Virus record (IMG/VR): IMGVR_UViG_3300042863_000708
Span: 1 to 50,429 of that record
DNA length: 50,429 nucleotides
Strand: one strand, 5' to 3'
Source of the DNA: a virus
Translations under genes and position numbers: made by a program
Notes under the pieces: generated by a model
The model's input: only the letters and a program-made list of their open reading frames with translations
Databases searched by the model: none
What the model was told of the DNA's origin: nothing
Shown: positions 1-50,429 of the stretch, piece by piece
Numbering within the stretch: the first letter of the stretch is position 1
How the letters are laid out: every line of letters starts with the position of its first letter

Positions 1-1
1 T

Positions 2-565
2 TGGTATAGTTCCGACATCAATCAAAACTTTGATGTTTATGTTAGATATATTTTAAAAACTATAACAGAAGGAACTTTTGCAACATTATATTCTTATGAT
101 GCAATTCAATATTTAGGAAGAAAAAGCACCAACTCTTTAACCATAGCAAAAAAACCTATGGATCTTGTGTCATTTAATAGCCTTTCCTATTATGGATTGC
201 AACTAATGGTAAAGCTTCCAGAATATCCTATTGTTTCAAATCCACCAATCAATATAGATGGCGTAAGCAGAACTAGCAACTACCTTCAATACTTTTTAGG
301 AAGAGAACACTCCCTATCTGTTGGAGATTATGTTAATATAAGTTTTAACAATGAAATTACTTACGGATCAGAAGCTGACTACTCTTTATTTTCAGGAATA
401 AAAAAGGTATCAAGAATAGACAGTTCCTCTAACTTTAGCGTTTATACACCTGGATCAAATATTAATTTTATAAAAGCTATTGAAAGGGAAAGGTCTCCAA
501 ATGTTGTAGAAAAAATAAGTGGATCTGTTCTTTTTGCTACTGAAGATATTATCTTTGCTTCATGA
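2..565 (+). CDS. Partial tail/adhesin-region protein, 5' end missing
   Basis: The reading frame is open from the first base and ends at a TGA at 563-565, so the true start lies left of the window. The visible part (about 187 residues) is rich in Ser, Asn, Tyr and beta-type sequence, with no membrane segment or enzyme motif. It is followed by another beta-rich structural-looking gene. Position and composition suggest a virion surface or baseplate protein, but I recognise no family. An in-frame ATG at 158 exists, but nothing marks it as a start. Confidence 0.6.
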   Translation, partial: WYSSDINQNFDVYVRYILKTITEGTFATLYSYDAIQYLGRKSTNSLTIAKKPMDLVSFNSLSYYGLQLMVKLPEYPIVSNPPINIDGVSRTSNYLQYFLGREHSLSVGDYVNISFNNEITYGSEADYSLFSGIKKVSRIDSSSNFSVYTPGSNINFIKAIERERSPNVVEKISGSVLFATEDIIFAS

Positions 566-571
566 TATAAT
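563..571 (+). promoter_or_regulatory. Extended -10 promoter TGATATAAT
   Basis: TGATATAAT overlaps the stop codon of the upstream gene and lies 16 bases before the GTG of the next. The same extended -10 string recurs before other genes in the window (1023, 47910, 48881). No clear -35 is visible, as is usual for TGN-extended promoters. Confidence 0.5.
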
Positions 572-587
572 TTAACGAGGAGATTTT

Positions 588-1016
588 GTGGGAATATTAG
601 CAACACCAAACAGAGGTCAGCCGCTAGATGTAGATTATATATCTCAGATAGCTGGACAGGTTAATCAGCTTACTACTTTAGTAGGGGATAGAAGTTCAGC
701 TTTTTCTACTGTCAATGACGTAAATACAAAAACATCAGATATAAAAATTTTTGCTAAGACTGTCAATGTTTTTTCTAGTACAAACAAGACAGATGGGGAC
801 GTTGTAGACTACACAGTCTCATACCCTCCTTTTAGTGGCAACCCAGTCGTAACAGCTACAATTGTTTCTGGAGCCTCCTCTAGCGTTGGAGATGACGCAG
901 TTGTTGTATTAAAAAACATCTCAACATCAAGTTGTACTTTTAGGGTAACTTTCAATACGGGTGGTAGCTTAGATATCTTTGTCAATCTTATCGCTGTTGG
1001 ATTCTCCATATTGTAA
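588..1016 (+). CDS. Putative virion/tail fibre protein with C-terminal beta domain
   Basis: A 142-residue protein with a GTG start at 588, preceded by a GAGGAG ribosome binding site at ideal distance. The N-terminal 50 residues are polar and possibly helical (QIAGQVNQLTTLVGDR). Residues 65-142 form alternating hydrophobic strands ending in a Val/Phe-rich segment, as in short C-terminal domains of phage tail fibres. No catalytic motif is seen. Its place at the end of the tail gene block, before a switch to regulatory and replication genes, supports a structural role. Confidence 0.55.
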   Translation: MGILATPNRGQPLDVDYISQIAGQVNQLTTLVGDRSSAFSTVNDVNTKTSDIKIFAKTVNVFSSTNKTDGDVVDYTVSYPPFSGNPVVTATIVSGASSSVGDDAVVVLKNISTSSCTFRVTFNTGGSLDIFVNLIAVGFSIL

Positions 1017-1022
1017 TCCCTG

Positions 1023-1031
1023 TGATATAAT
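1023..1031 (+). promoter_or_regulatory. Extended -10 promoter for near-leaderless gene at 1040
   Basis: TGATATAAT ends eight bases before the ATG at 1040 and there is no Shine-Dalgarno sequence. Transcription should begin at or just before the start codon. It would drive the early/replication operon. Confidence 0.55.
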
Positions 1032-1039
1032 TTCTCTAA

Positions 1040-1240
1040 ATGAGTAATTCTTTAAGTTGTAAAAAATGCAGGGGAAAAGTTTTTGTTGATCGGGTTCATA
1101 GCTCACATGACCATCTAGAAATTTTTTGTATAAATTGTGGATTTAGAAAGATGTTCCATCCACCATCTAAGTTTGGGAATTCAATTCAATGGTTAGAAGA
1201 AGCAGAGAAGGCCAGGACGATAATAATCAACGGGTCATAA
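1040..1240 (+). CDS. Small two-CxxC zinc-ribbon protein
   Basis: A 66-residue protein with Cys pairs at residues 7-10 (CKKC) and 31-34 (CINC), the pattern of a zinc ribbon. It begins about eight bases after a TATAAT box without a ribosome binding site, so it is likely translated from a nearly leaderless mRNA. It heads the replication gene block. A role in transcription or nucleic-acid binding is plausible but not shown. Confidence 0.7.
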   Translation: MSNSLSCKKCRGKVFVDRVHSSHDHLEIFCINCGFRKMFHPPSKFGNSIQWLEEAEKARTIIINGS

Positions 1241-1278
1241 AAGCTAGCGCAGTTATATTTTTCCTTGACAAAAACCTA

Positions 1279-1728
1279 ATGCGTCTGATAACATCAAACC
1301 GTGGATCAAACATCGTCTATCTATATAATATAACCGAAGCAAAAGAGCAGACAATGTTGCTTTCTGATTTTAAGAAACATCGTAAAAGAGCTTATACATT
1401 TTCAAACACCTCAAGGCTTTTAAATAGAAGTAACATGCAGTTGTACAGATATATCGATAGAGGTCTTATTAGACCCCCTATGGGCATCCTTCCAGGTGGT
1501 GAGAGAATGTTTACAAAAAAATCTTACTACTCAGAAGATGATGTTTTTGAAATTAGAAGAGTCATGGGTTCCTTGCATAGAGGAAGACCAAGAAAAGATG
1601 GAAAAATAACAAACAATCATGTATTGACAGAGCAAGAGCTGCGTGGTAAGATGGGTGATGCACTAATGCTTTACGCAAAAACAAAAGATGGTCGATTCAT
1701 TCCTGTATGGCAGGAAGATACCTATTAG
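1279..1728 (+). CDS. MerR-like helix-turn-helix DNA-binding protein
   Basis: The frame is open from an ATG at 1189, but 1189-1240 overlaps the preceding zinc-ribbon gene; I favour the ATG at 1279 (MRLITSNRG), giving 149 residues. The centre (TSRLLNRSNMQLYRYIDRG) looks like the helix-turn-helix of MerR-type excisionase/regulator folds, followed by a basic GRPRKDGK stretch and a conserved-looking C-terminus (KTKDGRFIPVW). It probably regulates or organises the replication operon just downstream. Neither candidate start has a good ribosome binding site, so the start is uncertain. Confidence 0.65.
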   Translation: MRLITSNRGSNIVYLYNITEAKEQTMLLSDFKKHRKRAYTFSNTSRLLNRSNMQLYRYIDRGLIRPPMGILPGGERMFTKKSYYSEDDVFEIRRVMGSLHRGRPRKDGKITNNHVLTEQELRGKMGDALMLYAKTKDGRFIPVWQEDTY

Positions 1729-1736
1729 GAGTAAAT

Positions 1737-1943
1737 ATGTCAAATAACACAAGCGTTACGGTTAACCTTGGGTATACACTAAACCTTGGAAATTTTCAGA
1801 GTTTGCGTGTAGATCTTGGATGTACAGACTTTGTTCGTGAAGGTGAAGAAAAAGAAGCAGCCATGGACAGGGTATATAATTTTGTTGAGGCTCAGGTCAT
1901 TCAGAAAGTATCTGATGCCAAGAAGGAACTTGACGAATCATAA
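1737..1943 (+). CDS. Small acidic protein upstream of the helicase genes
   Basis: A 68-residue protein starting at ATG 1737 behind an AGGAG site. The sequence has a beta-type N-terminal half (VTVNLGYTLNLGNFQSLRVDLG) and a charged helical C-terminus. It overlaps the next gene by one base (TAATGG), so the two are coupled. I recognise no family; the location suggests a replication accessory role. Confidence 0.6.
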   Translation: MSNNTSVTVNLGYTLNLGNFQSLRVDLGCTDFVREGEEKEAAMDRVYNFVEAQVIQKVSDAKKELDES

Positions 1944-2248
1944 TGGCTGACAAGAAGCTGCGCTTTGCACTTATGGATAAGTTCAAGAAAAAGCTTCAGG
2001 AGTCAGGCAAGAATCAAGATATTAATCTTTTTTCTCAGCAATGGGCTGCCGATGCAATGATTGATTCATATGGATATGATCAATGCGTAGAAGCAATAGA
2101 GTATTATTTTTCTGTATCTGCAAGTCCAGATTGGACATGGTTTTCTTATAACTCTGAAAAAGTAATACAATCTAGACGACAAGACAATGAAGACAGGGAA
2201 TTGCGTAAAAAGCTTAGGGCTGGCGCAAAAAAGTGGTTGGAGAGTTAA
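1943..2248 (+). CDS. Small helical protein, candidate helicase loader/replisome factor
   Basis: A 101-residue mostly helical, charged protein, with an aromatic motif near residues 60-67 (SPDWTWFS). It overlaps the DnaB-like gene by one base (TAATG). In many phages a helicase loader or replisome organiser sits directly before the replicative helicase. That is the basis of the suggestion; there is no AAA+ motif, so it is not a DnaC-type loader. Confidence 0.55.
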   Translation: MADKKLRFALMDKFKKKLQESGKNQDINLFSQQWAADAMIDSYGYDQCVEAIEYYFSVSASPDWTWFSYNSEKVIQSRRQDNEDRELRKKLRAGAKKWLES

Positions 2249-3468
2249 TGCAAGATCTAGAGGCAAAGGTACTATCTGCTGTACTTAATGATAAGCAGAT
2301 TCATGTTCTGTTGCAAGCAAACCCAGACTCTTTGTTTAGAACGCATAAAGATATATGGCACTTTGTTCGTGACTATGCTGAACAAAATACCACGCTGCCA
2401 CCAGTGTCTTTGGTAGTAGAAAAGTTTAGAGACTTTGAGCCTATTGGAGAGGTGGGGGCAACTAAGCATCACCTTGATGAGTTAAGGTCAAGTGTTCTTG
2501 ATTTCTCTCTTAAAGATATTCTTAAGTCTAGTGCAGCATTGCTTAATGATAACAAGCCAGTGGATGCTCTGGATAAACTTATATCAAAAACATCAGAGCT
2601 AAAAAGAACTACTGCTGAAATTCGTGACATTGATGCAGTTGATCTTGAAGGTGCTATTGAATACTTTAAGCACATAGAGGAAATGGCAAGGCTAGGGTCT
2701 CATGGAATCAAGACAGGTCTTGCTGGCTTTGACAACTATCTTCCAGCAGGGATTATGCCAGGTCAGTTTGGTATTCTTCTTGCATACCCTGCAATTGGTA
2801 AATCTTGGCTAGCATTGTTTATGGCTGTTCAGGCATGGAAGAATGGGAAAAAGCCACTTGTGGTTTCTCTAGAAATGACTGAAAGCGAAGTTCGTAATCG
2901 TGTTTACACTATCATGGCAGATGGAAGGTTCTCTCATCGAAAGATGAGTGCTGGAGATGTTGATATTGAAGAGTTTGAGCGGTGGGGAAGCACATACCTA
3001 AAGAACATGCCTTCTTTCCAAATTGTTTCTAATGATGGCCTTGGAGAAGTAAGTCCAGCAGTACTACGAGGAAAGATTGACCAGTACTCTCCAGACATTG
3101 TATTTGTAGACTACATTCAGCTTATGCAATCAAATAGTCCAACTGATAACGAAACTGTTAAAATTAAAAACATTAGTCGTGAGCTAAAGATTCTTGCTAT
3201 TAGTGAGCAGGTTCCTATTGTTGCAATTGCTTCTGCTACACCAGATGATGCCACAAACATGAATACTGTTCCTGCGCTTGGTCAAGTAGCATGGTCTAAG
3301 CAACTAGCATATGATGCTGATTGGGTTCTTGCTCTTGGTCGCCAACCCTCCTCAGATATTCTTGAGTGCGTCTTTAGGAAGAATCGTCACGGGTATTTAG
3401 GAGAATTCCTAGTTCAAATTGACTTTGATAGTGGAAGATTCTTGTATAAAGATATGGAAGATCTTTAA
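2248..3468 (+). CDS. dnaB: Replicative DNA helicase, DnaB-like
   Basis: A 406-residue RecA-fold hexameric helicase. The N-terminal 110 residues resemble the DnaB N-domain (LEAKVLSAVLND). The Walker A loop is AYPAIGKS (about residues 179-186), an atypical form with Ala-Tyr in front. Walker B is FVDYIQL near residue 288, the classic DnaB form. The start is the ATG overlapping the upstream stop. It would unwind the replication fork with the primase at 3730 and the DnaE polymerase at 5364. Confidence 0.93.
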   Translation: MQDLEAKVLSAVLNDKQIHVLLQANPDSLFRTHKDIWHFVRDYAEQNTTLPPVSLVVEKFRDFEPIGEVGATKHHLDELRSSVLDFSLKDILKSSAALLNDNKPVDALDKLISKTSELKRTTAEIRDIDAVDLEGAIEYFKHIEEMARLGSHGIKTGLAGFDNYLPAGIMPGQFGILLAYPAIGKSWLALFMAVQAWKNGKKPLVVSLEMTESEVRNRVYTIMADGRFSHRKMSAGDVDIEEFERWGSTYLKNMPSFQIVSNDGLGEVSPAVLRGKIDQYSPDIVFVDYIQLMQSNSPTDNETVKIKNISRELKILAISEQVPIVAIASATPDDATNMNTVPALGQVAWSKQLAYDADWVLALGRQPSSDILECVFRKNRHGYLGEFLVQIDFDSGRFLYKDMEDL

Positions 3469-3481
3469 TAAATTAAAATAG

Positions 3482-3487
3482 TATAAT
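3482..3487 (+). promoter_or_regulatory. TATAAT box exactly six bases before ATG 3494
   Basis: TATAAT is followed by six bases and then ATG, with no ribosome binding site, the window's leaderless arrangement. No clear -35 is seen. Confidence 0.5.
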
Positions 3488-3493
3488 TAATGC

Positions 3494-3817
3494 ATGGCAG
3501 TCTCACATAAGAATATAAAAAGATTTCAGATAGATGGTGAGATTTATGATGAAGCAGCCATACCAAGAATAAAAGAACAATACATAGATCTTTTAAAATT
3601 TATGATGAAGCATAAAGGATATGTTATCAGATATGATATTGACCCAGACTTTACAGTAGAGTATACTGGCAAAGGTTTTAAATTTCTACTATCAGTTTAT
3701 GGAGTATTCGTTGGAAAGAGGAAAGCTCAGTGCTTATCAGGGATAGACAAAAACAAAGCGATTTTGTTACCTACTCAGAAGAACAAGTCAAACGAGTACT
3801 ACTCTCCAGTGGAGTAA
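3494..3817 (+). CDS. Conserved-looking small protein overlapping primase
   Basis: A 107-residue basic protein with a mixed alpha/beta look (FQIDGEIYDEAAIPRIKEQY). Its start follows a TATAAT box by six bases, so it is probably leaderless. Its last 88 bases overlap the primase gene in another frame. I recognise no family. The position inside the replisome operon suggests a replication-related role. Confidence 0.6.
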   Translation: MAVSHKNIKRFQIDGEIYDEAAIPRIKEQYIDLLKFMMKHKGYVIRYDIDPDFTVEYTGKGFKFLLSVYGVFVGKRKAQCLSGIDKNKAILLPTQKNKSNEYYSPVE

Positions 3818-4680
3818 ATGTAGAGTACGAAGTAGAGACTGATTTTATTATATACTGCCCCTATCACAATAATCATAGAACTCCAGCAGCAGAAGTATCC
3901 AAAGAGACAGGACAATTCTACTGCTTTGGATGTCAAGAATCTAAATCACTAACAGAGTTCGTAATGTTTGCAACAAAGAGAAGCTTTTTTGAAGCAGCAA
4001 GAATGATACATTCAAAGCAACAAGAGTCAAACATCCTTGATGACCTGTCAAAGATACTTGACAAAGAAGATGAGTTTATTGAATTTAATAGTGAATTAAT
4101 AAACGCTTTGAATAAAAATGCGCTGTCTTCTTCAAGGGCTGCAGGTTATTTAAAGGGTAGGGGAATACAGAAGGCAAGCGTAGAAAAGTACCTCATTGGC
4201 TATTCTGAAAAGCAAGATATGATAACCATTCCAATACAGGCTCCAGATGGAATGCTAGTCGGCTTTGTTGCTAGGTCAATTGAAGGAAAAGACTTCAAGA
4301 ATAGTCCAGGGCTTCCAAGAAGTAAGACAATGTTTAACATATCAAGAGCTAAGAGATATGATAAAGTTTTTGTAGTTGAGTCATCATTTGATGCAATAAG
4401 ACTTGAGCAGGTAGGTGCTCATGCGGTTGCCACATTAGGGGCATCTGTAAATAAGCGACAGAAAGAGTTGCTTAAAAAGTATTTTAATAGTATAATACTA
4501 ATATCCGACAATGATGAGGCTGGCAAGGGTATGCAGGAAAAGATGAAGTCATCCTTTGGTCATTCACTTGTGATAGGAAACCTACCATCCGATGTTAAAG
4601 ATGTTTCTGACATGGATGATAAAAGAATATCAGAGTTTGTCTCAGAGTTTGACGATGAAATAAGCTACATCTTACAGTAG
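3730..4680 (+). CDS. dnaG: DnaG-type DNA primase
   Basis: A 316-residue primase that makes RNA primers at the fork. The N-terminal zinc-binding domain is visible as CPYH (residues 43-46) and CFGC (65-68). The TOPRIM domain has its Glu near residue 217 (VVESSFDAI) and an Asp-x-Asp at about 259-261 (ISDNDEAGK). It lacks the long C-terminal helicase-binding domain of host DnaG, as is common in phage primases. The GTG start at 3730 has an AGAGGAAAG ribosome binding site inside the upstream gene. Confidence 0.9.
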   Translation: MLIRDRQKQSDFVTYSEEQVKRVLLSSGVNVEYEVETDFIIYCPYHNNHRTPAAEVSKETGQFYCFGCQESKSLTEFVMFATKRSFFEAARMIHSKQQESNILDDLSKILDKEDEFIEFNSELINALNKNALSSSRAAGYLKGRGIQKASVEKYLIGYSEKQDMITIPIQAPDGMLVGFVARSIEGKDFKNSPGLPRSKTMFNISRAKRYDKVFVVESSFDAIRLEQVGAHAVATLGASVNKRQKELLKKYFNSIILISDNDEAGKGMQEKMKSSFGHSLVIGNLPSDVKDVSDMDDKRISEFVSEFDDEISYILQ

Positions 4681-4705
4681 CAACTACTATATAAGGAGAA
4701 TAAAA

Positions 4706-5359
4706 ATGAGTATAATTAAAGGTCTCAAAGATATTAATGAGGCACTAGACAAGCCTCGTGGAAATTCAGCATCAGGACCACGAGTACGCTGGCTAAAGCT
4801 AGAAGATGGTCAGAGCGTAAAGATCAGGTTTGTTAATGAACTTGATGAAGACTCTAAGCACTACAACGAAAAGAATGGCCTAGCCATTGTAGTCAAAGAG
4901 CACACAAATCCAAAGGACTATCGCCGTAAGGCTCTAGATACTATGGATTCAGAAGGTCGTGACTGGGCAGAAGAGATGCACCGTAAAGACCCCAAGGCTG
5001 GCTGGGCTGGTCGTCTAAGATTCTACATCAATGTTTTAGTTGATGACGGAATGGAAGATCCATATATAGCCGTATGGAGCATGGGTGTTGCAAAGTCTGC
5101 AACATTTAGTACTGTTCGTGAATATGCTATGGAATCAGAAGGCATTACGAATATGGTATGGAAGCTAAAAAGAAATGGAAAAGGAACAGAGACAAACTAT
5201 ATTCTTATTCCAGGAGCAACAGATACGGAAGAGTTTGACTGGTCGGGCCACGAAGTACTACCATTGGAATCTGCGATTAGAAAGGTTCCTTACGCCGATC
5301 AAGAGTCATTTTATTTAGGTTTTGACGATCCCACTACATCTACTAGTGTGGATTGGTAA
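4706..5359 (+). CDS. Candidate phage ssDNA-binding protein (replisome)
   Basis: A 217-residue protein after an AAGGAG site. The N-terminus (RWLKLEDGQSVKIRFVNEL) and the run of beta strands with Trp/Tyr residues resemble the ssDNA-binding proteins that large actinophages and T4-like phages carry between primase and polymerase. The end is acidic with a terminal aromatic (DDPTTSTSVDW), as in SSB tails that recruit partners. A second, bacterial-type SSB is encoded at 20776. The assignment rests on context and general features, not on a decisive motif. Confidence 0.55.
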   Translation: MSIIKGLKDINEALDKPRGNSASGPRVRWLKLEDGQSVKIRFVNELDEDSKHYNEKNGLAIVVKEHTNPKDYRRKALDTMDSEGRDWAEEMHRKDPKAGWAGRLRFYINVLVDDGMEDPYIAVWSMGVAKSATFSTVREYAMESEGITNMVWKLKRNGKGTETNYILIPGATDTEEFDWSGHEVLPLESAIRKVPYADQESFYLGFDDPTTSTSVDW

Positions 5360-5363
5360 TAAC

Positions 5364-8300
5364 TTGAATTACGTTCCGCTTCATGTTCATTCCCATTTTA
5401 GTCTAATGGATGGTGTATCAACTCCAGAGGAGTATGCATTTCGTGCAAAAACCCTAGAGATGCCTGCCATTGCAATTACAGACCATGGGGTGCTGTCTGG
5501 TCACAGACCTATGTATCGTGCTGCAAAAGAGCAGGGTATAAAGCCAATCCTTGGTATCGAAGGTTATATTACCGCTGATAGATTTGATAAACGAGATAAG
5601 AATGAAAGGGAAAACCCACTTGACCTTATCTATAATCATATTGTAATCCTTGCCAAGAATCAAATTGGTTTACAGAACTTGAACAAGCTGAACGAGATAG
5701 GCTGGACAGAGGGATTCTATAGGAAACCACGCATAGACTTTGAAGTTCTTGATAAGTATGGCGAAGGTCTTATAGTATCCACTGCCTGCATGTCTGGTCT
5801 CATCAATAAAGCTATTGAGTTAGACGAGTATGCAGTAGCAAAGCAACACATTAAATGGTTTAAAGATAGATTTGAAGATGATTTTTATGTAGAACTTATG
5901 CCACATAATGTTGCTGGTATGAATATAGAACTTTATAATCTTGCTCAAGAAGCAGGAGCAAAGTGCATAACTACTCCAGACTGTCACCATTGCACACCAG
6001 ATCAGAAGGTAGTGCAAGAGATGATGCTGGCTCTTAATACACATGCAAAGCTTCAAAAAGACGTTTCATATGAGAAGTCAACATCATACAAAGACATGAT
6101 GGAAAGACTTGACTATCTATATGGTGCAGACAGAATGATGAGCTTTAGATCATTTGATATCCACCTTCTTTCTTATGATGAAATGAAGAGTGCTATGGAT
6201 GCAGAGGGTGTCACAGATGAAAGCATCTATACCAATACCCTTGAGATTGCAGACAAGGTAGAAGAATATGAAATTAAAAGCAACCTAAACCTTCTACCAA
6301 TAAAGGTAGATCATCCTCAAAAAGAATTGCGTAGCCTAGTAATGGCTGGTCTAAAGCTTAGAGGCTTAGACAAAAAAGAAGAATACCTTGATCGTATCAA
6401 AGAAGAGTTAGAAGTTATTCAAGATAAAGACTTTGCTCCATACTTCCTTGTGGTTCACAATATGATTGCGTGGGCAAAGAGTCAGGGTATTCTCATTGGT
6501 CCAGGTCGTGGTTCTGCAGCAGGATCTCTTGTCTGCTATGCTCTTGAAATTACAGAGGTTGATCCAATTGAACACGGCCTACTGTTCTTCCGATTCATTA
6601 ACCCAGATAGAAATGACTTTCCAGATATTGACACAGACATTCAGGATTCACGGCGTGACGAGGTAAAAGAGTACCTTGAGAAGGAATATAAGCATGTCGC
6701 ATCTATTGCAACATTCTTGCAGTTTAAGGACAAGGGTGTAGTTCGTGACGTTTCTCGTATCCTTAACGTTCCTCTTCCAGATGTTAATAAAGTACTTAAG
6801 CTTGTTGATACATGGGAAGACTACTGTCGATCATCATCAACTAAGTGGTTCCGTGATAAGTACCCAGAGGTTGAAAAGTATGGCGAACAACTAAGAGGTC
6901 GAATTCGTGGAACAGGCATTCATGCTGCTGGAATCGTTACAGCCAAGGAACCAATTTTTAATTACGCTCCACTTGAAACTAGAATAAGCCCTTCCACTAA
7001 GGAGCGCATCCCTGTTGTTGGAATTGACATGGAAGAGGCAGCCGATATCGGTCTAATTAAAATTGATGCACTTGGTCTAAAGACACTAACAGTAATCAAT
7101 GATACGCTAAACAGTATCAAGTCTCGTTATGGACTTGATATAAATCTAAAAGAACTTGACATGAAGGATAAGCATGTTTATCAAATGCTTTCAGATGGTC
7201 ACACAAAGGGAGTCTTTCAATGTGAGGCAACGCCATATACAAATCTTATTGTTAAGATGGGTGTCAGAACATTTGAGGAGTTAGTAGCATCAAACGCACT
7301 GGTTAGGCCAGGTGCAATGAATACCATTGGTAAAGAGTATATGGCTCGCAAGCATGGAAAGAATACCATAGAATATATTCATCCACTAATGAATCAACAC
7401 CTTAAAGATACATATGGCTGCGTTCTTTATCAAGAGCAGGTCATGCAGGCTTGCACAACCCTTGGTGGAATGACAATGGTAGAAGCAGACAAGGTTCGAA
7501 AGATTATTGGAAAGAAAAAGGATGCAACAGAGTTTGATCAGTTCAAAGACAAGTTTGTCTCTAATGCATCAGCATATATAAGTCCATTCCAAGCACAAAA
7601 TCTATGGCATGACTTTGAGGCTCACGCAGGTTATTCGTTCAACAAGTCTCACGCTGTAGCCTATTCAATGCTGTCTTATTGGACAGCATGGCTAAAATTT
7701 TATTATCCTACAGAGTTTATGTTTGCAATTCTTAAGAATGAGAAGGATAAGGATGCTAGAACAGAGTATCTTATTGAGGCAAAGCGTATGAATATTAGCT
7801 TAAAGCTTCCTCACATTAATGAATCTGATATAGACTTTAAGATAGAAGGCAAAGGTATTAGGTTTGGTTTGTCAGCAATCAAGTGGATATCTGATGGAGT
7901 TGCTTCAAAGATTATGGCTAATAGGCCATTTAACTCCTACCAAGAAGTAAGAGATATTGCTTTTAAAAAGGGTAGCGGAATAAACTCAAGGGCAATAGAA
8001 GCTTTGGATGCAATTGGAGCACTAACCTTTCCAGATCATCCTCGAAATGAAGATACTGTTAGAGACAACCTCTACGAGTACTTAAACCTTCCAGAGTTCT
8101 CTATGAATATTCCCTCCCATTACTATGCATATATTGACAACACGGAAGACTATGATGAGTCCAAGAGTCATATTGTTATGGGAATGGCTAAAAAGATAAA
8201 GCGTGGCAAGGGTTGGTGTCGTGTAGAGTTTATGGACAAGACGGGTATGGTAGGAATTTTTGATGAAGAAGATAGCAAGATAGAAGTAGGAAAGACATAC

Positions 8301-8636
8301 ATAATTCTTTCAGCAAGTAATCGAATAGCAGATTTTCTACAGGTAGAAGATGCTGATAAAGTAAAGTCACCATTGACAAAGTTTTTAAACTACAAGACTT
8401 TGCCATATGGACAAAATGAGTATTTTGTGCTATCTTTTAACCCTAGAGTAACAAAAGCAGGAAAGAGAATGGCTCATATGGTTCTTGCAGATTATGATCG
8501 TAATCTAATTCCTGTCGTTGTCTTTCCGACTATGTTTGCTGAAGCTTACATGAAATGCGAACCAGGAAGTATTCAAAAGCTTTTAATGAACGAACTTAAA
8601 GATGGAACGATAACAGTAAAGGAGATAAGTAAATGA
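5364..8636 (+). CDS. dnaE: DNA polymerase III alpha subunit, DnaE-type
   Basis: A full-length 1090-residue family C replicative polymerase. The PHP domain starts at once (VPLHVHSHFSLMDG, then ITDHG and DCHHC), which fixes the TTG at 5364 as the start. The polymerase core has PGRGSAAGS near residue 380, the two catalytic aspartates in PDIDTDIQ (about 419-426), and the third in IKIDALGLKTL (about 566). A C-terminal OB-like region follows. The gene overlaps the MazG-like gene by four bases. Having its own replicase is a mark of larger actinophages. Confidence 0.96.
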   Translation: MNYVPLHVHSHFSLMDGVSTPEEYAFRAKTLEMPAIAITDHGVLSGHRPMYRAAKEQGIKPILGIEGYITADRFDKRDKNERENPLDLIYNHIVILAKNQIGLQNLNKLNEIGWTEGFYRKPRIDFEVLDKYGEGLIVSTACMSGLINKAIELDEYAVAKQHIKWFKDRFEDDFYVELMPHNVAGMNIELYNLAQEAGAKCITTPDCHHCTPDQKVVQEMMLALNTHAKLQKDVSYEKSTSYKDMMERLDYLYGADRMMSFRSFDIHLLSYDEMKSAMDAEGVTDESIYTNTLEIADKVEEYEIKSNLNLLPIKVDHPQKELRSLVMAGLKLRGLDKKEEYLDRIKEELEVIQDKDFAPYFLVVHNMIAWAKSQGILIGPGRGSAAGSLVCYALEITEVDPIEHGLLFFRFINPDRNDFPDIDTDIQDSRRDEVKEYLEKEYKHVASIATFLQFKDKGVVRDVSRILNVPLPDVNKVLKLVDTWEDYCRSSSTKWFRDKYPEVEKYGEQLRGRIRGTGIHAAGIVTAKEPIFNYAPLETRISPSTKERIPVVGIDMEEAADIGLIKIDALGLKTLTVINDTLNSIKSRYGLDINLKELDMKDKHVYQMLSDGHTKGVFQCEATPYTNLIVKMGVRTFEELVASNALVRPGAMNTIGKEYMARKHGKNTIEYIHPLMNQHLKDTYGCVLYQEQVMQACTTLGGMTMVEADKVRKIIGKKKDATEFDQFKDKFVSNASAYISPFQAQNLWHDFEAHAGYSFNKSHAVAYSMLSYWTAWLKFYYPTEFMFAILKNEKDKDARTEYLIEAKRMNISLKLPHINESDIDFKIEGKGIRFGLSAIKWISDGVASKIMANRPFNSYQEVRDIAFKKGSGINSRAIEALDAIGALTFPDHPRNEDTVRDNLYEYLNLPEFSMNIPSHYYAYIDNTEDYDESKSHIVMGMAKKIKRGKGWCRVEFMDKTGMVGIFDEEDSKIEVGKTYIILSASNRIADFLQVEDADKVKSPLTKFLNYKTLPYGQNEYFVLSFNPRVTKAGKRMAHMVLADYDRNLIPVVVFPTMFAEAYMKCEPGSIQKLLMNELKDGTITVKEISK

Positions 8637-8959
8637 CATACGGTATAGATGAGTTAGCATTTGAGATTCATAGCAATGCTATTGACAAAGGCTTCTGGGA
8701 AGCAAATAACGGTCTGATCTTTTATATGAAGCAGATCGCAATGATTCATTCAGAGGCCACAGAGGTCTTAGAAGCAATGCGTAAAGAGGAGGGTAGTGAT
8801 AGTGTAGTCAAAGAGTTGGCAGACATTATCATTCGTACCCTAGATTTATGGGCTGGACTTGTTCGTGATGGTTATACTAACAAATCCATCGAAGAGTCTT
8901 TAGTTGAAAAAGTAAAATTTAATACACAAAGAGAAAGAATGCATGGGGGATTGGCATAA
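8633..8959 (+). CDS. MazG-like nucleotide pyrophosphohydrolase
   Basis: A 108-residue all-helical protein with the EAxEVLEAxRKEE motif followed by ELADIIIRTLDL, the metal-binding helices of the MazG/all-alpha NTP pyrophosphatase superfamily. Such enzymes remove unwanted nucleotides or lower (p)ppGpp during infection. It overlaps dnaE (ATGA) and recA (TAATG), so it is co-translated with the replisome. Confidence 0.8.
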   Translation: MTYGIDELAFEIHSNAIDKGFWEANNGLIFYMKQIAMIHSEATEVLEAMRKEEGSDSVVKELADIIIRTLDLWAGLVRDGYTNKSIEESLVEKVKFNTQRERMHGGLA

Positions 8960-9966
8960 TGTCAGACACCATTGATATGGAATCAGTTCTTTCTCAGTTA
9001 GATCCAAAGCTTAGAAAGAAAATTACATCAGCATCAGGAATTGAAGTACATAAGCAAAAGACTCCAAGCATTGGACTAAACAATGCATTAAAAGGTGGTC
9101 TTGCATATGGTCGTCAAATACTTATCTGGGGAAACAAGTCTGCAGGAAAATCATCTTTTTGTTTACAGATGATTGGTGAGGCTCAGAAAGAAGGAAAGAT
9201 CTGTGCTTGGATAGATGCAGAACAATCGTTTGATCCAGACTGGGCAAAGAAGCTGGGTGCAGATCCAGAGAAACTGATCTACTCTCAGGCTAGAACTGTT
9301 AATGATATGGTAGACGTTGCTACGCAGCTTATGTCAGCAGGAGCAGACATAATCGTTGTAGACTCTATCTCTGCCCTTCTTCCAGCAATCTACTTTGAGA
9401 AGGATAGTTCAGAACTAAAGCAACTTGAGAACACAAAGCAAATTGGTGCAGAAGCACGAGACATGACTAATGCCGTGAAGATGCTTAACTATGCAAACAA
9501 CCAGACAAAGCAAACCCTTTTGATTCTTATATCTCAACAAAGAAATCAAATTGGGGCTATGTATGTCAGCCACGCTCCAACTGGTGGTCACGCTGTTAAG
9601 TTTTTCTCTAGCACCATTGTAAAACTTTGGTCTAGTGAATCAGAAAACCAAGCAATCAAAGACAAGATAGCAACAGGAGATAAATTAATTGAAAAGAAAA
9701 TTGGAAGAAGTGTTACATGGAATGTGGACTTCAATAAGACTGGACCCGCTTTTATCAGCGGTCAGTATGATTTCTACTTTGACGGCGATAATATTGGCGT
9801 GGACAATATTGCAGAAGTCCTAGACGTTGCAGAGCAACTTGGTAAGGTTGAAAAGGGTGGAGCATGGTATACCGTCCTTGGAGAGAGGTTCCAGGGGCGT
9901 GCAAAGGTGATTGAGTGGCTTAGGGAGAACCCAGAGAAAGCAGAAGAACTTGTCAAGCTACTCTAA
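8959..9966 (+). CDS. recA: RecA-family recombinase
   Basis: A 335-residue strand-exchange ATPase. Walker A is GNKSAGKSS (residues 58-66), Walker B is IIVVDSISALLP, and LISQQRNQIG followed by PTGGHAVKFF matches the DNA-binding loops and the conserved C-core of RecA. It lacks the longer acidic C-terminus of host RecA. It is grouped with a Cas4-like nuclease and a RuvC-like resolvase, making a full recombination set. Confidence 0.95.
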   Translation: MSDTIDMESVLSQLDPKLRKKITSASGIEVHKQKTPSIGLNNALKGGLAYGRQILIWGNKSAGKSSFCLQMIGEAQKEGKICAWIDAEQSFDPDWAKKLGADPEKLIYSQARTVNDMVDVATQLMSAGADIIVVDSISALLPAIYFEKDSSELKQLENTKQIGAEARDMTNAVKMLNYANNQTKQTLLILISQQRNQIGAMYVSHAPTGGHAVKFFSSTIVKLWSSESENQAIKDKIATGDKLIEKKIGRSVTWNVDFNKTGPAFISGQYDFYFDGDNIGVDNIAEVLDVAEQLGKVEKGGAWYTVLGERFQGRAKVIEWLRENPEKAEELVKLL

Positions 9967-9976
9967 GTATGAAGTG

Positions 9977-10120
9977 ATGCATGGAGAATTTTCTTGTCAA
10001 AGTTGTCAGCAAAAAATATCAACAGCAAGATTCTACCCAGCCGTTCTTGATATTACATGGAAGTGTAAAGACTGTGATACTGTCTCTACCGTCAACATAA
10101 AAAGAGACAGGGGTTACTAA
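9977..10120 (+). CDS. Small zinc-ribbon protein
   Basis: A 47-residue protein from ATG 9977 with two Cys pairs (CQSC at residues 7-10 and CKDC), the zinc-ribbon pattern. It overlaps the next start by one base (TAATG). The frame extends upstream into recA, but the overlap argues for the internal ATG. Function unknown; the neighbours suggest a recombination or transcription accessory. Confidence 0.65.
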   Translation: MHGEFSCQSCQQKISTARFYPAVLDITWKCKDCDTVSTVNIKRDRGY

Positions 10121-10425
10121 TGAGCGAGCGTGCTGAACTTAGAAGAATAGGTGCGACCCCACACAAGAACTCTGGTAGGGGAAAGATACAAAAAGCTGAC
10201 GGAAACCTTGACAGGTACATAGTTGATGTAAAGGAATACTCTAAATCATTTTCTATAAATCGTGATGTATGGGCAAAGATATGTACAGACACATTAAAGA
10301 CAGATCCAGAAAAGTCACCAGTCCTCATGATTGTTCTTGGAGACACACACAAGACAAGACTTGCTATAATTGAGTGGAATGAATTCGAAGAACTACGAGA
10401 GATAAGAGAGAAAAGTGACGGATAA
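10120..10425 (+). CDS. Putative PD-(D/E)XK-like resolvase/nuclease
   Basis: A 101-residue protein whose N-terminal half (NSGRGKIQKADGNLDRYIVD, then VKEYSKSFSI) resembles the G-S-G-R-G...D...(D/E)xK arrangement of archaeal Hjc-like and phage VRR/PD-(D/E)XK resolvases, with D-V-K as the catalytic half-motif. The C-terminal half has two strands (VLMIVLG, LAIIEW). It lies between RecA and the Cas4-like nuclease. It is short for this fold, so the call is tentative. Confidence 0.45.
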   Translation: MSERAELRRIGATPHKNSGRGKIQKADGNLDRYIVDVKEYSKSFSINRDVWAKICTDTLKTDPEKSPVLMIVLGDTHKTRLAIIEWNEFEELREIREKSDG

Positions 10426-10720
10426 GAGTACGCTACAAGAGATTAATGATTTATATAATATTGCAGAGTTCATGGAAGATGAAGAACTTACTAAAGCACT
10501 AGAGTTTATAACCAAGCTAATTCTAAAGCCAGACATTCCCCTTGCCGTTGCATCTGTAGAAATTGTTCGTATGCAAGCAATTGCAGCAAAACTAGCTTTG
10601 CAAGCAAGGTGGATGACTAACGTAGAAAAAGGAAATACAGCAAAGAAAAATATCTATTACACAACTGCAGCAGAACTTGATAAGATTGTTGCATCTCTAA
10701 AATATCTAGTGAAGGTGTGA
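10415..10720 (+). CDS. Small helical protein of unknown function
   Basis: A 101-residue helical protein with a GTG start at 10415 overlapping the upstream stop. It contains regular amphipathic helices (ALEFITKLIL, ASVEIVRMQAIAAKLALQAR). No motif is recognised. It is followed one base later by the Cas4-like gene, within the recombination operon. Confidence 0.6.
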   Translation: MTDKSTLQEINDLYNIAEFMEDEELTKALEFITKLILKPDIPLAVASVEIVRMQAIAAKLALQARWMTNVEKGNTAKKNIYYTTAAELDKIVASLKYLVKV

Positions 10721-10721
10721 C

Positions 10722-11582
10722 ATGGCTAAAACAATTGTAAGCAAGATTCTAAGAAAGACTAATAGTGTGTTAAAAGATATAGAAAAGTTTGAAGAGTTAG
10801 AAACTTCCTGGCAAACAGAGATGCAAGACGAGTCAGAGTTCCAAGATTCTGGCCCCCTTTCTGGACTTGTTGAGGCCATAGAAGAAGGCTATCGTAAAGA
10901 CAATGTTCCAAAGCATATGCAGAAGAAAACTTTCGCTCCATCAACATTGGTATGGAATCATGGTGTATGTCCAAGGTATTGGTATCTAGCATTTGATGGT
11001 GCAGAATTTTATGAGTACAAGAGTGGCAAAGTTATCACTAACATGGATAGTGGTTCAGATAGGCACGCCCGTATTCAAAAGGCATTAGAAGATTCTGGTA
11101 TCTTAATTGATAACGAAAGAAAGACAATCAATGAAGACCCACCTATCTTTGGTTATACAGATAGTTTTATCAATTGGAATAATACAGAGTATGTGGTGGA
11201 AATCAAGACAACCAACCATGATGCTTTTGATAGGCATAAAAGATCTAAAAAGGCTAGTACATATCATATCGTGCAGCTTCTAATTTATATGAAAATCTAT
11301 AAGAAGAAAAACGGTATAATATTATATGAGAATAAAAATACTCATGAACTACTAGCAGTACCAGTGAACATTACTCAAAATCATGTAGATTTTGTTGATT
11401 ATCTGTTTGATTGGATGAGAGATGTTCATGCTGCATGGAAAGACAGAAAGCTTCCAGAGGTTCCCTTTAGAAGCAATGACATAAAAATATGTCAAAACTG
11501 TCCCATACAGCAGGCGTGTAAGGATGCACCTGTCGGAGATATCAAGATAGCGCGTCGAAAGGATGAGAAAGGACTCTTCTAA
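10722..11582 (+). CDS. Cas4/RecB-like PD-(D/E)XK exonuclease with Fe-S cysteines
   Basis: A 286-residue nuclease. Visible catalytic elements are His115 (SDRHARI), Asp147 (GYTDSF) and Glu160-x-Lys162 (VVEIKTT). Four cysteines, Cys83 (HGVC) and Cys257/Cys260/Cys266 (CQNCPIQQAC), match the 4Fe-4S staple of Cas4 and AddB-type nucleases. There is no CRISPR array or Cas1/Cas2 nearby, so it is best read as a phage end-processing exonuclease working with the RecA-family protein. The assignment is strong at family level. Confidence 0.88.
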   Translation: MAKTIVSKILRKTNSVLKDIEKFEELETSWQTEMQDESEFQDSGPLSGLVEAIEEGYRKDNVPKHMQKKTFAPSTLVWNHGVCPRYWYLAFDGAEFYEYKSGKVITNMDSGSDRHARIQKALEDSGILIDNERKTINEDPPIFGYTDSFINWNNTEYVVEIKTTNHDAFDRHKRSKKASTYHIVQLLIYMKIYKKKNGIILYENKNTHELLAVPVNITQNHVDFVDYLFDWMRDVHAAWKDRKLPEVPFRSNDIKICQNCPIQQACKDAPVGDIKIARRKDEKGLF

Positions 11583-11583
11583 A

Positions 11584-11874
11584 ATGCTTTACTGCAAGTG
11601 GTGCGATAAACAGTTCTCGCCAAACACAACAAAACAAATTTATTGCAACTCTGAATGCAGGCAGGAAGCAAGCAAGGAAAAGATCCTAGAAAGATATCAT
11701 CTTCAAAAAAGAAAAAATCGCAAGGGAAAAGAAAAGAAGTGTGGAGGAGGGTGTAATACCCTCCTAAGCATTTACAATGATTCAGGCATCTGTGACAACT
11801 GCTTGGTACATCAATCAAAAATGAAAACTTTTATGAGGGAGCTAAAGAATTACTTTGACTACGAACAAAATTAG
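11584..11874 (+). CDS. Zinc-finger protein with two Cys clusters
   Basis: A 96-residue basic protein starting at ATG 11584 (AAAGGA site upstream). The first cluster is CKWC...YCNSEC near residues 4-26, like zinc-ribbon or MYM-type fingers; the second is CGGGC...CDNC. A Lys/Arg-rich linker (QKRKNRKGKEKK) joins them and could bind nucleic acid. It overlaps the RuvC-like gene. Confidence 0.65.
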   Translation: MLYCKWCDKQFSPNTTKQIYCNSECRQEASKEKILERYHLQKRKNRKGKEKKCGGGCNTLLSIYNDSGICDNCLVHQSKMKTFMRELKNYFDYEQN

Positions 11875-12448
11875 ACAGGCTCTTGAAGACAACATAAAAC
11901 CACAAACAATCATTGCTGTGGATGCATCAACAAACTCTCTTGCCTTTTCTTATTTTACAAACGGAAAGTTGGTTAAGTATGGCAAGATTAGATTTAATGG
12001 TACAGATGCTCTCTATAAATCAGGGGATGCCTGTAAAAAAGCGATACAGCTTTTTAAGATGGTTAATGCAGATGCGCTTGTCATTGAGTCTGCTATTTAT
12101 AGCAATAGCCCAAAGACGGCAATGCAACTGTCTCTCGTGCAGGGAGCGATTCTTGGAGCAGCACAAGTAGCGGGGATTAAAAACATTAAGACTATTACTC
12201 CTATGCAATGGCAAAATTATATAGGAACAAAGCTTTTATCAATATCAGAAAAGCAGGAGATAGTTAGAAAGAATCCAGGCAAATCAAAGTCTTGGTATAA
12301 AGGAGAAGAAAGAAAAACAAGAAAGCAAAGAACTATCGACTCTGTAAACAAAAACTTTAAGGTGAAGGTTATAGATGACGATGTTGCTGATGCAATTGGT
12401 GTGGGATGGTATGTGTCTGACAGATGGAATATGCTATACAATGCCTAA
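11855..12448 (+). CDS. ruvC: RuvC-like Holliday junction resolvase
   Basis: A 197-residue RNase H-fold nuclease. The acidic residues are in place: Asp23 (IAVDASTNS), Glu78 (LVIESAIYS) and the C-terminal Asp176/Asp179 region (DDDVADAIGVGWY). The TTG at 11855 is the only start that keeps the first strand. It would cut recombination or replication junctions before packaging. It overlaps the next gene by eight bases. Confidence 0.85.
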   Translation: MTTNKIRQALEDNIKPQTIIAVDASTNSLAFSYFTNGKLVKYGKIRFNGTDALYKSGDACKKAIQLFKMVNADALVIESAIYSNSPKTAMQLSLVQGAILGAAQVAGIKNIKTITPMQWQNYIGTKLLSISEKQEIVRKNPGKSKSWYKGEERKTRKQRTIDSVNKNFKVKVIDDDVADAIGVGWYVSDRWNMLYNA

Positions 12449-12608
12449 GTATGATCTTTATAAAAGCAAAAGTTGGCTTCATAAAAGATATGTTCAGGAC
12501 AAAAAGAGTCCAGAAGAGATTGCAAAAGAATGTGGATGCACAGTACAGACAGTGTATCTTTATCTAAATAAATTCGGATTAAAAATGGGAAGAAAAGGTA
12601 GAAGATGA
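12441..12608 (+). CDS. Small homeodomain-like helix-turn-helix protein
   Basis: A 55-residue protein from ATG 12441. SPEEIAKECGCTVQTVYLYL is a clear helix-turn-helix, as in resolvase/transposase-type DNA-binding domains; the C-terminus is basic (KMGRKGRR). It stands alone without a catalytic domain, so a regulator or terminase-associated DNA binder is likely. Confidence 0.75.
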   Translation: MPKYDLYKSKSWLHKRYVQDKKSPEEIAKECGCTVQTVYLYLNKFGLKMGRKGRR

Positions 12609-12958
12609 TTGAAGATGAAAAGTGGATAGGCTTAATGAAAGAGCTTATTGAGTTAAGTAAGCAGGCTCCAGCAGGGCCAGAGCTTCTTCTTCAGTGTGTA
12701 GAAGTTGCAAACCTGCTACTTAAAAAGAATATTGCCTATGGAAACTCAGCCTTAAATCCAATACAAATCTTTGCAAAAATTCCTCCAGGTGATCAGATAG
12801 ATGTTCGTATCGATGACAAGCTTAATAGAATAAAGAATGGATCTTCTTATGCAGGGGATAATGATATCCTTGACCTAGTGGGCTATCTCGTGCTAAAATT
12901 AGTGGACAGCAAAGATATTAGACTTAGGAGAGACAATGGGAAGACGGAAGAAAGTTGA
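12605..12958 (+). CDS. Conserved phage protein, possibly DUF1599/Nmad1-like
   Basis: A 117-residue helical protein. The segment NLLLKKNIAYGNSALNPI followed by VRIDDKLNRIKNG and DLVGYLVLKL resembles proteins placed near MazG or in the nucleotide-modification-associated domain 1 family. This resemblance is from memory of the motif and not verified. It overlaps both neighbours by a few bases. Confidence 0.6.
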   Translation: MIEDEKWIGLMKELIELSKQAPAGPELLLQCVEVANLLLKKNIAYGNSALNPIQIFAKIPPGDQIDVRIDDKLNRIKNGSSYAGDNDILDLVGYLVLKLVDSKDIRLRRDNGKTEES

Positions 12959-13232
12959 AATCAACGATCCGTTTAACAGAGAAGACTCTTTTGTGACAAG
13001 TGAAGGCAAAGAAATAACAAAAGGCGATCTGATTAAAGTCAGGGGTATTTGGGGAGTCAAGTTTAAGTTTCTCAACTATGTTACTAACCCAAAGAACGGG
13101 ATCTCCTGGGTAGATTGTATTGAATTAGAAAGAGGCATAAGCTGTGCCTTTAGATCCTTTTATCCTGACCGCGTAAAGCATATTCCAAAGAAGAGAGGCC
13201 AGCGTGTCAAACGATCTAATCAAACACCTTGA
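12936..13232 (+). CDS. Small basic conserved actinophage-type protein
   Basis: A 98-residue protein beginning MGRRKKVEINDPFNREDSF and ending in a very basic tail (PKKRGQRVKRSN). The centre (KGDLIKVRGIWGVKFKFLNY) looks like a small beta barrel. Similar proteins precede terminase genes in actinophages, as I recall. Nucleic-acid binding is likely from the charge; no function is known to me. Confidence 0.6.
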   Translation: MGRRKKVEINDPFNREDSFVTSEGKEITKGDLIKVRGIWGVKFKFLNYVTNPKNGISWVDCIELERGISCAFRSFYPDRVKHIPKKRGQRVKRSNQTP

Positions 13233-13725
13233 TGAAGTAAACGCTGTTGCAACAGAATATTTAAAAGGTCTTGATACCGCACAGATTTCTATGGAATTAG
13301 ATATTCCAAGAACCCGCGTGAATGCATTGCTTAATGACTGGCGACAAATGGCTAGTAGCAATGAGGCTATCCATGCTAGGGCAAGAGAGGCTTTGGCAGG
13401 AGCAGACCAACATTACTCAAGCCTCATTCGCAAGGCGTATGAGGTTATTGACTCTGCAGATCAAACATCTAACTTGGGTGCTAAGACCACCGCAATTAAA
13501 CTAATCACTGACATTGAGGCAAAGCGTATTGATATGCTGCAAAGAGCAGGACTGCTTGATAATAAAGAGATCGCAGAAGAGCTTGCCACTATGGAACGTA
13601 AGCACGAGATTCTTATTAACATTCTTAAAGAAGTTGCACAGAACCACCCAGAGATTCGTAATGAAATTATGTCAAGACTATCAGAGGCATCAAAATTTAG
13701 TGAGGTAGTTATCCTTGACAATTGA
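13204..13725 (+). CDS. terS: Putative terminase small subunit
   Basis: A 173-residue protein with a GTG start after AGAGAGG. The N-terminal part contains a helix-turn-helix (GLDTAQISMELDIPRTRVNA), followed by long helices suited to oligomerisation. It lies directly before the large subunit and overlaps it, the usual order. TerS recognises the packaging site on phage DNA. No sequence motif is unique to TerS, so the call is by architecture and position. Confidence 0.75.
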   Translation: MSNDLIKHLDEVNAVATEYLKGLDTAQISMELDIPRTRVNALLNDWRQMASSNEAIHARAREALAGADQHYSSLIRKAYEVIDSADQTSNLGAKTTAIKLITDIEAKRIDMLQRAGLLDNKEIAEELATMERKHEILINILKEVAQNHPEIRNEIMSRLSEASKFSEVVILDN

Positions 13726-15499
13726 TTTTTCTGACTTCATGGATGCGTTAGATGATGACCTCTTTGATGAAGAACCAGTAGACGTTAAAACTTTTGTTAC
13801 TAATCCACAGTTTCTTGGACTACCACCTTTGTCAGATTATCAGTACACACTTGTTGAATGCATGAGTCAGATCTATCGCAAAGAAGATTTGATAAAGATG
13901 ATGGGCTTTGAAGAGGGAACTGAGCAGTATAAAAAGTATACTAAGACTGAGATTATTCAGCAACTAGGTAAGGGTAGCGGAAAAGATCACACAGCAACTG
14001 TGGGGGTAGCTTATGTGGTTTATAAATTGCTATCTCTTAAAGATCCTGCTATGTACTATGGAAAGCCACCAGATGACTCTATTGATCTTATCAACATTGC
14101 TATCAATGCTGAGCAAGCAAAGAATGTATTCTTTGATAACTTTGTAAAGAAGATTGCAAACTCTCCCTGGTTTGCAGGAAAATTTGATACAAAAGTTGGT
14201 TCAATTAAGTTTGATAAATCTATCACTGTTTACTCAGGACATTCAGAACGAGAGTCTCACGAAGGTTTGAACCTGTTCATGGCTATCCTTGACGAGATTT
14301 CAGGATTTGCTATGCAGTCAGCGGCGGCATCAAATGATCAAGCAAAAACCGCTGACAACATTTACAAAGCTTTCCGTGGTTCAGTTGATTCACGATTCCC
14401 TGACTATGGAAAAGTTGTCCTTCTTTCCTTTCCTAGATTTAAGGGAGACTTTATTAGCAATGCATATGAAGATGCTATTGCAGAAAAAGAAACTATTATA
14501 AGAAGCCATAAGTTTATTCTTAATGAAGACTTACCAGAGGACTCTCCAGGAAATACCTTTGAAATTGAGTGGGAAGAAGATAATATAATTTCCTATAAAT
14601 ACCCACGGGTGTTTGCATTAAAGAGACCCACATGGGAAGTAAATCCTACAAGAAATATTGAAGACTTTAAGATTGCCTTCTATAAGGAACCGTCTGATGC
14701 CCTAATGCGATTTGCATGTATGCCAGGAAACAGTACAGATTCATTTTTTAAGTCTAGAGAGAAGATAGAAAGATCATTGTCTATTCGTAATCCTTTAGAT
14801 CAAAATAGAAGATTTGATTTAAACTTCAAACCCAATCCAGATACCATTTACTATGTCCATGCAGACCTTGCACAGAAGCATGATAAGTGTGCGGTTGCAA
14901 TCAGTCATGTTGAAAGATGGGTAGAGGTCCAGTCGTTCAATGACTACACACAGGTAGTTCCATTCGTTGTGGTTGATGCTATAGCTTGGTGGGAACCAAA
15001 AAGAGAAGGTCCAGTAGATCTTTCAGAGGTAAAGAACTGGATTATTAATCTTAAAAGAAATGGATTTAATTTAGGTATGGTTACCTTTGACCGCTGGCAA
15101 TCATTTGATATTCAACAAGAGTTAAAACAGGTCAGCATAAATACAGAAACTTTATCTGTTGCAAAAAAACATTATGAAGACTTGGCAATGCTTTTTTATG
15201 AAGAAAGAGTTGCTGCGCCACATATCGATATCTTACTAGATGAGTTATTAGAATTAAGAATCATGCCAAACAATAGAGTTGATCACCCAAGAAAGAAGTC
15301 TAAGGACTTAGCTGATGCCATGTGTGGTTCAGTATACAATGCAATCAGCAAGACAAGAAGAGAAGCTATTGGAGATGTAGAGATTCACACATGGTCTTCC
15401 TTTAAAGCAGATAGAAATAGAGATCTGGTAGAGGAACAAGCTAAACCTAAAATGACAGAAGAGATAGAAGAATATCTAAGAGGCTTCAAATTACTATAG
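13715..15499 (+). CDS. terL: Terminase large subunit (packaging ATPase and nuclease)
   Basis: A 594-residue protein. The ATPase Walker A is GKGSGKD (about residues 85-91), and Walker B with catalytic Glu is MAILDEIS near 193-194. The RNase H-fold nuclease has the first Asp in YYVHADLAQKHD, a second in VTFDRWQS and the third in DLADAMCGS. The TTG at 13715 is the likely start; the next ATG at 13739 has no ribosome binding site. The portal gene expected downstream is not here. Confidence 0.95.
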   Translation: MTIDFSDFMDALDDDLFDEEPVDVKTFVTNPQFLGLPPLSDYQYTLVECMSQIYRKEDLIKMMGFEEGTEQYKKYTKTEIIQQLGKGSGKDHTATVGVAYVVYKLLSLKDPAMYYGKPPDDSIDLINIAINAEQAKNVFFDNFVKKIANSPWFAGKFDTKVGSIKFDKSITVYSGHSERESHEGLNLFMAILDEISGFAMQSAAASNDQAKTADNIYKAFRGSVDSRFPDYGKVVLLSFPRFKGDFISNAYEDAIAEKETIIRSHKFILNEDLPEDSPGNTFEIEWEEDNIISYKYPRVFALKRPTWEVNPTRNIEDFKIAFYKEPSDALMRFACMPGNSTDSFFKSREKIERSLSIRNPLDQNRRFDLNFKPNPDTIYYVHADLAQKHDKCAVAISHVERWVEVQSFNDYTQVVPFVVVDAIAWWEPKREGPVDLSEVKNWIINLKRNGFNLGMVTFDRWQSFDIQQELKQVSINTETLSVAKKHYEDLAMLFYEERVAAPHIDILLDELLELRIMPNNRVDHPRKKSKDLADAMCGSVYNAISKTRREAIGDVEIHTWSSFKADRNRDLVEEQAKPKMTEEIEEYLRGFKLL

Positions 15500-15506
15500 G
15501 AGAATA

Positions 15507-16526
15507 ATGAAAGAATCACTTTGTTTTGATGACATCCTTTTGGTGCCACAACACAGCTCAGTAAAGTCAAGGCACGACGTAAGATTAACAATGTCAATTG
15601 GTTATGGGGCAAAAGAAATTAGTCTTTATACACCAGTAATTGCATCACCAATGGATACAGTCTGCGATGTAGAGATGTGTAAGGCTATGTCTGACAGGGG
15701 TGGATTGGGAATACTTCATAGGTATATGAGTTATGAAGAACAAGTAGCAAAGTCTCAAGACCTTATTGAAGACAAATATAATTTTGGAGTAGCCGTTGCA
15801 TCTAACAATGGATTTCTATCACAGGCAGACAGCTTATACAAGATAGGTGTAAGAATATTTTTAGTTGATACCGCTAATGGTCACAGTGACAATGCAATTA
15901 ATGCAGTTAAAGAACTTTCATTAGCCCTGCCAGATGCACATATTATGGCAGGCAATGTTGCTACTTACGACGGATTTAAAAGACTTGCAGAGGTTGGAGC
16001 AGACTCTATTCGTGTTGGAATAGGTGGTGGAAGCGTATGTACAACAAGGATAGTAAGTGGTCATGGAGTTCCTACTGCTCATTCAATATCTGAAGTAGCA
16101 TTGCAAAACGAATATCAGTGTTCAATTGTTGCTGATGGTGGAATTAGAAACAGTGGAGACATGGTAAAAGCTTTTGCTTTGGGAGCAGATGCAGTCATGC
16201 TGGGATCAATGCTTGCTGGAACAGACGAATCACCAGGAGAAGTATTTGAGTCAAATGGAGCAACTGTTAAGCACTTTAGGGGAATGGCCTCTGATAAAGC
16301 TCAAATTGATTTTATAGGAAAGTCTTCTGTTACAGAAGGTGTTTCTACAACGATTACATACAAGGGATCTGTCAATGCAATTATTGATCAGGTCAGGGGG
16401 GGCTTGGGTAGCGGGTGTTCTTATTCGGGGGTAGATAATCTATCATCCTTACATATACATTCAGAAGCTATTAAAGTTTCCCCATTAAGTGTAAATGAAT
16501 CAAAACCCCACGCTCTGGTGGTATAA
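15507..16526 (+). CDS. guaB: IMP dehydrogenase / GMP reductase family enzyme
   Basis: A 339-residue TIM-barrel enzyme without the CBS pair of host GuaB. The catalytic loop is GGGSVCTTR with Cys178, followed by [18 protein letters not shown] and [19 protein letters not shown] bind the nucleotide phosphate, and the C-terminal ESKPH resembles the IMP dehydrogenase tail more than GMP reductase. It would push purines toward (or from) guanine nucleotides during infection. It has its own AGGAG site seven bases after terL. Confidence 0.88.
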
Positions 16527-16527
16527 T
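16519..16527 (+). promoter_or_regulatory. Extended -10 (TGGTATAAT), six bases before ATG 16534
   Basis: TGGTATAAT overlaps the end of the guaB-like gene (its stop codon is within it). Six bases separate the box from the next ATG and there is no ribosome binding site, giving a leaderless transcript. Confidence 0.55.
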
Positions 16528-16533
16528 AATCTC

Positions 16534-16782
16534 ATGTTTAATAAAATTTTTAAGAATAATTTTGCAAAAGTAACTAATGAAGATATGGTTCTCAACATTG
16601 ATAAGTTAAGAGACTATGAAGGAATGGAAGTTTGCGGCACCCATCCAGAAAATAACTCAGTTTGCGTTAAGATAAATAGTAATCGTGGGCTAGAGCGCAG
16701 AAAGTTTGAAAGATTTGTCAAGGACAATTGGGAGGGTAATGTAACCATTTGTGAAGATGGATGCATTGAGGTAAGCAAGTAA
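16534..16782 (+). CDS. Small unknown protein, leaderless
   Basis: An 82-residue protein with three Cys (EVCGTH, NSVCVKI, TICEDGC). The frame continues upstream, but the TATAAT box six bases before ATG 16534 fixes the start. It overlaps the next gene by one base. No family recognised. Confidence 0.6.
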   Translation: MFNKIFKNNFAKVTNEDMVLNIDKLRDYEGMEVCGTHPENNSVCVKINSNRGLERRKFERFVKDNWEGNVTICEDGCIEVSK

Positions 16783-17894
16783 TGCCCTGGGAAATTAAAC
16801 AAAACTACGGTGGTTGTGCTGGGTATGCAGTAGTAAAACAAGGAACTACTGAGATCGAAGGGTGTCATTCTAGTCAGTCAGCAGCACAAGACCAAATGGC
16901 AGCTTTGTATGCTTCCGAATCTGACAAGGCAGTAATTACAAATGAAGTTACTCCAAATAAATATCCTCAAGCAATAAAGCCAAAAAAGAAAAAAAGATTT
17001 ACTGATTACGAAATGGTAAATAAAGCTGAACATATGAATCCTGAAGATCTTTTTAATCTTCTTGTTCCACAAGAGAAAGCTTTTTATAACTCTTTGATTA
17101 GAATCGCTGAAGAGTATGGCCCATTCGATAAGGCATCTTCAGGTGTGTGGGTTGGATATGAGTTGCCTAATGAAAATGAAGTTGCAAATATAGGCGTCAA
17201 GTGTGGAAACTGTGCCTTTCATTATGATAAAGCAGAAGGTACTTTAGGATGTAAACTGCTTTCCTTTGAAATACAAGAAAACTCAAAGTGTAGACTAGCA
17301 GCCATTCCAGATGGACTAGTAAATACAGAAATGGATGATAATATGAATGACAGCATGGATGACAGCATGGATGACAATATGAATGATAATATGGACATGG
17401 ACCACGACATGGATGACATGGGTAAGGCAGACTCTGTTCGTGTAGGACAAATGGTTTCCTGGAACTCAAGTGGCGGTAGGGCAACTGGTAAGGTAGAAAG
17501 AATTATTAGAGATGGTAAGTATAATGTTCCAAACTCAGACTTTACAATTACAGGTACTCCAGAAGCCCCAGCAGCAGTAATCAGACTATACAGAGATGGC
17601 AAGCCAACAGACACTAGAGTCGGTCACAAGGTAGGAACCCTTAGAGCTATGGGTAAGTCAATAGAAAACATTGATCTTATTAAAGAAGCTATTTCAGCAT
17701 GGGATACAGAAGAGATTGTTGACAACTCTCCAGTACTTGAAAGTGATAGCTCAGAAAAAATAGAAGTTCCAGAAGATCTTTCTTCAATTTTCTCTAATAT
17801 GCCAGCTCATGCAAAAAGAGTTAATACAAGAGGAAATGCCCCGATCTCACTAAATCTTTTCAGGAATGAAGAGCATGGCAGAAGAAACCTATAG
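16782..17894 (+). CDS. Multi-domain phage protein of head-protease neighbourhood with Met/Asp repeat
   Basis: A 370-residue modular protein. Residues 1-47 (MPWEIKQNYGGCAGYAVVKQ and GCHSSQSAAQ) match a short module found at the ends of actinophage portal/protease proteins. Residues about 120-180 carry a four-Cys module (VKCGNCAF...GCKLL...SKCRLAAIPDGLV). Then comes an acidic Met/Asp tract (about 184-214). Residues about 218-290 (VGQMVSWNSSGGRATGKV) resemble the hypervirulence-associated TUDOR (DUF2945-like) domain. No protease catalytic residues are apparent. It is probably a head-assembly accessory. Confidence 0.65.
   Translation: MPWEIKQNYGGCAGYAVVKQGTTEIEGCHSSQSAAQDQMAALYASESDKAVITNEVTPNKYPQAIKPKKKKRFTDYEMVNKAEHMNPEDLFNLLVPQEKAFYNSLIRIAEEYGPFDKASSGVWVGYELPNENEVANIGVKCGNCAFHYDKAEGTLGCKLLSFEIQENSKCRLAAIPDGLVNTEMDDNMNDSMDDSMDDNMNDNMDMDHDMDDMGKADSVRVGQMVSWNSSGGRATGKVERIIRDGKYNVPNSDFTITGTPEAPAAVIRLYRDGKPTDTRVGHKVGTLRAMGKSIENIDLIKEAISAWDTEEIVDNSPVLESDSSEKIEVPEDLSSIFSNMPAHAKRVNTRGNAPISLNLFRNEEHGRRNL
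17330..17423 (+). repeat. In-frame repeat coding Met-Asp-rich tract
   Basis: A run of 9-15 base near-repeats built on ATGGATGACA / AATGATAAT encodes alternating Met, Asp, Asn and Ser (MDDNMNDSMDDSMDDN type). It is low complexity and strongly acidic, lying between the Cys module and the TUDOR-like domain of the host gene. Confidence 0.8.
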
Positions 17895-18252
17895 CCCAAC
17901 TGCTGGAATGAAAGCAGCAGCAAGGCGTGCCCTTAGATGGAAAGAAGAGGGCAAGGCTACAGGTGCTGGAACCCCTATTGGTTGGGGAAGAGCTTCAGAT
18001 ATTGTTGCAGGTAGGGCAATGTCTTTATCAACAGTAAAGCGAATGTACTCTTTCTTTGCTCGTCATGAAGTTGATAAAAAGGGAAAAGATTTTTATAATA
18101 CAAGCAATCCTTCTAATGGTCGCATTATGTGGGATGCCTGGGGTGGAGATGCAGGGTTTTCTTGGTCTCGTGCCATAGCTAATAGAGAATCAAAAAAACA
18201 TGTTTGGATTGACTCACCATTCTCTTTTGAAAAATACTTGACAAAAGAGTAA
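17875..18252 (+). CDS. Conserved phage domain protein (KAAARRALRW family)
   Basis: A 125-residue protein from ATG 17875. It contains MKAAARRALRWKEEGK, SLSTVKRMYSFFARHEVDKK and NGRIMWDAWGGDAGFSW, a module usually fused to phage head-maturation proteases or portals. Here it is a separate gene overlapping the previous one by 20 bases, as if a longer fused protein had been split. Exact function is unknown; DNA or capsid binding is possible. Confidence 0.7.
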   Translation: MAEETYSPTAGMKAAARRALRWKEEGKATGAGTPIGWGRASDIVAGRAMSLSTVKRMYSFFARHEVDKKGKDFYNTSNPSNGRIMWDAWGGDAGFSWSRAIANRESKKHVWIDSPFSFEKYLTKE

Positions 18253-18266
18253 AAAAAAGATATTAT
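18238..18266 (+). promoter_or_regulatory. Consensus promoter TTGACA-N17-TATTAT
   Basis: TTGACA at 18238-18243 and TATTAT at 18261-18266 are 17 bases apart. The promoter overlaps the end of the upstream gene and reads into the 18289 gene, which has an AAGGAG site. Confidence 0.7.
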
Positions 18267-18288
18267 ATATCTAACTAAAGGAGATGTA

Positions 18289-18429
18289 ATGGATGAAGGA
18301 CAGCACAGTAATCTACAAAGCATGGTTAAGCATAGTCGCAATAAACGTAATAAATTTGAGCATGATTTTGTTTACGATCAAATCACGCCTGAATCCATCC
18401 TTAAAGGCTCTAAAGCAAGAGTCAAATAG
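18289..18429 (+). CDS. Small basic protein, 46 residues (alternative frame to a membrane reading)
   Basis: The ATG at 18289 sits five bases after AAGGAG and encodes a hydrophilic protein (QSMVKHSRNKRNKFEHDF, then ITPESILKG). A second ATG at 18293 in another frame would give an N-terminal membrane segment (LSIVAINVINLSMILF) fused to the next gene. I favour the first reading because of spacing and codon choice (CTA/CTT for Leu, no CTG). The choice cannot be settled here. Confidence 0.5.
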   Translation: MDEGQHSNLQSMVKHSRNKRNKFEHDFVYDQITPESILKGSKARVK

Positions 18430-18433
18430 AATT

Positions 18434-18727
18434 ATGTCCATCCAGAACAGGAACATTGGAATGGAACCAATGATTCATGACCTTGAAGCAATTTTCAATG
18501 ACAACTCTCCAAAAAGTCAACTAGATAGAATAAGGAGAAAAAATACTATTCGTGTCGCAATATTAGAAAGAAAAGCATATTGGGTTCATGATAATATTTT
18601 TTACGAAGCAGAAGTTGTAAACGGGCAAATTAATAATGAAAATGCCAAGCCAATAGATGCACATTCTTTGACTCAAAGAGACCTAAACAGACTGTTAATG
18701 ATCCTTGACAGCATGAAAGAGGGCTAA
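18434..18727 (+). CDS. Unknown protein, possible membrane-anchored if read from 18293
   Basis: Ninety-seven residues from ATG 18434, five bases after the stop of the 18289 frame. If translated from 18293 instead it gains 47 residues with a transmembrane helix. Its C-terminal half (ILERKAYWVHDN ... LNRLLMILDSM) resembles that of the next gene (YNKMAYWKQKDS ... PSEIMEIIAGL), which does have an N-terminal membrane helix, so the two may be diverged copies. Confidence 0.5.
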   Translation: MSIQNRNIGMEPMIHDLEAIFNDNSPKSQLDRIRRKNTIRVAILERKAYWVHDNIFYEAEVVNGQINNENAKPIDAHSLTQRDLNRLLMILDSMKEG

Positions 18728-18729
18728 TT

Positions 18730-19023
18730 ATGACCCCCATGTTTTTAATATGGATTCCCATCGCTATTACACAGATTATACTTTTTAGTATTTTTCTTTT
18801 TAAATGCAAGAATAGTGAACAGGTAGTAGAAGAAACTATTGACATCATACCCATTTATGTATATAATAAGATGGCGTATTGGAAACAAAAAGATAGTCTT
18901 ATGAGAGCACCCTACAGGAACTCCTCAGTAGACGTTGATAGTGGATCTAAAGTTGACGAACTCAACTCTGATTTACTACCGTCTGAAATTATGGAAATTA
19001 TTGCAGGACTAGAGAAAGTATAA
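18730..19023 (+). CDS. Small single-pass membrane protein
   Basis: A 97-residue protein with an N-terminal transmembrane helix (FLIWIPIAITQIILFSIFLF, residues 5-24) and a soluble, charged C-terminal part. It begins three bases after the preceding gene. Function unknown; likely inner-membrane with the C-terminus in the cytoplasm (Lys/Cys after the helix). Confidence 0.6.
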   Translation: MTPMFLIWIPIAITQIILFSIFLFKCKNSEQVVEETIDIIPIYVYNKMAYWKQKDSLMRAPYRNSSVDVDSGSKVDELNSDLLPSEIMEIIAGLEKV

Positions 19024-19025
19024 AA

Positions 19026-19373
19026 ATGATTATTGCAGTTGAGGGAACCAAGGGTTTTACAGACTATGAAACATTCATGAGAGCTATGGGTGTAGCACTT
19101 TCACAGCCTAATAATGAAAACGTTATAGAGGTATGGTCTGCTGGACCACATAAGATTAATAGCTTTACTGCTGCCTTTTGTAACTCTGCAGAGAATTATC
19201 TAAAACAAAAAGGGTTCAAAGTTATTTTTAAAAAATTGCCAGCAAGTTATATATCTGAGAATATATCTTACGTTTCTTATTTTGCCCACTTTGCAAATAA
19301 AAATGACAAGCCTTCACGAATTACCGCTGAAGCAGAACTTGCTGGAATTGAAGTAGGGATCTTTAGATCATAA
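19026..19373 (+). CDS. SLOG/DUF2493-like nucleotide-binding protein
   Basis: A 115-residue alpha/beta protein opening with IIAVEGTKGFTDYETFMRAM, which resembles the first strand and glycine loop of DUF2493/YspA-type SLOG domains; VIEVWSAGPH matches the next strand. Such proteins bind nucleotides or nucleotide-derived ligands. The family call rests on these motifs only. It overlaps the deaminase gene (TAATG). Confidence 0.5.
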   Translation: MIIAVEGTKGFTDYETFMRAMGVALSQPNNENVIEVWSAGPHKINSFTAAFCNSAENYLKQKGFKVIFKKLPASYISENISYVSYFAHFANKNDKPSRITAEAELAGIEVGIFRS

Positions 19374-19744
19374 TGCTATCAAACAAAGATGTTTCATTTC
19401 TTAACATGGCTAGATACTTTGCTGAGAAATCTGAGGAAAACAAAAAGCATGGAGCAATCATTGTAAAGTCTGGTCGTGTTGTTGGTACAGGATTTAATAG
19501 ATTTAAGAATCACCCTCACAACATTCCAGAAGAACTTATCAAGGTTCATTGCTCCAGACATGCTGAGGAAGTTGCCTTGCGTGAAGCAGGTAGCAATTCT
19601 AGAGGAGCCATTCTTTATGTTGCAAGGGTTAATCGGCAGGGTATAGACAGGAATAGTAAACCATGTTGTGTCTGCAACGAGCTTATTAAAAGCTCTGGTA
19701 TAAAGAAAGTAATACATACAATAGAGGAAATTTATGAGTCTTAA
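19373..19744 (+). CDS. Cytidine/deoxycytidylate deaminase-fold protein
   Basis: A 123-residue protein with the deaminase zinc motif: His63-Ala-Glu65 (RHAEEVAL) and Cys98-x-x-Cys101 (KPCCVC), and IKKVIHT after it. It is shorter than phage dCMP deaminases. It may convert dCMP to dUMP to feed the ThyX encoded at 43631, but the substrate is not determined by the sequence. Confidence 0.8.
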   Translation: MLSNKDVSFLNMARYFAEKSEENKKHGAIIVKSGRVVGTGFNRFKNHPHNIPEELIKVHCSRHAEEVALREAGSNSRGAILYVARVNRQGIDRNSKPCCVCNELIKSSGIKKVIHTIEEIYES

Positions 19745-20006
19745 CACCTGGTCTCTTATAGTCTTTGGAGCAGTTGCACTTTTATACATAATGGTGTACT
19801 CTTCAATGTTTCAAAAATCAAGTATTAAAAAGTTCGTCCTGTTAATAATAGCGTGGGTTATTCATATGGTTACTATCTTGTGGTACGGAATTGCTACCAA
19901 TCAGATAGGTTTTATCTTATGGTTTGCCCTAGAGCTACTGGTGATATATTTTGTATATGTCATAACTGGAAAGGTATTCAACAATGATAGTATCCAATCA
20001 GAATGA
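19734..20006 (+). CDS. Small polytopic membrane protein
   Basis: A 90-residue hydrophobic protein with about three transmembrane helices (LIVFGAVALLYIMVY, FVLLIIAWVIHMVTILWY, FILWFALELLVIYFVYVI). It overlaps both neighbours. A holin-like role is possible, but the lysis genes lie elsewhere; otherwise unknown. Confidence 0.65.
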   Translation: MSLNTWSLIVFGAVALLYIMVYSSMFQKSSIKKFVLLIIAWVIHMVTILWYGIATNQIGFILWFALELLVIYFVYVITGKVFNNDSIQSE

Positions 20007-20196
20007 TGCTGAAGAGATTGTAAGTAAAAACTCTAGCTTATCTTGGGATGGGTGGGATATAATTCACCTTGTAAAAGATGACTATGCAGAGTACTTGCAT
20101 GTAGGATTCTTTGATAAGTCAACGATGCAGTGGTATAGGAAAACAGTTTACCCATGCATCGATCAGGGTTGGGATCTTCCTGAGTCGGTGATGTGA
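19984..20196 (+). CDS. Small unknown protein upstream of whiB
   Basis: A 70-residue acidic protein rich in Trp/Tyr/Asp (SWDGWDIIHLVKDDYAEYL). It overlaps the previous gene and ends in TGATG with the whiB-like start. No family recognised. Confidence 0.55.
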   Translation: MIVSNQNDAEEIVSKNSSLSWDGWDIIHLVKDDYAEYLHVGFFDKSTMQWYRKTVYPCIDQGWDLPESVM

Positions 20197-20483
20197 TGCC
20201 TAAAAAAGATTGGAAGCTAGACGCAAAATGTTTAAACTTAGATACAAACTTCTTCTTTGATAAATATGAAGAGGACCTTGATTTAAGACAAGCAATAGAT
20301 TCTTTATGTCAAAGTTGTCCTGTACAAAGGCAGTGCCTTGCAAGTGCCATTAGTAGGCAAGAGTGGGGAGTCTGGGGAGGGGTTTACTTTGAAAAGGGTA
20401 AGATATCAAAAGAATTTAACAATCATAAAGACAAGAATAAATGGTTTAATGTTTGGTCATCTATAACTATGGAGACAAAATGA
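20196..20483 (+). CDS. whiB: WhiB-family Fe-S transcription regulator
   Basis: A 95-residue WhiB-like protein. The four cluster cysteines are Cys12, Cys38, Cys41 and Cys47 (CxxCx5C), followed by the G(V/I)WGG turn (GVWGG, residues 58-62). A basic tail of the usual DNA-binding type is weak here (KGKISKEF). WhiB proteins are restricted to Actinobacteria and their phages, where they bind sigma factor region 4 and redirect transcription. This is the best evidence for the host phylum. A GTG at 20193 is an alternative start. Confidence 0.9.
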   Translation: MPKKDWKLDAKCLNLDTNFFFDKYEEDLDLRQAIDSLCQSCPVQRQCLASAISRQEWGVWGGVYFEKGKISKEFNNHKDKNKWFNVWSSITMETK

Positions 20484-20779
20484 TTTATACATTGGCTATG
20501 CAAAAAGCAGTAAGATCAATTAAACCACCACATGAATTCGTAATCGACATAGTTGAGTACGATCTTGACCCAAGGAACAGATTCATTGCAGTCAGGTTCT
20601 ATGAGTCACAATGGGGCTATTACAACGAATCAGAAAGAATTCGTTGTGTAGCTTATTTAGAAAAAATAAGAAAAGCCTTGACTTCTTTCGGAGTTAAGGT
20701 TACACTAGAGCCAGTCATTGATACTGGTGACACACTACCAAGTAAATTAAAAACTAGAGGAAATGGATTCTTAAAATGA
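20480..20779 (+). CDS. Conserved small actinophage-type protein
   Basis: A 99-residue protein from ATG 20480, overlapping the whiB stop (ATGA). VIDIVEYDLDPRNRFIAVRF and AYLEKIRKALTSFG form an alternating strand/helix pattern seen in small actinophage proteins of unknown role. It also overlaps the SSB gene, so it may act with it. Confidence 0.6.
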   Translation: MIYTLAMQKAVRSIKPPHEFVIDIVEYDLDPRNRFIAVRFYESQWGYYNESERIRCVAYLEKIRKALTSFGVKVTLEPVIDTGDTLPSKLKTRGNGFLK

Positions 20780-21168
20780 GTATGATTACGGTAATTGGAA
20801 ATCTAGTAGCAGATCCAGAAACAAAGGATGCTGGGGGCCATAAGCTTGCTAAGCTTAGGATTGCAAGCAACGAGCGTATCAAGGATGCTAACGGTGAATG
20901 GAAGGACTCTGACACTACATACATTGATGTTACTTGTTGGAGGAAGCTTGCTGAAGGCTCTGTGTCACTTAAGAAAGGGCAGAGGGTCATTGTTCATGGA
21001 AAGCTAAAGGGCCGATCATTTCAGCGTAAAGATGGAACAAATGGTTACGCTTATGAAATTGAGGCAACAGACGTTGGTCCATCAATAATCTCTAGGGGAA
21101 GCGACAATGCTTCCTCAACATTAAAGTCGGAAGTCATGCCAGACATAGACAACCCCTGGGGTGAGTAG
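20776..21168 (+). CDS. ssb: Single-stranded DNA-binding protein
   Basis: A 130-residue bacterial-type SSB. The OB fold is clear (MITVIGNLVADPETKD, YIDVTCWRKLAEG, GQRVIVHGKLKGRSF). The C-terminus is an acidic tail ending DIDNPWGE, a variant of the protein-interaction tip. It coats ssDNA at the fork and in recombination. The 4706 protein is a second candidate ssDNA binder. Confidence 0.92.
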   Translation: MSMITVIGNLVADPETKDAGGHKLAKLRIASNERIKDANGEWKDSDTTYIDVTCWRKLAEGSVSLKKGQRVIVHGKLKGRSFQRKDGTNGYAYEIEATDVGPSIISRGSDNASSTLKSEVMPDIDNPWGE

Positions 21169-21344
21169 TGGTAGGTCCAGACGAAGCTGATCGTTTGGAA
21201 AGGTCCTTTACTGCAGCCTCTAGTAACTTGAGAAAGTCTCTAGGAGGAAAGCCAGGGGATTCAAGTGAAAAAGTTTATTCAATTGAATATCAAGCGTTGG
21301 TAAAGGCAGGGCTAAGACCTCAGCTAAGAAAGAAATACCGATAG
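21168..21344 (+). CDS. Small basic protein downstream of ssb
   Basis: A 58-residue protein with GTG at 21168 overlapping the ssb stop codon. The sequence is polar, helical and ends very basic (LRPQLRKKYR). It ends just before a strong hairpin. Unknown function; operon position suggests a DNA-related role. Confidence 0.55.
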   Translation: MVGPDEADRLERSFTAASSNLRKSLGGKPGDSSEKVYSIEYQALVKAGLRPQLRKKYR

Positions 21345-21350
21345 TATTGT

Positions 21351-21374
21351 GGGCAGGTCAGAAATGATCTGCCC
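21351..21374 (+). terminator. Ten-base-pair hairpin with GAAA loop
   Basis: GGGCAGGTCA-GAAA-TGATCTGCCC forms a ten-pair stem (one G-T) with a GNRA loop, right after the last gene of the ssb operon. It is followed by CTTTACTG instead of a full U tract, so termination may be partial. A TATAAT box lies nine bases further on. Confidence 0.6.
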
Positions 21375-21382
21375 CTTTACTG

Positions 21383-21388
21383 TATAAT
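21383..21388 (+). promoter_or_regulatory. TATAAT box upstream of the sugar cassette
   Basis: TATAAT (preceded by TG) follows the hairpin and lies 23 bases before ATG 21412, which has an AGGGAG site. It is the likely promoter of the 21412-26692 genes. No good -35 is visible. Confidence 0.45.
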
Positions 21389-21411
21389 TAACAATAAACA
21401 AGGGAGCTATT

Positions 21412-21690
21412 ATGGAAATTGAAAAAAAGTGTGACATCATTGAAGAGTTTATCAGAGAACATTTCTTAAAAAATATCTTCATTGATGATGCAGAAGTTGA
21501 AGATTTTATTTCATACAACAACCTTGGAATACCCCTTGCACAATCAGTATCCTATAAACTTGCCGACCCAACATTAGAGGGTTTATCTTTAATTGAAGAA
21601 ACTTGGCAATTCCTTTGTAGCTTGTTTGCGGTAGACCCAGATGGGGAATATGAAGACCTTGATGAATTCTTAGGGAGTGAAGAAAATTGA
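21412..21690 (+). CDS. Small acidic protein heading the sugar cassette
   Basis: A 92-residue acidic helical protein (IEKKCDIIEEFIREHFLKNI; ends DEFLGSEEN). It is the first gene after a promoter and overlaps the glycosyltransferase start. No family recognised. Confidence 0.55.
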   Translation: MEIEKKCDIIEEFIREHFLKNIFIDDAEVEDFISYNNLGIPLAQSVSYKLADPTLEGLSLIEETWQFLCSLFAVDPDGEYEDLDEFLGSEEN

Positions 21691-22334
21691 GTGAAATACC
21701 TTTTACCTTTGGAATAATAACTGTCTATGAAGATAAGGCCAGACTTCAAGAGATAATATTGTCCATTCGTAATCTTAATATCCCTGAGTATGAAATTATC
21801 TTTGTTGGCGGTGGAGACTCAAGCGGTATTGATGGAGAAGATATTCGTATCATAGACTTTGATGAAAATGAAAAACCAAAGTGGATTACTCGTAAGAAAA
21901 ATATTATAGTCCAGAATGCTAGATATGATAACGTAGTTCTTCTGCATGACTACCATGTCTTTGACCCAGGTTGGTACGAAGCTTTTAAAACTTTTGGAAT
22001 AGACTGGGATATTTGTTCTTGTCCACAGTATTTAATTACTGGTTCTCGTAATCCTATGGACTGGTCCCTATGGGATAAACCTGGACATGGAAGAGCTTGG
22101 TCTCTTAATTATAATGATTGGTCACAAACACAATACATGTATATTTCTGGAGGGTTTTTTATGGTGAAGAGGCATGTCATGATAGAGGAACCCCTTGATG
22201 AATCCCGTGGATGGAATGAAGAAGAGGATGTGGAGTGGTCAATGCGTGTTCGTAATAAATATGTTATGAAATGTAATGAAAATTCAATTGTTAGGCATAA
22301 CAAGTGGCATAGACATGCGGGACCACCACGATGA
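21687..22334 (+). CDS. GT-A glycosyltransferase, family 2-like
   Basis: A 215-residue protein with the Rossmann-like start of family 2 enzymes (TFGIITVYEDKARLQEIILS), a strand ending in VVLLHDYHVF (His-Asp-Tyr-His in the DxD position) and GWNEEEDVEWSMRVR, the ED motif of inverting GT2 enzymes. Start is TTG 21687, with GGGAG upstream. It would move a sugar from a nucleotide donor; the acceptor is unknown. First of six coupled sugar-metabolism genes. Confidence 0.8.
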   Translation: MSEIPFTFGIITVYEDKARLQEIILSIRNLNIPEYEIIFVGGGDSSGIDGEDIRIIDFDENEKPKWITRKKNIIVQNARYDNVVLLHDYHVFDPGWYEAFKTFGIDWDICSCPQYLITGSRNPMDWSLWDKPGHGRAWSLNYNDWSQTQYMYISGGFFMVKRHVMIEEPLDESRGWNEEEDVEWSMRVRNKYVMKCNENSIVRHNKWHRHAGPPR

Positions 22335-23698
22335 ATAAATTAGTTATTTTTGATCTTGATGGTGTGTTAATGGACTCACGCAAATTACACTTTGATGCAC
22401 TAAATAATGCACTAAAAGAAATTGATATTAGATATATTATATCGCCAGAAGATCATCACTCAAAGTATGATGGATTGAGCACAAACAAAAAGCTCTCCAT
22501 GCTTACGGAAGAAAGAGGTCTTCCAGAAAATGATCATGCAAGTGTGTGGATGATGAAGCAAAAAGAAACTTTAAGAATGGTAGAAGATTTTCCATATAAT
22601 AAAACAGCAATGGCAATTATGAACCAGTTGCGTATTAGAGGATACAAAATTGCTGTAGCAAGTAATAGCATTAGAGATACAGTAAGGGTTTCTTTAAATG
22701 CTATTGGTGTCCTTCCTTTAGTAGATTACATCGTTAGCAATGAAGATGTAAAACACCACAAGCCATTTCCAGAAATGTATTGGAAGTGCATGGCAACCCT
22801 TGATGCCCACCCAAGAGATACCATTATTGTTGAAGACTCCCATATTGGTAGGGAGGGTGCAAAGGCATCAGGTGCTACACTATATCCAATAAAGAATGCT
22901 GACGATTTAAATTATGAAAGGTTTATGGGTATGATTGATCAAGTTAATGGACAAATAACAATGCCATGGATTAATAAAGAAATGAATGTCCTTATTCCAA
23001 TGGCTGGAGCAGGATCAAGGTTCTCGCAAGCAGGGTACACCTTCCCCAAACCACTTGTAGAAGTTCACGGCAAGCCAATGATTCAGGTTGTTGTAGAAAA
23101 CTTAAACATAGATGCCCACTACATCTTCTTGGTGCAAAGGGAGCACTATGATAAGTATAATCTTAAACAAGTTCTTAGTCTTATTGCTCCAGGGTGCGAC
23201 ATAATTCAGGTGGATGGGGTAACAGAGGGTGCGGCATGTACAACACTTTTAGCAAAAAATCTTATAGACAATGATAACCCATTGATGATAGCCAACTCTG
23301 ATCAGATTATGGAATGGGATGCCAATGAAGCCATGTATTCCTTTACTGCATCAAATACAGATGCTGGCATAATGACATTTAAGTCAACCCATCCAAAGTG
23401 GTCTTATGCAAAAATAGGAGATGATGGATTTGTTATTGAGGTTGCAGAAAAAACCCCCATCTCTGATATCGCTACCGTTGGGGTATATTATTGGGGACAT
23501 GGCTCAGATTATGTTAGGTATGCGGAGCAGATGATTGACAAGGATATTAGAACAAACAACGAGTTCTATGTTTGCCCAGTATTTAATGAGGCAATACTTG
23601 ATGGAAAGAAAGTAAAAATAAAAAATATTGATAAAATGTGGGGCATTGGAACTCCAGAAGATTTAAATTACTATTTAGAAAACAACAGGGACGCATGA
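22331..23698 (+). CDS. Fusion of HAD phosphatase and sugar-phosphate nucleotidyltransferase
   Basis: A 455-residue two-domain enzyme. Residues 1-205 are a HAD hydrolase (Asp8 and Asp10 in IFDLDGVLMDS; VASNS; VEDSHIGREGAKASG). Residues 218-455 are a nucleotidyltransferase (PMAGAGSRF then FPKPLVEVHGKPM; IANSDQIMEWD; GIGTPEDL). Together they could dephosphorylate and activate a sugar phosphate in one pathway. The fusion joint is near residue 210. It overlaps both neighbouring genes, so expression is coupled. Confidence 0.88.
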   Translation: MNKLVIFDLDGVLMDSRKLHFDALNNALKEIDIRYIISPEDHHSKYDGLSTNKKLSMLTEERGLPENDHASVWMMKQKETLRMVEDFPYNKTAMAIMNQLRIRGYKIAVASNSIRDTVRVSLNAIGVLPLVDYIVSNEDVKHHKPFPEMYWKCMATLDAHPRDTIIVEDSHIGREGAKASGATLYPIKNADDLNYERFMGMIDQVNGQITMPWINKEMNVLIPMAGAGSRFSQAGYTFPKPLVEVHGKPMIQVVVENLNIDAHYIFLVQREHYDKYNLKQVLSLIAPGCDIIQVDGVTEGAACTTLLAKNLIDNDNPLMIANSDQIMEWDANEAMYSFTASNTDAGIMTFKSTHPKWSYAKIGDDGFVIEVAEKTPISDIATVGVYYWGHGSDYVRYAEQMIDKDIRTNNEFYVCPVFNEAILDGKKVKIKNIDKMWGIGTPEDLNYYLENNRDA

Positions 23699-24402
23699 TG
23701 AAAAATAAAAAAGATTATCTAAAGATGCAGAGCGATCATTATGAAGGGTATGCAGAAGCATGGTCCCTAACATATAGAGACCCTGTTGTTGGATCATATG
23801 ATGCCCATAATGACTGGCCTGACTATGACACATACCTTTTTAAAGACTTTGATACAAGTGGCCTAGTAGCCTTAGACTATGGCTGTGGTCCAGGGAGAAA
23901 CATTATTGAATTTCATGATCGTTTTGGAAGAATTGATGGAGTAGATATTGCTCAGACAAATCTAGATAAAGCTAAAATTAATATTGAGCATAATGGAATT
24001 GAGTTGCCAAACCTTTACCTCACACCTGGAGACAGTCTCAGTATGATTAAAGATAATACTTATGACGTATTCTTTGCAGTTATTTGTTTTCAACATATTT
24101 GTGTGCATGAAATTAGATTTAACATTCTTAAAGAAGCTTATAGAATTCTTAAGCCAGGTGGCAAACTTTGTTTCCAAATGGGCTATGGTGGAAAAGTTCA
24201 CACAGAAACTGCAGGGTACTATGATAATGTTTATGATGCTATCACTACTAATGGTCATGCAGATGTAAGCATTACTGATGAATCTGAACTATCCGATGAC
24301 CTAGTTAATAAGATTGGATTTAAAAATTATAAATCAGACATTCGACCAACAGGTCCAGGAGATAATCACAGAAACTGGATTTGGGTGCAGGTAGAGAAGT
24401 GA
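23695..24402 (+). CDS. Class I SAM-dependent methyltransferase
   Basis: A 235-residue protein from ATG 23695 (overlaps upstream stop; 23698 also possible). Motif I is ALDYGCGPGRNI, with IDGVDIAQ as the acidic end of strand 2 and FFAVICFQHI and ILKPGGKL as later motifs. It fits small-molecule or sugar methyltransferases. It belongs to the sugar cassette, so O- or N-methylation of a sugar is a fair guess. Confidence 0.85.
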   Translation: MMKNKKDYLKMQSDHYEGYAEAWSLTYRDPVVGSYDAHNDWPDYDTYLFKDFDTSGLVALDYGCGPGRNIIEFHDRFGRIDGVDIAQTNLDKAKINIEHNGIELPNLYLTPGDSLSMIKDNTYDVFFAVICFQHICVHEIRFNILKEAYRILKPGGKLCFQMGYGGKVHTETAGYYDNVYDAITTNGHADVSITDESELSDDLVNKIGFKNYKSDIRPTGPGDNHRNWIWVQVEK

Positions 24403-24860
24403 AACTGATTTCTCATAGAGGAAACATTAGCGGTCCAAATATAGATAGAGAAAATTCTCCAGAGTATTTAAATGAAGCCTTAGAGCTTGGCTATGATGTT
24501 GAAATTGATTTGTGGTTAATGGAAGGCTCTTTATTTCTAGGTCACGACATGCTTGAATATGAAATTAGTGAACGCTATCTTAATAGTATTAGAGATCATG
24601 CATGGATTCATTGTAAAAATCTTCTAGCCCTTGACTTTTGTAGAAGAAGCGACTATTATAATTGCTTTAGCCACAACGAAGATGATGCAGTCTTAACAAG
24701 TAAGGGTTTTATCTGGGCCTACCCAGGAAAAGAAATAAAATCAGATAAGTGCATAGTTGTTTTACCAGAACGCGGAGAACAATATAAAGACTTAAGAATG
24801 CCAAATTCTTTTTATGGAGTGTGCTCTGACTACATAGAACAGGTGAATGTTGTCAAATGA
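24399..24860 (+). CDS. Glycerophosphodiester phosphodiesterase-like protein
   Basis: A 153-residue short TIM-barrel-type protein from GTG 24399. HRGN near the N-terminus, ENSPEYLNEAL, VEIDLWL and LGHDM carry the His/Glu/Asp pattern of GDPD/PLC-like phosphodiesterases. The family is normally about 240 residues, so this is a reduced version, but the catalytic half is intact. It may cut or transfer a phosphodiester on a surface glycan. Confidence 0.7.
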   Translation: MKLISHRGNISGPNIDRENSPEYLNEALELGYDVEIDLWLMEGSLFLGHDMLEYEISERYLNSIRDHAWIHCKNLLALDFCRRSDYYNCFSHNEDDAVLTSKGFIWAYPGKEIKSDKCIVVLPERGEQYKDLRMPNSFYGVCSDYIEQVNVVK

Positions 24861-25465
24861 ATCTTCATGAAATAGGACTAAAGCATGGAACGGATAAATC
24901 AACTTACCATGAGTACATGAACTTTTATGAAAAGCACTTTGATCGCAAAAACATCAAAAGGTTCTTAGAAATAGGTGTACAGTCTGGTGCGTCATTGAAA
25001 GCGTGGAGAGAATGGTTGCCAAAGGCTTCTATAGCTGAGGGTTGGGATATTAACCCAAGTACTCCGATTAATGGATGCGATATACGAATAGTTGACCAAC
25101 TTAATGTTGATCAGATGCTTAACAACATTACAGGAGAGTATGACGTTATTCTAGATGATGGTGGGCACACGGCACAGATGATGCAAGTTTCTTTCTCTAC
25201 TCTTTTTAAATTTTCAAAATTATATGTCATTGAGGATCTTCATGCTCCATGGTGCGGAGAACATTTTCTTGCACCAAACGATATCAATACCCTTGACCTT
25301 TTAGAAGGTTTTAATGTAAATGGATGGACCTCTCCCTACTCAACAGATGAGCAAAAAGAGTACATCGATAAGAATATGGAGATAGTAGGAATATTTATTC
25401 GGGGAGAAAGAAGTAGCCCCCTATCAGCTACAGCGATAATAAGAAATAGGAGCAAAAATGTTTAA
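24857..25465 (+). CDS. SAM methyltransferase, sugar O-methyltransferase-like
   Basis: A 202-residue protein beginning LHEIGLKHGTDKSTYHEYM, then FLEIGVQSGASLKAWREWLP (SAM loop), DVILDDGGH and LYVIEDLHAPW. This is the signature of the group containing macrolide-sugar O-methyltransferases and cephalosporin hydroxylase-like proteins. Metal-binding Asp-Asp is present. It likely methylates a sugar hydroxyl in the pathway encoded here. Confidence 0.8.
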   Translation: MNLHEIGLKHGTDKSTYHEYMNFYEKHFDRKNIKRFLEIGVQSGASLKAWREWLPKASIAEGWDINPSTPINGCDIRIVDQLNVDQMLNNITGEYDVILDDGGHTAQMMQVSFSTLFKFSKLYVIEDLHAPWCGEHFLAPNDINTLDLLEGFNVNGWTSPYSTDEQKEYIDKNMEIVGIFIRGERSSPLSATAIIRNRSKNV

Positions 25466-26252
25466 GGAAATAGATTACAGTAAGCACTTTGTAATTGGAA
25501 CACCACTTGTAGGTTGGAAGTGTGATAAAAACGAGGACATGTCGTGGCTAGACAACAGACTTTCTATTATGGAAAAGTTCCCTAATGCTAAATTTTTTGC
25601 ATCATTTGAATTGGATGAAAGAGGTCTAGAACCATTCGGAAGAGTTATTGATGCCCTTAAGGAGGTGTCAGGGGACTATTGGACATACTCTATAAATGAT
25701 ATGCAGTCTGAAGTAACATCACAAAATAGGTGGATAAGAATAGAGACTGGTCGTAATCTTATTCGTGAGTTTGCTCAAAGAAGAAGAGTTATGTCTGGTC
25801 ACCATTGGGGAGAAGCAACACCACAAGAAGGTGTTGTTAGTTACGATGCTATTCTTTATGTAGATTCAGATATGATTCTTCAGCCAGAACTGATAGGTGG
25901 AATGCTAGAGGTCGATCATCCATTAGTTAGTGTCTCAGTTCCTGCTTACGGCCTCACTGGAAAATTAATAAATGCAAGTCCTAGGTTGGAGGAGCATTGG
26001 AACACTGCGGGAATGCTTTTAGTCAACGCACCAGCTTACTACGACTTGCCATGGTCTCATAATGCAAACCTAAATCTTAGTGATGATCCAACATTCCAGT
26101 CCATGGCTGAAAGATTAAAACGCCGCGAGGGTGTCGAAAATCTAGAAGATACCTATGGAATGACATGGGTAAGAAAAGATTTGCAGGCACAGCATAGAGG
26201 AGAATTGCTTAGTGTAGAAAACAGAAAGATTCCAAATAGGAATTTAATGTAA
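25458..26252 (+). CDS. Glycosyltransferase, DxD-containing
   Basis: A 264-residue protein with the nucleotide-sugar metal motif Asp136-Ser-Asp138 (ILYVDSDMIL), preceded by RNLIREFAQRR and followed by a long acceptor region. The pattern suits GT-A enzymes. It overlaps the upstream methyltransferase and touches the downstream endonuclease (TAATG). Acceptor unknown. Confidence 0.7.
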   Translation: MFKEIDYSKHFVIGTPLVGWKCDKNEDMSWLDNRLSIMEKFPNAKFFASFELDERGLEPFGRVIDALKEVSGDYWTYSINDMQSEVTSQNRWIRIETGRNLIREFAQRRRVMSGHHWGEATPQEGVVSYDAILYVDSDMILQPELIGGMLEVDHPLVSVSVPAYGLTGKLINASPRLEEHWNTAGMLLVNAPAYYDLPWSHNANLNLSDDPTFQSMAERLKRREGVENLEDTYGMTWVRKDLQAQHRGELLSVENRKIPNRNLM

Positions 26253-26692
26253 TGGAAAGCTATCAGGAAGTTTTGTTTCCAGCACCTACAGAAAAATACT
26301 GCTATGTGTGTAAAAGAATTCTTTCTGAGCTTGAGTTTGCAAAAAATTCTACTAAACCTGGAGAAATTAGGCCAGAGTGCAGGGCATGTGACAACAAACA
26401 ACGTAAAGATAGAATGCGTAGAGAAAAAGCTAGAGATCCAGAAGCCGTAAGAGAAAAGTATTTAAAGAGAAAATACAATATAACATTAGCAAAATACACA
26501 GAGATCTTTGTTGAGCAAGAAGGCAAGTGCTGGATCTGTCAAAACAAAAAAGATCTTGTTGTAGATCATGATCATGCCACAGGAGAAGTTAGAGGTCTAT
26601 TGTGTAGCTTGTGCAACACATCTCTTGGCGGGTTTAAAGATGAAATAAGTTCTTTACAAAGAGCTATCCTTTACTTATTAAATCAGCCTTGA
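26252..26692 (+). CDS. Recombination endonuclease VII-like HNH nuclease
   Basis: A 146-residue protein. The C-terminal half has CWICQ...LVVDHDHATGEVRGLLCSLCN, the zinc/HNH core of T4 endonuclease VII-type enzymes. The N-terminal half has a second Cys cluster (CYVCKR...CRACDN), like family members that act as free-standing HNH enzymes. It may resolve branched DNA or be a homing nuclease inserted after the sugar cassette. Confidence 0.88.
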   Translation: MESYQEVLFPAPTEKYCYVCKRILSELEFAKNSTKPGEIRPECRACDNKQRKDRMRREKARDPEAVREKYLKRKYNITLAKYTEIFVEQEGKCWICQNKKDLVVDHDHATGEVRGLLCSLCNTSLGGFKDEISSLQRAILYLLNQP

Positions 26693-26724
26693 CAATAAGA
26701 TATAATTCCTGTAAAATTAGAAAA

Positions 26725-26784
26725 GTGGACGAGTCATACTATGATGATGAAGATTTTCTTCTATCATATTACGAAGGGTATTGA
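26725..26784 (+). CDS. Possible 19-residue leader peptide
   Basis: A short GTG-started frame, very acidic (VDESYYDDEDFLLSYYEGY), whose stop overlaps the start region of the next gene (TGATCATG). A TATAAT box is at 26701-26706. No good ribosome binding site is present, so this may not be translated. Confidence 0.25.
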   Translation: MDESYYDDEDFLLSYYEGY

Positions 26785-26786
26785 TC

Positions 26787-26969
26787 ATGTTGGATTGTAG
26801 GGGTATACCAACTAGGGTATGCGTTAAATGTGGATCAGATTTATTTACCGTCCAAGTACAGTTTGATGAGGATTATGAAATTATAGGATACTTACTTGAC
26901 TGTAAGTGTGCCTATTGTGATACTAAACTGACTGCCCCAACACCATTAGACCTAGTTGAAGGATTATAG
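26787..26969 (+). CDS. Small zinc-ribbon protein
   Basis: A 60-residue protein with Cys pairs (CVKCGSD and CKCAYCDTK), the zinc-ribbon pattern. ATG 26787 is preferred; a TTG at 26781 is in frame. It ends one base before the photoproduct glycosylase gene. Confidence 0.65.
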   Translation: MLDCRGIPTRVCVKCGSDLFTVQVQFDEDYEIIGYLLDCKCAYCDTKLTAPTPLDLVEGL

Positions 26970-26970
26970 T

Positions 26971-27468
26971 ATGCAAACATTTGTCCCCTACCCAGACTTT
27001 GCTGAGTCTGCTGCTGTACTAGATAACAAGAGACTTAACAAACAGTTGTTAGAAGGTCGTCAAATTTACGGAATACTTGTTTCAGGAAAGCGAAAAGGTG
27101 CCTGGGTCAATCACCCTGCTGTTCTCATGTGGCGATACCGTGAGAATGCTTTACACTCCTATCTAGAAGCTATTAAAATAGAATGTGATTCCCGTGGTAT
27201 TTCAACTACAAAAAATTGGGATGTAATCACACAGATGCATGAATCTAACTGGGATCGTGGCGGAAACATTCTTATGCCTGAGTGGTGGGGGGATGAAAGA
27301 ATTCATCAGTCTCATCGTAATAATCTATATCGTAAAGATCCAGAATACTATGCAGAGTTTATGTTTGATAGTTTTATTTCTTGTTGTGACAAGTGTAACT
27401 ACTATTGGCCTACCCATAAAAGTGAAGATTTTCTCTCTCAGGGTATTGACAAGCTGGCAACAGTCTAG
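26971..27468 (+). CDS. denV: Pyrimidine-dimer DNA glycosylase (T4 EndoV family)
   Basis: A 165-residue protein starting MQTFVPYPDFAESAAVLDNK. The sequence RLNKQLLEGRQI, NHPAVLMWRYRENAL and the later HQSHRNNLYRKDPEYY match the pyrimidine-dimer excision glycosylase family, including actinobacterial members. It would repair UV damage, useful for a phage in sunlit water. A CxxC near the C-terminus (CCDKC) is extra. The symbol follows the T4 enzyme and is by homology only. Confidence 0.85.
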   Translation: MQTFVPYPDFAESAAVLDNKRLNKQLLEGRQIYGILVSGKRKGAWVNHPAVLMWRYRENALHSYLEAIKIECDSRGISTTKNWDVITQMHESNWDRGGNILMPEWWGDERIHQSHRNNLYRKDPEYYAEFMFDSFISCCDKCNYYWPTHKSEDFLSQGIDKLATV

Positions 27469-27474
27469 TATTAT
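27446..27474 (+). promoter_or_regulatory. Consensus promoter TTGACA-N17-TATTAT
   Basis: TTGACA (27446-27451) and TATTAT (27469-27474) with a 17-base spacer, inside the end of the glycosylase gene. It drives the small genes beginning at 27505, which has an AAGGAG site. Confidence 0.7.
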
Positions 27475-27504
27475 ATGTATACGAACCTAGAAAAGGAGAA
27501 TGAG

Positions 27505-27561
27505 ATGGATGGAATCGACAGCTACTTTGAGCAGAAGTTTAATAGCATAAATGGCAAGTAG
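27505..27561 (+). CDS. Tiny 18-residue ORF
   Basis: ATG 27505 lies behind AAAAGGAG and downstream of a consensus promoter, and the ORF overlaps the next start. It encodes an 18-residue polar peptide beginning MDGIDSYF. It may be a real micropeptide or a translation-coupling leader. Confidence 0.4.
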   Translation: MDGIDSYFEQKFNSINGK

Positions 27562-27715
27562 AAGGAAAGAAGAGGAAAATCTCTTCCAAGATACACCAGA
27601 TAGACAACTAACCCGCCCCTCTGGTTGGTGTATGACACAAGATCATGAGGGATGTAGGTATCAATTCAATCACGGGAAATGTGGTTGTAAATGTCACAAG
27701 GAGAATAATGAGTAA
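27551..27715 (+). CDS. Small Cys/His-rich protein
   Basis: A 54-residue basic protein. The C-ter half has WCMTQDHEGC and NHGKCGCKCHKE, six Cys and His residues that could bind zinc. It overlaps the 27505 peptide and the next gene (ATGAGTAA). Unknown function. Confidence 0.6.
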   Translation: MASRRKEEENLFQDTPDRQLTRPSGWCMTQDHEGCRYQFNHGKCGCKCHKENNE

Positions 27716-28016
27716 TTTATATATGACAACAGAAGAGTTTGCTGCAATGGTAGTAGATACTCTTCATGAACAGAATTATTTTAAGAAGGGTAGCAAGAAT
27801 CACCCTGCAGATATTGTAATTGCCTTTACATCTACCGCAGAAAGCATTGCATCGGCATTGGATTGGGCAATTCAAAAGGAATATCAGGCAAAGGCTGATA
27901 AGCATAAGGAAGTCCCAGTCACTTACTCAGCAAACAACGTACCCTTAGTACAAGACAAATATCTTTCTAAAGATTCTTTGGGCTATTCAGAGTGGAAAAG
28001 AGATGGGTATCTATAA
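27708..28016 (+). CDS. Small unknown protein
   Basis: A 102-residue protein from ATG 27708, which follows AAGGAG; the frame extends upstream but overlaps the preceding gene. Helical, neutral (TTEEFAAMVVDTLHEQNYF; SIASALDWAIQKEYQAK). No family recognised. Confidence 0.6.
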   Translation: MSNLYMTTEEFAAMVVDTLHEQNYFKKGSKNHPADIVIAFTSTAESIASALDWAIQKEYQAKADKHKEVPVTYSANNVPLVQDKYLSKDSLGYSEWKRDGYL

Positions 28017-28081
28017 TGGGTAAGATGAAAGACCTATATTTAATCCATAATATTGAGAATATTGATGAAGATGATGATTAA
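28016..28081 (+). CDS. 21-residue acidic peptide beginning MGKMKDL
   Basis: ATG 28016 overlaps the upstream stop (TAATG). The peptide begins MGKMKDL and ends in a DEDDD run. The same seven-residue start occurs in the gene at 39785, which argues that it is a real, related gene and not chance. Confidence 0.45.
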   Translation: MGKMKDLYLIHNIENIDEDDD

Positions 28082-28089
28082 CTAAGAGG

Positions 28090-28095
28090 TATAAT
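28090..28095 (+). promoter_or_regulatory. TATAAT box before 28140 gene
   Basis: TATAAT follows the end of the preceding operon by eight bases; the next ATG (28140) has a CAGGGG site. No clear -35. Confidence 0.4.
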
Positions 28096-28139
28096 ATAAC
28101 TGCCACATGTTTATGTGAGATCATTTTTCAGGGGTAGTT

Positions 28140-28286
28140 ATGAGAAAAGACGGAGATCCAGAAATCTACTGGAGAGAAAGAATATCTAAAGAAATAGTTT
28201 GGGCATGTGAACATTCAATTGATCCGTGTGCTGACTGCAATGAGCTATCTTATTTTATAAAGAATGGACTAAGAAACGCTTCATAA
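28140..28286 (+). CDS. Small YWR-motif protein
   Basis: A 48-residue protein with EIYWRERISKEI near the N-terminus and a CADC pair. The YWRxxIxxE motif recurs in the proteins at 30017 and 42277, so these form a phage-encoded family. Function unknown. Confidence 0.6.
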   Translation: MRKDGDPEIYWRERISKEIVWACEHSIDPCADCNELSYFIKNGLRNAS

Positions 28287-28294
28287 AAAGATTT

Positions 28295-28344
28295 GTTAAC
28301 CTTGGTATGTTATAGTAATTTAATTACATTAACAGGAGGTTAAC
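28295..28344 (+). promoter_or_regulatory. Inverted repeat able to hide a strong ribosome binding site
   Basis: GTTAACCT (28295-28302) and AGGTTAAC (28337-28344) are perfect complements, and the second arm contains the AGGAGGT ribosome binding site of the 28345 gene. A weak -10 (TATAGT, 28311-28316) lies between them. RNA read from upstream would fold over the site; RNA started at the internal box would not. Confidence 0.45.
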
Positions 28345-28461
28345 ATGAAGGAGTTTTCAGGTAAATGGAAAATAGGAAAAGACGGATCTATGATTCTTAA
28401 ATGGAAGAAAAGAAAAGTTACCCCACTAACATACCTTGACACAACTAACAAAGAAGAGTAG
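28345..28461 (+). CDS. Small basic protein, 38 residues
   Basis: ATG 28345 follows a near-perfect AGGAGGT site. The protein is very basic (SGKWKIGKDG; LKWKKRKVTP). Its last codons contain the promoter of the next gene. Unknown; RNA or DNA binding is possible. Confidence 0.55.
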   Translation: MKEFSGKWKIGKDGSMILKWKKRKVTPLTYLDTTNKEE

Positions 28462-28464
28462 AAT
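28436..28464 (+). promoter_or_regulatory. Consensus promoter TTGACA-N17-TAGAAT for leaderless gene 28471
   Basis: TTGACA at 28436-28441, TAGAAT at 28459-28464, 17-base spacer. The ATG at 28471 is exactly six bases downstream of the -10 and no ribosome binding site is present, so the mRNA should begin at the ATG. Confidence 0.75.
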
Positions 28465-28470
28465 TTAGGC

Positions 28471-28908
28471 ATGGATATATTAGAAGAAGCAACACTACGC
28501 ATAAAGTGGTTTTATCAACGGACTAAGCGTAGTGTTCGTAATGCCATTCGTACTCCCAAGTGGTGGTATCAGCGTGCGAGGCGAGGGTACAGTGATAGAG
28601 ACATGTGGAATGCAGACACCTATCTGTCGGGAGTGTTTGCGGGAGCTCTTGACTGGTATATACACGAAGGTCATGGTGTCTCAATGGATTACAGCGACCC
28701 TAGCGACCCTCATTGTGAAGATATAGATGCCATGGTGATTAGAAGGAATACTGATTATTTAAACCACATTTCAATTTTCACACAATATCTAAACAATGGC
28801 CTTGCTTGGGATGAAGAAGATGTCAAAAAATCTGGCGGGGTACTTGACAAAGATATCAAAGCTAGTGTACACTGGTTAGCAGATCATTTTACAGAACTAT
28901 GGGATTAG
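28471..28908 (+). CDS. Unknown protein with basic N-terminus
   Basis: A 145-residue protein. Residues 10-42 are rich in Arg/Lys/Trp (IKWFYQRTKRSVRNAIRTP, KWWYQRARRG); the rest is acidic. Similar phage proteins start with the same Trp/Arg-rich helix, as far as I recall, without known function. It could bind a membrane surface or nucleic acid. Leaderless. Confidence 0.6.
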   Translation: MDILEEATLRIKWFYQRTKRSVRNAIRTPKWWYQRARRGYSDRDMWNADTYLSGVFAGALDWYIHEGHGVSMDYSDPSDPHCEDIDAMVIRRNTDYLNHISIFTQYLNNGLAWDEEDVKKSGGVLDKDIKASVHWLADHFTELWD

Positions 28909-28917
28909 GAGTCCTTT

Positions 28918-29202
28918 ATGATTAGAGTTACAGTAGATCTTGTACCCCTTGGGGAAGAAGATAATTCAAAAACAATTGGTAAGTTTGTATTGGCTAACGA
29001 TGGTGAAGGTGACGTTGACTATGCGGATTACGGATTTGTTTATTCAGATGACCTTGATGGAGAACGTGAGGGAACTGTAAAGAACTTCAAGAGAAGCGAG
29101 GGTATTTGGAAGCTCATCTCACAATGTCTTTCTAATCCTGGCGAGGTAGATAATGAAGAGTTTATGGATGTTTTATGGGACAGAATCAATAAAAATGCAT
29201 GA
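28918..29202 (+). CDS. Conserved small actinophage-type beta protein
   Basis: A 94-residue acidic protein (TVDLVPLGEEDNSKTIGKFV, then GFVYSDDLDG, FKRSEGIWKLI). Proteins of this pattern (VDLVPFGEE...TIG) are common among small genes of actinophages. Function unknown. Confidence 0.6.
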   Translation: MIRVTVDLVPLGEEDNSKTIGKFVLANDGEGDVDYADYGFVYSDDLDGEREGTVKNFKRSEGIWKLISQCLSNPGEVDNEEFMDVLWDRINKNA

Positions 29203-29440
29203 CTACGCAGAACTTAATCTTTATTTAGAAGAAGATAAGACTACTGACCTTTGGATATATCTTGAGGGTAATAAACCGATTGTAATTAAAGATGTGTGCA
29301 ATAATCCTGTTAGATACCAGGGCTGGTGGTCTATTCCTCATACTTTTTTAGGAAAAAGTTCTACGGCTATGGTAGAATCGTCTAAGGTTATGTATTTTGT
29401 AACTATAGGAGATAGAGAGATGCAAGATGAAGGGGCATGA
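29195..29440 (+). CDS. Small unknown protein
   Basis: An 81-residue protein from ATG 29195, overlapping the previous gene by eight bases. Beta-rich with aromatic residues (LWIYLEGNKPIVIKDV, GWWSIPHTFLG). No family recognised. Confidence 0.5.
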   Translation: MHDYAELNLYLEEDKTTDLWIYLEGNKPIVIKDVCNNPVRYQGWWSIPHTFLGKSSTAMVESSKVMYFVTIGDREMQDEGA

Positions 29441-29630
29441 TGGTCTTTGTCCAACACCAAACCCACACATTAAAGAGCGAAAGAATTGTGCCTATTGTAA
29501 TTTGATCGATAGGGTTAGAGATCATTATAAGGACAAGAAGAGTCATGGAAAAGATAAGACCTATGATGAAGGGTTCTCTGACGGATGGAACTCTGCAATA
29601 GCAAAACTACAAGAACTTAACGGAGTATAG
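29427..29630 (+). CDS. Small Cys-pair protein, paralogue of 30307
   Basis: A 67-residue protein: LCPTPNPHIKERKNCAYCNL then IDRVRDHYKD and DEGFSDGW. The C...CxxC...I..VR...(G/E)GF..G pattern is shared with the protein at 30307, so the two are diverged copies. A zinc-binding role is likely. Confidence 0.6.
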   Translation: MKGHDGLCPTPNPHIKERKNCAYCNLIDRVRDHYKDKKSHGKDKTYDEGFSDGWNSAIAKLQELNGV

Positions 29631-29638
29631 GAGTGGAG

Positions 29639-30010
29639 ATGAATTACCCAGAGCCTTATGGATTAGAGTGTAATGACGGTTGGAAGAGTATCATCAATGA
29701 TACTCATAGGAAACTAAAGTATATTGATCCTGATTATAAAATTTCTCAGATCAAAGAAAAGTTTGGTGGTCTGAGATATTACTATGACCAATCCCTTGAA
29801 ATATCCTACGGTGATATTCGTCGTGAAATTATGGATGATATTGTCACAGTAGCAGAAATTAATGCCTCTAAAACTTGCGAACTTTGCGGTGCTAGTGGCT
29901 GGGATAAAAATGTAGAAATTCGTGTACATAAATATTGGTACTTTGGTTATTGTCAAGAGTGTGCTGATAAGACAATTAAAGAACGTGATTCATGGGCTGT
30001 AAGAGGGTAG
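29639..30010 (+). CDS. Conserved phage protein with GW and KEKFG motifs
   Basis: A 123-residue protein from ATG 29639 (AGGAG five bases upstream). NDGWKSIINDTHRKL, then IKEKFGGLRYYYD, a helix, and KTCELCGASGW with a later YCQEC pair form a familiar arrangement in phage and bacterial hypothetical proteins. Zinc binding is likely; function unknown. Confidence 0.65.
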   Translation: MNYPEPYGLECNDGWKSIINDTHRKLKYIDPDYKISQIKEKFGGLRYYYDQSLEISYGDIRREIMDDIVTVAEINASKTCELCGASGWDKNVEIRVHKYWYFGYCQECADKTIKERDSWAVRG

Positions 30011-30016
30011 GAATAG

Positions 30017-30310
30017 GTGAGATTTAATATCTTTCGTAATCCAAATATAGATGCACAAGTAGGAATGCTTTTAGGATCATTTGATCAAGCAATTCGTAAT
30101 CAGTCTGAGGATTATTGGCGTAAAGAAATTGCTAAAGAAAATAGTTATGAGATAAAAGCTCAATATGCAAAAGGGTATTTAGATGGGTACACAGATGCAG
30201 AAACACACTATACAAAAACGTGTATCATTTGTGGTACAGGAGGAATATCATCTCCCTGGATATGTATCCCCTGTAAAGAACAAAACTCTGATTGGATTGG
30301 AGAGTTATGA
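30017..30310 (+). CDS. Small YWR-motif zinc protein
   Basis: A 97-residue protein with SEDYWRKEIAKENS, related to motifs in the proteins at 28140 and 42277, and a C-terminal zinc-type CIICGTGG...WICIPC. GTG start with AGGAATAG upstream. Unknown function. Confidence 0.6.
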   Translation: MRFNIFRNPNIDAQVGMLLGSFDQAIRNQSEDYWRKEIAKENSYEIKAQYAKGYLDGYTDAETHYTKTCIICGTGGISSPWICIPCKEQNSDWIGEL

Positions 30311-30471
30311 AACACGATAAGTTCTGTATGAACAAAGCAGATCCAACCATGAAATTTTGTCATTTGTGTACTCTTATCCGTAAAGTTCGGGCCGATGAAT
30401 ATGAAGTGGGCTTTAGAGCTGGATATGTTAAAGGAATTAAAAGAAGAGACTTCGGTGAAAAAAATGATTAA
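30307..30471 (+). CDS. Small Cys-pair protein, paralogue of 29427
   Basis: A 54-residue protein (FCMNKADPTMKFCHLCTLI, RKVRADEYEVGFRAG). It overlaps the preceding stop (ATGA) and the next start. It shares the pattern of the 29427 protein. Confidence 0.6.
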   Translation: MKHDKFCMNKADPTMKFCHLCTLIRKVRADEYEVGFRAGYVKGIKRRDFGEKND

Positions 30472-30736
30472 ATGTTGGAATTGTAATATGGAATTAGATA
30501 CGTCTTTAATTTCGGCGGCGGGTGAAATAGAGACCAACCCCCAACCTATGGACACCTACCCACATTCTTTTCCTAGCAATGTAACCATTGATCTTTCTCT
30601 TAATGAGTGGGAATATGTCCTCAATGGGTTATCTTCTCTTATTGAATCTTCTTATGCATGGGGATGGGCAGACACGGCGGTACAGATAGAAATTAATGAT
30701 ATTGCCAAACGTATAGAAAGAATTATTAATGAGTGA
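30464..30736 (+). CDS. Small unknown protein
   Basis: A 90-residue protein from ATG 30464, with an N-terminal CWNC and a helical C-terminus (WEYVLNGLSSLIESSY). The frame extends upstream, but the overlap with 30307 favours this start. No family recognised. Confidence 0.55.
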   Translation: MIKCWNCNMELDTSLISAAGEIETNPQPMDTYPHSFPSNVTIDLSLNEWEYVLNGLSSLIESSYAWGWADTAVQIEINDIAKRIERIINE

Positions 30737-30962
30737 TTACACCCAAATAGAAGATTTTGATTGCCCAGTATGTGACTGGAGCCTGCATGTAGAAAAACGG
30801 GTATGGAGTGAAATAGATGATCATTCCCCAGTAATAGAATACATCTTATCAGAAGTAAAGAAGCATGATAAGACACATATTGCCAAGATGTATGGAGATA
30901 TTAAACCCTCTGATATAGGAGAATCACCCTATCTTTATGTGTCTCCAAGGAAGAATAAATAG
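30729..30962 (+). CDS. Small CxxC protein, last of the plus-strand run
   Basis: A 77-residue protein with DCPVCDWSLHVEKR and two later His (KKHDKTHIAK), a possible C2H2-type zinc site. It overlaps the previous gene by eight bases and ends before the convergent intergenic region. Confidence 0.55.
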   Translation: MSDYTQIEDFDCPVCDWSLHVEKRVWSEIDDHSPVIEYILSEVKKHDKTHIAKMYGDIKPSDIGESPYLYVSPRKNK

Positions 30963-31128
30963 GCTAAAAGAGTTACAGTTTATTGACATATGGAGTAATA
31001 TGGTTAGAAATGGAGTGAAATGGGTGATTATGCCATTTTGTTACCCAATCGTAATCATATTCCCCCCATATTTACTTGACAAATTCTCTCTCATATGATA
31101 TAGAAAACATATTAAAACATATAAAAAA

Positions 31129-31153
31129 CCCCAGATTCCAGGGAAAAATGGGG
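31129..31153. terminator. Bidirectional terminator between convergent operons
   Basis: CCCCA (31129-31133) pairs with TGGGG (31149-31153). There is an A run on the left and a T run (31165-31172) on the right, so it can stop transcripts from both sides. The region 30963-31175 otherwise has no gene; it also holds a TTGACA-N17-TATAGA promoter-like pair (31076-31104) reading rightward, of unclear purpose. Confidence 0.6.
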
Positions 31154-31175
31154 CAGTTCGTAATCTTTTTTTATA

Positions 31176-31703
31176 TTACTTATATAGTATATCTATTGGA
31201 GCTTTACATGTAGGGGAATAGTTAGTAGCTGCTTGGATTGCTTTCTCTACCCTGGCTTTTGCGGGTAGATCTATAGATGTATATAAAGAACCATATGCAT
31301 ATGATGATCCACTACCTATAGATACTTCTTCATATTCTACACATTGGAAATCAGAGATGTCTATTTCATATACTCTACCCTTGACCCCTATAATAAACCC
31401 TGCATTATTATCATCATCTTCTGGAATCTTGATATCATTCTCTTTAAAGAATAATCTAAGAGCTGGTATGAATACCTTCAGCATATGTCTATCTATATTG
31501 TGAGTCTTGCCAACGGCGGGGTATTGAAAATTATATATAACAGCTTGACCTATACCACTATTACCACAATATCCTATAAGATAAGATCCTACATCAAATA
31601 TTTTAGGTTGGGTAGAAGAAACCAGGGTATGGGAATCAGAATGCCCTCTATCTCCACCCATATATACTTTACCATTATCTGATATAGCTACAATACATGT
31701 CAT
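31176..31703 (-). CDS. Proteasome beta / HslV-like Ntn threonine peptidase
   Basis: A 175-residue protein, close to the length of E. coli HslV. After Met removal it begins TCIVAISDNGKVYMGGDRG: Thr1 is the nucleophile, Asp17 lies in GGDRG and Lys33 in QPKIF, exactly the proteasome triad spacing. IGSGSSYAYGSLY corresponds to the active-site Ser-Gly loop and next helix, and KARVEKAIQAA to the following helix. The ATG at 31703 overlaps the stop of a small membrane-protein gene, and any longer start would bury Thr1. No HslU, ClpX or Mpa-like ATPase is encoded here, so it may use a host partner or act alone. Confidence 0.85.
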   Translation of the reverse strand: MTCIVAISDNGKVYMGGDRGHSDSHTLVSSTQPKIFDVGSYLIGYCGNSGIGQAVIYNFQYPAVGKTHNIDRHMLKVFIPALRLFFKENDIKIPEDDDNNAGFIIGVKGRVYEIDISDFQCVEYEEVSIGSGSSYAYGSLYTSIDLPAKARVEKAIQAATNYSPTCKAPIDILYK

Positions 31704-31804
31704 GAAAATATCCAGGAAAAAAATAGGATGGTCGTAATACCCAGGGTAAAGAGAAGAAAACATCCTCCTATAAACGTAGTAATAATATCATCACCCTTAT
31801 TCAT
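31700..31804 (-). CDS. 34-residue membrane protein coupled to the peptidase
   Basis: ATG 31804 lies behind GGGGAAG. The protein has a polar start (MNKGDDIITT) and one hydrophobic helix (FIGGCFLLFTLGITTILFF). Its stop overlaps the start of the peptidase gene (ATGA). It could anchor or gate the peptidase at the membrane; this is inference from coupling only. Confidence 0.6.
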   Translation of the reverse strand: MNKGDDIITTFIGGCFLLFTLGITTILFFSWIFS

Positions 31805-31830
31805 ATCTTCCCCATTTCATATGTATGTCA

Positions 31831-31859
31831 ATCATATCAGAAACCCGTGAATTTTTCAA
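31831..31859 (-). promoter_or_regulatory. Promoter TTGAAA-N17-TATGAT of the peptidase operon
   Basis: On the minus strand TTGAAA (31859-31854) and an extended TGATATGAT box (-10 at 31836-31831) are 17 bases apart. The -35 sits inside repeat copy A. Confidence 0.65.
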
Positions 31860-31896
31860 GCCCTTCGTAATGTCTTATAGATATAGAGAGCGCCCC
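31840..31896. repeat. CTTCGTAA/GCGCCCC intergenic element, copy A
   Basis: CTTCGTAA at 31863-31870 and GAGCGCCCC ending at 31896. It is one of eight copies with the same orientation; it lies in tandem with copy B. Confidence 0.75.
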
Positions 31897-31900
31897 AAAA

Positions 31901-31953
31901 CCTGGGGATATTTATAGTCCTTCGTAATGTTTTTATTTAGTGGGGAGCGCCCC
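31901..31953. repeat. CTTCGTAA/GCGCCCC intergenic element, copy B
   Basis: CTGGGG at the left, CTTCGTAA at 31920-31927, GGGGAGCGCCCC ending at 31953 (33 bases from CTTCGTAA start to the end, as in copy A). Confidence 0.8.
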
Positions 31954-31988
31954 GCCGCAGCTCCTACCCATCCTCTTCCTCTTTGATA

Positions 31989-32249
31989 TTAGTCTGCAAA
32001 AGATTCATAGTCTACATCTGTAGAATTAACTTGTTCTTCCTCTACCTTGCATTCCTGGCAATAGACATATATACCTGTATCTTGTACCCACTCTGCATCT
32101 TTCTTCTCATCACAACCTGCAACATATCCAGAGGGGGTCTCTTCAATAGTCCCAATAAACTTGTTGTCAATAGTAGAAAGAACAGAGATAGATACTTTGT
32201 GTCCTACATGCTGCTTGAGAAATTCCTGTGTACCACCGATATATCCCAT
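31989..32249 (-). CDS. Small protein, GTQEF family (paralogue of 32863)
   Basis: An 86-residue acidic protein. GTQEFLKQHVGHKVSISV near the N-terminus and YCQECKVEEEQVN near the end are shared in pattern with the protein at 32863. A Cys pair plus a central Cys (VAGCDEK) suggest metal binding. AAAGG precedes the start. Function unknown. Confidence 0.65.
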   Translation of the reverse strand: MGYIGGTQEFLKQHVGHKVSISVLSTIDNKFIGTIEETPSGYVAGCDEKKDAEWVQDTGIYVYCQECKVEEEQVNSTDVDYESFAD

Positions 32250-32275
32250 GACATACCTTTCGCTTAGTTGGTGAG

Positions 32276-32307
32276 TGACCCCCAGAGCCCATATACAATG
32301 GGGGCCA
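32276..32307 (-). terminator. GC-rich hairpin between two minus-strand genes
   Basis: TGACCCCC and GGGGGCCA pair as an eight-base stem on the minus-strand RNA (one G-U). It lies just after the 32317 gene and before the 32249 start, so it probably ends the upstream transcript. There is no U tract. Confidence 0.45.
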
Positions 32308-32316
32308 CCCTTTACC

Positions 32317-32562
32317 CTACTCTAGTAGATAATCTAAACTGTAAGCGTCTGTTGCCAATCTTTCTGGTGGTATCTCAACTCCATAGATTTCTATATGCTC
32401 TTGCATACCATCTATAAAGTTTTTTACATTTATTACTACTGGCAACGGTTGCTGAACAATGTAGATCGGTATTGCGTAACGCCATTCGCTAGGCATTACT
32501 TTGTTATCCGAAAAGATGTTTACTAACTTTGTTGATATACTTCGGGAATTTACCCATGTCAT
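32317..32562 (-). CDS. Small unknown protein
   Basis: An 81-residue protein from ATG 32562, which follows GAGAGGTGG. The upstream in-frame region is promoter sequence. Centre is hydrophobic beta-type (YAIPIYIVQQPLPVVINVKN). No family recognised. Confidence 0.55.
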   Translation of the reverse strand: MTWVNSRSISTKLVNIFSDNKVMPSEWRYAIPIYIVQQPLPVVINVKNFIDGMQEHIEIYGVEIPPERLATDAYSLDYLLE

Positions 32563-32583
32563 ACTTCCACCTCTCCAAGACCA

Positions 32584-32606
32584 ATGATACAACAGGGGGC
32601 TGACAG
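32584..32606 (-). promoter_or_regulatory. Spacer-motif promoter (CTGTCAGCCCCCTGTTG + TATCAT)
   Basis: Minus-strand copy of the 17-base spacer motif followed directly by a TATCAT -10. It is overlapped by a strong hairpin (GGGGGCTG 32595-32602 / CAGCCCCC 32617-32624), which may end the upstream transcript or act as an operator. Confidence 0.55.
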
Positions 32607-32624
32607 TCGCAACCGCCAGCCCCC
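32595..32624 (-). terminator. Eight-base-pair GC hairpin after the 32639 gene
   Basis: GGGGGCTG and CAGCCCCC are perfect complements with a 14-base loop. It follows the stop of the 32639-32794 gene on the minus strand and shares bases with the next promoter. Confidence 0.55.
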
Positions 32625-32638
32625 GTTAGCATCCTTGG

Positions 32639-32794
32639 TTATCGGGAGGTGACCTTTGGAGCCTTACGCAAAGAGGTAAGGTTTACAGAATCAACAAACT
32701 TACCAGCCTGACGGATCACAACTCGTTCCTGCTCACCAAAGCGGGTATCCCACTTCTCAAGGTAAGTGAACTTCTTGATGTTTTTGTTTGCCAT
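32639..32794 (-). CDS. Small basic protein, 51 residues
   Basis: Starts at ATG 32794 behind AAGGAGA and a consensus promoter. Basic beta-type sequence (NIKKFTYLEKWDTRFGEQER, LRKAPKVTSR). It is a complete single-gene transcription unit with its own promoter and hairpin, so it is likely well expressed. Unknown function. Confidence 0.65.
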   Translation of the reverse strand: MANKNIKKFTYLEKWDTRFGEQERVVIRQAGKFVDSVNLTSLRKAPKVTSR

Positions 32795-32830
32795 GATATT
32801 TCTCCTTGTTTGTTAGTTACCAACTGTATT

Positions 32831-32859
32831 ATTATAGTGATTTGTTACTGGATTGTCAA
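32831..32859 (-). promoter_or_regulatory. Perfect consensus promoter TTGACA-N17-TATAAT
   Basis: On the minus strand TTGACA (32859-32854) and TATAAT (32836-32831), 17-base spacer, reading into the 32794 gene. Confidence 0.8.
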
Positions 32860-32862
32860 GGG

Positions 32863-33114
32863 TTAATCTTCAATAACTTCCCCTGGATTTATTTCTTCTT
32901 CTATATCACAGTCAAGACAATGTAAATAATAACTCTGAGTGTTGTCCATAAACTCTCTATTATCCATTTCTCCAAGACAGGCGTAGAAATGAAGATTATG
33001 TAATTTCTGAATGTCTACATCATATGTTGCTTGAGAGGATTCAACTACTTGCATAGATAAAGAATGATCTTTATGTGCTTCCATAAATTCTTGTGTACCT
33101 GCCATAGTTGCCAT
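32863..33114 (-). CDS. Small protein, GTQEF family (paralogue of 31989)
   Basis: An 83-residue acidic protein with AGTQEFMEAHKDHSLSMQVV and a C-terminal HCLDCDIEEEINPGE, matching the 31989 protein at both ends. Probably metal-binding. AGATGGAGAT precedes the start. Confidence 0.65.
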   Translation of the reverse strand: MATMAGTQEFMEAHKDHSLSMQVVESSQATYDVDIQKLHNLHFYACLGEMDNREFMDNTQSYYLHCLDCDIEEEINPGEVIED

Positions 33115-33144
33115 TTTATCTCCATCTCATTTGTTGATAAACAG

Positions 33145-33173
33145 ATACTACCAAATTTCTGGGGAAAAAGCAA
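33145..33173 (-). promoter_or_regulatory. Promoter TTGCTT-N17-TAGTAT
   Basis: Minus-strand TTGCTT (33173-33168) and TAGTAT (33150-33145) with a 17-base spacer. The -35 and spacer lie within repeat copy C. Drives the 33114 gene. Confidence 0.55.
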
Positions 33174-33208
33174 GTCCTTCGTAAAAGAAAGATTTGGCGG
33201 GGCGCCCC
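33153..33208. repeat. CTTCGTAA/GGGGCGCCCC intergenic element, copy C
   Basis: CTGGGG, CTTCGTAA at 33177-33184 and the perfect palindrome GGGGCGCCCC at 33199-33208. Confidence 0.85.
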
Positions 33209-33219
33209 CTTTAAAATTG

Positions 33220-33296
33220 TGGTGGGGGCAGTAGGACTTGAACCTACGACGACCGTGTTATGAGCACGGGGCTCTAACCAGCTGAGCTATGCCCCC
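33220..33296 (-). tRNA. tRNA with CAT anticodon (Met or Ile2)
   Basis: A full cloverleaf: acceptor GGGGGCA/TGCCCCC, D stem GCTC/GAGC, anticodon stem CCGTG/CACGG with loop CTCATAA, T stem GTAGG/CCTAC with TTCAAGT. CCA is encoded. CAT can mean elongator Met or, after lysidine modification, Ile for ATA codons; ATA is common in this AT-rich DNA, so Ile2 is worth considering. Confidence 0.92.
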
Positions 33297-33304
33297 CACA
33301 CCAA

Positions 33305-33508
33305 TTAATCTTCTATCATTACTTCAATCATAGAATCAGATGGATATTCCCATATAGCATCTTCTCCCCATCCATCATCATATCCAAAGACAATTACTAT
33401 ATCTGTTTGGATATCTATCTTTGTTACATGAACAACTTTGTCATGTATTTTTACTACATCCCCTGGCTCTATAAAATTTATGAGCATGAGATCATTAACT
33501 ACCCACAT
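33305..33508 (-). CDS. Small beta-type protein
   Basis: A 67-residue protein whose centre (EPGDVVKIHDKVVHVTKIDI) looks like a small SH3/KOW-like barrel. Overlaps the upstream stop (TAATG). Unknown function. Confidence 0.55.
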   Translation of the reverse strand: MWVVNDLMLINFIEPGDVVKIHDKVVHVTKIDIQTDIVIVFGYDDGWGEDAIWEYPSDSMIEVMIED

Positions 33509-33798
33509 TAAATCTTCTCTAGCATTCCAAGAGGGGTAGTGATGTTGCGAGAGAACTTGCCAGCGGGGGTATCAAGATCAATAACAACCTTGGTTCTATT
33601 AACCTTTGTTATAGTTGCAGTAGAACCATTAAGATACTTTGGATTAGCATTGATGATCTTTACCTTATCACCAATCTGGAACTCCCATATCTGAGGCTTG
33701 AGTGCGTCCTTGCGAATCTTTACTGCCTTAACGATACCATCTAGAAACTCGTCTGCTTCACCAGATAAAATTGTGTAATTAATCTCTTCTATGTTCAT
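33508..33798 (-). CDS. Small KOW/SH3-like protein
   Basis: A 96-residue protein. Residues 41-85 (FQIGDKVKIINANPKYLNGS, then ATITKVNRTKVVIDLD) have the pattern of KOW-type nucleic-acid-binding barrels. First part helical. Coupled to both neighbours by TAATG overlaps. Confidence 0.6.
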   Translation of the reverse strand: MNIEEINYTILSGEADEFLDGIVKAVKIRKDALKPQIWEFQIGDKVKIINANPKYLNGSTATITKVNRTKVVIDLDTPAGKFSRNITTPLGMLEKI

Positions 33799-33971
33799 TA
33801 CATCTCCTCTGCATCTATTGAATCACCATCAAATGAAATACCAACACTATTTACTTCTTCGCTATCATAGTCTCCATTGAGAATTTTGTCAATAGCCTCT
33901 TCCTTGGAAGATGCCTCAACGGTAGTGTTTAGCGTGTCAATCTCATTCCATGATACAAGATACTTAGACAT
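33798..33971 (-). CDS. Small acidic protein, 57 residues
   Basis: Starts at ATG 33971, overlapping the upstream stop, and its TAA overlaps the next ATG. Sequence begins MSKYLVSWNEIDTL and is acidic toward the end (DGDSIDAEEM), like small antirepressor or anti-enzyme proteins in size only. Unknown function. Confidence 0.6.
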   Translation of the reverse strand: MSKYLVSWNEIDTLNTTVEASSKEEAIDKILNGDYDSEEVNSVGISFDGDSIDAEEM

Positions 33972-34243
33972 TATATCCTCCCAGATACATTGTAGATACC
34001 CATGTCATATACAAACATCTCAGTAGTGTTGTGAGCAGACTCACCATAGAACAACTTAGACTTCTTTACACCGTCAATCGTATAGGTCACACGATAAAAG
34101 TCAGGGAAGGGGAAGCCACGCTCTACCTTGGCAGAAACACTCTGACCCTTCCAAGTATCAGCAGAGTCCTCAAAGATATTATCCCAAGACTTGACAGAAT
34201 CTACGCTAGGCCGTTTGCTGGGGTAACGCGACATGGTATTCAT
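33971..34243 (-). CDS. Small basic protein
   Basis: About 90 residues (MSRYPSKRPSVDSVKSWDNI, later VERGFPFPDFYRVTYTIDG). ATG at 34246, 34243 or 34234 could serve; 34243 is best spaced from AGGAG. It overlaps the preceding gene. Unknown function. Confidence 0.55.
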   Translation of the reverse strand: MNTMSRYPSKRPSVDSVKSWDNIFEDSADTWKGQSVSAKVERGFPFPDFYRVTYTIDGVKKSKLFYGESAHNTTEMFVYDMGIYNVSGRI

Positions 34244-34430
34244 CATACTCCTCTAGTGTGTGTAGGACAAAATCATATCCTATCTGCCTTACAATGTCAA
34301 GGTATAGGTCTAACTCGTTTTGATTCTCCAGGGTGCAAATAAACTCTTCACCCCACCCCTCACCAATTACAGTCTTGTAAGCTTCATGGTAGGTAGTTGC
34401 TCCATCAGTACACTCATAGATATGGATCAC
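34206..34430 (-). CDS. Small acidic protein
   Basis: A 74-residue protein (TVIGEGWGEEFICTLENQNE, LEEYDEYHVALP). Overlaps the upstream gene by four bases and the downstream by about 40. No family recognised. Confidence 0.5.
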   Translation of the reverse strand: MIHIYECTDGATTYHEAYKTVIGEGWGEEFICTLENQNELDLYLDIVRQIGYDFVLHTLEEYDEYHVALPQQTA

Positions 34431-34636
34431 AATTCTTGTCCGTTCTCATCTAGGTAAGTGATATCGTGTCGTGAGATAGGTGCTCGCATATCTTCTTCCA
34501 CCCACTCAGTAATATAGTCCATGATGGTGTCAAGGTCAATAGGATCTACACCCATTTCTTCTAGATCCTTTGTCAATGCTGGCACATCATAAGTAATAGA
34601 TCTAACAACGTTAATTCTTTCAGGCAGTGTTTCCAT
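34427..34636 (-). CDS. Small acidic helical protein
   Basis: A 69-residue protein (VPALTKDLEEMGVDPIDLDT). AGGAAGGATAAC precedes the start. No family recognised. Confidence 0.5.
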   Translation of the reverse strand: METLPERINVVRSITYDVPALTKDLEEMGVDPIDLDTIMDYITEWVEEDMRAPISRHDITYLDENGQEL

Positions 34637-34638
34637 TG

Positions 34639-34989
34639 TTATCCTTCCTCCAATTCACATTCACAGTCGTCCTTAAAATTCTCTCCGCATTCATCACAGA
34701 GTTCTTCTTCTTCATCAATAACAATACATTGGTATCCATCTGTCCAAGGCACAGAACAAATAAGATATCCTAATCTATTTACATATGATTGACCAGATGT
34801 TAAGTAAGTACCCCTATTTTCTCCGTCAATCCATGTCCAGACATTCTCATCTGGTTGGCTATTAACAAACTGAATCTCCTCACCATATGTCTCAAACATC
34901 TCACCATTCCAAGAAGCATTAGGATCTAAATGATTTTTGATAGGTTTGTACTTCTCATACCATTCATCTTCTGTCATTTCTTCTGTCAT
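34639..34989 (-). CDS. Acidic protein with C-terminal CxxC...C.C
   Basis: A 116-residue strongly acidic protein ending ELCDECGENFKDDCECELEEG, a four-Cys probable zinc site. Trp-rich centre (ENVWTWIDGENRG). Overlaps the upstream gene (ATGA). Unknown function. Confidence 0.55.
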   Translation of the reverse strand: MTEEMTEDEWYEKYKPIKNHLDPNASWNGEMFETYGEEIQFVNSQPDENVWTWIDGENRGTYLTSGQSYVNRLGYLICSVPWTDGYQCIVIDEEEELCDECGENFKDDCECELEEG

Positions 34990-35219
34990 TCTGACTCCTC
35001 ATCTAAAGCGTGGTCACTAAAGAATGCTACACCGCTATCATAGCCTTGCCGCCAGAAATGTGCAAGGTCTAGCGGAATAAATTCAGGGCAATCACGAAAT
35101 GATTCATTAGGAAAAAGCTCTATCAATTCATCTGGTGCCCAACCAATATAACCAATCATCCATGCCATTGCAAATACTTCTTTATCTGTATTAGGTATTC
35201 TAGGATTAGTTTGCATCAT
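34986..35219 (-). CDS. Small conserved-looking protein
   Basis: A 77-residue protein with aromatic and acidic motifs (AWMIGYIGWAPDELIELFPN; FWRQGYDSGVAFFSDHA). Coupled by ATGA overlaps on both sides. Unknown function. Confidence 0.55.
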   Translation of the reverse strand: MMQTNPRIPNTDKEVFAMAWMIGYIGWAPDELIELFPNESFRDCPEFIPLDLAHFWRQGYDSGVAFFSDHALDEESE

Positions 35220-35365
35220 GCCTCCTGAAAGTTAAAATATAAACGAGGGGAGTTAGCAAAGTCAAGAGTGCCACGCACCCCATCTGACTTACGCTCTACT
35301 ACGCACATGTTCATAGCAAAGCCAAGTACGGTAAACTGTTCTAACATATCATCTTTGGTCATCAT
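35216..35365 (-). CDS. Small unknown protein, 49 residues
   Basis: Starts at ATG 35365 three bases after the 35368 gene and ends overlapping the 35219 start. Sequence begins MMTKDDMLEQFTVLGF and has VVERKSDGVRGTLDF. No family recognised. Confidence 0.55.
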   Translation of the reverse strand: MMTKDDMLEQFTVLGFAMNMCVVERKSDGVRGTLDFANSPRLYFNFQEA

Positions 35366-35367
35366 GA

Positions 35368-35847
35368 CTAATCCTTCCAACTAACCTCGTCGTAGTTAAT
35401 TTCTATATCATCTTGATAGATATCAACATTCCACTCATCTGAGAAGGGTGCAGAGAACTCAAATGAAATATGATTCTCAAAGTTGTCAATGTCCTCGTCC
35501 ATCGGAATCTCAATAGTTCCACGGTATGTAACAGTAACAGTCACATCATACTTATTAACGAGGGTAATCTCAAGGGCTTCTGCAACAGCAGTAAAATTGT
35601 CTTTGCCAAACTCATCATCCTTAAATGATTCAAGAATGATAACCTTTGCATTCTTGATAAGATTGTTTCCGTATGAATTCTGTCGTTGAAGAGCAGAAAT
35701 AGTATTCCTAAGAGAAACTATATCAAGTCTGAAGGTTTCATTCTCTTTTGCCATAACACCAAGATCATAGGCCATTTGCTTTACCTGATCTGGTGAGTAG
35801 TAGGTGTAGGCATCAGAGGTATCAACGGGGGTATCTAGATAAGTCAT
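35368..35847 (-). CDS. Unknown protein with coiled coil and beta domain
   Basis: A 159-residue protein. Residues about 20-60 are a helix suited to a coiled coil (DQVKQMAYDLGVMAKENETF); residues 95-155 are acidic beta strands (VTVTVTYRGTIEIPMDED). Preceded by AAGGAGA. No family recognised. Confidence 0.6.
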   Translation of the reverse strand: MTYLDTPVDTSDAYTYYSPDQVKQMAYDLGVMAKENETFRLDIVSLRNTISALQRQNSYGNNLIKNAKVIILESFKDDEFGKDNFTAVAEALEITLVNKYDVTVTVTYRGTIEIPMDEDIDNFENHISFEFSAPFSDEWNVDIYQDDIEINYDEVSWKD

Positions 35848-35873
35848 ATCTCTCCTTAGTTGTTGTTATACAT

Positions 35874-35902
35874 ACCCTATATGATAAACAATGATAAGTC
35901 AA
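35874..35902 (-). promoter_or_regulatory. Promoter TTGACT-N17-TAGGGT
   Basis: Minus-strand TTGACT (35902-35897) and TAGGGT (35879-35874), 17-base spacer, before the 35847 gene. Confidence 0.6.
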
Positions 35903-35913
35903 GAATGTTTTGC

Positions 35914-35969
35914 AATTTTGTGAGGATTTTTTAAGGTCTTCGTAAAAGAAGATATTTGGGGGGCGCCCC
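35914..35969. repeat. CTTCGTAA/GGGGCGCCCC intergenic element, copy D
   Basis: CTTCGTAA at 35938-35945 and the palindrome GGGGCGCCCC at 35960-35969. Confidence 0.85.
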
Positions 35970-35979
35970 AGCTCTCTGA

Positions 35980-36034
35980 CATAGCAGTGCCCCCCGCAGG
36001 ATTACTACGAGGGGCACCGCCGTCTAGGGCTATG
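35980..36034 (-). terminator. Two-part hairpin at the end of the DUF932 gene
   Basis: GTGCCCC (35987-35993) pairs with GGGGCAC (36011-36017), and CATAGC (35980-35985) with GCTATG (36029-36034). It overlaps the stop codon of the 36030 gene. Confidence 0.5.
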
Positions 36035-37016
36035 CTGCCGTCAGTTCCCTGACCGCAGATAGAATGCGAGCCTTTTCACTATTTGTTGCAACATCAAAAC
36101 CTGATGCAGCAGCAGACATTGACTCTGTGCTGCCCTTGCGAGCAGTACGATACCAGTCCAGTCGCTCAGTAATTGCATTGAGAGCACCCCACGCAGTACC
36201 AGCGATCATGTTATTAGTTGGACCCGTGTAGATAGAATTAATTGTGTCAATTTTATTTTCCCACTTTGTCATGCTGCCCTTTGCATCTTTCTCAGGCTTA
36301 GGATAAATAGCAGACACGATATCAAAAAACTTCTCAGCACTAACTTCGCGTGCATAAAGTTCTGCTGCCTGCTTATCGAATTCGTCCATAAACTTATGAG
36401 CAAGACCAAGAGCCTCACGCGCAACAGCAACGCGACCATCAACAGTCTGTGTGTGTCGAATCTTGTAGGATTGCTTTACGCCTTGCAAAGCCATGTTCAA
36501 AGTATTTTGGCAAACAACACGGACAGGGGTAACACTAGCCTGCACAGCAAGCGATCCATCATGTGATGTGTGAACTAACAGATATGAATTTACCTTATCG
36601 CCTACACCATTAGGGTCAATGACAGACTCACGCTCAAGAGCAAGCGAACCAAAGACAACAGTACCGTTTTTGATTGAGCCTGCGGTTTCCCAACGAGCAC
36701 CGTCTAGAATGTTGTCAGCAAAATTAAATAGTTGCTCATTCTGTACAACCTTGTAACGCTCACCTACCATGCCAAGCACATCAGCATGACCGTCAAAAGG
36801 ATTGCTACGAGTAACCGCAAAGTATTCGCGGTGTGAACGGCCTGGAAGCGTGACACTCTCTAGGCGAACATTCCAGTTAGAAAGGTATGCAAGATCAAGC
36901 ATTTCCCGCGTGGTGACTTCATCATTAAATACTGTGCCAAGATTGTGCCAAGCGGGTTCGCGCAAAGACGCGAATGCTGCTTCGCCATTTTGACCGACCT
37001 CAACTGCTGCAACCAT
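36030..37016 (-). CDS. DUF932 phage/plasmid-like protein
   Basis: A 328-residue protein. AAFASLREPAWHNLGTVF, VGERYKVVQNEQLFNFADNI and VRVVCQNTLNMAL are typical of DUF932 (TIGR03299-like), widespread in phages and plasmids and of unknown function. Preceded by AGGAGA and a consensus -35. Its base composition is less AT-rich than most neighbours, hinting at transfer from another source. Confidence 0.88.
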   Translation of the reverse strand: MVAAVEVGQNGEAAFASLREPAWHNLGTVFNDEVTTREMLDLAYLSNWNVRLESVTLPGRSHREYFAVTRSNPFDGHADVLGMVGERYKVVQNEQLFNFADNILDGARWETAGSIKNGTVVFGSLALERESVIDPNGVGDKVNSYLLVHTSHDGSLAVQASVTPVRVVCQNTLNMALQGVKQSYKIRHTQTVDGRVAVAREALGLAHKFMDEFDKQAAELYAREVSAEKFFDIVSAIYPKPEKDAKGSMTKWENKIDTINSIYTGPTNNMIAGTAWGALNAITERLDWYRTARKGSTESMSAAASGFDVATNSEKARILSAVRELTAA

Positions 37017-37053
37017 TTTGTCTCCTTGATAGATTGGAATTTCTTATGACCTA

Positions 37054-37083
37054 AGAGTAACAGAACGGCCTGACATTTGTCAA
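37054..37083 (-). promoter_or_regulatory. Promoter of the DUF932 gene with TGTCAGGCC spacer
   Basis: Minus-strand TTGACA (37083-37078) and TACTCT (37059-37054), 18 bases apart. The spacer ATGTCAGGCCGTTCTGT is a diverged copy of the spacer motif family. Confidence 0.65.
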
Positions 37084-37106
37084 GAGTTTTCAGATATATT
37101 TTCAGG

Positions 37107-37161
37107 AATTTCTGGGGGTTTTTAAAGCTCTTCGTAAAAGGCAGAAAAAGCGGGGCGCCCC
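37107..37161. repeat. CTTCGTAA/GGGGCGCCCC intergenic element, copy E
   Basis: AATTTCTGGGGG, CTTCGTAA at 37130-37137 and GGGGCGCCCC at 37152-37161. Confidence 0.85.
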
Positions 37162-37163
37162 CC

Positions 37164-37424
37164 TCACACCCTCCACTTAGCCAAAAATGAATAAATTAAT
37201 TCATTAGGAACATGAGAATACACTCTAGTGTCTAGGTCTGGCTCTGCATGTGTATAGTCTGCAAACTCTGCAATAATTTCTGTCTGAAAATCTTTGCCAA
37301 TAAAGAAAGCAATTTCGCTAGACTTTCCAGGAACACAGTAGTGCCTCTCACTATCTTGCACACTAATTTTGTCTGCTAGTGGGTGATTAATTTTTACAGG
37401 ATTTTTAAATGTGTAGTCTTTCAT
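37164..37424 (-). CDS. Small unknown protein
   Basis: An 86-residue protein from ATG 37424, which follows AGGGAG and overlaps the upstream stop (TAATG). Beta/alpha mix (KISVQDSERHYCVPGKSSEI; VPNELIYSFLAKWRV). No family recognised. Confidence 0.6.
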   Translation of the reverse strand: MKDYTFKNPVKINHPLADKISVQDSERHYCVPGKSSEIAFFIGKDFQTEIIAEFADYTHAEPDLDTRVYSHVPNELIYSFLAKWRV

Positions 37425-37981
37425 TATTCTGCACTCCCTCTTTTTACTATCCAGATTAAAGCTTGCGCGGTACGCGGGGTTAGTCCAAACTCTTTTGCAA
37501 CTTTGCAAACAGAATTTACTAGCGTATTGTATTGTGATTTATTTACACCCTTGCTTGCGTCAAGGTGTGCCGCACGAATCATCCAAACATCGATGACTAC
37601 CGCGTCAGTATCTCCCGCAATGGCGCGAGCGAATGCGTTAGTCTTCTGACCATTGAGAGAATCAAAACCTTTAGTCATTGCAGACTCTGCCATTTTTAGA
37701 TTATTGCTAAGCCCCACTACGGGCTTACCCATTGAGAACGCGAGAGACTTGGCAACATTACTTGACCAACGCTCACGGGGTGAGAATGCCGCAACGATAG
37801 ACGCGCCAATCTCAAGCGATACACCTAGATTTTCTGCAACATCTTCCGCAACTTCCTGGGCCTCGTGATACCAAACACTAGCGGCCTCAACTTGTGCGAG
37901 GGTAGCCTGCAAAATACATTGGTAATATGAATGCTCTGAAACTTCGGCAAGGGCAACGGGGTAATCAATAATTTTTATCAT
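37424..37981 (-). CDS. Conserved phage protein, glycosylase-like motifs
   Basis: A 185-residue helical protein. AAFSPRERWSSNVAKSLAFS, GQKTNAFARAIAGD, AVVIDVWMIRAA and ALIWIVKRG recur in actinophage proteins of unknown function; the KTxxFAR...VIDVWM arrangement recalls HhH-GPD DNA glycosylases. That link is weak. Its promoter gives a leaderless start. GC-richer than its surroundings, like the DUF932 gene. Confidence 0.65.
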   Translation of the reverse strand: MIKIIDYPVALAEVSEHSYYQCILQATLAQVEAASVWYHEAQEVAEDVAENLGVSLEIGASIVAAFSPRERWSSNVAKSLAFSMGKPVVGLSNNLKMAESAMTKGFDSLNGQKTNAFARAIAGDTDAVVIDVWMIRAAHLDASKGVNKSQYNTLVNSVCKVAKEFGLTPRTAQALIWIVKRGSAE

Positions 37982-37987
37982 GAGATT

Positions 37988-38016
37988 AACCTATCTTATT
38001 ATTGGCTAAATGTCAA
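37988..38016 (-). promoter_or_regulatory. Promoter TTGACA-N17-TAGGTT, leaderless gene 37981
   Basis: Minus-strand TTGACA (38016-38011) and TAGGTT (37993-37988) are 17 bases apart; six bases later comes the ATG at 37981, with no ribosome binding site. Confidence 0.7.
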
Positions 38017-38142
38017 GGACTTATGCTTAATTTTTCTAGAATATCTAGATTTATTTTTATGGGGCATAGCAGCATTAGACCGTCGCAATTCTAGGACAGC
38101 CTGCAATTGCTCGCGGGTACGGCGTGGCTTGTTTCTCATCAT
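37999..38142 (-). CDS. Small basic protein, 47 residues
   Basis: Starts with ATGATG at 38142, six bases after a TAGGAT -10, so it is probably leaderless. Very basic (NKPRRTREQLQAVLELRRSN; HKNKSRYSRKIKHK), a likely nucleic-acid binder. Its 3' end carries the promoter of the next gene. Confidence 0.6.
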   Translation of the reverse strand: MMRNKPRRTREQLQAVLELRRSNAAMPHKNKSRYSRKIKHKSLTFSQ

Positions 38143-38148
38143 GGATTT

Positions 38149-38171
38149 ATCCTAGCATAAGGGCCTGACAT
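38149..38171 (-). promoter_or_regulatory. Spacer-motif promoter (ATGTCAGGCCCTTATGC + TAGGAT)
   Basis: Minus-strand copy of the 17-base spacer motif (38171-38155), then TAGGAT (38154-38149), then exactly six bases to the ATG at 38142. Confidence 0.6.
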
Positions 38172-38180
38172 TTATATGCA

Positions 38181-38236
38181 AATTTCAGGGGATTTTATAA
38201 CATCTTCGTAACAGAGTTATCCACAGGGAGCGCCCC
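38181..38236. repeat. CTTCGTAA/GCGCCCC intergenic element, copy F
   Basis: AATTTCAGGGG, CTTCGTAA at 38204-38211, and GGGAGCGCCCC ending at 38236. It sits in the divergent intergenic region and contains TTATCCACA. Confidence 0.8.
38217..38225 (+). promoter_or_regulatory. Perfect DnaA box TTATCCACA
   Basis: TTATCCACA equals the consensus host DnaA box and lies inside repeat copy F at the divergence point of the two accessory operons. A single box is not proof of an origin. Confidence 0.4.
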
Positions 38237-38269
38237 GCCCTTTCGTTATCAAATTGTTACCCAATAGAT

Positions 38270-38298
38270 TTGACTATGCATTTAATTTGTGATAGATT
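38270..38298 (+). promoter_or_regulatory. Promoter TTGACT-N17-TAGATT
   Basis: TTGACT (38270-38275) and TAGATT (38293-38298), 17-base spacer, reading right into the 38332 gene, which has a GAGGAAAGG site. Confidence 0.65.
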
Positions 38299-38331
38299 TT
38301 CTTTAACAACAACGAGGAAAGGTGGTTTCAA

Positions 38332-38835
38332 ATGGGTCTAGATATGTACCTTGAGGCTCGCAAGTATGTTAGTCAGGATAACTGGAGTAATGGAGATCGC
38401 ACTCCAAATTCAGACTATGCCGCGTTGGTAGCATTGGCTCCCAAGGGTCTTGTTGATAAGGTTGATTTTGGTGGGGCAAGCGTTGCTCTTACCGTTGGAT
38501 ATTGGCGCAAGGCCAACGCTATTCATGGTTGGTTTGTCAATACCCTTGCAGGTGGTCTAGATGAATGTCAAGAAATTTATGTACCCCGAGTTGCGTTGGT
38601 AGATTTGCTTGCTGCTTGCAAGGCTGTCCTGTCTGTAAGTGCAGGGGTATCCAAGCAAGATGTAGCAGATGAGTTTGGTCTAATGCCTACGGCAGGATTT
38701 TTCTTCGGGGGATATGAGTTAGATGAATACTACGACCAAGATCTCAAATACACAATAGAGATGATAGAGAATATTCTAACTATCATTCCAGAAAATGAAC
38801 ATGGTTGGTCATTCAGTTACCACGCAAGTTGGTAA
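38332..38835 (+). CDS. Conserved phage protein, MGLDMYL family
   Basis: A 167-residue protein. MGLDMYLEARKY, VGYWRKANAIHGWFVN, GFFFGGYELDEYY and FSYHASW recur in phage proteins of the same length; function unknown. The many Trp/Tyr/His residues suggest a ligand pocket. Confidence 0.7.
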   Translation: MGLDMYLEARKYVSQDNWSNGDRTPNSDYAALVALAPKGLVDKVDFGGASVALTVGYWRKANAIHGWFVNTLAGGLDECQEIYVPRVALVDLLAACKAVLSVSAGVSKQDVADEFGLMPTAGFFFGGYELDEYYDQDLKYTIEMIENILTIIPENEHGWSFSYHASW

Positions 38836-38847
38836 CAATTCAATAAC

Positions 38848-38882
38848 GGTGGGGGGCAGGGTATTGACATTCTGCCCCCACC
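38848..38882 (+). promoter_or_regulatory. Long GC inverted repeat with the -35 box in its loop
   Basis: GGTGGGGGGCAG (38848-38859) pairs with CTGCCCCCACC (38872-38882), 11 pairs with one bulged G. The 12-base loop holds TTGACA (38864-38869). The -10 of this promoter, TACGCT, is at 38887-38892, 17 bases on. It may end the 38332 transcript and control the 38922 gene. Confidence 0.65.
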
Positions 38883-38892
38883 ATGATACGCT
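38864..38892 (+). promoter_or_regulatory. Promoter TTGACA-N17-TACGCT
   Basis: The spacer (TTCTGCCCCCACCATGA) is a distant relative of the ATGTCAGNCCCCTATGA family. It drives the 38922 gene, which has an AAGGAGA site. Confidence 0.65.
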
Positions 38893-38921
38893 TTTCTTTC
38901 AACAAACAAACAAGGAGAAAA

Positions 38922-39068
38922 ATGTCTACAATCACAGTAGGTTCAGAATTCACCACTAGCATTTCAGGCGTAACTGGAATCATTCAAGAAATTCATGAAA
39001 AGCCTTTTGGCCGCACAGTTCTTTTGCTTGATGTAAATGGTGCAGACCGTTGGACAACTGTCAAGTAA
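38922..39068 (+). CDS. Small beta-barrel-like protein, 48 residues
   Basis: Starts at ATG 38922. Sequence VGSEFTTSISGVTGIIQEI and VLLLDVNGADRWTTV suggests a small SH3-like barrel, a form common among highly expressed actinophage proteins. A strong promoter and ribosome binding site suggest high expression. Function unknown. Confidence 0.65.
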   Translation: MSTITVGSEFTTSISGVTGIIQEIHEKPFGRTVLLLDVNGADRWTTVK

Positions 39069-39079
39069 TTTGATACAAT
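39050..39079 (+). promoter_or_regulatory. Promoter TTGGAC-N18-TACAAT before the structured RNA
   Basis: TTGGAC (39050-39055) and TACAAT (39074-39079) lie at the end of the 38922 gene. Transcription would begin near 39086. Confidence 0.45.
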
Positions 39080-39085
39080 GTCTAA

Positions 39086-39345
39086 ATAATTAAATAGTGG
39101 CTTGGGGATATGCGACCCGCTAGGTTGAGCCTGGTGAAAAATGACTCGCTTCCCCACTTGTAGTCTAGTGTACTAACATCATAGAGATATGACAAAAAAT
39201 GTTTTGTCTCGCTACAAGTAAAAAGAAAAGGATAAAGCCTAGATACCTTTTCACCCTAGCCTTGGGTACTGGGTACGGACGAGCCTCCAAAACTTGTCTT
39301 GCTAGGTTCAATTCCTAGACGAGGTGCGACAGCGGGGAAATTAAA
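39086..39345 (+). ncRNA. Candidate structured RNA upstream of tRNA-Asp
   Basis: No ORF spans this region. Four stem domains are visible: TGGGGA (39103-39108)/TCCCCA (39151-39156) enclosing GCGA/TCGC; CTTGTAG (39157-39163)/CTACAAG (39212-39218) enclosing GACAAAA (39191-39197)/TTTTGTC (39202-39208); AAAAGG (39226-39231)/CCTTTT (39246-39251); and a tRNA-like end with GACGAG/CTTGTC around a CTCCAAA loop plus the T arm CTAGG-TTCAATT-CCTAG. CCCGCT (39116-39121) can also pair with AGCGGG (39331-39336) to close the whole. It resembles no class I can name. Confidence 0.55.
39283..39342 (+). other. Degenerate tRNA-like domain with CCA (Trp) anticodon loop
   Basis: A loop CTCCAAA and a perfect T arm (CTAGG-TTCAATT-CCTAG) are spaced as in tRNA-Trp. 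There is no normal D arm or seven-pair acceptor stem, and one anticodon-stem pair is C-A. It may be a decayed tRNA or the tRNA-like end of the larger RNA. Confidence 0.35.
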
Positions 39346-39388
39346 AGAATGCATTCTTATTGGTTGAAATACCAGCCCGTATCATTTT

Positions 39389-39461
39389 GGTTCTGTAGAG
39401 CAGCGGAGTGCTCGCCACCCTGTCACGGTGGAGGTCGTGGGTTCAAATCCCATCAGAATCG
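39389..39461 (+). tRNA. tRNA-Asp (GTC)
   Basis: Acceptor GGTTCTG/CAGAATC, D stem GAGC/GCTC, anticodon stem CCACC/GGTGG with loop CTGTCAC (anticodon GTC), T arm GTGGG-TTCAAAT-CCCAT. The discriminator is G, as normal for Asp. CCA is not encoded. Confidence 0.93.
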
Positions 39462-39463
39462 CA

Positions 39464-39519
39464 AAAAGCTGGGGGTTTTTTAGAGTCTTCGTAACAAGAG
39501 CTGCAAAGCGGGGCGCCCC
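39464..39519. repeat. CTTCGTAA/GGGGCGCCCC intergenic element, copy G
   Basis: Begins three bases after tRNA-Asp: CTGGGGGTTTTTT, CTTCGTAA at 39487-39494, GGGGCGCCCC at 39510-39519. Same orientation as copies A-F although the neighbouring genes now run rightward. Confidence 0.85.
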
Positions 39520-39531
39520 GCCCCCTTCATT

Positions 39532-39560
39532 TTGTCAATGTCAGACCCCTATGATAAGAT
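39532..39560 (+). promoter_or_regulatory. Spacer-motif promoter TTGTCA-ATGTCAGACCCCTATGA-TAAGAT
   Basis: The -35 (39532-39537), the 17-base motif (39538-39554) and the -10 (39555-39560) are contiguous. The ATGs in the motif create false upstream starts for the 39586 gene. Confidence 0.65.
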
Positions 39561-39585
39561 CAAAGAAATCGATCGAAAGGATAAA

Positions 39586-39732
39586 ATGTTTATTTATCTC
39601 ATCACCCTTACCAATGGCTCTGTCGTGCGTATTGAATCCGCAGGCGACCCTACCGAACACCCCACATTCTTTGGGCGTGTTGTCGATGTAGAAACCCTTG
39701 GACAATCTGGCAAGCATCTAGCCTCTGTCTAG
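39586..39732 (+). CDS. Small unknown protein, 48 residues
   Basis: Starts at ATG 39586 after GAAAGGA. Sequence MFIYLITLTNGSVVRIESAG, then FFGRVVDVETLGQSG; a small beta protein. The same promoter plus AATCGAAAGGATAAAA leader precedes the next gene. Confidence 0.6.
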   Translation: MFIYLITLTNGSVVRIESAGDPTEHPTFFGRVVDVETLGQSGKHLASV

Positions 39733-39733
39733 A

Positions 39734-39756
39734 ATGTCAGACCCCTCTGATAGTAT
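39734..39756 (+). promoter_or_regulatory. Spacer-motif promoter (ATGTCAGACCCCTCTGA + TAGTAT)
   Basis: The second copy in the plus direction. The following leader AATCGAAAGGATAAAA matches the one before the 39586 gene, so the whole promoter-leader unit appears duplicated. Confidence 0.6.
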
Positions 39757-39784
39757 TTCATTATTCAATCGAAAGGATAAAAAA

Positions 39785-39922
39785 ATGGGAAAAATGAAAG
39801 ACCTCACATGTGTTAATGATTTTGATTATTCAGATACACATACCATTGGTGTTATTGACGATTGCTACCGTTGCATTCGTTGCGAGGTAGCAGTATGGAA
39901 TGCATGGAAGGTGGCTTGCTAA
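39785..39922 (+). CDS. Small Cys protein beginning MGKMKDL
   Basis: A 45-residue protein from ATG 39785 after GAAAGGA. The first seven residues equal those of the 28016 peptide. Later DDCYRCIRCEVAVW contains three close Cys residues plus a terminal Cys, a likely zinc site. Confidence 0.6.
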   Translation: MGKMKDLTCVNDFDYSDTHTIGVIDDCYRCIRCEVAVWNAWKVAC

Positions 39923-39944
39923 TGTCAGTCCCCAATGGTAAGGT
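39922..39944 (+). promoter_or_regulatory. Spacer-motif promoter (ATGTCAGTCCCCAATGG + TAAGGT)
   Basis: Third plus-strand copy, with TTGCTA as a possible -35. TAAGGT ends seven bases before ATG 39952. Confidence 0.5.
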
Positions 39945-39951
39945 CATCTCT

Positions 39952-40104
39952 ATGAATAATAAAATGTCTTTGGACTTTGAACATGCATGGCTAGATATTT
40001 ATTTCATGCTTGAGGATAACGCCTTTGATAGTTCTAGGGTGTTTCATTCTAATGACGGTTCTGTCTGGATAGGTAAATCTCAATTTGTAGAGGTGCCATT
40101 CTAA
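39952..40104 (+). CDS. Small unknown protein, 50 residues
   Basis: I take the start as ATG 39952 because the region before it is a promoter copy; ATG 39922 in the motif is the alternative. Sequence SLDFEHAWLDIYFMLEDNAF is acidic and aromatic. It overlaps the next gene (TAATG). Confidence 0.5.
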   Translation: MNNKMSLDFEHAWLDIYFMLEDNAFDSSRVFHSNDGSVWIGKSQFVEVPF

Positions 40105-40226
40105 TGACTGACTGGGAGTATGGCGAAAGGTATAACTCTGCGGGTGAATGGAATCCCCGCCTAGCATATTGTGAAAGACTTGGCGAGTATGTAGAGCCCG
40201 ACGAATTGAAAGAGGGTGAAGGATAA
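40104..40226 (+). CDS. Small acidic protein, 40 residues
   Basis: Coupled to both neighbours by TAATG overlaps. Sequence MTDWEYGERYNSAGEWNPRL, then acidic. No family recognised. Confidence 0.5.
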   Translation: MTDWEYGERYNSAGEWNPRLAYCERLGEYVEPDELKEGEG

Positions 40227-40429
40227 TGAAACAACTATATATTTACCACCAAGGAACGGGAACACTTATTCCATTGAGTGATGAAGTTTATTTAGTCAAT
40301 GGTGAAACCGTTGGTGATGAAATGCTTGAGGACATGTCTCAAGGTTGTAACGTGTATCCAATGGAACACCTTGGCTACCGCCTAGACAATTACAACATGA
40401 CTTATCTATTTTTTAGGGGTGCAGTGTGA
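40226..40429 (+). CDS. Small unknown protein
   Basis: A 67-residue protein, beta-type N-terminus (QLYIYHQGTGTLIPLSDEVY). Overlaps the next start (GTGA). No family recognised. Confidence 0.5.
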   Translation: MKQLYIYHQGTGTLIPLSDEVYLVNGETVGDEMLEDMSQGCNVYPMEHLGYRLDNYNMTYLFFRGAV

Positions 40430-40635
40430 AAATATATTCAAAGCAATACCATATGGTGGCACACTTGCCAAATGATATCGGCGTGGTATGGGCTAAGGGC
40501 TCACACTATGCAAATGTCTATGAAGGTTGGAATAGTCCAAACAACATAGATTGTTTTTCATTTGCATTTGAAAAGAATAAAACTTCTATGCTTGACTTCA
40601 CAGAATCTTTGGCGGTGTATCTTGCTGACCAATAG
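40426..40635 (+). CDS. Small unknown protein
   Basis: A 69-residue protein with a GTG start overlapping the upstream stop. YHMVAHLPNDIGVVWAKGSH and aromatic-rich centre. No family recognised. Confidence 0.5.
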   Translation: MKIYSKQYHMVAHLPNDIGVVWAKGSHYANVYEGWNSPNNIDCFSFAFEKNKTSMLDFTESLAVYLADQ

Positions 40636-40636
40636 C

Positions 40637-40756
40637 ATGTGGGTATTGACAGACGATAAAGAAATTAGTTTCGAGCATTGCAACCGTCCCGCGTATTGGG
40701 AAAATGAAAATGTATTTTGTTCAAAGTGTGGAGAGGAATTACCAAATGAGATCTAA
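40637..40756 (+). CDS. Small zinc-type protein, 39 residues
   Basis: Starts at ATG 40637. SFEHCNRPAYWENENVFCSK and CGEEL give a His-Cys ... CxxC zinc knuckle. Overlaps the next gene by 11 bases. Confidence 0.5.
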   Translation: MWVLTDDKEISFEHCNRPAYWENENVFCSKCGEELPNEI

Positions 40757-40895
40757 TAAAGATCTAAACGATTACGAATTCATTGCATCTAATAATATTA
40801 AACGGGCAATGATAAATTTATTTGACGGGGATTACAATGAAGTAGAAAAGTATTTAGGTGAAGCACTAGAGTGCATGTATAAATTAAATAAGTAG
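40746..40895 (+). CDS. Small helical protein, 49 residues
   Basis: Starts at ATG 40746 and ends two bases before repeat copy H. Helical, acidic (NIKRAMINLFDGDYNEVEKY). No family recognised. Confidence 0.5.
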   Translation: MRSNKDLNDYEFIASNNIKRAMINLFDGDYNEVEKYLGEALECMYKLNK

Positions 40896-40896
40896 A

Positions 40897-40951
40897 AAAC
40901 CTGGGGATTATTTGTTGGTTTCGTAACAAGCAGCTAAGGGCGGGGCGCCCC
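40897..40951. repeat. TTCGTAA/GGGGCGCCCC intergenic element, copy H
   Basis: AACCTGGGG, TTTCGTAA at 40919-40926 and GGGGCGCCCC at 40942-40951. Begins right after a stop codon, as copy G begins right after a tRNA. Confidence 0.85.
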
Positions 40952-41043
40952 GCCTTTCCAACTTTGTCAAGTCTATTTTATGTGAGATATAACACAATAA
41001 TTTATTAAATTAAATAGATATATAGGGGGTGTCGGGGTATCGA

Positions 41044-41066
41044 ATGTCAGTCCCCTATGATAGTCT
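41044..41066 (+). promoter_or_regulatory. Spacer-motif promoter (ATGTCAGTCCCCTATGA + TAGTCT)
   Basis: Fourth plus-strand copy. No ORF follows; instead a hairpin-rich stretch starts about seven bases after the -10. The region 40952-41043 also has TTGTCA-N18-TATAAC (40964-40993). Confidence 0.6.
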
Positions 41067-41072
41067 ACAGAC

Positions 41073-41195
41073 ATAACAAAATAGAGAGTATCTCTTAGAG
41101 ATAACTAGGGAAGCGCATATACTGCATTTAGATTACCAATAGGTGCTAGATCCTACGCAATGAATGCTACCTAGTTATCCCTTAGAAATACTCCC
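41073..41195 (+). ncRNA. Candidate small structured RNA
   Basis: GAGTAT (41086-41091) pairs with ATACTC (41188-41193) and ATAACTAGG (41101-41109) with CCTAGTTAT (41170-41178), with a symmetric nine-base internal loop between. Inside, GCATT/AATGC and TAGG/CCTA can form further stems. There is no start codon with a ribosome binding site or long frame. It is bracketed by two promoter copies, so it should be its own transcript. Confidence 0.55.
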
Positions 41196-41199
41196 GAAA

Positions 41200-41222
41200 A
41201 TGTCAGCCCCCTATGATAAGGT
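41200..41222 (+). promoter_or_regulatory. Spacer-motif promoter (ATGTCAGCCCCCTATGA + TAAGGT)
   Basis: Fifth plus-strand copy. TAAGGT ends at 41222 and exactly six bases later is ATG 41229, with no ribosome binding site. Confidence 0.65.
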
Positions 41223-41228
41223 ATGAAC

Positions 41229-41348
41229 ATGAAAACACGAAAGACACCTTGCCAAGGTCACGGCAAGCCCCAGGCGGGGGTAGTAGCCATGGACTGTCTA
41301 GGTTGTGGCGAATGGAATAACGTCAATGGAAAGTGGGTAAGGGCATGA
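41229..41348 (+). CDS. Small zinc-type protein, leaderless, 39 residues
   Basis: PCQGHGKPQAGVVAMDCLGC has Cys/His spacing like small recombination- or transcription-linked zinc knuckles. The start is set by the promoter; ATG 41223 is the alternative. Overlaps the next gene (ATGA). Confidence 0.55.
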   Translation: MKTRKTPCQGHGKPQAGVVAMDCLGCGEWNNVNGKWVRA

Positions 41349-41509
41349 ACTTTCTCAAGGTAACATCTATCGGCCCATACGGTGAACACACCATGAGTCA
41401 CCGACTAGGTGACTCTGACATTGAATCAAGGCTCATTGTCGCTACCCTGCAAGGAATAATAAATGCAGGACATGCTATTAAATCATTCGAGTTAGTGGAG
41501 GGCAAATGA
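41345..41509 (+). CDS. Small unknown protein, 54 residues
   Basis: Coupled to both neighbours by ATGA overlaps. Sequence FLKVTSIGPYGEHTMSHRLG then a helix (ESRLIVATLQGIINAGHAIK). No family recognised. Confidence 0.55.
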   Translation: MNFLKVTSIGPYGEHTMSHRLGDSDIESRLIVATLQGIINAGHAIKSFELVEGK

Positions 41510-41715
41510 AATTAACTAAACGCGGTGAGCGTGTTGTTAGTGTTGCATTTATTTTATTCATGTTAGGCACAATCTTTCTCGCGGGTAGAGTAGATGCCCT
41601 AGACCAATGTGCAGAATTCCAAGCAAACAATGATTACCAAAATGCATTAGACGCGGGGTGCTCATTCGATGAATTACCTACTGGTGAATATCCTTATACA
41701 TGGGAGGCAAAATGA
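41506..41715 (+). CDS. Small membrane-anchored or secreted protein
   Basis: A 69-residue protein with basic start (KLTKRGER) and one hydrophobic helix (VVSVAFILFMLGTIFLAG), then an acidic exposed part with two Cys. Looks like a signal-anchor. Unknown function. Confidence 0.6.
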   Translation: MKLTKRGERVVSVAFILFMLGTIFLAGRVDALDQCAEFQANNDYQNALDAGCSFDELPTGEYPYTWEAK

Positions 41716-41894
41716 TTATGACAGTTCCTGTAAAAACTTTAGATACCTTTGATGAATTGGAAATGGAAGCAAGGGTGTGTGTATTCTGTGATGAATTAAC
41801 AAATACTTTCTATTGTTCAAAGTGTGAAGAGTACAAAGGACTCATGACCATTACAGAATGGGAAAAATATACGGGAGAGGTGTGGGAGGAATAA
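41712..41894 (+). CDS. Small two-CxxC zinc protein
   Basis: A 60-residue protein from ATG 41712 (GGGAGG upstream). VCVFCDELTNTFYCSKCEEY is a compact four-Cys zinc ribbon. It overlaps the upstream stop. Confidence 0.6.
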   Translation: MIMTVPVKTLDTFDELEMEARVCVFCDELTNTFYCSKCEEYKGLMTITEWEKYTGEVWEE

Positions 41895-42264
41895 CCTCCC
41901 CACTTCCCCTTATGGGCGCACTAATAAAAACTTGACAAGTTCTCAAATTTCCGCATCGTACACATTCGCAAAATATTAAAATTTGTTCAAAATTGGAAAA
42001 TGCCCTATAGCTCATATAAAAAATTATTAAAATCGGGTAGATATTGGAATATAACATTTTGATAACGAGGGTATAAAGTATCACATAGGATACATAAAGA
42101 CAGCTAATGTTGCTTATATGCTACATAAACTATAAAAATCGGGGTATAGGTATAATAAACCAATGATCATTCTCTGGATACTTATCACATACATTATATA
42201 TAGATCATATACATCATAAGTCGGGGGTATAAAATTCTCTGGTCCATAGCTGCGAAGCAGCTGA
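41895..42264 (+). other. AT-rich non-coding region with CGGGGTATA-type repeats
   Basis: No plausible gene. It holds short related strings: TCGGGTA (42033), CGAGGGTATAAA (42066), TCGGGGTATA (42139) and TCGGGGGTATAAAA (42221), plus a TTGACA at 41931. These are spaced by about 30-80 bases. It may be a regulatory or replication region between accessory and lysis genes. Confidence 0.4.
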
Positions 42265-42270
42265 TATGAT
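42248..42270 (+). promoter_or_regulatory. Palindromic spacer (AGCTGC-GAA-GCAGCT) and TATGAT box
   Basis: A perfect six-pair inverted repeat (42248-42262) occupies the spacer just before an extended TGATATGAT -10 (42265-42270). ATG 42277 is six bases further on. Probably an operator-controlled leaderless promoter. Confidence 0.5.
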
Positions 42271-42276
42271 TAATTT

Positions 42277-42465
42277 ATGATTGCATATACAAATCCTCCT
42301 TCAGAATCAAAAGCCTGGGAAACATATTGGCGAAATAGAATAGCTGAAGAAATTTCGCTCGAAAGAAAAAGCTATGAAGATAATGGGATCAAAGACGAGT
42401 ATAGTGTTCAGATGAACATATTCTCGCTATGTGAATCCATAGCTAGGAAGAGATGGGAAGGGTGA
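42277..42465 (+). CDS. Small YWR-motif protein, leaderless
   Basis: A 62-residue protein with WETYWRNRIAEEISLERKSY, the clearest copy of the motif shared with the 28140 and 30017 proteins. Helical. No ribosome binding site; start fixed by the TATGAT-N6-ATG arrangement. Confidence 0.6.
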   Translation: MIAYTNPPSESKAWETYWRNRIAEEISLERKSYEDNGIKDEYSVQMNIFSLCESIARKRWEG

Positions 42466-42507
42466 GTACTATTTGCGCCGCCGCCGAAATTTTTTTTCGA
42501 AATGATG

Positions 42508-42513
42508 TATAAT
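42508..42513 (+). promoter_or_regulatory. TATAAT box before the endolysin
   Basis: TATAAT 30 bases before ATG 42544. Upstream is a GC-rich string (GCGCCGCCGCCG) and a T run that could end the previous transcript. Confidence 0.4.
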
Positions 42514-42543
42514 TTTAATATATCTTAAAAGGAGATGAAATAT

Positions 42544-43071
42544 ATGGGAGCATCACTTAATGGTTGGGCCACAATTAAAAGCGCCAACGACCCACGACTC
42601 AAGACAATGAAGATTCCAGGTACAAACCGTACTGTAAGACTGCGTAGAGGCGTTGCCCCCGTCTTTGCCGCTTTTCTAGCAGACTGGCACAAGGAAATGC
42701 CTGAGCGACTTAAGCTTGACAAGGGTCCAGTTGACTCATGGGTATATCGTGAGGCACGCACCAATACTGGCTTTAGCAATCATGCATCTGGGACAGCCGT
42801 AGACCTACGCTACGATGTTTTGAAGGCCGATGGAAGGCCCCACATGACCAAAGAAGAAATGGCGATTCTAGACCGCATTTTAGACCGATACAAGACTGCA
42901 GATGGTCATAGGATTCTTGCTAATGGTGAATGGTGGAATAAGGAAGATGGTATGCATACAGAGCTTTCCCAAGGTTGGGATCGTGGTGCAAAGCGTAATA
43001 CCACACTTAAAGATGTTAAAGAAGTACAAAAGCGTCTTAAGATTAATGACAATGGTGTAAAGCAGGCATGA
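42544..43071 (+). CDS. lysA: Endolysin, M15 D-alanyl-D-alanine/L-Ala-D-Glu peptidase
   Basis: A 175-residue peptidoglycan peptidase. His80 and Asp87 lie in GFSNHASGTAVDLRYD (SxHxxGxAxD) and His138 in DGMHTEL, giving the three zinc ligands of M15/VanY-type peptidases. The catalytic Glu is probably in NGEWW. No signal peptide, so a holin is needed for release; a candidate is at 45625. ATG 42544 is nine bases after AAGGAG; ATG 42535 is too close. Confidence 0.9.
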   Translation: MGASLNGWATIKSANDPRLKTMKIPGTNRTVRLRRGVAPVFAAFLADWHKEMPERLKLDKGPVDSWVYREARTNTGFSNHASGTAVDLRYDVLKADGRPHMTKEEMAILDRILDRYKTADGHRILANGEWWNKEDGMHTELSQGWDRGAKRNTTLKDVKEVQKRLKINDNGVKQA

Positions 43072-43111
43072 CAAGTCAAGCTTGTATGAGTAGCTTGAAC
43101 AGTGATATCTA

Positions 43112-43486
43112 ATGTATGAATATAAAGCTAAGGTAGTTAGAATCTTAGACGGGGATACAATGGATGTATCTATTGATCTTGGTTTTGATGTATGGGTATA
43201 TCAGCGTGTTCGTCTTATTGGTATCAATACCGCCGAAAAAAATACAGAATTAGGAAGGAAGACATTAGATTATGTGCGTGCTCTTTGTCCACTGGGTTCT
43301 TCTATTACTCTTAGATCTGAAAAAGATAAGAGAGAAAAGTTTGGTAGATATCTTGCGAAAGTTTATTTCGCAGAATCCAATGAATGCTTAAATGATATTC
43401 TTATTCAAAAGGGATTAGCTGTTGAATACTGGGGGATTGGGAAGAAGGAAGATTTTGTTCCTGATCCAACCAAACTCGTAGAGTAG
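43112..43486 (+). CDS. Thermonuclease-like (SNase) nuclease
   Basis: A 124-residue OB-fold nuclease. VVRILDGDTMDVSIDLG, RVRLIGINTAEKN, and REKFGRYLAKVYF contain the Asp, Arg and Glu positions of staphylococcal nuclease-type enzymes. No signal peptide; acts in the cytoplasm, perhaps on host DNA. Its last 86 bases overlap the convergent gene at 43401. Confidence 0.88.
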   Translation: MYEYKAKVVRILDGDTMDVSIDLGFDVWVYQRVRLIGINTAEKNTELGRKTLDYVRALCPLGSSITLRSEKDKREKFGRYLAKVYFAESNECLNDILIQKGLAVEYWGIGKKEDFVPDPTKLVE

Positions 43487-43634
43487 GAATGCAAGGATCT
43501 CCACCCTCTACTACATATTCCTCTTCTTCTTCATCTGTCATAGGAGATGAATCATGTAAATAGCAATAGCTATCTGCGTACCCCTGGTCAAGTCCGTATT
43601 GTACCCATTCGTCAACTGTCATATGATTTGTCAT
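43401..43634 (-). CDS. Small conserved actinophage-type protein
   Basis: A 77-residue acidic protein. HMTVDEWVQYGLDQGYADSY, HDSSPMTDEEEEEY and DPCIPTLRVW match a pattern common in small actinophage proteins. Its C-terminal 28 residues are antisense to the thermonuclease gene. It overlaps thyX by four bases and is probably co-translated with it. Confidence 0.65.
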   Translation of the reverse strand: MTNHMTVDEWVQYGLDQGYADSYCYLHDSSPMTDEEEEEYVVEGGDPCIPTLRVWLDQEQNLPSSQSPSIQQLIPFE

Positions 43635-44359
43635 CTATTTAATAACCATTCTGTCGTAGTGATAGGAAATGCATCTTTAACTTCATGAAAGATAGCATCA
43701 GCATATAATTGTATCTCTTGTTGTGCGTGTCCGTCAAGTCGTAAAGAAATAAAATGTAGAAGAGCATTTAAACTTGCGGTCCACCTCCAACGAACATACA
43801 TTGAGTATGCGGGGAGTAAAAGTCTGGCCTGCTCAGGAGCCACACCATCTGCCAAAGCCTCTAGATATAGGTCGTGTGCTTCTTTTACGAGCATCTGCAT
43901 TCTCTTTGTGTACTTAGCACCATAATATTCATTTAAAGCATCACCGCTACCCTGCTTTTTATTATCAGGAGCAGATCTCCACTCAGAAACAGAGGGTATA
44001 TAGAATTGCTCATTCTCTGTAACATATCTACGAGAAGATTCATTCCATCCCATTTGATCTTCAATATGACTAGAAGCAACGGCATGTTTGTACCATTGCC
44101 TAGCGACCATAAGCGGAGCGTATACTTCAAAAGTCATAGCACAATGTCTAAACACAGCATCATGCTTATGCTTGACAAGATAACTAATTAGCTTATGATC
44201 TTTCTCAGATAGTTCAATTGCTTCTTTATCAAAAGAAACACGGGCAGCATTAACAACATCTAAATCGCTACCCATGGTATTTACTGTACGAATATATCCA
44301 TGATCTAATACTGTTCTCACAATTATCCATTCTCTAAGTGGAGTTTTTAGGAATAACAC
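43631..44359 (-). CDS. thyX: Flavin-dependent thymidylate synthase ThyX
   Basis: A 242-residue enzyme making dTMP from dUMP with FAD and methylenetetrahydrofolate. The signature is modified: ARQWYKHAV, then WNESSRRYV (the NExSxRY part). HFISLRLDGHAQQEIQLYAD is the usual C-terminal motif. GTG 44359 has GGAG five bases upstream. A perfect consensus promoter lies just before it. Confidence 0.9.
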   Translation of the reverse strand: MLFLKTPLREWIIVRTVLDHGYIRTVNTMGSDLDVVNAARVSFDKEAIELSEKDHKLISYLVKHKHDAVFRHCAMTFEVYAPLMVARQWYKHAVASSHIEDQMGWNESSRRYVTENEQFYIPSVSEWRSAPDNKKQGSGDALNEYYGAKYTKRMQMLVKEAHDLYLEALADGVAPEQARLLLPAYSMYVRWRWTASLNALLHFISLRLDGHAQQEIQLYADAIFHEVKDAFPITTTEWLLNR

Positions 44360-44376
44360 TGTTGCTCCACATGTGT

Positions 44377-44382
44377 TATGAT
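44377..44382 (+). promoter_or_regulatory. TATGAT box six bases before ATG 44389
   Basis: TATGAT-N6-ATG, leaderless arrangement, reading right. It overlaps the divergent thyX promoter. Confidence 0.5.
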
Positions 44383-44409
44383 TATATCATGGAAGAAAAA
44401 AAGTGTCAA
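44381..44409 (-). promoter_or_regulatory. Perfect consensus promoter TTGACA-N17-TATAAT for thyX
   Basis: Minus-strand TTGACA (44409-44404) and TATAAT (44386-44381). The -35 lies inside the coding start of the HNH gene and the -10 shares bases with that gene's own -10, so the two promoters should exclude each other. Confidence 0.8.
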
Positions 44410-44847
44410 AGCTGTAATCAATATTTTTTACCATCATCTCGTCACAAAAATTGTCCACTATGTAGATATAAAAATTACAAAGACTCTTGTGATTGTGGAA
44501 ACAAAAAATCTCATAGGAGTTCGTTATGCATATTATGTTCTCAAAAAGGTGATCTTAATGGTAACTGGAAGGGCGGAAAGTACAAAAATAGTAAAGGGTA
44601 CATTCTTATTAAATTTCCAGAGCATCCTCGTGCTGCAAAAAGTGGATATATCTTTGAGCACCGACTTGTAATGGAAAGTATTATTGGACGATACTTATTG
44701 CCAAATGAAAACGTTCATCATAAAAATGGTATAAAGGATGATAATCGTTCAGAGAACCTTGAACTGTGGATAACTTATCAACCTAACGGGCAAAGAGCCG
44801 AAGACCTCGTTGCCTGGGCACGAGAGATCCTGTTTCTTTACTCATAG
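44389..44847 (+). CDS. HNH endonuclease with N-terminal zinc clusters
   Basis: A 152-residue protein. The N-terminal half has CQSCNQYF, CPLC, CDCGN and CILC. The HNH core is FEHRLVMESIIGRYL...ENVHHKNGIKDDNRSENLELW. This is a typical free-standing homing-type nuclease of phages, inserted between thyX and tRNA genes. Leaderless start at 44389. Confidence 0.88.
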   Translation: MEEKKCQSCNQYFLPSSRHKNCPLCRYKNYKDSCDCGNKKSHRSSLCILCSQKGDLNGNWKGGKYKNSKGYILIKFPEHPRAAKSGYIFEHRLVMESIIGRYLLPNENVHHKNGIKDDNRSENLELWITYQPNGQRAEDLVAWAREILFLYS

Positions 44848-44859
44848 TAAAATTGTTTG

Positions 44860-44932
44860 TGCCACTACTTGGATTCGAACCAAGGTCATCAACTTTAGAA
44901 GAGTTGCGTTCTGTCCCCTGAACTATAGCGGC
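44860..44932 (-). tRNA. tRNA-Arg (TCT)
   Basis: Acceptor GCCGCTA/TAGTGGC, D stem GTTC/GAAC, anticodon stem CAACT/AGTTG with loop CTTCTAA (anticodon TCT), T arm CTTGG-TTCGAAT-CCAAG. It reads AGA, a codon heavily used in this phage. CCA not encoded. Confidence 0.93.
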
Positions 44933-44953
44933 TAGGTATCAAATTGGCAAAAA

Positions 44954-45130
44954 TTATTTTGAGTCTGTTGAATAAAAACCTTTTCCTTTAAATTGAACAC
45001 CAACTCTATTAAATGTTTTGTGAAAGTTAAGACTATCACAACGAGGGCATTCTGTCAATGGGTCATTATTAATGGGTTGAAAAAACTCCATTGGACCACA
45101 ATCTGCACAGCTATATGTATATGTTGGCAT
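44954..45130 (-). CDS. FmdB-family small zinc-ribbon protein
   Basis: A 58-residue protein with MPTYTYSCADCGPMEFF at the start, then PLTECPRCDS and VGVQFKGKGFYSTDS. This is the FmdB/putative regulatory zinc-ribbon pattern (CxxC...CxxC then GxxFKGxGFYxTD), common in Actinobacteria and their phages. AGGAGG precedes the start. Confidence 0.85.
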   Translation of the reverse strand: MPTYTYSCADCGPMEFFQPINNDPLTECPRCDSLNFHKTFNRVGVQFKGKGFYSTDSK

Positions 45131-45155
45131 CTTTCCTCCTATCTAAGTATAAATG

Positions 45156-45197
45156 GGGCAGACAGCGGGGATGGGTGGGTGGAGTCGCTGCCTGCCC
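45156..45197 (-). terminator. Long GC hairpin after tRNA-Asn
   Basis: GGGCAG (45156-45161) and CAGCG (45163-45167) pair with CGCTG (45186-45190) and CTGCCC (45192-45197), eleven pairs with one mismatch. It lies just downstream of tRNA-Asn on the minus strand. Confidence 0.55.
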
Positions 45198-45200
45198 TCG

Positions 45201-45272
45201 CTGATCAGGTGGGATTCGAACCTACAGCCTACGAGTTAACAGCTCGTTGCTCTGCCGTTGAGCTACTGATCA
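45201..45272 (-). tRNA. tRNA-Asn (GTT)
   Basis: Acceptor TGATCAG/CTGATCA, D stem GCTC/GAGC, anticodon stem ACGAG/CTCGT with loop CTGTTAA (anticodon GTT), T arm GTAGG-TTCGAAT-CCCAC with one A-C mismatch. Discriminator G. CCA not encoded. Confidence 0.9.
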
Positions 45273-45279
45273 ATTTTAA

Positions 45280-45498
45280 TTATGCACTTGATTGTGGTTT
45301 TGCATTAATAAATTCTCGTTCATCAATTATTTCGTATGCCCAATTATATAATGCTTCTTCGTATTTTGTAAAGTGATGACCACAAAAAATTAAGTCACCC
45401 TCAATTCCTTTTACAATAACAAAGGCTTGAGATTGACAACGATCACATCGGTCGGTAGTCTTTAGTGTTTGTTCTTTTATTTTCTCCATAGTGTTCAT
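45280..45498 (-). CDS. Small actinobacterial-type zinc protein (DUF7455-like)
   Basis: A 72-residue protein. TTDRCDRCQSQAFVIVK and LIFCGHHFTKYEEAL resemble a small family widespread in Actinobacteria and their phages, with CxxC...CxHH as a zinc site. It has its own consensus promoter. The family name is from memory. Confidence 0.7.
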   Translation of the reverse strand: MNTMEKIKEQTLKTTDRCDRCQSQAFVIVKGIEGDLIFCGHHFTKYEEALYNWAYEIIDEREFINAKPQSSA

Positions 45499-45527
45499 AA
45501 AACTCCCATCCTAGTAGCTATAAATAC

Positions 45528-45556
45528 ATTATACTTCATTGTTGATAACGTGTCAA
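45528..45556 (-). promoter_or_regulatory. Perfect consensus promoter TTGACA-N17-TATAAT
   Basis: Minus-strand TTGACA (45556-45551) and TATAAT (45533-45528), upstream of the 45498 gene and probably of tRNA-Asn. Confidence 0.8.
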
Positions 45557-45569
45557 TATGCATAAAAAA

Positions 45570-45596
45570 ATATGTTAAAATTAGTTTATAACATAT
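45570..45596. promoter_or_regulatory. Inverted repeat ATATGTTA / TAACATAT
   Basis: An eight-base perfect inverted repeat with an 11-base centre, between divergent genes. It could be an operator for the 45625 gene or the minus promoter nearby. Confidence 0.4.
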
Positions 45597-45624
45597 TTGT
45601 TAAATTTAGGAGACAACTGAATAT

Positions 45625-45903
45625 ATGAATACCCCACAAATTGATGAGCTTGTACTATTCCTTGGTCAGATTTCTGGGGCAGTCATAGCAATTACAGCAG
45701 CACTGGCAATACTGCATAGAGTGTTTTTTAAAAAACTTACAGATAGATTAGATAAAATTGACAAAGAACTTCACCCAAATGGGGGGTCTAGTCTAAGAGA
45801 TGTTGCAAATAGAATAGAGAAAAACCAAGCTGCAATGCAAGGCGATATTCATGAAGTAAGAGAAAAAGTAGATGACCACATCGTTTGGCACCTCAATAAC
45901 TAA
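45625..45903 (+). CDS. Small membrane protein, candidate holin
   Basis: A 92-residue protein with one transmembrane helix (residues about 10-30, LGQISGAVIAITAALAILH), then a linker (HPNGGSSLRDV) and a coiled-coil tail (VREKVDDHIVWH). Single-pass proteins with this tail occur beside lysins and tail genes in actinophages. Holin is possible; a membrane-linked tail or lysis regulator is the alternative. AGGAG precedes the start. Confidence 0.5.
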   Translation: MNTPQIDELVLFLGQISGAVIAITAALAILHRVFFKKLTDRLDKIDKELHPNGGSSLRDVANRIEKNQAAMQGDIHEVREKVDDHIVWHLNN

Positions 45904-45946
45904 TGTTATAATTTAAATAGACAAAATAAATAAATTAGGAGTGCCA

Positions 45947-46297
45947 ATGGTCCCAGGCAAATTAAATCTTGTATGTCCTCAAGGGAGCACATTTTCACGC
46001 ACACTTACCTACAAAATTGACGAAACTCCTGTAAATTTAACGGGATACAATGCTAGATTACAAATTAGAGAATTTAGTTATTCTCAAAACTTTGTTTTAG
46101 GAGTAGATAGTTCAGCGGGTTCAACAAATATTTATACTGGTGGATCAGCGGGAACAATAAATGTCTATATTCAACCAGAATTAACCAAGGACTTTGTTCC
46201 TGGCAACTATGTATATGACTTGGAAATTTATACTTCAGAAAATGTTTACAAGCTTATTCAAGGAAAGTTTACAGTGACTGCGGAGGTAACCAGATAA
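45947..46297 (+). CDS. Tail/baseplate beta-sandwich protein (paralogue of 47925)
   Basis: A 116-residue protein from ATG 45947 (AGGAG five bases upstream). FSRTLTYKIDETPVNLTGYN and YVYDLEIYTSENVYKLIQGK recall the N-terminal domain of BppU-like baseplate proteins. The 47925 protein has the same plan. Coupled to the next gene (TAATG). Confidence 0.65.
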   Translation: MVPGKLNLVCPQGSTFSRTLTYKIDETPVNLTGYNARLQIREFSYSQNFVLGVDSSAGSTNIYTGGSAGTINVYIQPELTKDFVPGNYVYDLEIYTSENVYKLIQGKFTVTAEVTR

Positions 46298-46635
46298 TGC
46301 CAGACGCAAGAGTACAAGTTGTTGAATCAGCATTCCATGTTGTTGAAATAGATTCTAGTGAAATAGTTATAGAAATAGGAACAAGCGGTCCTCAAGGCCC
46401 ACAAGGTGCTGCTGGTGCTCCAGGAGAAGTACTCTACTCAGATCTATCTTATGTTCATACTCAATCAGCATCCTCTAGTACTTGGACAATAGTTCACGGG
46501 TTACCGTTTGTACCAGGAATTATTGTAGTTGATTCTGCTGGATCAGTAGTTGAAGGAGACTATTCTTACCCCGATGAAAATACAGTCATTGCGACCTTCT
46601 CTGGGGGATTTACTGGAAAGGCGTATTTATCATGA
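46297..46635 (+). CDS. Short collagen-like tail protein
   Basis: A 112-residue protein with an N-terminal hydrophobic strand region, a brief Gly-x-y run (GPQGPQGAAGAPGE, about residues 31-44) and a C-terminal beta domain (WTIVHGLPFVPGIIVVD). Such collagen-like triple-helix stubs are common in tail fibres. Paired with the 45947 gene. Confidence 0.7.
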   Translation: MPDARVQVVESAFHVVEIDSSEIVIEIGTSGPQGPQGAAGAPGEVLYSDLSYVHTQSASSSTWTIVHGLPFVPGIIVVDSAGSVVEGDYSYPDENTVIATFSGGFTGKAYLS

Positions 46636-46656
46636 AAGAAAGGGAGGAAATAAAAA

Positions 46657-47637
46657 ATGGCTAGAAAATTTTTAACACCAATTGATTTAAATAAACTAGA
46701 ACTGCAAAATGCAGCTATTCAAAATCTTGCTACTGCACCAAACAGTCCTAATACTGGTCAAGTCTACTACGATACTGTTGAGTCACAGATTAAAGTTTGG
46801 ACTGGAGCAGCGTGGGCTAACATCGGTGGAGGGGTTTCTAACTTAGCTGGAACTGCTAATGAAATAATAGTTTCTGCTTCAGTGGGGGCAGTGACCCTAA
46901 GCCTACCAGCAACTATTAATGCTAATACCACTGGTACTGCAGCATCCCTTACTACAGCTCGTACCATTGCACTAACTGGAGATGTAACAGGAACCGTTTC
47001 TTTTGATGGTAGCGCAAGTGCATCTATGGCAACCACTATTGCAGCTAATAGCGTTGCGCTAGGAACTGACACCACTGGAAACTATATTGCTTCTCTTTCT
47101 GGAACTGCTAATGAAATTGAGGTTTCTGGATCTGGAGAAGGGGCAACAGTAACAGTTGGTCTTACAGATAACGTTTCTATCACAGGAGATCTTACTGTTG
47201 GTGGAAATCTAACAATTAGTGGATCTGCTACATATATTAATGCAGAAACTATTCAGTTAGCAGACAACACAATTGTTTTGAACTCTAATGTAACTGGATC
47301 TCCTACAGAAAACTCTGGGATTGAAGTTGAAAGAGGAACAAGCGAAAACGTTTCTGTTCTTTGGAATGAAGCAAATGATCAATGGACTCTCACTAATGAT
47401 GGAACAAATTACGGAGCAATTTCTCGTAAAGTTGCAGCAAGTGTTGGAAATGCATCAGGCACATCTTTTGCAGTTGTCCATAACTTAGGAACAAGGGACG
47501 TAACAGTTAATGTATATGACAATGCAAACTATGAGACAGTCGTAACTGATGTTGTAAGAACTGATGCAAATACGGTTACTGTTTCATTTGCAACAGCACC
47601 ATCATCAAATGCATATCGCGTTGTAGTTGTAGGATAA
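46657..47637 (+). CDS. Tail fibre protein
   Basis: A 326-residue protein rich in Ala, Thr, Ser and Gly with internal repeats (LAGTANEIIVSAS at about 66, LSGTANEIEVSGS at about 147). VGGNLTISGSATYINAET and LADNTIVLNSNVTG are widely shared in phage fibres. The C-terminus (FAVVHNLGTRDVTVNVYD) resembles that of the 46297 protein, suggesting a common receptor- or chaperone-like domain. Confidence 0.85.
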   Translation: MARKFLTPIDLNKLELQNAAIQNLATAPNSPNTGQVYYDTVESQIKVWTGAAWANIGGGVSNLAGTANEIIVSASVGAVTLSLPATINANTTGTAASLTTARTIALTGDVTGTVSFDGSASASMATTIAANSVALGTDTTGNYIASLSGTANEIEVSGSGEGATVTVGLTDNVSITGDLTVGGNLTISGSATYINAETIQLADNTIVLNSNVTGSPTENSGIEVERGTSENVSVLWNEANDQWTLTNDGTNYGAISRKVAASVGNASGTSFAVVHNLGTRDVTVNVYDNANYETVVTDVVRTDANTVTVSFATAPSSNAYRVVVVG

Positions 47638-47686
47638 TTGAAGAAAGGATGGGTAAGTAAAATTACCTATTATTTCTCAGGAAGGG

Positions 47687-47692
47687 TATAAT
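47687..47692 (+). promoter_or_regulatory. TATAAT box five bases before ATG 47698
   Basis: TATAAT-N5-ATG, no clear ribosome binding site. A weak hairpin GGTAA/TTACC (47652-47667) precedes it. Confidence 0.45.
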
Positions 47693-47697
47693 AAGGT

Positions 47698-47904
47698 ATG
47701 GCAACAAGGCAACTGAGTAATCTTTTACTAGAAGGTGATATAAGCATCGGTGGTGCTTTTATTTTTGATGAAGAAAGCTCTATACTCTCCTCAGCAAGTG
47801 TAATGAATTATTCAGAATTAAAACAACTTGTTCCCGAAGGTTACTTATTGGCCCGACTTGGTGATAAAGTAATTAGAATTCCATATTTTTCAGCATCCCC
47901 TTGA
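47698..47904 (+). CDS. Small virion-region protein
   Basis: A 68-residue protein (LSNLLLEGDISIGGAFIFDE; LARLGDKVIRIPYF). It sits between fibre genes and ends inside the promoter of the next. Possibly a structural accessory. Confidence 0.5.
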   Translation: MATRQLSNLLLEGDISIGGAFIFDEESSILSSASVMNYSELKQLVPEGYLLARLGDKVIRIPYFSASP

Positions 47905-47909
47905 CAACA

Positions 47910-47918
47910 TGATATAAT
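47910..47918 (+). promoter_or_regulatory. Extended -10 (ATGATATAAT) six bases before ATG 47925
   Basis: TGATATAAT-N6-ATG, without ribosome binding site. TTGACA lies only six bases before the TATAAT, too close to be its -35; the same odd pair occurs at 26689-26706. Confidence 0.55.
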
Positions 47919-47924
47919 TTTAAT

Positions 47925-48284
47925 ATGGGATTTCCTGCAACTTTTAACATTTTATATTATCGTGGAGATACATATGAATTTGTAATTCAACCAAAAAATG
48001 CAGATGGAACAGCTTTTAATTTAACTAACTACCCTTCTGCTAGTTCAAAATTTACAGTAGCCTCCCGTGCTGGAGCTACTGATACTTTTGTATTTAATGG
48101 AGATGTATCTGTTAATAATGAAAGCTCTTATGTCGCTTGTACAATATCTAGTGAAAATGGACAATCTCTTGTTCAAGGTACATCTTATGTCTATGACGTT
48201 CAAATTAGAAGTGCATCAAGTACTTTCACTTTAGTAGCGGGAGGACTTTCAGTTACAAACGATATCAGTGGAAGAGTAACATGA
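47925..48284 (+). CDS. Tail/baseplate beta-sandwich protein (paralogue of 45947)
   Basis: A 119-residue protein. FNILYYRGDTYEFVIQPKNA, then FNLTNYPSASSKFTVASRAG and YVYDVQIRSASSTFTLVAGG follow the same plan as the 45947 protein. Leaderless. Coupled to the next gene (ATGA). Confidence 0.65.
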   Translation: MGFPATFNILYYRGDTYEFVIQPKNADGTAFNLTNYPSASSKFTVASRAGATDTFVFNGDVSVNNESSYVACTISSENGQSLVQGTSYVYDVQIRSASSTFTLVAGGLSVTNDISGRVT

Positions 48285-48880
48285 GCGTAGAAGTTCTTCT
48301 TAATAATCCTGATATTTCTGTAATAGGTCCTCCTCAAAACATTGTTCTTCAATTAGAAACAGGGGCCACGGGAGATAGAGGAAGTTTAATTTTTAGTGGA
48401 TTTGATAATCCTAATAGTGCGTCAGCAAATCTAACATCTGTCCTTCCCAATGATCTTTTCATTAGAGCAAGTCAAGGGCAGACAGAGGGATATATCTATC
48501 AATACCTTCCTGACGGTGCTGGTGGTTTCAACTGGGAAAAAATTGGAAACCTAAAACCCTCAATATTTAGTGAAACTGTTAGTTTAGCTGACGACCCTGG
48601 ATTAAGTGCAAGTGCGGGTATATTTAATTATGAAGTTCCCATTTCAATTGCCTTTAATGAATATTCTATTTCAGATATAACAGCAACAAACATAAATGTT
48701 TCTATTACTCCGCAGCTATTAAATACTCCAATATCAACAACTATCTATGACATAGAGGTAGATTCTATAGCAAATACAATTATCGTTACCTTTTTTGCAA
48801 TGAAGTATATATCTGAATCTTGGTCGGTAGTTACTGAAAGCAATGCTAAGTTTCACATAACTCTTTCACTACTTGCTTAA
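48281..48880 (+). CDS. Tail protein (counterpart of 46297)
   Basis: A 199-residue protein. The N-terminus (VEVLLNNPDISVIGPPQNIV then LQLETGATGDRGS) parallels the 46297 protein, with GATGDRG as a reduced collagen-like string. The longer C-terminal part is beta-rich. Likely a fibre or adhesin component. Confidence 0.65.
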   Translation: MSVEVLLNNPDISVIGPPQNIVLQLETGATGDRGSLIFSGFDNPNSASANLTSVLPNDLFIRASQGQTEGYIYQYLPDGAGGFNWEKIGNLKPSIFSETVSLADDPGLSASAGIFNYEVPISIAFNEYSISDITATNINVSITPQLLNTPISTTIYDIEVDSIANTIIVTFFAMKYISESWSVVTESNAKFHITLSLLA

Positions 48881-48889
48881 TGATATAAT
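48881..48889 (+). promoter_or_regulatory. Extended -10 promoter TGATATAAT
   Basis: TGATATAAT overlaps the end of the upstream gene; the next ATG (48905) has an AGGGAGA site. Confidence 0.5.
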
Positions 48890-48904
48890 AAATAGGGAGA
48901 ATCT

Positions 48905-49546
48905 ATGGCCCAGAACATATCAGCAACTAATGCATTTACAACCAATTATGATACAGGTGTGCCTGAGCAAACTGACGATGCCAATATTGTTCAGGCTTTT
49001 ACTGATTATCATTATGGAACAGATTATAATGGTGTAGGAGCTCCTGGTGGAATAGAAGGACACCTAACAGATATTGCTGCAGATATTGTCACACATGCCA
49101 ATCTGTCAACAGGAGTTCATGGAGTATCTGGCAGTGTTGTTGGCACAACGTCAACCCAAACTCTTACAAATAAAACATTAACTTCTCCAACAATAAGTTC
49201 TCCAACAATTTCTGGTGCGACACTCACATCTCCAAACTTAACTGTTGCAACAACCACAGCAAGCTCATCATATACCTTGCTTTTAACAGATGCGGGAAAA
49301 GTAGTTGAAATGAATTCAGCTTCTGCAAATAACTTAACAATCCCCTTAAATGCTTCTGCTGCTTTTGCAATTGGAACATCTATCTTTGTTTTACAGACTG
49401 GTGCAGGACAAACAACAATTGTTCCGACGGCAGGTGTAACTGTAAACTCATTCATTGGACTAAAAATTGTGGGAAGATGGTCTGGTTGTACCCTCATTAA
49501 ACGCGATACCAATACCTGGGTTGCTGTCGGTGGAATAGTAGCATGA
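48905..49546 (+). CDS. Tail fibre protein with TLTSPTIS repeats
   Basis: A 213-residue protein. TSTQTLTNKTLTSPTISSPT and the following TISGATLTSPN are hallmark repeats of phage fibres; the C-terminus (MNSASANNLTIPLN, then TSIFVLQTGAGQTTIVP) is a common fibre head domain. Overlaps the next gene (ATGA). Confidence 0.85.
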   Translation: MAQNISATNAFTTNYDTGVPEQTDDANIVQAFTDYHYGTDYNGVGAPGGIEGHLTDIAADIVTHANLSTGVHGVSGSVVGTTSTQTLTNKTLTSPTISSPTISGATLTSPNLTVATTTASSSYTLLLTDAGKVVEMNSASANNLTIPLNASAAFAIGTSIFVLQTGAGQTTIVPTAGVTVNSFIGLKIVGRWSGCTLIKRDTNTWVAVGGIVA

Positions 49547-50088
49547 TTCCAACCCTGTCTGGGTTTATTATGGGCCTTAGTGCTCCTGATGCACCAATAA
49601 TGAATCACCACACTTCTACAGGGCAGTTTATTATAACTAATTACAACTCTAGTCTTGTTTACACAGCTACCCTCGTTACTGGCAGCGGTACAGCAACTTT
49701 AAACACTGGCACTGGAGTATTTACTCTTTCAAGCGCAGATGCTAGGTTCTCCGTTACAGCAGGGTATGCAAGTACGGCCCCACAATCATCAGCTGATTTC
49801 ATGGAGCGTAAGTCATACATATACACTAATGTCCCAATTTGTAATGACAACTGTGCCTCTGCATACAACTACCCAGATCCAAACAACAATTGCTACCAAC
49901 AAGGTCATCCTAACTGTTGTAACTCTTCTAACAGTTGCTGGGGTTCTGGGGTGGATGGAAATTGTGCTGCTGACGGAACAATTTGTTGTGGTGGATCAAG
50001 AGGGCAAACATGTAATAATAATTATGTCAAAAACGCAACACCTAGTGGCTATACAGATTCTTATGGTGAATGGTGGAGAGTATCCTAA
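49543..50088 (+). CDS. Cysteine-rich tail-tip or adhesin protein
   Basis: A 181-residue protein. Residues 20-80 are beta-type (FIITNYNSSLVYTATLVTGS). Residues about 99-160 hold about twelve Cys (CNDNCAS, NCYQQGHPNCCN, SCWGSGVDGNCAADGTICCG, CNNNY) with many Asn and Gly. This resembles a disulphide-stabilised adhesion module, unusual for a protein folded in the cytoplasm. Structural role by position. Confidence 0.65.
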   Translation: MIPTLSGFIMGLSAPDAPIMNHHTSTGQFIITNYNSSLVYTATLVTGSGTATLNTGTGVFTLSSADARFSVTAGYASTAPQSSADFMERKSYIYTNVPICNDNCASAYNYPDPNNNCYQQGHPNCCNSSNSCWGSGVDGNCAADGTICCGGSRGQTCNNNYVKNATPSGYTDSYGEWWRVS

Positions 50089-50148
50089 AATCAAGCATGG
50101 TACAATTATAGAAAAATATAAGACAAAATTTACCAAGATTGGATATTT

Positions 50149-50429
50149 ATGATTTCTGTTAAATCAGGAGAAAGAGTTCATTTAAAGTGGGAACTACCTT
50201 TTACCAATGCACCTGAAGCACATGTTTTTTTGCCAACTGCTGGAGATGAGCTATCTTTTACACACAACGGTTTGTTATCTGCCTCTTTTAGTCGTGTAGC
50301 AGATAAGGATGTTTATTGGCTAGGTTATGAAAATGGAAAATGGGTTATAACTTTTGACACAAATGACACATCCTTTTTGCTTCCTGGAGAAAACACTTAT
50401 GAATTTATTCTTTTAGGAAAAGAGGGAGA
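50149..50429 (+). CDS. Partial tail-region protein, 3' end missing
   Basis: Ninety-three codons from ATG 50149 to the window edge (VKSGERVHLKWELPFTNAPE; FLLPGENTYEFILLG). Beta-rich, in the fibre block. There is no clear ribosome binding site; a TACAAT box lies about 42 bases upstream. If the ends of the window were joined, this frame would run into the partial gene at position 2. Confidence 0.55.
   Translation, partial: MISVKSGERVHLKWELPFTNAPEAHVFLPTAGDELSFTHNGLLSASFSRVADKDVYWLGYENGKWVITFDTNDTSFLLPGENTYEFILLGKEG

Follow-up and report, generated by a model that had tools for sequence, protein, structure and literature searches.

A divergent proteasome-family peptidase encoded in an actinophage genome fragment

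Introduction

A stretch of viral DNA of 50,429 nucleotides (IMG/VR record IMGVR_UViG_3300042863_000708, hereafter the window) almost certainly encodes a genuine proteasome-like peptidase. Its family is known from phages, and within that family this intact enzyme diverges somewhat. The peptidase is a divergent phage/bacterial group I homologue, nearest to AAH and neither PPH nor HslV. Phage-borne proteasome homologues of the PPH and AAH types were already described by Fuchs, Alva, and Lupas (Fuchs et al., 2021; PMC8665760), and AAH is distributed among alpha-proteobacteria, Actinobacteria, some phages, and Firmicutes (PMC8665760). The original prediction of a phage-encoded Ntn hydrolase of the proteasome/HslV type with an intact triad stands; the find is less unusual than suggested, because the phage protein family is already established. 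The window adds a divergent branch in an actinophage lineage; Fuchs et al. (2021; PMC8665760) found no AAH in actinophages. The overall reading considered here to be the probable one is that of a group I (AAH-nearest), BPH/HslV-like threonine protease, self-compartmentalizing, expressed from its own promoter unit, operating without an ATPase, and aiding infection in an accessory capacity. Proteasome homologues occur widely among phages, and this locus alone does not settle the function of the family. The features on which the following sections draw are these:

31176–31703, minus strand: group I (AAH-like) proteasome-family peptidase of 175 residues, identified by its triad, profile matches, structural model, and homologues
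31700–31804, minus strand: open reading frame (ORF) of 34 residues with one predicted hydrophobic helix, a leader ORF or small membrane protein
31831–31859, minus strand: sigma-70-like promoter TTGAAA-N17-TATGAT with 10 of 12 consensus matches and an extended TG
31129–31143, minus strand: terminator-like hairpin CCCTGGAATCTGGGG followed by TTTTTTATAT, just past the peptidase stop codon
20211–20384, plus strand: WhiB-family regulator, pointing to an actinobacterial host

Sequence and family membership of the peptidase

The coding sequence of the peptidase, without its stop codon, spans positions 31179–31703 on the minus strand, and its 175-residue product begins with MTCIVAISDNGKVYMGGDR. Once the initiator methionine is removed, Thr, Asp, and Lys occupy positions 1, 17, and 33, exactly as originally described, and the GSGSS active-site loop, which contains the G129-S-G motif, is found at residues 129–133. 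An acidic, pore-loop-like segment, NDIKIPEDDDNN, follows helix H2 and contains EDDD; its net acidity ranks sixth among 155 homologues. An in-frame ATG at 31763 allows an alternative reading of 195 residues, in which translation would start 20 codons earlier and a propeptide would be cleaved off. This ATG lies in an open frame and has an AGGAGG in front of it, but the AGGAGG abuts it with zero spacing, the M-T position is the start in all 15 aligned homologues, and propeptides are reported only in proteasome beta subunits and HslV (PMC8665760), so that this longer form is highly improbable.

A search for the proteasome family, which had been proposed as a check, yielded a score of 27.6 bits against Pfam Proteasome (PF00227), above the gathering score of 22.4. 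Furthermore, PHROG 1040 ("peptidase HslV family") matches the peptidase over its full length (E = 3.5e-21), and HslV and BPH structures rank first in an alignment-profile search. The PHROG E-value, the Pfam score, and the invariance of D17 and K33 indicate that the match is not due to chance. Phage records, IMG/VR, and bacterial genomes supplied the homologues. Approximately 190 sequenced phages carry relatives, as do hundreds of viral contigs, and most of the homologues found are 170–199 residues long. D17, K33, G43, and G129 are invariant among 141 non-redundant homologues, a set for which Thr1 was itself a selection rule; the four sequences dropped by that rule (L202, L174, L175, and L177) carry Ser in place of Thr at residue 1. 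Ser1 is known for some BPH. In 15 aligned phage homologues chosen regardless of residue 1, T1, D17, and K33 are all invariant. Homologues devoid of the triad, named at the outset as grounds for abandoning the prediction, are thus not what was found: Asp17 and Lys33 are kept, as is Thr1 apart from the few cases of Ser1. PF00227 has a single match in the record, so that a separate alpha subunit is absent from it, and the peptidase remains below threshold for the bacterial 20S proteasome beta model TIGR03690 (25.5 vs. 191.9).

The window peptidase shares approximately 30–36% identity with its relatives. The signature SFRMGQ (residues ~47–52) is absent and is replaced by NSGIGQ, so the substrate site may differ. 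In the tree, which was built without AAH reference sequences, the peptidase sits beside the AAH-like clade on a long branch (1.35 substitutions per site) with a placement support of 0.53.

Predicted fold and relation to known proteasome homologues

The AlphaFold2 monomer model of the peptidase (pLDDT 94, pTM 0.89) consists of β sheets sandwiched between helices 49–58/70–88 and 133–142/148–162. Structure prediction therefore yields the Ntn alpha-beta-beta-alpha fold, the absence of which would have spoken against the prediction. With this model as query, Foldseek ranks BPH first (E ~1e-11, TM ~0.8), followed by HslV and archaeal proteasome beta subunits, and a protein of Gordonia phage Daredevil is also a fold match.

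The peptidase resembles AAH in its length class, lack of propeptide, T1/D17/K33, helices H1 and H2, and compact C-terminus, and its relatives in Azospirillum, Frankia, Streptomyces, Paenibacillus (Firmicutes), and phages reproduce the AAH distribution. It differs from these relatives in its acidic loop and its position beside the main clade. Based on distribution, anatomy, and similarity, the peptidase would be best called AAH-like rather than a proven AAH, given the level of identity, the missing SFRMGQ, and the long, weakly supported branch. PPH, too, belongs to group I, shares the fold family, and is carried by phages; however, PPH comprises approximately 140 residues and lacks helix H2 (PMC8665760), whereas the window peptidase has 175 residues and, in the model, helix H2 at 70–88, which excludes the PPH type as defined in that study. 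BPH (PDB 5OVS, 5OVT, and 5OVU) is the best fold match and shares the catalytic residues, the acidic pore loop, and an apparent lack of an unfoldase, although identity in the structural alignment is ~16–21% and the description of BPH came from bacteria rather than phages. The BPH pore loop carries a five-residue acidic run, to which EDDD of the peptidase is similar; BPH has no known unfoldase and showed no activity towards standard substrates (PMC5777263). HslV (ClpQ) shares the fold, the triad, and the GSG loop. A true HslV orthologue, acquired from the host and working with host HslU, would account for the identical catalytic residues and for the presence of HslV among the top profile and fold matches. 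By contrast, the peptidase scores 18.2 and 19.0 bits against NCBIfam HslV models with cut-offs of 157.75 and 137, no HslU lies nearby, and the tree groups it with AAH relatives instead of HslV. On this sequence evidence, HslV orthology appears already largely refuted by score, and we give it almost no credence.

Gene unit and the preceding membrane ORF

The promoter originally proposed ahead of the two ORFs, TTGAAA-N17-TATGAT, is present (31859–31831, minus strand). Taken by itself, one such match lacks significance, as 10 promoter-type matches were found vs. 6.5 expected in shuffles. In the sibling contig L003, the boxes are kept as TTGAAA-N17-TATAAT while the spacer and leader have diverged, which supports the promoter. 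The start codon in L003 lies no more than approximately seven bases from the –10 box, and a leaderless transcript may be possible there. The hairpin with its T run downstream of the peptidase gene had escaped the original prediction. Together with the 34-residue ORF, the peptidase gene probably forms one transcription unit that has its own promoter and stops at this terminator, and the compact promoter-ORF-ORF-terminator arrangement is convenient for expression and testing. The stop codon of the 34-residue ORF overlaps the peptidase ATG as predicted (…TCATGA at the end, an ATGA overlap), and the peptidase ATG has no Shine-Dalgarno sequence, which together suggest that translation of the peptidase is coupled to that of the 34-residue ORF.

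A module of approximately 57 bases recurs in intergenic positions between 31 and 40 kb at seven sites (31864, 31921, 33178, 35939, 37131, 38205, and 39488). It consists of (C)TGGGG, an AT-rich stretch, TCTTCGTAA, and a GC-rich palindrome, e.g., GGGGCGCCCC, and probably serves the phage as a regulatory or terminator cassette.

The 34-residue ORF has a best 19-residue Kyte-Doolittle mean of 2.2. It is probably translated, since in L003 it is nearly unchanged (one substitution in 105 bases) where the leader has diverged; it may be a partner of the peptidase, a leader for translational coupling, or a small membrane protein unrelated to it. When 50,697 phage records were searched with this query of only 34 residues, and thus of limited power, nothing matched, and the exact degenerate pattern was found in two sibling contigs only (~95% or more nucleotide identity). 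A short hydrophobic ORF precedes the peptidase gene in 4 of 138 non-redundant homologous loci. The dedicated pairing of protease and membrane protein put forward originally is not borne out by this distribution, the ORF being confined to three near-identical contigs, and a conserved membrane-protein partner was rejected for the same reason. In line with the original prediction, a protease complex acting at the cell envelope was nonetheless considered, in which the 34-residue helix would tether the peptidase to the membrane. One promoter serving both overlapping ORFs, the single strongly hydrophobic helix, and its conservation in L003 are in accordance with tethering; however, relatives of the ORF are limited to siblings, few homologous loci have a comparable ORF in front, and the overlap alone is enough for translational coupling, with contact unnecessary. 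Such a complex is quite unlikely, and the further idea that the helix recruits a self-compartmentalizing threonine protease to the actinobacterial membrane, degrading envelope or superinfection-related proteins, is more doubtful still. Apart from adjacency, nothing backs a membrane coupling.

Proposed mechanism and alternatives

In the proposed mechanism, methionine aminopeptidase would expose Thr1, and the subunits, by analogy with relatives, may close into a single or double ring whose Thr1 residues point inward. The Thr1-Asp17-Lys33 mechanism would then hydrolyze small or unfolded polypeptides, with an acidic pore loop, and not a dedicated ATPase, probably gating entry. During infection, the peptidase would most likely play an accessory and non-structural part, clearing or trimming peptides as well as proteins that are damaged or belong to the host. 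We found no report in the literature in which proteolysis or ring assembly was shown for any AAH.

HslV and proteasomes normally partner AAA+ rings. The original prediction noted that no ATPase is encoded nearby, and this holds: no HslU/ClpX-type ATPase is found in the window, and no AAA_2 unfoldase in the window or in the three sibling contigs, all of these being fragments. As the window is itself fragmentary, a partner ATPase could lie outside. Alternatively, the peptidase might dock on a host AAA+ ring (the proteasomal Mpa/ARC, or ClpX) and redirect it, as would suit an enzyme of a type that normally works with such rings in a phage where no AAA_2 unfoldase was found. However, no co-occurring AAA+ was found for these families (Fuchs et al., 2021; PMC8665760), BPH is apparently partnerless (PMC5777263), and HslU would be an atypical partner in actinobacteria, for which HslV is not marked (Table 1 of PMC8665760); docking on a host ring is thus unlikely. 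An ATP-independent, BPH-like chamber is favored over an HslU-like partnership because the acidic segment resembles the BPH pore loop. The peptidase might also be a Thr-dependent Ntn enzyme other than a general protease, i.e., a specific amidase or a connectase-like peptide ligase, possibly monomeric. Connectase demonstrates that the fold can turn into a specific ligase (PMC8665760), and residues 47–51 differ from those of the rest of the family; by contrast, the model is compact and lacks the connectase insertion, and the nearest solved structures are ring proteases. A specific amidase or ligase is accordingly a minor prospect beside the ATPase-independent protease.

Genomic neighborhoods of the homologues

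Within the window, the neighbors of the peptidase gene are small genes of no known family, from which an infection role cannot be read. The main recurrent identifiable neighbors of homologues are terminase, portal, prohead protease/capsid, HNH, and integrase genes of (pro)phages, and thymidylate synthase and PhoH occur nearby in a few phages. A portal homologue lies near the AAH-type gene at 33 loci, representing 18 AAH lineages. Assignment of function from a conserved neighbor was rejected, as none is explanatory and the terminase of the window lies ~16 kb from the peptidase gene. Among provirus and phage loci of IMG/VR (L005 and L018–L097), the AAH-type gene is, in many proviruses, near terminase, portal, prohead protease, or capsid genes.

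A general nif linkage of the bacterial relatives was also rejected, there being no nif/fix homologues in the flanks (≤5 kb) of 80 genome loci. On plasmid pSfreGR64b of Sinorhizobium fredii GR64 (L254), an AAH-type gene at 8001–8546 is flanked by nifQ/rpoN on one side and by an iscA-nifUS-homocitrate synthase-nifW-fixABC block on the other. Its position there suggests that, in some bacteria, the gene could take part in nitrogen fixation. AAH-type copies are also present on other rhizobial plasmids.

Virus, host, and related actinophage genes

To judge from its WhiB gene and its Streptomyces-phage-like terminase and DNA polymerase, the window is an actinophage fragment, probably of a larger genome. 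Identity to Streptomyces phages with genomes of ~130 kb is 55% for the terminase and 53% for the DnaE polymerase, and the WhiB gene is present in all four contigs (the window and three siblings). The GC content is ~38%, and the host is thus likely a low-GC actinobacterium. Actinobacteria, the phylum of the likely hosts, often possess their own proteasomes. WhiB genes are characteristic of both actinobacteria and the phages that infect them (PMC10611076).

Related "protease" genes have been deposited from Arthrobacter phages Hum25 and Pitbull and Microbacterium phage Pumpernickel, and a relative in the Actinomycetia lake phage DSL-LC01 was labeled HslV (PMC10611076). The actinophage setting is therefore under-reported rather than new. 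These genes resemble that of the window in being actinophage-borne, in their identical catalytic residues, and in their similar size (175–229 residues), the sequences of Hum25, Pumpernickel, and DSL-LC01 having been read and Pitbull being known from its tblastn match alone. They differ in belonging to another sub-branch, and no overlapping 34-residue membrane ORF was noted for them. Elsewhere in the window, a protein of 339 residues (15507–16526, plus strand) appears IMP dehydrogenase-like by eye and matches PHROG 9582 ("dehydrogenase"), and may represent an auxiliary gene of purine metabolism.
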